A DNA stretch of 22,041 nt from a virus, in IMG/VR virus record IMGVR_UViG_3300001834_000094, positions 1 through 22,041 of that record, one strand, 5' to 3'. Positions 1 to 22,041 of the stretch are shown here, in pieces. The position numbers and the translations under genes were made by a program. The notes under the pieces were generated by a model. It made no database searches and was not told the DNA's origin. It saw only the letters and a program-made list of their open reading frames with translations. Within the stretch, counting starts at the first letter, position 1. The number at the start of each line of letters is the position of its first letter.

Positions 1-6
1 CGAATC

Positions 7-228
7 ATGAACCGTGAACCATGTCGCGTGACCGACGACCCGTATTACGACTATTCCGACTACTGCGAAGGCAAAGGTGTGTATGCACCAATGCGTGAAG
101 AAGACCCGGATGAAGCGTACGACCGCTGGAAAGAAGACCAACCCGAGCGACCTAAAGGCCCGCTCGATCCATTCATCACATCTCATGAAGGAGATAAAAA
201 TGGAGAGGAAGAAATGGAACAAAGATGA
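7..228 (+). CDS. Small acidic hypothetical protein, possibly 5'-truncated
   Basis: This 73-residue, Asp/Glu/Tyr-rich reading frame starts at the first ATG of the window. Only six bases lie upstream, so neither a ribosome binding site nor the true start can be judged, and the gene may begin outside the window. The protein has no membrane segment and no motif I recognise. Its C-terminal half is strongly charged and probably disordered. The 3' end overlaps the next gene by 29 bases, which fits the tight packing of the early block. I cannot assign a function. Confidence 0.45.
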   Translation: MNREPCRVTDDPYYDYSDYCEGKGVYAPMREEDPDEAYDRWKEDQPERPKGPLDPFITSHEGDKNGEEEMEQR

Positions 229-445
229 CTTAATCGCTTACGCCGCCGGATGGTATCTGTCCACCACCCTCCCCCCTGACTGGACTGCACTATCTAAACA
301 GCAACTTATGTTGCTCGTCAGCCAAAACACTTGGCAACCCTTTGAACAATACAGCCCTGAAGAAGTTTGGGAGTTCATCCTCGAGATGGCTGTCGACCTA
401 AATTTAACCTTTGTATTAGGAGCAAATATCCATGAGAACCATTAG
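200..445 (+). CDS. Hypothetical 81-aa early phage protein
   Basis: The frame is open from further upstream, but I chose the ATG at 200 because AAGGAG (188-193) sits six bases before it. The product is 81 residues, starting MERKKWNKDDL, with amphipathic helices and many tryptophans (WYL, DWTAL, NTWQPF, EVWEF). No signal peptide or known motif is visible. It overlaps the following MoxR ATPase gene by 14 bases, which suggests translational coupling, so it may act with the MoxR/VWA set. The function is unknown. Confidence 0.6.
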   Translation: MERKKWNKDDLIAYAAGWYLSTTLPPDWTALSKQQLMLLVSQNTWQPFEQYSPEEVWEFILEMAVDLNLTFVLGANIHENH

Positions 446-1430
446 ACCAAGTGATCTCGTTGATGAGATCAAAGCCAAAGCACTAGCTGGCATACCTTGT
501 ATGATCTGGGGCGGCCCGGGTGAAGGTAAGTCCGAGCTTGTTTATGCCGTGGCTCAAGAGCTGAACGCTAAGCTCTTTGAGATACGTGCCAACTTATTTG
601 ACCCCGTTGACGTTCGCGGCGGCTTAAAAGTTGTTGAACAAGAAGACGGCACATACCGCACCAGGTACGGCGTGCCCGAAGATTATCCCGACAGTAATTA
701 CCAAGGCACCGTCGTTATCTTCATCGATGAGTTAAGTACTGCACCCAAAGCAACGCAGAACTCATTATTGCAGCTACTGACGACCGGTAAGATTGGTACA
801 TACGAATGCCCTAAAAACACCATCTTCATTGCAGCTGGTAACCGTGCATCTGATCGTGCCGCTGTACATGAGATGCCAACGCCCGTAAAGAATCGTTTCG
901 CACACTTCACTCTCGAAGCAAACATCGATGACTGGGTAGCGTGGGCCGTGAACAACGACATCGATGCGTCGATCGTGAGCTTCTTACGTTATCGACCAAA
1001 CCTGCTCAGTGCAGCTGACGCAACGCAAAACGCATTCCCAACACCGCGTGCATGGGACTACGTCAGTCGTAGCTTGCCGTTTATGAAAGATGAGTTTTAT
1101 GGCGTTTCATCACTCGTTGGTGACGGACCAGCTGGTGAGTATCTAGCGTTCAAAGCTATCTACCAAGATGTTCCTAACATCGATGATGTACTAGCCAAAC
1201 CCACAACGACCAAAGTACCTGAAGCAACATCGGTGCTTTACGCCGTATGTGGCGCACTCAGCACGCGCGCTGATGCAACCAACTTCGAAGCAATCATGAA
1301 ATACACACGACGCATGCCACCTGAGTATCAAGTCATCGTCGTTCGTGACTGCCTCGCGAGGGATCGATCGCTCATGCAAACCGAGCACTTCACCAAATGG
1401 ACTCAAGACAACGCCGACGTACTTATATAG
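432..1430 (+). CDS. MoxR-type AAA+ ATPase
   Basis: A 332-residue AAA+ ATPase of the MoxR/RavA/CbbQ kind. These are cytoplasmic ring ATPases that usually work as chaperones with a VWA-domain partner. Visible elements are Walker A GGPGEGKS (residues 27-34), Walker B VVIFIDE (94-100), a sensor-1 AAGN (134-137) and a likely arginine finger in PVKNRF (around 155). The start has AGGAG at 418-422; TTTG/CAAA repeats flank it (410-413, 423-426). The VWA/zincin partner lies two genes downstream with an Nmad5-like gene between them, so the three probably form one functional unit. The ATPase assignment is secure; the target remodelled by this phage version is unknown. Confidence 0.88.
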   Translation: MRTIRPSDLVDEIKAKALAGIPCMIWGGPGEGKSELVYAVAQELNAKLFEIRANLFDPVDVRGGLKVVEQEDGTYRTRYGVPEDYPDSNYQGTVVIFIDELSTAPKATQNSLLQLLTTGKIGTYECPKNTIFIAAGNRASDRAAVHEMPTPVKNRFAHFTLEANIDDWVAWAVNNDIDASIVSFLRYRPNLLSAADATQNAFPTPRAWDYVSRSLPFMKDEFYGVSSLVGDGPAGEYLAFKAIYQDVPNIDDVLAKPTTTKVPEATSVLYAVCGALSTRADATNFEAIMKYTRRMPPEYQVIVVRDCLARDRSLMQTEHFTKWTQDNADVLI

Positions 1431-1440
1431 GAGAACCAAC

Positions 1441-2124
1441 ATGGCCTCAGTAAGAATGACCAGACAACTACGTTACGACATAATGGCTAACGCTGAGAAA
1501 GCATATGATGCAGCTCACATAGCCCCTAAACCACTTCGTGCTTTTTTAGATTATGCCAAACAAGCAATCCTAGAATCTAAGCCACAACGCCTTCTTCAAT
1601 CTTGGGTTGACCAAGCTAAAGAAGCCGGTATGTATGACAACAAACGGCTATCAGCTGATTGCCCTAAAGAAGTTGACGTACATAAAATCGTACTTTCACC
1701 TGATGAAAACGGTTACGACCTGACGCTAGAGTGGCCTACAAAATGGTCGCTACCAACATTTTCGCATCGCAACAGTCGATACGATTGGGACACCATCAGA
1801 TTCGATATCGATACCTTAGACCTTAAGTTCCAAGCAACTCTTAAAGAGCATCACGAATCTTTACGAGCAGCAATTGAGCAATACAAAGAAGACGCTCGTA
1901 AGTATCGAGCCGATATCAAAGAGCTTCTTGAGAAAGTAACCACGCTCAAGCAACTTCTTGAAGTATGGCCTGGTGCTGAATCTTTAATACCATCTGAAAA
2001 GATTCAAGCGATGCACACCAAAGTAAGCAGGAAAGAACGCGCACAGCAGATCAAACAAGACATTAGTTTTGACCCCACTGCTGCTAACCAAACTGTACTC
2101 GCTGCCAAAATGTTAGGAGGCTGA
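1441..2124 (+). CDS. Nmad5-like (nucleotide modification-associated) protein
   Basis: I start this 227-residue protein at ATG 1441, preceded by AGGAG, rather than at the upstream in-frame codon inside the MoxR gene. The N-terminus has an MTRQLRYDIM motif. The middle is rich in aromatic and basic residues. Residues about 140-190 look like a coiled coil, ending in TTLKQLLEVWPGAESLIP. This overall pattern resembles the phage family called nucleotide modification-associated domain 5, whose biochemical role is not established. The assignment rests on remembered resemblance and is moderate only. The gene lies between the MoxR ATPase and the VWA protein, and its last bases (2115-2120) carry the AGGAGG of the VWA gene. 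Confidence 0.5.
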   Translation: MASVRMTRQLRYDIMANAEKAYDAAHIAPKPLRAFLDYAKQAILESKPQRLLQSWVDQAKEAGMYDNKRLSADCPKEVDVHKIVLSPDENGYDLTLEWPTKWSLPTFSHRNSRYDWDTIRFDIDTLDLKFQATLKEHHESLRAAIEQYKEDARKYRADIKELLEKVTTLKQLLEVWPGAESLIPSEKIQAMHTKVSRKERAQQIKQDISFDPTAANQTVLAAKMLGG

Positions 2125-2125
2125 T

Positions 2126-3217
2126 ATGTCTGCTGAAAGCGACATGCTCAAAGCCCGTGCCCAACTGCTAATGGATCAACCATTCTTCGGTACGTTAGCT
2201 TTGCGCCTTAAACTGGTTGCGACAGAAGACACCAAAACGGCTGCCACGGATGGCACCCGACTTCTGTACAACCCCAAATTCATTGAGTCGCTAACACCGG
2301 CAACGCGCAAAGGTCTCATTGCACATGAAGTCATGCATTGTGTGTGGAACCACATGACGCGTAGGCAAGAACGAGACCATGACCGCTGGAACATTGCTAC
2401 CGATTACGCAATCAATCCGCACCTTATAGATTGTGGGTTTGTGCTACCCGATGGCGGTCTTCTTGATAAGCAATACAACGACATGTCTGCCGATGCAATC
2501 TACAACAAGCTACCTGAGGAGCAGACTAAACCATGCCCTTGGGGCCAAGTTCTCGACGCTGGTGTTGGTCAAATTGAAGCAGGTAGTAACGCTGCAATGG
2601 AGGCTGACTGGCAAGTTGCTGTCAACGAAGCTGCTCAAGTTGCAAAAGCAGCGGGTAAGTTGCCAGGTAACATCGAGCAGTTTATTGGAGACATTATCGA
2701 TCCAATTGTCGATTGGCGCTCTGTTCTTTGGCCATTCTGTCAGTCACTTGCCAATGACGATTACACATGGCGTAAGCCAAACCGTGCGTATATCAGTGAG
2801 GATGAATATCTTCCCTCTATGCATAACGAAGCAGCTGGTCACATCGCTGTTATCGTCGATTCAAGTGGATCTTGTGAAGACTATTACCAACAGTTCATGT
2901 CCGAGATGGCCGCAATCCATGCAGATCTAAGCCCTGAAAAAGTCACCATCCTTCATGTAGATTGCGAAGTCGCATATAGCAATGAAATTGATCGGTACGA
3001 TAAGTTCCCAATAGACACCATGCATGGCGGCGGTGGCACACGCTTCTCTCCCGCATTTGATTGGCTCAACGAACACGCACCAGATGTTGATGCAGCTGTG
3101 TATCTCACTGACCTTGAAGCTACTGACTTCGGAGAAGAACCCAATTACCCCGTTCTTTGGGTTGCCACAACCAAAGACACCGCTCCCTGGGGCGATACCG
3201 TACGCATTACCATTTAA
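2126..3217 (+). CDS. Zincin-like metallopeptidase / VWA-like domain protein (DUF2201 type)
   Basis: A 363-residue two-domain protein. The N-terminal part carries a zincin motif HEVMH (67-71), followed by DRWNIATDYAIN (86-97), typical of the putative metallopeptidase domain that precedes VWA-like domains. The C-terminal part (about 238-363) is a VWA-like fold with the metal-binding motif DSSGS (245-249), GGGGT (301-305) and YLTDLEAT (326-333). Families of this architecture usually sit beside a MoxR-type ATPase, as here. AGGAGG lies five bases before the start. The pair probably remodels or cleaves a protein target in the cytoplasm. Whether the peptidase is active and what it acts on cannot be read from sequence. 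Confidence 0.85.
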   Translation: MSAESDMLKARAQLLMDQPFFGTLALRLKLVATEDTKTAATDGTRLLYNPKFIESLTPATRKGLIAHEVMHCVWNHMTRRQERDHDRWNIATDYAINPHLIDCGFVLPDGGLLDKQYNDMSADAIYNKLPEEQTKPCPWGQVLDAGVGQIEAGSNAAMEADWQVAVNEAAQVAKAAGKLPGNIEQFIGDIIDPIVDWRSVLWPFCQSLANDDYTWRKPNRAYISEDEYLPSMHNEAAGHIAVIVDSSGSCEDYYQQFMSEMAAIHADLSPEKVTILHVDCEVAYSNEIDRYDKFPIDTMHGGGGTRFSPAFDWLNEHAPDVDAAVYLTDLEATDFGEEPNYPVLWVATTKDTAPWGDTVRITI

Positions 3218-3220
3218 TAC

Positions 3221-3251
3221 TTGTGCTATTATATTAGCTTTGATATTATTT
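3221..3251 (+). promoter_or_regulatory. Intergenic ATTAGCT-N4-TATTATTT element, copy 1, probable promoter
   Basis: The conserved 19-bp core is at 3233-3251. It contains TATTA-N7-TATTA. Its TATTAT (3244-3249) is 17 bp from TTGTGC (3221-3226), which fits a sigma70-type promoter for the DUF3310 gene. The same core occurs at 8571, 10527 and 20766. Confidence 0.6.
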
Positions 3252-3260
3252 TTTCCATTT

Positions 3261-3273
3261 TACTAGGAGAGTA
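3261..3273 (+). promoter_or_regulatory. Ribosome binding site in a TACT-AGGAG-AGTA hairpin (possible CsrA site)
   Basis: The Shine-Dalgarno AGGAG (3265-3269) of the DUF3310 gene lies exactly in a five-base loop closed by TACT (3261-3264) and AGTA (3270-3273). A GGA in a short hairpin loop is the known recognition feature of CsrA proteins, and this window encodes one at 5800. The stem is only 4 bp, so binding is an inference. Confidence 0.4.
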
Positions 3274-3280
3274 CAATGAT

Positions 3281-3610
3281 ATGACTAAATCAATTGACGA
3301 TTGTTCACCTGCCGAGTGGAATTCAACCACTCAAAAATTTAGGTACCAGCAAAAAGAATCCGATCAATACAACCGAGATCTCGTTGATGCACCCCCGCAT
3401 TACAACTTTGGGAACATTGAATGCATAGAAGCAATTCAAGAATCAATGACGCCAGAAGCCTTCAAGGGTTACTGCAAAGGCAATGCGATCAAGTACATAT
3501 GGCGCATGTCATACAAAGGTAAGCCCTTACAAGACCTTGAAAAAGCAATTTGGTACTGCGAACGGCTTAAAGAATCTGAACTCGCCTACCCAACAGAGCC
3601 GAAAAAATGA
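3281..3610 (+). CDS. DUF3310 family phage protein
   Basis: The ATG at 3281 is chosen over the upstream frame because AGGAG (3265-3269) precedes it. The 109-residue protein contains the typical DUF3310 pattern: VDAPPHYNFGNIECIEAIQ (about 36-54), then a C-terminal helical part with YCKGNAIKYIWRM and DLEKAIWYCERL. DUF3310 proteins are common in phage replication regions and their biochemical role is not established. It follows the first repeated intergenic element, so it may begin a transcription unit reaching the polymerase. Its stop overlaps the next start (ATGA). Confidence 0.8.
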   Translation: MTKSIDDCSPAEWNSTTQKFRYQQKESDQYNRDLVDAPPHYNFGNIECIEAIQESMTPEAFKGYCKGNAIKYIWRMSYKGKPLQDLEKAIWYCERLKESELAYPTEPKK

Positions 3611-3903
3611 ACACAGTCTTTACTGACTTCGAAGCAGCTGTCGAAGAAGGCGACTTCATTCAAAACCAACTAAAGAAGACTGCTTATCTAGTTGTCGATG
3701 AAGACGACAACATGCATGTCATAACCGAAGACCAGTACAAACGACCACGATGGTCCGACACACGTGTGCTAGAAATTTTTCATCGAGGAGGATCCAATGC
3801 ATACAAACGAGTACTTCTCCCAGTTAAAAACGCTGGAAAAAGAAAACATTCACCCCGAATTTCACACTTATGTGACGACGTGGGTGAAGTCGCGGCAACC
3901 TGA
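3607..3903 (+). CDS. Hypothetical protein overlapping the next gene
   Basis: A 98-residue frame whose ATG overlaps the DUF3310 stop, indicating coupled translation. The first 60 residues (MNTVFTDFEAAVEEGDF onward) look like a folded acidic domain. From about residue 64 the frame overlaps the gene at 3797 by 107 bases and turns basic. No family is recognised. The long overlap is odd: either both proteins are made, or the true end or reading frame differs. Confidence 0.5.
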   Translation: MNTVFTDFEAAVEEGDFIQNQLKKTAYLVVDEDDNMHVITEDQYKRPRWSDTRVLEIFHRGGSNAYKRVLLPVKNAGKRKHSPRISHLCDDVGEVAAT

Positions 3904-3997
3904 AATCTACAACGAACTCAAAAGCCTATATCAACACTACGAAGGTGAGATTTACGCCCAGCACCAGTGTAACGGTGCTGACGAGGTAACTTTCTAA
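3797..3997 (+). CDS. Small hypothetical protein upstream of DNA polymerase
   Basis: A 66-residue protein (MHTNEYFSQLKTLEKENIHP...), supported by a strong GAGGAGG just before its ATG. It is predicted to be helical, with many Glu, Tyr and His residues and no membrane segment. Its TAA overlaps the polymerase ATG by one base (TAATG), so it is very likely translated with the polymerase. It starts inside the preceding gene, in the +1 frame relative to it. The function is unknown; the position suggests a role tied to replication. Confidence 0.6.
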   Translation: MHTNEYFSQLKTLEKENIHPEFHTYVTTWVKSRQPEIYNELKSLYQHYEGEIYAQHQCNGADEVTF

Positions 3998-5799
3998 TGA
4001 CGCTAGTGACTCTTGATTTCGAGACCTACTACGACTCCAAATTTTCGCTAACCAAAATGACCACAATGGAGTACGTCAAAGACGAACGCTTCAAAGTATG
4101 GGGCGTCGGCATCAAGATAGATCATGATAACGCTGAGTGGTACGGCGAAGACGAAGCTGAAGACGCTATCCGATCAATAGATTGGTCTGAAGTAACCCTT
4201 GTTTGTCACAACACACCATTCGACGGCTACATACTGACGCAGTATTACCAAGTAATACCAAAGTATTACGTCGATACTGCTGCAATGAGTCGTGGTCTTT
4301 TCCCAGGGCAAAGTGCCCGACTCAAAGATGTAGCTATACGTTGTTTCCCCGATGACGCGAATATGCGTAAAGGTGACGAACTCGCTGACGCCAAAGGCAT
4401 ATACGACCTCGATCCTGAGCTTGAGCAATGCATTGCTGGCTACTGCATACAAGACGTAAATCTTACTTACTGGATTTACCAACACATGCATACGGATGGC
4501 ATGCCTCAGTCAGAAATGGATCTTATAGACCTGACATGTCGCATGTTCTGTGAGCCAAAACTACAAATCGACCGCAAACGACTCACCGCGTTCCGAGACG
4601 CAGAAGCGTACAAAAACGAACAAATGATTTGTGCAGCGGGAATCGACCGCAAAGTGCTTAGCTCTAATCAACAGTTTTGTGAGTATTTGTGTGAAATTGG
4701 TTTAGTACCCCCAACAAAAGTCAGTCCAACTACAGGCAAAGACATTCCCGCTCTGGGTAAAAACGACAAAGCGTATAAACAGATGTGCGACATGTACCCC
4801 CAATTTCAGCATATTTGGGACGCAAGACAGGCTGTAAAAAGTCGTATCAACGAAACCAGAGCACAACGTTTTGTAGATGCTGCATGTGACAACGACTATC
4901 TCCCGGTACCACTTCGGTACTACGCCGCACACACAGGTCGGTTTGGGGGTACAGAAAAACTAAATATGCAAAACCTTCCACGAGGTGGCGAACTACGTAA
5001 GTGTATTATCGCCCCAGAGGGACAGCTGTTGTACGTTGCTGACTTATCAAACATCGAAGCACGCATGCTTGCATGGCTTGCGGGTGAAGAAGTACTACTA
5101 CAACAGTTTGCTGATGGCGATGACATTTATTCTAATTTTGCTAGCAAAATCTATGAACGACCCATCAACAAGAACGACGATCCAGTAGAACGATTCGTTG
5201 GCAAGACCGCAATCTTGGGTCTTGGTTATGGCATGGGTGCCAACAAGTTTAGAGACACACTTGCAGCTGGTGCTATGGGCCCGCCCGTGCACTTCACACT
5301 ACAAGAAGCCACACGCATCGTGAATACTTATCGCCATACTTATAGTGGTATTAAGTTGCTGTGGACAAAGCTGGAAGACTTGCTGCGACAGACAATGCAT
5401 AGCGACAACTTTGGCAACGAATACGGGCCACTAGTAGTTGGCGACTGCAAATTGGTATTACCAAATGGTATGGCACTGAAGTACCACAATCTGAAGTACA
5501 CAGGTAATGCGCTCACGTACGAGTCGCGCGGCAAAACAGAATACACATATGGAGGGCGAATCACTGAAAACGTCATCCAAGCGTTAGCTCGAATCGTGAT
5601 CACTGACAGTATGCTACGGCTCAATAAGAAGTACGACGTAGCGCTTACCGTGCACGACGAAATAATTATTACTGGTAATAATAATACCCCAGGTATTATA
5701 ATGAACGAGATAATCGCTGATATGTGTCACTCACCCAGTTGGGCGCCATCACTCCCGTTGGCTGCCGAGGGTGGATATGCAAGAGAGTACAGTAAGTAA
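3997..5799 (+). CDS. Phage family A DNA polymerase with 3'-5' exonuclease
   Basis: A 600-residue replicative polymerase. The proofreading exonuclease has DFET (7-10), HNTPFD (71-76) and YCIQD (149-153). The polymerase part has TGRFGG (313-318), motif A around DLSNIEARML (349-358), motif B R399-K403-L407-Y411 and motif C VHDE (552-555). There is no 5'-3' exonuclease domain, as is usual for phage enzymes. The residue equivalent to E. coli Phe762 is Leu407. The gene is coupled to its predecessor by TAATG and followed directly by csrA. Near the 3' end, two adjacent inverted repeats (5666-5699) encode the short NNNTPG segment. The function is secure. Confidence 0.95.
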   Translation: MTLVTLDFETYYDSKFSLTKMTTMEYVKDERFKVWGVGIKIDHDNAEWYGEDEAEDAIRSIDWSEVTLVCHNTPFDGYILTQYYQVIPKYYVDTAAMSRGLFPGQSARLKDVAIRCFPDDANMRKGDELADAKGIYDLDPELEQCIAGYCIQDVNLTYWIYQHMHTDGMPQSEMDLIDLTCRMFCEPKLQIDRKRLTAFRDAEAYKNEQMICAAGIDRKVLSSNQQFCEYLCEIGLVPPTKVSPTTGKDIPALGKNDKAYKQMCDMYPQFQHIWDARQAVKSRINETRAQRFVDAACDNDYLPVPLRYYAAHTGRFGGTEKLNMQNLPRGGELRKCIIAPEGQLLYVADLSNIEARMLAWLAGEEVLLQQFADGDDIYSNFASKIYERPINKNDDPVERFVGKTAILGLGYGMGANKFRDTLAAGAMGPPVHFTLQEATRIVNTYRHTYSGIKLLWTKLEDLLRQTMHSDNFGNEYGPLVVGDCKLVLPNGMALKYHNLKYTGNALTYESRGKTEYTYGGRITENVIQALARIVITDSMLRLNKKYDVALTVHDEIIITGNNNTPGIIMNEIIADMCHSPSWAPSLPLAAEGGYAREYSK

Positions 5800-5979
5800 A
5801 TGTCGAGGCTTGTTCTGACTAGAAAGCTAAACGAATCAGTCGTTGTGCATAAAAACGACGGCGTAGTGCTGGAAGTCAAAGTCTCAAAAATCGATAGAAA
5901 CCAAATACGCCTCGCTTTTGATGCCGACGAGAAAGTAAAAATAGATCGGAAAGAGGTATTTGACAAAGCCAACAACTAG
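5800..5979 (+). CDS. csrA: CsrA/RsmA-family RNA-binding regulator
   Basis: A 59-residue protein that begins directly after the polymerase stop codon. It aligns along its length with CsrA: LVLTRKLNESVVV (4-16) matches the beta-1 region LILTRRVGETLMI, RNQIRLAF (33-40) matches GNQVRIGV, and KIDRKEVF (47-54) matches SVHREEIY. The residues that contact RNA in E. coli CsrA are kept as L6, T7, R8 and R50, with E52. CsrA dimers bind GGA motifs in mRNA hairpin loops and usually block ribosome binding. It may tune phage mRNAs (the primase leader downstream has a fitting hairpin) or host mRNAs. No strong Shine-Dalgarno is visible, so translation is probably coupled to the polymerase. Confidence 0.88.
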   Translation: MSRLVLTRKLNESVVVHKNDGVVLEVKVSKIDRNQIRLAFDADEKVKIDRKEVFDKANN

Positions 5980-5989
5980 CTGCGTACCG

Positions 5990-6048
5990 ACTATCCCTGC
6001 TGCCCATCTTGCAGGTAGTCAAGCTAAGTGTGGGCTCAGGAGGAGCTT
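5990..6048 (+). promoter_or_regulatory. Structured primase leader with AGGAG in a hairpin loop (possible CsrA site)
   Basis: Two hairpins are visible. The first is GACTA...TAGTC enclosing CCTGC...GCAGG, with a two-base bulge (about 5989-6020). The second is GCTC (6034-6037), loop AGGAG (6038-6042), GAGC (6043-6046), extendable by two G-U pairs. The loop is the Shine-Dalgarno region of the primase gene, so folding or CsrA binding would control primase translation. Binding by the adjacent phage CsrA is inferred. Confidence 0.5.
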
Positions 6049-6054
6049 TCATTA

Positions 6055-8568
6055 ATGCGTGTAACTTTTCTCGAGGCTACTAATGGCCTCTCTCTAAGTA
6101 AACACTACTCAAAAAAAGACGGTTTTAAACCATACCCCCACGTGAAGTCAGTAACTTCACACAAACACACCTTATCTGTAGACCAACAAGGTCTAGAGAG
6201 TTTAGAAATGCTTATTCGTGAGCACGGTGAAAAAGGTCACTGCATGCTCAAAGGTAACCTAAAACGGGATGTGATCGACGAATCACGTGCTGGTCAAACC
6301 AATAGAACTGAACTCACAAATCTATTGGTACTAGATATTGACGGCGTAAAACTACCCAAACCTATTACATCAAACGACAAGCTAACATCAGCCGATGTGA
6401 CATTTTTAGCTAATCAAATAATCGCAGAACTACCGATTGAGTTAAGAGATGTGAGCTACATCGCACAAGCGTCGGCCAGTTTAGGTCTCAAAGGCGACAA
6501 AGTATCAATGCACATATTTATGCTGCTATCTATCGCTATGCCAGCTAAGTCAGTAAAACTGTGGCTTCAAGACGTTAATTTTGAATCAGATGTCTTTAGC
6601 GAACAGTTAGAGCTTTCAGTCAATGGACAATCTCTAAAGTATCCACTCGACACATCAGTAGCAGACAACTCAAAAATTATTTTTATCGCACCACCAACCT
6701 TCAGTCACGTTCGCTCAAACCCTTTTGAGACCAATAAAGACAGAATCGTACGTGTCGATCGTGGTCAAGCATCCTTCGATTTAGCTGGGTTGATGTCAAA
6801 CATCAGCCCACAACGCTGTCACGAAAAATCACAGAAGCACAAAGACAGGCTTCGTGAAGCCTCTGGGTTCAGTAAACGTCAGACAAAAGTACGAGTCACA
6901 ACAATCGACAACATTGCAGAAGAGGTGCTCGTCAATCCAGACAAAATGGCAATCACAATTGTTGATGAGTCATCGTTCCCGTACATACGTTGCAACATCA
7001 ATGGTGGGGACTCCGGCGCCTACTATTTCAACATGACTAAGCCAACATACATGTACAACTTCAAAGACGAACCAATCTTTGAAATTGAAAAAGCTGACAA
7101 AGAATTCTTCTTATCTATCTTTGATCGATACGAAGAACGTATGGAAGAAATCGGCAAAGCGTGCATGCCGATCGTACTACGAGATTACTCAACTGACACA
7201 TTTTTCAACGGTGTATATGACCCAAACACCAAACAGTTCAGTAAAGAATATCCGCTTACGCCAATCAGTAAGATGAACATTGAAGACTTCTATTTGAATC
7301 ACGGCAAACTACCGCCTGACTTCATACCGGATGCTCGCGTTGTTTTTGATCCAACATCCGAAGATGAAGCCATAAACCTCAATACTGCGCCCTACTTTGT
7401 AAACACATACCAAAGAAGCACGTACGTGCGTAACGCAGAGACGCCTGATACGCCGTTAGAAATGGGCCACGGACAACGAATCAAGGACAAATGCCCACTG
7501 ATCTATACCATTATTGATCATATCCTAGGTAATGGTGAAGAAGAATTCGAACGGTTTATAAACTGGTTGGCCTATATCTACCAAACAAGAAAGAAGACCG
7601 GTGTCTCCTGGGTGCTTACCGGTACGCAGGGCACAGGTAAAGGTATCTTTTATTCACGCATCCTGCGTGGGCTCTTTGGTACACCCCATGTACCTATGAA
7701 GTTTCTGCAAAGCATGGAAGAACAATTTAACCTGTACATGCGCGATGCATTGTTCCTAGTAGTCGATGAGTTTCACATGGCATCAGCTTCTACTAGTGCA
7801 AGTAAAATGGCGGACAAACTAAAAAACCAAATTACAGAACCCACCATTACTATTCGTGGTATGCGATCTAATCAAGTAGAAGTTGAGTCATATACCAACT
7901 ATCTATTCCTGACGAACAGAGTAGATGCAGTAAACATAGAGACCGGAGATCGTCGATACAACGTCGCACCTAAACAGGAAGAAAAACTGTTAGAAAAGTT
8001 TCCTGGTATTGCTAAACAGCTCGACTCTGGTCAGCTAGAAAAAGAGTTGTATCACTTTGCTGGGATGCTCAAAACATACAAAGTTGATTCACATCTAGCA
8101 AAAACAGCAGTGAATAACCTAGCAAAAGAGCAGATGCGTAATGTCTCAATGTCAGTATTTGAAGAGTTCTGCCAAGCAATCAAAGACGGCAGACTTAGCT
8201 ACTTCACCGATATTCTCGATATCAATACAGCAACGATATTGCATGCAAACGAAATCGAAGCGGCACAACGTCTCGTCAAATCTTGGATTGCTCAAGCAAA
8301 ACAGCCATACCTGATTGTTCCAAAAGAACATCTACGTACTGTGTTTCATGTACAAACAGAGCAAAACCCAAGACTTTCGCAACGAGAGTTTTCAAAACGT
8401 ATGAGCAGAAACGGTATAGAGACAGAACGTAAGCGACCTGTTGGATCAGGCCGCAACACTAATCCAGTTACTGGAATCATCATTACATGGAAAACAAATG
8501 AAGTGGAAATAAAACGTCTTACAGACAGTTACTTTTCAGAACGTGACCAAAAATTGCTTTCGGTCTAA
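6055..8568 (+). CDS. AEP-type primase / SF3 helicase fusion
   Basis: An 837-residue replication protein, started at ATG 6055 after the AGGAGGAG region. The N-terminal half has archaeo-eukaryotic primase features: LDIDG (93-97, the DxD acids), SMH (151-153) and a later PLDTSVAD segment. The C-terminal half is a superfamily 3, D5-like helicase with Walker A GTQGTGKG (523-530), Walker B LVVDEF (568-573) and a downstream LFLTNR sensor segment. It should prime and unwind DNA at the phage fork, beside the family A polymerase. The helicase call is very strong and the primase call good. Similar two-domain proteins occur in many phages and plasmids. Confidence 0.88.
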   Translation: MRVTFLEATNGLSLSKHYSKKDGFKPYPHVKSVTSHKHTLSVDQQGLESLEMLIREHGEKGHCMLKGNLKRDVIDESRAGQTNRTELTNLLVLDIDGVKLPKPITSNDKLTSADVTFLANQIIAELPIELRDVSYIAQASASLGLKGDKVSMHIFMLLSIAMPAKSVKLWLQDVNFESDVFSEQLELSVNGQSLKYPLDTSVADNSKIIFIAPPTFSHVRSNPFETNKDRIVRVDRGQASFDLAGLMSNISPQRCHEKSQKHKDRLREASGFSKRQTKVRVTTIDNIAEEVLVNPDKMAITIVDESSFPYIRCNINGGDSGAYYFNMTKPTYMYNFKDEPIFEIEKADKEFFLSIFDRYEERMEEIGKACMPIVLRDYSTDTFFNGVYDPNTKQFSKEYPLTPISKMNIEDFYLNHGKLPPDFIPDARVVFDPTSEDEAINLNTAPYFVNTYQRSTYVRNAETPDTPLEMGHGQRIKDKCPLIYTIIDHILGNGEEEFERFINWLAYIYQTRKKTGVSWVLTGTQGTGKGIFYSRILRGLFGTPHVPMKFLQSMEEQFNLYMRDALFLVVDEFHMASASTSASKMADKLKNQITEPTITIRGMRSNQVEVESYTNYLFLTNRVDAVNIETGDRRYNVAPKQEEKLLEKFPGIAKQLDSGQLEKELYHFAGMLKTYKVDSHLAKTAVNNLAKEQMRNVSMSVFEEFCQAIKDGRLSYFTDILDINTATILHANEIEAAQRLVKSWIAQAKQPYLIVPKEHLRTVFHVQTEQNPRLSQREFSKRMSRNGIETERKRPVGSGRNTNPVTGIIITWKTNEVEIKRLTDSYFSERDQKLLSV

Positions 8569-8570
8569 TT

Positions 8571-8589
8571 ATTAGCTATAGTATTATTT
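8571..8589 (+). promoter_or_regulatory. Intergenic ATTAGCT-N4-TATTATTT element, copy 2
   Basis: The 19-bp core directly follows the primase stop codon and precedes the PD-(D/E)XK nuclease gene. Its TATTAT is at 8582-8587. The hexamer 17 bp upstream, TTCGGT (8559-8564), is a poor -35. If this is a promoter, the leader is only about 20 bases, and the downstream gene has no well-spaced Shine-Dalgarno. Confidence 0.5.
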
Positions 8590-8610
8590 CTACATACTAC
8601 TACATATGGA

Positions 8611-9366
8611 TTGAGGATGATTCAGCTTACTCAGGACACGAGACCAGATAGCGTTAAACCTCTTGAAATACCAACAGAGTTGGGCGAAATACGTGCCTGG
8701 TCATACTCCGCCTTAAAAGTTTTTGAAGAATGTCCCTATAGGTCATATATCCAGAAGGTCAAAAAAATACAAGAACCTTCTGGCCCCGCTGCAGAACGCG
8801 GCACAGTCATTCACCAAGAAGCCGAAGACTACGTCAGTGGCGTACTAGGTGAGTTCCCAGACTCATGCAAAAAATTCAAAAGCGAATTTGAAGAATTACG
8901 CGCTTTGTTTATCGATGCAAAAGTAGAACTAGAGGGTGAATGGGGCTTTGATCTTGAGTGGCAACCAGTCGGTTGGATGGAAAAATCTACATGGGCCCGT
9001 ATCAAACTCGATGCACTAGTGCATGAAGACGAACAGAGTGCCCGTGTAATCGACTATAAGACCGGTAAAAAATGGGGCAACGAAATAGCACACAGCCAAC
9101 AAGGTCTTTTATATGCGATAGGCACGTTCTTCAGATACCCACACCTTGAATATGTGCAAGTTGAGTTCTGGTATCTCGATAAAGGTGAAACAACCAAAAA
9201 AACCTATACGCGAGAACAAGCAATGCAGTTTGCCCCGGGGTGGCATCGTCGCGCAATTATTATGACTACAGCTACGGAGTTTGACCCAACACCTAGTAAA
9301 GACAGCTGCCGATGGTGTTCTTACCGTAAAGGTGAACACCCTGAATGCCATTGGGGCGTCGAATGA
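8611..9366 (+). CDS. Cas4/RecB-like PD-(D/E)XK nuclease with probable Fe-S cluster
   Basis: A 251-residue protein if it starts at TTG 8611; the ATG at 8617 would give 249, and neither has a well-spaced ribosome binding site. Features, numbered from the TTG, are WSYSALKVFEECP (30-42), RGTVIH (63-68), D134, the catalytic DYK (148-150) and Q163/Q164. C41 together with C233, C236 and C246 matches the four-cysteine Fe-S pattern of Cas4 and AddB nucleases. The likely role is single-strand exonuclease or end processing in phage recombination or replication. Two terminators follow immediately. The same nuclease type is common in phage modules with a family A polymerase, an SNF2 helicase and a VRR-NUC nuclease, all present here. 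Confidence 0.85.
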   Translation: MRMIQLTQDTRPDSVKPLEIPTELGEIRAWSYSALKVFEECPYRSYIQKVKKIQEPSGPAAERGTVIHQEAEDYVSGVLGEFPDSCKKFKSEFEELRALFIDAKVELEGEWGFDLEWQPVGWMEKSTWARIKLDALVHEDEQSARVIDYKTGKKWGNEIAHSQQGLLYAIGTFFRYPHLEYVQVEFWYLDKGETTKKTYTREQAMQFAPGWHRRAIIMTTATEFDPTPSKDSCRWCSYRKGEHPECHWGVE

Positions 9367-9377
9367 TTTAACCACCG

Positions 9378-9413
9378 CACACGTTATTCCTCCCCCTCGC
9401 AACGTGTGTTTTT
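9378..9413 (+). terminator. Intrinsic terminator 1
   Basis: CACACGTT (9378-9385) pairs with AACGTGTG (9401-9408), followed at once by five T residues. It lies just after the nuclease stop codon and 3 bp before a second terminator. Confidence 0.7.
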
Positions 9414-9416
9414 AGA

Positions 9417-9468
9417 CCCCTATCTGCCGAGATGGATATATCCAGATGGTGCAGATAGGGGCTTTTTT
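9417..9468 (+). terminator. Intrinsic terminator 2, strong
   Basis: An 11-bp perfect stem, CCCCTATCTGC (9417-9427) with GCAGATAGGGG (9451-9461), is followed after one C by six T residues. The 23-base loop contains its own palindrome TGGATATATCCA (9433-9444) and a further CAGAT, so alternative pairings are possible. Only 19 bases separate the T run from the next start codon. Confidence 0.88.
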
Positions 9469-9487
9469 ATGCCTAAAGGAAAACAAA

Positions 9488-9619
9488 ATGCTCAGACTTT
9501 TTATCAACGTTGTTGGTTTTCTTGAATTCATTGCCTTTATCAAACGAGTGTATCGAGACGAAGAAGCCCAAAAAAACGAACCAAAAGAGGACGAAAACAG
9601 TGAACAGGAACAAAAGTGA
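9488..9619 (+). CDS. 43-aa putative membrane peptide
   Basis: AAGGA precedes this ATG by a good distance. The product begins with about 18 hydrophobic residues (MLRLFINVVGFLEFIAFI), then a highly charged tail with many Glu, Lys and Asn residues. This fits a small inner-membrane-anchored peptide with the tail in the cytoplasm. It lies directly after two intrinsic terminators with no room for an obvious promoter, so its expression probably depends on readthrough or antitermination. No family is recognised. Confidence 0.5.
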   Translation: MLRLFINVVGFLEFIAFIKRVYRDEEAQKNEPKEDENSEQEQK

Positions 9620-9660
9620 TCTTTTCAACATGTTGGGTGAAACCCTAAAGGATCGAATGT

Positions 9661-9972
9661 ATGCACATGTACTTGAAACGCAATGGCACAGAAGTCGAAT
9701 ACAAAATCGTCACAGATCCAAAGGAAGCAGTGATGTGGAGCACACATCGCTTGAAGAAATCAGAAATCAAAATCATGACTCAGTGCGACAAAGCAACAGC
9801 AGCCTCAATCAGACAGGAGATACTGGATGACATCCTCAGCCGAGAACCAAATCCCAGCCGTAAATCTTCATCCTCCGAGGACAAAATTTCGCAAAGGCGT
9901 GAAGCCCCCAAGCCGCAACATGCTAAAACGAGGCAAACAAAACAAAAAACTCGGAGACAAGATAACCGTTAA
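9661..9972 (+). CDS. Small basic hypothetical protein overlapping the next gene
   Basis: A 103-residue frame with AAAGGA eight bases before ATG 9661. Residues 1-55 (MHMYLKRNGTEVEYKIVTDP...) look like a folded domain of mixed composition. The rest is Ser/Lys/Arg/Gln-rich and overlaps the next gene by 146 bases. Such a long overlap makes the true C-terminus uncertain: the basic tail may be real, or the end may be displaced by a sequencing or programmed frameshift. The function is unknown. Confidence 0.45.
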   Translation: MHMYLKRNGTEVEYKIVTDPKEAVMWSTHRLKKSEIKIMTQCDKATAASIRQEILDDILSREPNPSRKSSSSEDKISQRREAPKPQHAKTRQTKQKTRRQDNR

Positions 9973-10525
9973 GACGTGGAAGGGTATGACTATGTACTCT
10001 CTTACCCTAGAAGAACGAGCCACATGTCCATCAGACTGTGAGCAATGGGACAACTGCTACGGTAACAATATGCCATTTGCCCATCGGTTTGATCACACTA
10101 ATCCTGACTTCAAAGAACTGTTAGAAGAGCAGATAGCAGAACTCAACAGAAAACACCCTGAAGGTTTTGTAGTAAGACTCCATGTATTAGGAGACTTCTA
10201 TGACGCACTTTACATAGTTCAGTGGCAAATATGGTTACACCAATACGAAAACCTACATGTGTTTGGCTACACCCATCACAGGGCAGACTCACAGCTAGGC
10301 ACCTTCATCGGTAACATTAATCGTATCTACCCTGATCGATACCGTATTCGTTTCTCAGATGACTGGGACCAAGAGTTCAGTGCGCATACCTCTAAGACAG
10401 AAGATACCGTCCGTCTTTTGGGTAATGGGATTGTTTGTCCCGAACAAACAGGACAAACAAACAGCTGCACAAGCTGCGGCTACTGCTGGGCTAGCGACCA
10501 TCCAGTTGTTTTTCTTGAACATTAA
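9827..10525 (+). CDS. Cysteine-rich conserved phage protein (Gp88-like)
   Basis: A 232-residue protein with AGGAGA six bases before its ATG. The core begins near residue 42 (KLGDKITVKTWKG), followed by YSLTLEERATCPSDCEQWDNCYGNNM, given here as the segment at 57-82. Cysteines are at 67, 71, 77 and 204, with a C-terminal cluster at 214, 217 and 220. A central GFVVRLHVLGDFYD segment follows. I recall this cysteine arrangement from uncharacterised proteins of many phages, related in style to the Gp88 family. The cysteines suggest metal or Fe-S binding. No enzymatic activity can be assigned. It sits between the terminators and the helicase gene. Confidence 0.7.
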   Translation: MTSSAENQIPAVNLHPPRTKFRKGVKPPSRNMLKRGKQNKKLGDKITVKTWKGMTMYSLTLEERATCPSDCEQWDNCYGNNMPFAHRFDHTNPDFKELLEEQIAELNRKHPEGFVVRLHVLGDFYDALYIVQWQIWLHQYENLHVFGYTHHRADSQLGTFIGNINRIYPDRYRIRFSDDWDQEFSAHTSKTEDTVRLLGNGIVCPEQTGQTNSCTSCGYCWASDHPVVFLEH

Positions 10526-10545
10526 TATTAGCTGTAGTATTATTT
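10515..10545 (+). promoter_or_regulatory. Intergenic ATTAGCT-N4-TATTATTT element, copy 3, probable promoter
   Basis: The core is at 10527-10545. TATTAT (10538-10543) is exactly 17 bp from a good -35, TTGAAC (10515-10520), which overlaps the end of the upstream gene. It precedes the SNF2-like helicase gene; the predicted transcript would have a very short leader. Confidence 0.65.
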
Positions 10546-10562
10546 CTAACCATCAATGAGTG

Positions 10563-11918
10563 ATGCCTATGTACGAACCATTCGAACATCAAAAAGTCAC
10601 GACTGACTTTATAAATCAAAACCCTCGCTGCTTAATCACAAGCGATCCCGGCACTGGAAAAACACGTTCAGTGCTTGACGCTATCGTTAACCAAAAACAA
10701 CGAACCTTAGTTCTTGCACCATTGTCCATCCTCGAAAGTTCTTGGGGCGACGACATCTTAAAGTTCCAACCCCAACTGACCTATGCCGTGGCATATGCCA
10801 AGAACCGTCAGAAAGCATTCGAGAGTGATGCCAAAGTCGTAATCACCAACCATGATGCAGTTAAGTGGCTTGCTAAAAACAGCCACCTTCTAGCTGACTT
10901 CAGTACATTGGTTATCGACGAATTTACGGCTTACAAAAACAAAGATTCACAACGAAGCAAAGCAGCACTAAAAATCGCAAAACATTTCGATCGCCGTATC
11001 GCAATGTCTGGTACTCCTAACTCCAATACCATCTGCGACATCTGGCACCCAACGTTGATCGTGGACGACGGACAACGGCTCGGGCACCGCTTCTATTCAT
11101 TCAGAAGCCATGTATGTACATCGCGATTCAATGGCTTTGCTAATCAATGGGTCGATAAAACAGACGCACAAGAGATCGTTGGTGCAGCGCTCAGTGACAT
11201 CAACATTCGGTACAACCTCGAGGACTGTATCGATATGCCTGAACAATCGTTCCATACGATGTATGTAACGTTGCCTCAAAAAATCATGAACCAATACCAC
11301 CAGTTGTCAGAAGACAATGTGCTTTACACAGGCACAAAAACAATCAACGCGATACACGCTGGTGCAAAAGTTAAAAAGCTGCTTCAGCTATGTACGGGTG
11401 CTATATACGACGAACACGGTGTATCCCAAGGGATACATTCAGAAAGGTATGACTTAGTCATGCAACTTGTAGCTGAGCGCAAACACTCCCTTGTCGCATT
11501 CAATTGGCGGCATGAACGTGAACACATGGCTGAACTTGCCAACAAACTAGGCATCTACCACGCGACCATTGATGGTGCAACAGATCCTAAACGACGAAAA
11601 GAAATCGTCGACCGATTGCAAGCGGGTCAGTTGCAGGTGGTGTTTTGCCACCCACAGTCTGCCGGTCACGGTCTAACAATGACCAAAGCAAAAACAATAA
11701 TTTGGGCGTCTCCTACCTACAACTCCGAACACTTTGTTCAGTTCAACAGACGTATCTACCGCGCAGGGCAAACTGACAAAACAGAAGTCATCAAAATCGC
11801 AGCAAAAGACACGTGGGAACCAGACGTATATCAAAAGCTAGAAGGCAAAGTTGGAAAAATGGAAGAGCTATTAACAATCCTTAAAGACCTACACGACAAC
11901 CGGAGACAAGCATCATGA
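10563..11918 (+). CDS. SNF2-like superfamily 2 helicase/ATPase
   Basis: A 451-residue protein from ATG 10563; a GTG at 10560 and an ATG at 10569 are alternatives, and no clear Shine-Dalgarno is present. Helicase motifs are Q-type FEHQ (7-10), motif I DPGTGKT (28-34), a DEFT motif II (119-122) and motif III SGTP (149-152). In the C-terminal lobe there are GHGLTMTKAKTIIW and the SNF2-typical NRRIYRAGQTDKTEV segment. It probably remodels or unwinds DNA during phage replication or recombination. It is followed by a coiled-coil gene with an ATGA overlap. Confidence 0.9.
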   Translation: MPMYEPFEHQKVTTDFINQNPRCLITSDPGTGKTRSVLDAIVNQKQRTLVLAPLSILESSWGDDILKFQPQLTYAVAYAKNRQKAFESDAKVVITNHDAVKWLAKNSHLLADFSTLVIDEFTAYKNKDSQRSKAALKIAKHFDRRIAMSGTPNSNTICDIWHPTLIVDDGQRLGHRFYSFRSHVCTSRFNGFANQWVDKTDAQEIVGAALSDINIRYNLEDCIDMPEQSFHTMYVTLPQKIMNQYHQLSEDNVLYTGTKTINAIHAGAKVKKLLQLCTGAIYDEHGVSQGIHSERYDLVMQLVAERKHSLVAFNWRHEREHMAELANKLGIYHATIDGATDPKRRKEIVDRLQAGQLQVVFCHPQSAGHGLTMTKAKTIIWASPTYNSEHFVQFNRRIYRAGQTDKTEVIKIAAKDTWEPDVYQKLEGKVGKMEELLTILKDLHDNRRQAS

Positions 11919-12328
11919 GCGAAGCTGAATTGATTGAAGAACCTGTAATTGAAAAAGAAGCGATGAGCGTTAACCAGCTCATCAATGAACGTGCAGAACT
12001 CAAAGATCAAATGGATCGATTGAATAAACACGTAAAAGAATTGCGAGCAGAGTCTGACTACATAGACGTACTGCTGCTAAAGAAGATGGATGCAGAAGGT
12101 GTATCGCGTACTGCGAATGACGCAGCTTCAGTATCGATCAATGAAGACACTGTGCCGAACGTAGATGACTGGGATGCCCTATATCAGCATGTCACATCTA
12201 CCCAGGATTTCAGTTTGCTTCAACGACGCGTTAGCTCCACTGCTTACAAAGAGATGCTGAAAATGGGTGAACAAGTCCCAGGTTTATCGCCTCGCACTGT
12301 AAGACGCGTCAACTTCAGAAAACTTTAA
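11915..12328 (+). CDS. Coiled-coil phage protein next to helicase
   Basis: A 137-residue protein coupled to the helicase gene by a 4-base overlap. Residues about 18-60 (NQLINERAELKDQMDRLNKH onward) form a predicted coiled coil. A mixed middle follows, then a basic C-terminal end reading SPRTVRRVNFRKL. Small proteins of this layout, loosely like siphovirus Gp157 types, are frequent in phage replication regions. The coiled coil suggests a dimer and perhaps an accessory of the helicase. I see no catalytic motif. Confidence 0.65.
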   Translation: MSEAELIEEPVIEKEAMSVNQLINERAELKDQMDRLNKHVKELRAESDYIDVLLLKKMDAEGVSRTANDAASVSINEDTVPNVDDWDALYQHVTSTQDFSLLQRRVSSTAYKEMLKMGEQVPGLSPRTVRRVNFRKL

Positions 12329-12357
12329 CTTAACTAATGACACAGGAACCATGAACT

Positions 12358-13029
12358 ATGAGTAGCACAGCGTTAGCATTAGCCGAAGACAAAATGCCAG
12401 CACACCTTCAGAAAGTAGAAGGAGTTGGTCGTGGCAACGAAAACGTAGGATCACACCTAGCAATACCGCGTGTGAAACTGCTTCAAAAAATGTCAGATGA
12501 AGTCGACAAGCACAGCCCTGGATATGTAAAAGGCGCTGAAGCTGGGGACTTTATTAATACCCTGACTAATAATATATACGGTGAAGAGATGTATGTCCTC
12601 TCAATCACCTTTAAAAATGAGTTTGTAGTTTGGCGTAAGCGTGAAGCTGGCGGCGGTTTCTTGGGTAACTACCCAAGCCATGCCGAAGCCCAAGCAGCTG
12701 TCGACGAAACCGACAAACCCGAAGATTACGACATCACAGAAACCCACTCGCATTTACTGCTGATCAAAGACCCAAAAACGGGTGAACTCGAAGCTTCGCC
12801 AGCAATCATGGACTTTGCATCTTCCAAACTGCGTATCTCACGTAACTGGAATTCGCAGATTGGCATGAAAGGTGGTGATCGATTCGCTGGTCTTTGGAAA
12901 CTCAAGTCACAAGCTGTTGAAAACCGTATGGGTAATGCGTTTATGAATCTCGACGTTGAGTTTGTAGGTTGGGCTCAAGAAGAAGATTACAGAGTCGCAG
13001 AAAGTTTATACGAGCAACACGCACAATAG
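12358..13029 (+). CDS. Conserved phage protein, candidate ssDNA-binding protein
   Basis: A 223-residue protein with the leader ACAGGAACC before its start. It begins MSSTALALAEDKMPAHLQ and contains VGSHLAIPRVKLLQ, EMYVLSITFKNEFVVW and an aromatic FAGLWKLKSQ segment, with an acidic C-terminus (YEQHAQ preceded by EEDYR). There is no enzyme motif. In many phages a polymerase, an SNF2 helicase, a VRR-NUC nuclease and a Cas4-like nuclease travel with an ssDNA-binding protein of about this size. That partner is otherwise missing here, so this gene is the best candidate by position. The functional suggestion is inference only. Confidence 0.55.
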   Translation: MSSTALALAEDKMPAHLQKVEGVGRGNENVGSHLAIPRVKLLQKMSDEVDKHSPGYVKGAEAGDFINTLTNNIYGEEMYVLSITFKNEFVVWRKREAGGGFLGNYPSHAEAQAAVDETDKPEDYDITETHSHLLLIKDPKTGELEASPAIMDFASSKLRISRNWNSQIGMKGGDRFAGLWKLKSQAVENRMGNAFMNLDVEFVGWAQEEDYRVAESLYEQHAQ

Positions 13030-13070
13030 CTACCTTAGGCCGGGGCGTGCGTACGTCCTGATTATCGGGC

Positions 13071-13097
13071 TGATCCACCGTAGGCCAAAACGGATCA
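13071..13097 (+). repeat. 27-nt dyad, copy 1
   Basis: TGATCC (13071-13076) pairs with GGATCA (13092-13097) around a 15-base loop. It is nearly identical to the copy at 13155, with the fourth stem pair changed from T-A here to C-G there. It lies in the 160-base gap before the VRR-NUC gene. Confidence 0.6.
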
Positions 13098-13154
13098 CTG
13101 AACTCTGAAAGAGAGAGCGACCAGAAGCACTCCGGTGCGGCTCGGTAAACGGCT

Positions 13155-13181
13155 TGACCCACCGTTGGTCACAACGGGTCA
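13155..13181 (+). repeat. 27-nt dyad, copy 2, in the VRR-NUC leader
   Basis: TGACCC (13155-13160) pairs with GGGTCA (13176-13181). An alternative fold pairs CCGTTG with CAACGG around a GTCA loop. It ends eight bases before the VRR-NUC start codon, which lacks a recognisable Shine-Dalgarno, so it may control translation of that gene. Confidence 0.6.
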
Positions 13182-13189
13182 TTTACTCT

Positions 13190-13621
13190 ATGAACGAGCA
13201 CAGCTTTATACGAAGCATACATAACGCTCTGCCACCCGATGTCTACAAGTGGAAAATTCACGACACATATACGGGAGGGGTACCTGACGCCATGTATGCA
13301 GGTCCCGCAGGCGTGCTGTTCGTTGAATACAAATATATAAAAACGCTACCAAAACGTGACAAATCTGTCATCCGACACTCCTTAACTAGTTTACAACTAG
13401 CCTGGTTAAACAGGATGAAATGTTCAACATCTGTCGCATTGATATTAGGAAACGCGAGATCTTCACTAATAATAGTAGATGACTTTTCAGCTAATATATG
13501 TAAATCTAAGTATGTAGAACAAAGTATTCCACGAAAGCAGGTAGCTGACTGGATTTACCACATTACACACTCAGGACGAGCAAATGAAGAAAGCATCCGA
13601 ACTCCCCCCGGCGGTAAATAA
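13190..13621 (+). CDS. VRR-NUC-type PD-(D/E)XK endonuclease
   Basis: I start this 143-residue protein at ATG 13190, not at the upstream TTG, because the latter falls within a repeated hairpin. The motif pattern is YTGGVPDAMY (27-36, D33), then VLFVEYKYIK (42-51, with E46 and K48 as the E-x-K pair), then SLQLAWLNRM (67-76). This is the VRR-NUC arrangement, a family of structure-specific nucleases including Holliday junction resolvases. It probably cuts branched intermediates of phage replication. The final 38 bases overlap the repressor-like gene. Confidence 0.82.
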   Translation: MNEHSFIRSIHNALPPDVYKWKIHDTYTGGVPDAMYAGPAGVLFVEYKYIKTLPKRDKSVIRHSLTSLQLAWLNRMKCSTSVALILGNARSSLIIVDDFSANICKSKYVEQSIPRKQVADWIYHITHSGRANEESIRTPPGGK

Positions 13622-14159
13622 CCTCCGCAAAATATGGGAGCAAAAGAAAGCCGAAATGAAGTTCACGCAGGTAAAAGCGGCAAAAGAACTAGACTGGACA
13701 CAAGGCGCAATCTCTCACTACCTCAACGGCATTACTGAACTAGGCCCCGCAGCAGTCATTAAGTTTGCCAACTTCTTAGGCGTAGACCCCCTCGATATCG
13801 ACCCAAAAGTTATTGCCCATTTACCTAACACTCAGGCGATTAAAATCACGTACTCAACAGCAAACTTCAACAAAACCATTGACGAAACTTACTACCACAC
13901 AAAGATAAAATCATCGGTTACGTGCATTGTCGATCCAGAGACATTGCTTTTTTTACCAGGCTTTAAAAAAGGTATGCAATTTTGTAAACCTGGCGAAACC
14001 AGCTTGGTACATATGTGTAACTTAGATGAAGCACCGGATTCATCATATTTTCTCGTACAACTAAAAGGTGAAAACCAAGCCAATTTCTACCACCACGATG
14101 TCTTGCCGCCAAAAGCTAAAACGAAAAAGATTATGGCAATTATCTTCGTACCTGGTTAA
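13584..14159 (+). CDS. HTH (XRE-type) regulator, candidate phage repressor
   Basis: A 191-residue protein, started at ATG 13584 with AGGA upstream, inside the end of the nuclease gene. Residues about 12-70 form an XRE/Cro-type helix-turn-helix, with the helices FTQVKAAKEL and QGAISHYLNG. The C-terminal half (about 85-191) resembles a dimerisation domain, but I see no serine/lysine pair typical of LexA or CI autocleavage. It lies beside the excisionase-like gene and integrase, so it may control lysogeny. Being at the end of the replication operon, on the same strand, is unusual for a classical CI. A replication-region activator is another possibility. Confidence 0.7.
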   Translation: MKKASELPPAVNNLRKIWEQKKAEMKFTQVKAAKELDWTQGAISHYLNGITELGPAAVIKFANFLGVDPLDIDPKVIAHLPNTQAIKITYSTANFNKTIDETYYHTKIKSSVTCIVDPETLLFLPGFKKGMQFCKPGETSLVHMCNLDEAPDSSYFLVQLKGENQANFYHHDVLPPKAKTKKIMAIIFVPG

Positions 14160-14238
14160 CCCACAACAGAGTCATGAAAAATTCATATACAGGAGGTGAA
14201 ATATATTAGTCCCGCAAATATAAGGAGATACAGAAGTT

Positions 14239-14448
14239 TTGCTGGAATCCATCCTATTAGAGAAATACGGCCCGTTCATGGATCTCGAAGAGTTAGCCGA
14301 TCTATTAAGAATCAAGAAACAGTCGATGTATCAGCAGATATATCGCGGTCAACTAGACGTACCTCATGTGCGCCGTGGCAAGAAATATCTTTTTCCGACA
14401 CAGGAAGTTGCGAACTACTTCAACGACCAGCTAAATCGCCCGGTTTAA
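14239..14448 (+). CDS. Excisionase-like small HTH protein
   Basis: A 69-residue protein with probable start TTG 14239, eleven bases after AAGGAG (14222-14227); a stop at 14221 excludes a longer form. The next in-frame ATG (codon 14) would leave only the HTH. Residues 14-65 (MDLEELADLLRIKKQSMYQQ onward, then RGKKYLFPTQEVANYFND) match the MerR/AlpA-like HTH_17 fold of many phage excisionases. It lies next to the integrase gene and overlaps its 3' end by 29 bases in convergent orientation. It probably sets recombination direction. An unused strong AGGAGGTG at 14191 precedes it. Confidence 0.72.
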   Translation: MLESILLEKYGPFMDLEELADLLRIKKQSMYQQIYRGQLDVPHVRRGKKYLFPTQEVANYFNDQLNRPV

Positions 14449-15418
14449 GATTCACGTAACGAGCTAGTTCTGAAAATGTGCGGTGCCCAGAAACAAGCCG
14501 CACTTCTTCAATCTTAAAACCATCTTCAAACAGCCGCGATATTGCTTCATGGCGAAGGTCGTGGAAGCGTAAATCCTCGATATCCAATTTCTTACACATT
14601 CGAGCAAAACGGTCGGAAATGCTGGCTGCGTGCTTTACATGAAACAGCACATCACCCTCGCCAAAAGAATTATGTGCACGTAGAAGCGCGTCTCTCACGC
14701 GCCCTAATATGGGAATTTGCTGTGCAGACTTGCCCCCTTCAACCATCTTATCTTTACGATTCAAATGTATTACGCCCTTGTCCCACTTTACATCTGACCA
14801 CCGAAGCGCGTGTATTTCTCCCTGACGCATAGCTGTATTGATCGCCAAATCAATAGCAACCCCAATCCAATGGTTACCGGCTTCCTTGTACAGCGCTTCA
14901 AGCTCCCAATCTTCTGGTCGACGGTCTCTGCGGGCAGACTCAGAGATTTGTCTCAACCGAACAAGTTCTTTGATTGCAAGATCGATTGTCTTCTCTGACA
15001 CCTGCACACGCGACACATCAACCGCTTGCTTTAAGTAGTAAAGCTGCTCTCTTAGCGTGCTGGGTTTTACTGTTTTACGTCGATAGGCAGCAAACTCAAG
15101 TACGTCATCAACTGTCAAATCATGGATCGAAACGCCTTTCCACCATTTAGACATCTGATCTAAGTTGCTCATCTTCGAGCGAGAAAAGGCTAATTCAAAC
15201 CGACCGTAGTAAGCGACCAAGTGATCGATGATGTCGTTGATAGCCGTGAGATGCTGACCGGAGGTATCGATCCACGTACCGTGGTCCATTTGTGTTTCTA
15301 CAGAGCGTGCCCAGGCGGCTGCAGCTGCTTTTGTTTTGAATGTTTTTCTTTCGGGTGAATACCCTTTACGGCGAACCTCTGTGAACCAGCCGCCATTCCT
15401 TTGCCTAATAGAAGCCAT
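14420..15418 (-). CDS. int: Tyrosine recombinase / phage integrase
   Basis: A 332-residue integrase. The N-terminal arm-binding part is MASIRQRNGGWFTEVRRKG with FKTKAAAAAWARSVE. A SAM-like core-binding domain follows at about 58-150. Catalytic residues visible are R198 (TAMRQGE), H286 and R289 in the HDLRHEA segment, H312 (SGHRTF) and the nucleophile Y321 (LARYVNL). A tRNA-Asp-like attachment core lies 70 bp upstream of its start, so it should insert the phage into a tRNA-Asp gene. Two tandem TGCGTCAT sites sit directly before the start codon and may be regulatory. The catalytic set is complete. Confidence 0.95.
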   Translation of the reverse strand: MASIRQRNGGWFTEVRRKGYSPERKTFKTKAAAAAWARSVETQMDHGTWIDTSGQHLTAINDIIDHLVAYYGRFELAFSRSKMSNLDQMSKWWKGVSIHDLTVDDVLEFAAYRRKTVKPSTLREQLYYLKQAVDVSRVQVSEKTIDLAIKELVRLRQISESARRDRRPEDWELEALYKEAGNHWIGVAIDLAINTAMRQGEIHALRWSDVKWDKGVIHLNRKDKMVEGGKSAQQIPILGRVRDALLRAHNSFGEGDVLFHVKHAASISDRFARMCKKLDIEDLRFHDLRHEAISRLFEDGFKIEEVRLVSGHRTFSELARYVNLKPGDLAGR

Positions 15419-15437
15419 TGCGTCATCCGTGCGTCAT
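15419..15437. repeat. Tandem TGCGTCAT sites at the integrase start
   Basis: TGCGTCAT occurs at 15419-15426 and 15430-15437, 11 bp apart, about one helical turn. They fill the leader directly upstream of the integrase ATG. A symmetric version, TGCGTCA-A-TGACGCA, occurs at 15637-15651. The pattern suggests a binding site for the phage repressor or excisionase. Confidence 0.45.
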
Positions 15438-15486
15438 TGGCTTCTATTCTAAAATAATTTTCTTTAAAAACATACACTTAGAGAAA

Positions 15487-15507
15487 TGGCGGAGCGGACG
15501 GGACTCG
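15487..15507 (-). other. attP: attP core matching the 3' end of tRNA-Asp
   Basis: Read on the minus strand, these 21 bases equal the final T-loop/T-stem, acceptor strand and CCA of a bacterial tRNA-Asp. The order is CGAGT, CCCGT, then CCGCTCC, the discriminator G and CCA. Identity stops before the TT of the T-loop. Many integrases use a tRNA 3' end as attachment site, and the integrase is adjacent. Confidence 0.82.
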
Positions 15508-15615
15508 GGTTTTTGAAAAGCTATTTTTGCTTCTATATCAATAAGTTATGCTCAATTTCCCTCTTTTTACCCCTCTTATGAGCGGGCTTCTAACTTACTG
15601 ATTTTGCTACTTAAT

Positions 15616-15780
15616 TTATTTTTCATTAATTTCAATTGCGTCAATGACGCAGTTGTTTTCGAGTCCTGTATCGGGACTCGAAATCCGAGTAACACTACGA
15701 TTCTGACCTAATTTTAGGTCTTCAATAGCAATAGCAGACAGCAATACAATCGCGAATGCGAGCGTATACGTGGTGAACAT
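15616..15780 (-). CDS. 54-aa putative exported peptide
   Basis: A small frame on the minus strand, started at 15780 with AGAGGA six bases upstream. A likely promoter is placed just before it. The N-terminus (MFTTYTLAFAIVLLSAIAIE) is a strong hydrophobic segment, either a signal peptide or a membrane anchor. The rest is polar with one cysteine. The coding stretch also contains a 10-bp hairpin (15657-15683) and the palindrome at 15637-15651, which could be coincidental. No family is recognised. Its place beside attP, apart from the tail genes, would fit a lysogenic-conversion or membrane peptide, but that is inference. Confidence 0.45.
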   Translation of the reverse strand: MFTTYTLAFAIVLLSAIAIEDLKLGQNRSVTRISSPDTGLENNCVIDAIEINEK

Positions 15781-15803
15781 AAGGAGTCCTCTGGTGAGTA
15801 GGC

Positions 15804-15832
15804 ATTATACTAAGCAGAGGGTTATGCATCTA
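15804..15832 (-). promoter_or_regulatory. Putative sigma70 promoter on the minus strand
   Basis: On the minus strand a perfect TATAAT (15809 down to 15804) lies 17 bp from TAGATG (15832-15827), a weak -35. It would drive the 54-residue gene and possibly the integrase. GGTTATGC is repeated nearby (15820-15827, 15851-15858). Confidence 0.5.
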
Positions 15833-15852
15833 ATGCATTAAACGCATGTAGG

Positions 15853-16089
15853 TTATGCGAATCGGTACTTACCCCGATTCTTCTTACGGCTAACAACAGC
15901 AAGGTTTCCCTTACGGTTGTTCCTTGGGTTCCCATCCTTATGGTGTACGTCTTGTGTACTTCCTTTCTTCACTTTGCCAGACGCAAGCGCTCGTCGACGA
16001 GCTGTATTGCGACCAGCCCGATTCTTTTTCTGCTCCGTCTTGCTGTGATACTCCTTGTACTCTTTTTGGTAGTTGCGTTTAGTAGCCAT
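15853..16089 (-). CDS. Small HNH-motif protein
   Basis: A 78-residue, very basic protein. The C-terminal half holds DVHHKDGNPRNNRKGNLAVV (47-66), which fits an HNH nuclease core (H49/H50, N54, N62). The N-terminal half is Arg/Lys-rich and probably binds DNA. The start overlaps the preceding 34-residue gene by 11 bases, and translation is likely coupled. Small HNH proteins in phage late regions can assist packaging or act as free-standing nickases. Here it lies far from any terminase, so its role is uncertain. Confidence 0.7.
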   Translation of the reverse strand: MATKRNYQKEYKEYHSKTEQKKNRAGRNTARRRALASGKVKKGSTQDVHHKDGNPRNNRKGNLAVVSRKKNRGKYRFA

Positions 16090-16183
16090 AGTTTCGCTTC
16101 TTAGCCTTTGCTTTCTTCTTTGCCTTTGCTTTGCCTTTTGGCTTAGCGTTCAAGTAGCACTGTTTACCTTTACCTACGTGCAT
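16079..16183 (-). CDS. 34-aa Lys/Ala-rich peptide
   Basis: A short frame on the minus strand with an ideal AGGAG seven bases before its ATG at 16183. The product starts MHVGKGKQCYLNAKPKG and continues as alternating Lys and Ala, ending KKRNYGY. The composition resembles the DNA-binding tails of histone H1-like bacterial proteins. It overlaps the HNH gene start by 11 bases. The Shine-Dalgarno and coupling make it a credible gene despite its size; a DNA- or RNA-binding role is suggested by charge only. Confidence 0.55.
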   Translation of the reverse strand: MHVGKGKQCYLNAKPKGKAKAKKKAKAKKRNYGY

Positions 16184-16193
16184 GGTTAGTCTC

Positions 16194-16673
16194 CTATGCG
16201 TTACTTACTGCAGTGAAAATAAATTGGTAGAGCCTTAACGTAACTCCCGCCAACACTAAAATTGCCAAGCTTTGACAAGTCCCCCAAAAAACTTGTTTGC
16301 GTCTTCTAGCCTGGGCATACACTTCGCGCTCGCGCTTCTGTCTTATCGACCTGCGCAGATCAACAAGTTCTTGGTAACCCTCTTTTCCATACGTGTACAT
16401 GAGCAGCTCTCTCAGCTCCTTTTCTTGCTGCTGAGCTTTTTTCTTTGCAGCGTAAACACGCATGGCTTCCTGATTGACCGAAGAGCTGTTAACGATTTTT
16501 TTGAATAAAGGCGGATTCTTTGCTTGCCGCTCGGCTTCATTCAGATCCGCAATCGCGCCATACCAAGTTCCGATTTGGCCTAGCGTGTCTTCAATTTCAC
16601 GACCCGCACTCACCATTTTTTTAACTGTGTTAAACGCGGCTGTAGCCGTAGTAATTGCAGTAATCGGATCCAC
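16194..16673 (-). CDS. Conserved phage protein with C-terminal membrane segment
   Basis: A 159-residue protein starting MDPITAITTATAAFNTVKKM. It has a long charged helical middle (about 75-125, rich in Lys, Arg, Gln and Glu, probably coiled coil) and a single hydrophobic segment near 130-153 (SLAILVLAGVTLRLYQFIF). I recall similar proteins in marine tailed phages next to tail genes, always without known function. It could be a virion or membrane-associated late protein. A holin is unlikely given the one terminal segment and large soluble part. Confidence 0.65.
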   Translation of the reverse strand: MDPITAITTATAAFNTVKKMVSAGREIEDTLGQIGTWYGAIADLNEAERQAKNPPLFKKIVNSSSVNQEAMRVYAAKKKAQQQEKELRELLMYTYGKEGYQELVDLRRSIRQKREREVYAQARRRKQVFWGTCQSLAILVLAGVTLRLYQFIFTAVSNA

Positions 16674-16681
16674 TATTTTCG

Positions 16682-17104
16682 CTACTCCGCGTCAACCGGT
16701 GGGTTAGGCAGCCGATCTTCGATGTAGGAAAAGTCGATTTGGCTGGCGTCTATTTCAGGGTCATCCAAAAGTGATTGAATCGTTGCTGGGAAATCTCTCA
16801 GTAATTTTCGATAGGCTGCCCATTCCGCTTTTTTCTCATCGTTTAATGGGCTATCGAGCGTTTGCGTCCAGTCAGACTCAAGTAAACCCCCTTGGCGTAA
16901 GTGACGAGCAGCATGCACTGCATCGATAGCGGGCGGATCTATTACAACTAGTTTTCCGTCAACAACTCGGGTTAGTTCAGTAATCTGTGTTTCAGGCGGT
17001 ATCTCAAGTATTGCTTCGCCCTCATTGACGTTTGATTCTGCGATAGGAGCAGATGTAACAGTTGCTCGAGGGATACCTGTGGCTATTTCGTAAAGTAAAA
17101 ACAT
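16682..17104 (-). CDS. Tail assembly chaperone-like protein
   Basis: A 140-residue protein placed directly downstream of the J-like tail fibre gene, three bases after its stop. The C-terminal half has the pattern LLESDWTQTLDSPLNDEKKA followed by EWAAYRKLLRDFP. This is the hallmark of the phage tail assembly chaperone / tail fibre assembly (Phage_tail_APC) type. Such proteins help fold or mount the fibre and are normally encoded next to it. The N-terminal part is a less conserved beta-rich region. Confidence 0.75.
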   Translation of the reverse strand: MFLLYEIATGIPRATVTSAPIAESNVNEGEAILEIPPETQITELTRVVDGKLVVIDPPAIDAVHAARHLRQGGLLESDWTQTLDSPLNDEKKAEWAAYRKLLRDFPATIQSLLDDPEIDASQIDFSYIEDRLPNPPVDAE

Positions 17105-17107
17105 TGG

Positions 17108-19048
17108 TTAAGTAGCCTTGTGAATTCGAAATATGCGAATGTAGCCGCCCGTCATGCCTTTCGTGTTTGAACCAGCGGCGTTACCAAAACCTTTGATATG
17201 TCCGTGAAGCTTAAATTGGTAATCCAAGGTACGTTGCAAATACACAGTGGTGCTCAAAAAGCGGGGAAAAAGGGGTAAAATGCCCAGCTTGGATGCTGTA
17301 GTGGCCCTGTCTGCGTAATAAGTATAGTTAGACGCGCTTGGGCTTTTTCGACTTACTTGCAGAACCAACATAGAAGCTGAGTTTTGGCTGCTTGTAGATA
17401 CAGAGCCGAACGGGTGGGCACCGAAGTCAATATAGTAATCGCCGGATTCCCTTAGCTCTGATGCATCTACCGTCATCGTTAGAATAACTGGCAGTGTGTA
17501 CGTATACCCATAATTGTCTTGAGCTTCAGTGAAAGGCGTAGCGCTTGTAAACCACTCTGGATTCAGCGATTGATTACTAAGAGTCGCACCGCTAGCCATA
17601 GCCATTTGAGCGACTACACCAACTGAATCGTACGATAAGTTTTCGTACTTCACTCCTGATACACCGTCATTTACGGTAACCGTCTTTAGTATCAGTTCTC
17701 CGCTGGCGTTTTCTGTCAAGACATTCGAATCAAGCTTGAGCTTTGACGCGCCTATTGAGTTTCCTCCAATATGCAACGCATCAATTGTGCCAGCATTAAT
17801 TGTGTCTGCATTTACAGAACCAATCTTAGCTGACGTTATAGACGCATCTTTTATCGCGGCTGCTTTGATGTAAGTAGTACCACTGTCAATAAAGAACGGT
17901 ACGTTAGCTGCAGTCGGAGTCGTTGTACCAAGACCATCAGCCGTTGATGCGGGGTCAATCACCGCAAACTTATCAGCACGGACGATAAACGCGGACGTTG
18001 GGCCTGCGGTCGTTGTCGTGCTGCTTAAACCGAAGCCCGAAACGTGCCCGTTGTTATCGATTTTTACTGAATATTGAGCTTCTAAACCATTGATCGAAGT
18101 TGCTTGATTTGAAATAGAAGTCGTGTTTGATCCAACAGAAGTAGTCAAAGTAGTAATTGAGTTTGAAAGCGCAGTATCAGCCGAGGCGCGCGTAGACGCT
18201 TCGCTACTTATAGCGGATGTGTTAGTCCCAACAGAGGCTTGTAAAGTGGTTATGTCAGATGCCAATGCGGAGTCTGCATTAGCGCGTGTTGTCGCTTCAG
18301 AGCTAAGTTGCGCTGATGTTGCCGCTCCGTTTGCCGTTGTTTCCACAGCACCCATTCTAGTTAACAGGCTGTTGCCACTATAGGATGATGAGTAACCAGT
18401 AAAATTTTCTAAACCATCAATTTTGCCGATAGGCTCAGATAAAGATGTAGCTAGTTGACTAGACGTTATTGCATTTGACAGCACATTAAGTTGGTGAGCT
18501 ACATCAGTAGCCGTCTGCCCCAATGTTCCAGTACCAGAGTTCCACGGTCCAAGGACGCTCGACGTACTTACATGTCGTATCCAATAGTATCGAGAGGCGC
18601 CAGAGCCGATAGGATCGATGTAAACCCTACCAGTTGAAACGCCTATCAGCTGAGCATCACCAATGACATCACTGCTATGCCCGTAAATTTCGCTAAAAGA
18701 ATGGTTGCCGTAGTTGGGGTAATCCCAGCTAAGTATTACTTGGCTATACGCGCCTGCAACGGTAAAACTTGTAGGAGCCGGGGGTACACTTGAGTCAATT
18801 ACAGTAGGAGGTCCAAGCCCTAGATTAGCTGGGTTTGGATTATTTGGATCAAACGGTGCTGCTTTAAGTTCTTTAGCAAGGCCAGAGTCGATCAGTTCAC
18901 GGAGAGTAATCGCCCTGTCTTTTGGGTCGCCCCTACGACCAAGACGAATCTCAAGCGCTTCTGCAACAGACGACAGCCAACCGCGAAGTCCCGCAGAAAC
19001 ATCACTCGGTGGCTTAGGTATCCCAGGAACTTTGGTAGGTTTCGTCAT
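17108..19048 (-). CDS. Lambda J-like tail tip / central fibre protein
   Basis: A 646-residue virion protein. After a helical N-terminal stretch, residues about 90-175 look like a fibronectin type III domain (PPAPTSFTVAGAYSQVILSW). Residues 245-325 contain about two and a half repeats of a Ser/Thr/Ala-rich coiled unit (SSEATTRANADSALASDITT). Residues 326-400 match the DUF1983-like centre of J proteins (YSVKIDNNGHVSGFGLSSTT, then FIVRADKFAVIDP). The C-terminal 200 residues are probably the receptor-binding tip. The start overlaps the previous gene by four bases. It probably decides host range. Confidence 0.82.
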   Translation of the reverse strand: MTKPTKVPGIPKPPSDVSAGLRGWLSSVAEALEIRLGRRGDPKDRAITLRELIDSGLAKELKAAPFDPNNPNPANLGLGPPTVIDSSVPPAPTSFTVAGAYSQVILSWDYPNYGNHSFSEIYGHSSDVIGDAQLIGVSTGRVYIDPIGSGASRYYWIRHVSTSSVLGPWNSGTGTLGQTATDVAHQLNVLSNAITSSQLATSLSEPIGKIDGLENFTGYSSSYSGNSLLTRMGAVETTANGAATSAQLSSEATTRANADSALASDITTLQASVGTNTSAISSEASTRASADTALSNSITTLTTSVGSNTTSISNQATSINGLEAQYSVKIDNNGHVSGFGLSSTTTTAGPTSAFIVRADKFAVIDPASTADGLGTTTPTAANVPFFIDSGTTYIKAAAIKDASITSAKIGSVNADTINAGTIDALHIGGNSIGASKLKLDSNVLTENASGELILKTVTVNDGVSGVKYENLSYDSVGVVAQMAMASGATLSNQSLNPEWFTSATPFTEAQDNYGYTYTLPVILTMTVDASELRESGDYYIDFGAHPFGSVSTSSQNSASMLVLQVSRKSPSASNYTYYADRATTASKLGILPLFPRFLSTTVYLQRTLDYQFKLHGHIKGFGNAAGSNTKGMTGGYIRIFRIHKAT

Positions 19049-20751
19049 GTCGCACGAATCTCATCCATCGACTGAGCCAGACAAAATTCGTTGATGTCTG
19101 TGCCCTCAACCTGCACTTCCCACTCTTGAGCAATCACAGCAGGCATACGCATAATTGGCTCAAATAAAGTACCGTCACTAATATTTGAAGGTACAGTAGT
19201 AGTTTGCGTGTAAGTGTTACCAGACTTAGTCAGCGTGTAATGGGCGACTAAGTTTCCATCTGCGTAAACTTTCACCGTCGCTGGGTAAGCATTAGCGTTG
19301 ACCGATACCCAACCCATTGATGTCGGGGTTGGCGATACAAATTTTTTACTCTTAAATTTTACGGTCTTGTTTGTTGCGCTGCCGCGATACTTTTTAATCT
19401 GATTGCCAACAATAATGTAAAGCTCACCGTCTTTAGGATTGGTGTAACCGCCACGCACTTCTGACGACACGGTCAGAGTAGACAGAGAGTTTTCATTGCC
19501 TCGTGGGTCGTACACCCAACCACCTGTCGCGTGAAACGCAACATAGGTCCCCTCGTGTCGGAACGCTCGAATAGTTGTCGGGGCAAAGTCATCGTTCCAC
19601 TGCTTAACAGAGATTAGTCCTTTGGTGACCACGGACCCCGAAGCGCTCTCAACGGCACATAAACCATCTGGCCCTGCATAAAGAACATAGCTACCCATGT
19701 CCACGACACTATGTTCGTTAACACAGGCTTGAGCTAGGTCTATACGCACAGCGGTCATGGCACTGGGCTCGGTGCCCGTGATGAAATAAGGCTGACCATC
19801 GGTTAATGCAGCTACGCCATTTGCTGTAGAAGCAATCGCTACGATGTCTTCTTCAGTTGTTATCCGATAGTTAATGGGCCAAGCATGCGGTAAAAACGGT
19901 TCACTGAGACAGAATCGTTTGCCAGTAAAACCAGCCATCGTTCCTTGCGCCAGAGGAATCAAACCTTTTAATTGACCATCTGGGTATAGGCTAGTGTCAT
20001 CATCTGGTGGCCCAATCCAAGTAGCACTAGGCAGTACCTCACCGAGCGTTGCTGCATTAGCGCTGTCTGTTGTGGATTCAGACGCGATAGCAACTTGCTT
20101 AACAAACTGAAACTGCGTGTTAGTCGAACCAGTGTTCGATCGGTATAGCCGCTTGTATGACCCAGTGCCAAGATTGTGACCGCTAGCAAATGTTTCATTA
20201 GTCATTGTGATGGTTGCAGTTTGACCATCGGTCATTTCAGTAACTGTGCTGGGTGAGCTTGGTGGCCCTTCTCGGCCGTCAGCAGTTACGTACGTATATA
20301 CGTACGACACATCATTAGGCGTTAATGTGCTATCTGGTGTACCTGACAATGAAACCGTTGGCGGGTTTGCAGGCGCGGGAACCCCTAGTCGATAAGAGTT
20401 AGCTGGATATGACGAACCACTAACTATGGTGCTCGACCAACCTATACGTGGGTAGTTCTGCCCAGTCCAATATACACGGTCGGTGGTGTCCCCTGGGATT
20501 GGGCCAGGAACAACATCAACTTCTTCGTTCCACTGCAGCCACACAGAGGAAGACGAGCCGTACTCATATTTGTAAATGGAACGACGCGTGGAATTGGCAA
20601 GAACAACCTCATTCGAGTCTGCCGTTGTAGCGACAAGCCGTCCAGATTCGAGGTCTACGTTCTCTGCTATTTGGCCGAACTGGTCTGCCAAGAGTCGTGG
20701 GGAAACCCCTGGTGCGATGCCTGAAAATCTGTCTCTTTTGAAATATACCAT
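19045..20751 (-). CDS. Large phage virion (tail-associated) protein
   Basis: A 568-residue, beta-rich, Ser/Thr/Gly-rich protein. The N-terminus FSGIAPGVSPRLLADQFGQI followed by AENVDLESGRL is a pattern I recall from structural proteins of tailed phages. A central region with repeated GxxA and YxxxxDG turns could form a propeller. It ends in an ATGA overlap with the J-like gene, so the two are co-translated. The start at 20751 has only GGCGG nearby and lies nine bases after a TATAAT, so the message may be nearly leaderless. The exact virion position is unknown. Confidence 0.72.
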   Translation of the reverse strand: MVYFKRDRFSGIAPGVSPRLLADQFGQIAENVDLESGRLVATTADSNEVVLANSTRRSIYKYEYGSSSSVWLQWNEEVDVVPGPIPGDTTDRVYWTGQNYPRIGWSSTIVSGSSYPANSYRLGVPAPANPPTVSLSGTPDSTLTPNDVSYVYTYVTADGREGPPSSPSTVTEMTDGQTATITMTNETFASGHNLGTGSYKRLYRSNTGSTNTQFQFVKQVAIASESTTDSANAATLGEVLPSATWIGPPDDDTSLYPDGQLKGLIPLAQGTMAGFTGKRFCLSEPFLPHAWPINYRITTEEDIVAIASTANGVAALTDGQPYFITGTEPSAMTAVRIDLAQACVNEHSVVDMGSYVLYAGPDGLCAVESASGSVVTKGLISVKQWNDDFAPTTIRAFRHEGTYVAFHATGGWVYDPRGNENSLSTLTVSSEVRGGYTNPKDGELYIIVGNQIKKYRGSATNKTVKFKSKKFVSPTPTSMGWVSVNANAYPATVKVYADGNLVAHYTLTKSGNTYTQTTTVPSNISDGTLFEPIMRMPAVIAQEWEVQVEGTDINEFCLAQSMDEIRAT

Positions 20752-20760
20752 ATATCCGCC

Positions 20761-20784
20761 ATTATATTAGCTTTGGTATTATTT
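20761..20784. promoter_or_regulatory. Intergenic ATTAGCT-N4-TATTATTT element, copy 4
   Basis: The plus-strand core is at 20766-20784, but both flanking genes are on the minus strand. Read on the minus strand, TATAAT (20766 to 20761) is 17 bp from TTAATA, a good promoter for the 568-residue virion gene. So the element is inverted relative to its gene, unlike copies 1 to 3. Confidence 0.5.
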
Positions 20785-20785
20785 A

Positions 20786-21100
20786 TTAAGAAAATAAACG
20801 CATTTCTCTACTAGGAGCCAGCTGCTCGTTAATAATATTTTCTATATTTAATTTAGTTTCGGCAATTTCATCCGCGTGTTGTGCTTCGCACCATCCAATA
20901 ATCTTTTCTGTTGTTAGTTGATCATAAGGGACGAAATTACTAATAGTAGACAGATCTAAATCTAAACCTAATGAAGCTTCAAAAAGCTGTGTCTGCTTCT
21001 CGCCTTTTATTAGTAATTGAACATGATCAACCACATCTTGATTACCGTTGTGGTTTAATTTTACCCATACCTTGGGTGTGGCCATTGTAAAATTAATCAT
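20786..21100 (-). CDS. Small conserved phage protein
   Basis: A 104-residue protein with AAGGAG and good spacing before its ATG at 21100. It begins MINFTMATPKVWVKLNHNG and contains DVVDHVQLLIKGEK, NFVPYDQLTTEKIIGW and an amphipathic C-terminal helix. This layout (beta sheet, then PYxxLTxxxxIGW) recalls small proteins next to tail fibre genes of marine phages, sometimes labelled DUF7936; that name is from memory and uncertain. It may be a virion accessory or fibre-related protein. Confidence 0.6.
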   Translation of the reverse strand: MINFTMATPKVWVKLNHNGNQDVVDHVQLLIKGEKQTQLFEASLGLDLDLSTISNFVPYDQLTTEKIIGWCEAQHADEIAETKLNIENIINEQLAPSREMRLFS

Positions 21101-21111
21101 ATTTTTTCTCC

Positions 21112-21822
21112 TTAGTCCGCCTGATAGACAGCAACTCTTACACCCTTAGGATAGTCGTCATCATTCCAGTCATCATAATGTACGAGTGAAAAGTAATGAA
21201 GAGCAGTAACGCCATTACTTCCTTCAGCTGTAGGTATATCAGAGGGAACTGAAAAACGAACACTAATTTGGAACTGGTCATCTCTATCAGGGCTGTATAC
21301 ATAAAACGCAGAATAATCCGGTTCAGCGTAAGTAGTCGAAGCTTGTTGATACGTAGAGAGTAAGGAAGACGTCGTACAGCCGCCTAATCCTTGTGAGTGC
21401 CATGCATTAATTGTCGGCCCCGCTGTTTCAGAAGTACCTGATCCATTTCTTCTAGCCCAAGCAACGGAATCTTCACTGCCACTGCTATCGGCGTCTTTAA
21501 CACGGATAGTAATAACAATATCTCTTCCAATTTCGGTTGGAAAATATACGGTACGAACATAACCATGAGAACCAGACCTAGTTGTAAAACCATCCGTAAT
21601 TACATAAGTGGAAGATCCCCGATACGGGGGAGTAGCTATTGGACTAGTAGGAACTGCTGGAGGTATATACGCAGACGCACCATAAAACTGATTCATACTT
21701 ATCGTATTTCCAGAACCACTTACGCGATAGTCAGCGTACTCACCCATCGTAATCGGGTGAGAGCCACCAAACTCAGTCTGCAAGTTGGAAAAAGATATTG
21801 GACCTGACGTTTGTAGAGCCAT
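21112..21822 (-). CDS. Tail fibre-like structural protein
   Basis: A 236-residue protein. The N-terminal segment (ALQTSGPISFSNLQTEFGG followed by HPITMGEYADYRV and SMNQFYGAS) is a conserved module I recognise from phage virion and fibre proteins. Residues 50-236 form a Ser/Thr/Tyr-rich beta domain that is probably variable between relatives and may bind the host surface. The ATG overlaps the stop of the upstream gene (TAATG). It ends just before the small gene at 21100, in the same operon. Confidence 0.65.
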   Translation of the reverse strand: MALQTSGPISFSNLQTEFGGSHPITMGEYADYRVSGSGNTISMNQFYGASAYIPPAVPTSPIATPPYRGSSTYVITDGFTTRSGSHGYVRTVYFPTEIGRDIVITIRVKDADSSGSEDSVAWARRNGSGTSETAGPTINAWHSQGLGGCTTSSLLSTYQQASTTYAEPDYSAFYVYSPDRDDQFQISVRFSVPSDIPTAEGSNGVTALHYFSLVHYDDWNDDDYPKGVRVAVYQAD

Positions 21823-22041
21823 TAGCTAATAACGCCACACGCCATTTTGTTAGCCACACCGAGAGCCACTTCACCAATGCGCACAGCAGTAGCATCAGCA
21901 TCATAGTTACCATCTGCATCAAAGCATACATTCACAGAGCGCTCGTGAGTCTTGCTAGTTTCAGAGCAGGTAAAACGCACTTGTACATCGGTACAAGGTG
22001 ACTCTTCAGTTATGGTTTCGCCTTCGTTATCTGGGTCAGGC
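21822..22041 (-). CDS. C-terminal part of an unknown late phage protein, truncated at the window edge
   Basis: The frame is open from the right edge (first full codon at 22040) to TAA at 21824-21822, giving 72 residues that start PDPDNEGETITEESPCTDVQ. The visible part has four cysteines (SPCTD, FTCSE, NVCFD, MACGV) and ends EVALGVANKMACGVIS. No start codon is available. Its TAA shares one base with the ATG of the following gene, showing translational coupling in the tail operon. It has no recognised domain. Confidence 0.6.
   Translation of the reverse strand, partial: PDPDNEGETITEESPCTDVQVRFTCSETSKTHERSVNVCFDADGNYDADATAVRIGEVALGVANKMACGVIS

Follow-up and report, generated by a model that had tools for sequence, protein, structure and literature searches.

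A predicted lambda-type attachment site with a tRNA-Asp core in an uncultured phage, and a candidate arm-site code in its integrase family

Results

The DNA analysed here (the window, G000) is a linear virus record of 22,041 bases, taken in its entirety. Its genes run from a replication module (MoxR-like ATPase, DUF2201, DNA polymerase A, a DUF5906 protein, a PD-(D/E)XK nuclease and an SNF2 helicase) through an HTH repressor, an excisionase-like protein and an integrase to a tail module on the other strand. The features of the integrase region are as follows.

13584-14159, + strand: probable lysogeny repressor (HTH_3)
14239-14448, + strand: probable excisionase (HTH_17), encoded opposite int and overlapping its 3' end; beside int in almost all relatives
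14420-15418, - strand: tyrosine integrase (int), 332 aa (PF00589 and PHROG integrase; alignment, AF2, Foldseek)
15419-15425, - strand: P' arm-type site TGACGCA, 11 bp farther from the core than the next site, abutting the int start codon
15430-15436, - strand: core-proximal P' arm-type site TGACGCA
15468-15480, + strand: H'-like site AAACATACACTTA, 7/9, at +6 on the int side just beyond the core; offset kept in most relatives, with a weaker consensus match
15487-15507, - strand: attP core CGAGTCCCGTCCGCTCCGCCA, equal to the last 21 bases of tRNA-Asp(GTC), from T-loop to CCA
15536-15548, + strand: IHF-like site TATCAATAAGTTA, 9/9, at -62 from the core end and in opposite orientation to the next; offset kept in 17 of 21 attP regions
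15591-15603, - strand: IHF-like site AATCAGTAAGTTA, 8/9 of WATCAANNNNTTR, at -117 from the core end; offset of 116-117 in 19 of 21 attP regions
15637-15651, inverted pair: P arm, arm-type pair TGCGTCA-T-TGACGCA (TGCGTCATTGACGCA), 158 bp from the core end; 157-159 bp in the clade, with co-varying sequence

The integrase has all the catalytic residues of its class in the alignment (R198, H286, R289, H312 and Y321). Its AF2 model (pLDDT 89.6) begins with strands at residues 2-7, 10-15 and 23-27 and a helix at 30-46, and Foldseek matched it to full-length lambda Int and to the Tn1549 integrase. The protein carries two marks of the lambda-type (heterobivalent) integrases: the catalytic R, H, R, H, Y set and, in the model, an N-terminal arm-binding domain.

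The core reads TGGCGGAGCGGACGGGACTCG on the + strand and CGAGTCCCGTCCGCTCCGCCA on the - strand (15507-15487), and is adjoined by CCATTTCTCTAAGTG on the int side and by CTTTTCAAAAACCCGAG on the P side. The initial annotation had described a 21-base identity to the 3' end of a tRNA-Asp, which proved exact, and had placed it 70 bp upstream of int; the upstream position is right, with the CCA pointing toward the gene, and the gap between CCA and the int ATG is 68 bp. Complete tRNAs that end in this 21-mer were always tRNA-Asp(gtc) in viral contigs and bacterial genomes alike (ARAGORN), and 38 of 143 sampled gammaproteobacterial genomes contain it with G or A at position 4. When the window was scored against 111 distinct tRNA 3' 21-mers, the core reached 21/21, and no other place did better than 17/21; the maximum over 60 dinucleotide shuffles was 18/21. 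The GC content of the 21-mer is 76%, that of the surrounding intergenic region 39%. ARAGORN and Rfam found no tRNA gene within the 22,041 bases, and a generic tRNA 3'-end pattern with GTTCGANTC had no match in the window because the identity of the core begins only after GTT. As in tRNA-targeting attP sites, the core is a tRNA 3' end finishing at CCA that stands beside an integrase gene, with phage DNA on both sides.

The surroundings of the core have two hallmarks of lambda-type sites, in that predicted, repeated arm-type sites flank the core and predicted IHF-consensus sites lie at fixed offsets within attP. The direct repeat of the P' arm with its 11-bp spacing is present in 113 of 147 relatives (other spacings occur at 1-14 loci), and most of the clade has the inverted repeat of the P arm at a distance of 157-159 bp ahead of the core end. 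The arm motif varies from phage to phage yet matches between the two arms of a single phage: the longest word common to both arms averages 8.9, a value reached in 0 of 20,000 permutations, against 6.85 after permutation. As judged from these predicted sites, the arrangement of arm, IHF-like and core sites is that of a lambda-type attP and is conserved among the relatives of the integrase. A simple scan saw no sigma-70 promoter in the attP region.

Two further repeats were noted in this region. A perfect 10-bp inverted repeat, AATAGAAGCC / GGCTTCTATT (15407-15416 and 15439-15448), surrounds the P' arm sites and overlaps the int start. It was considered as the arm site and rejected, as it is shared with only one relative (L002) whereas TGACGCA fits the family-wide pattern; it may be a site for a regulator or for the excisionase. 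An inverted repeat TTTCGAGTCC-GGACTCGAAA at 15657-15683 adjoins the P arm, and its CGGGACTCG recurs in the core; this repeat is not clearly retained in L002.

Together these features lead us to assign 15407-15651 to a temperate phage as its attP, at which the tyrosine integrase encoded at 14420-15418 would join the 21-bp core by recombination to the 3' end of a host tRNA-Asp(GTC) gene, a reading to which we give a probability of about 0.94. It is strongly supported by the position and orientation of the core, by the conserved arms, by parallel sites in relatives and by a distant lineage that uses tRNA-Asp (see below), and insertion at tRNA-Asp is accordingly what is predicted for this phage, as the initial annotation had proposed.

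The parallel sites are found among viral relatives with integrases of at least about 37% identity, nearly all of which have a tRNA 3' end upstream of int with its CCA toward the gene, mostly 68-93 bp from the int start codon. In L002, whose integrase is 90% identical, the core carries a single change (CGAATCCC...), its distance of 68 bp from int is kept along with the arms, and the remaining intergenic region has diverged. The fixed distance and orientation relative to int among relatives, the arms on both sides and the presence, upstream of related integrases, of Ser, Glu or Cys ends in place of this core leave scarcely any room for the idea that the tRNA piece has another role, as a tRNA-like decoy or captured fragment, even though the 21-mer also occurs in many other viral contigs at places where no tRNA is called. 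Eleven such contigs (L003, L021, L028, L029, L039, L044, L046, L053, L065, L068 and L080) have CAAGTT-like sequence before the 21-mer and TTTTTCTC-like sequence after it, and are likely to show att sites of another integrase type that uses tRNA-Asp.

Integrated copies were sought in bacterial genomes, a check that the initial annotation had suggested in the form of tRNA-Asp genes with this phage adjacent. Close relatives yielded none: a single-sequence integrase search found no relatives in GTDB contigs, an alignment search of GTDB contigs gave a best integrase match of only 36-37%, and a direct integrase search of 369 sampled gammaproteobacterial genomes (E<=1e-40) gave no integrated close relative but four matches of 33-37% identity, three of them beside tRNA-Met or tRNA-Arg. 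More distant integrases (28-35%) in bacterial genomes lie directly downstream of intact tRNA genes for Arg, Asn, Met, Ala, Val, Glu, Lys and others. In a lineage of 32% identity, one contig (G400) shows int next to an intact tRNA-Asp that precedes it and, 61 kb away at the other end, a P arm and core that give way to other DNA. A second contig (L293) with a closely related integrase has an undivided attP whose halves resemble the G400 junctions. For this distant member of the family, attP, attL and attR at tRNA-Asp are all visible across the two sequences.

The failure to find integrated close relatives in GTDB or in the 369 genomes would also be expected if the site were a vestige of past integration at tRNA-Asp in a phage that is now lytic or replicates as an episome, and two relatives (L107 and L108) show no int between their replication and tail genes. 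The integrase of the window is nevertheless full length with every catalytic residue in place, the arms and IHF-like sites are undamaged, stand at their fixed offsets and are retained in L002, and sparse sampling of hosts would account for the missing lysogens. We consider a vestigial site improbable. As to L107 and L108 themselves, the lack of an integrase match between the two modules possibly marks them as lytic relatives, or else reflects a gap in detection.

The form of the window was weighed in a similar way. Among the relatives identified through its DNA polymerase (47-69% identity) there are contigs of 57-61 kb, and the window is a fragment of a genome of roughly that size. The order of replication module, repressor, xis, int, attP and tail module, together with the presence of both arms, implies that the copy in the window is not integrated, in line with the initial annotation, which had taken the site for attP rather than attL or attR on the strength of phage genes on both sides. 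Its further statement that the sequence is a free phage form fits these data, with the qualification that the window is only a linear fragment of the ~57-61 kb genome. A linear fragment might instead span the internal, attP-like junction of tandem prophages, or be misassembled. Against this, the same gene order recurs in many independent contigs, some of them 57-61 kb long, and one contig of 61,091 bp (G017) has the same int region near both its ends, and the spacing of ~57.7 kb between the two copies is what a circular or permuted genome would produce; a tandem or misassembled origin thus has little to recommend it. In one subclade (L105, L106, L109, L114, L120-L123 and L245) the whole attP-int-xis block is inverted relative to the repressor and tail genes, so that int follows the repressor and xis faces the tail genes.

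The choice of tRNA differs among the relatives. Their commonest core is AATCCCTCTCTCTCCGCCA with its variants, and such ends belong to tRNA-Ser in gammaproteobacterial genomes. The Asp core is found in the window, in L002 and, at 32% identity, in L293 and L297, and L124 (38%) has a variant of it, so that L002 is the only high-identity relative to have it. In the IQ-TREE phylogeny, the branch of the window and L002 lies within a clade of 14 other integrases, all with a Ser core (support 98/98), and well-supported branches of the tree force three label changes for Asp. The Ser and Asp ends have AATCCC or AGTCCC, and CTCCGCCA, in common. The simplest reading of the tree and the cores is a switch of target from tRNA-Ser to tRNA-Asp on the branch leading to the window and L002, brought about by a change of core. 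The initial annotation had held that relatives integrated elsewhere would speak against tRNA-Asp as the target. Such relatives exist, in the more distant phages with tRNA-Ser cores, but their attP cores differ to match, which points to target switching rather than to refutation. That the integrase still targets tRNA-Ser, with the Asp-like core as a tolerated variant, could be argued from these clade neighbours and from the partial likeness of the two ends. It is very hard to reconcile with the exact 21-base match to tRNA-Asp and the nearly identical core of L002, and insertion at tRNA-Ser would be expected to mispair the acceptor stem and damage the tRNA.

The arm-type sites differ among relatives in a way that follows the integrase. 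Where the 11-bp repeat could be detected (113 loci), its word mostly takes the form TGNNNCA and tracks integrase residues 12, 14 and 16, which alternate along strand 2 of the AF2 model or stand at its end. H12/Q14 goes with TGGCACA, Q12/Q14 mostly with TGTCACA, F or Y12/E14 with TGACGCA and Q12/K14 with TGGGACA, and K16 goes with C at base 7. By mutual information, residue 16 is paired with base 7, residue 14 with bases 4 and 5, and residue 12 with base 3, alongside some pairs that are likely to reflect ancestry. The idea was drawn from the viral clade and then compared with loci in bacterial genomes. Among pairs with at most 40% catalytic-domain identity, the variable bases were identical in 59% of those with the same residue triplet and in 7% of the others, although these pairs are non-independent and the test rests mainly on virus-genome pairs; seven control triplets gave 3-14%. 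The 12/14/16 set ranks 7th of 18,110 triplets, and residue 12 is in all of the top ten. Only seven distant genome-genome pairs share a triplet and one of these agrees, which is too few and lends the code no support. Several sites occur within the R12/Q14 class, so that the code must involve more than these three residues. On balance we lean towards a general code in which residues 12, 14 and 16 of the arm-binding domain would specify bases 3, 4-5 and 7 of TGNNNCA, and in which arm specificity evolves fast and apart from the choice of tRNA. A role for integrase residues 17 and 19 in arm-site differences was proposed earlier from four mycobacteriophages (Pope et al., 2011; PMC3203893); a family-wide correspondence between residues and arm sites was not found in the open-access literature searched.

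Discussion

Our analysis suggests how the phage of the window would insert. The N-terminal domain of Int may bind the TGACGCA arm sites while IHF bends the DNA at the three IHF-like sites, and the catalytic domains (R198, H286, R289, H312, Y321) would then exchange strands inside the core. The tRNA 3' end borne by the phage would make the tRNA-Asp gene complete again, with int immediately downstream of it, and excision would employ the neighbouring HTH_17 protein. Int probably represses its own gene, since the P' arm sites reach right up to the start codon of that gene.

The attP itself adds one more example to an already known type of site, and no paper that brings together a tyrosine integrase, an attP and tRNA-Asp was found in the literature searched. 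It does provide a concrete prediction of the insertion site for an uncultured phage group, in which one integrase lineage appears to have gone from serine to aspartate tRNA genes with the other geometry of attP retained. The correspondence between residues and bases spans ~110 integrases and, if binding is confirmed, would allow attP arms to be predicted from protein sequence and arm specificity to be tested by design in integrase tools. For specialists, this target switch and the candidate arm-site code are most worth following.

The closest comparison is with lambda Int (1z1b, 1z1g, 5j0n), with which the window shares the integrase fold, the catalytic residues, and arm and IHF-like sites on both sides of the core. 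Unlike lambda, its core is a tRNA 3' end, its integrase is only ~16% identical to lambda Int, its P arm consists of one inverted pair and its P' arm of one direct pair with 11-bp spacing. The three strands and one helix modelled at the N-terminus, followed by core-binding and catalytic domains, also place the protein alongside the tyrosine recombinases with arm-binding domains (PMC8138268). The KplE1 prophage, with intS at argW (PMC2951348), resembles the window in its tRNA core, in the P' arm sites between core and int, in the integrase promoter region lying within the att site and in the separate transcription of integrase and excisionase. It differs in its tRNA and arm sequence, and integrase self-repression, demonstrated for KplE1 intS (PMC2951348), is proposed for the window by inference. 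The cluster K mycobacteriophages (PMC3203893) likewise have a tmRNA or tRNA core 5' of int and paired arm sites, and, as in the family of the window, their arm sequence differs between close relatives along with N-terminal residues (17 and 19 in their case), whereas their hosts are mycobacterial, their 11-bp arm repeats are arranged otherwise and four phages were compared.
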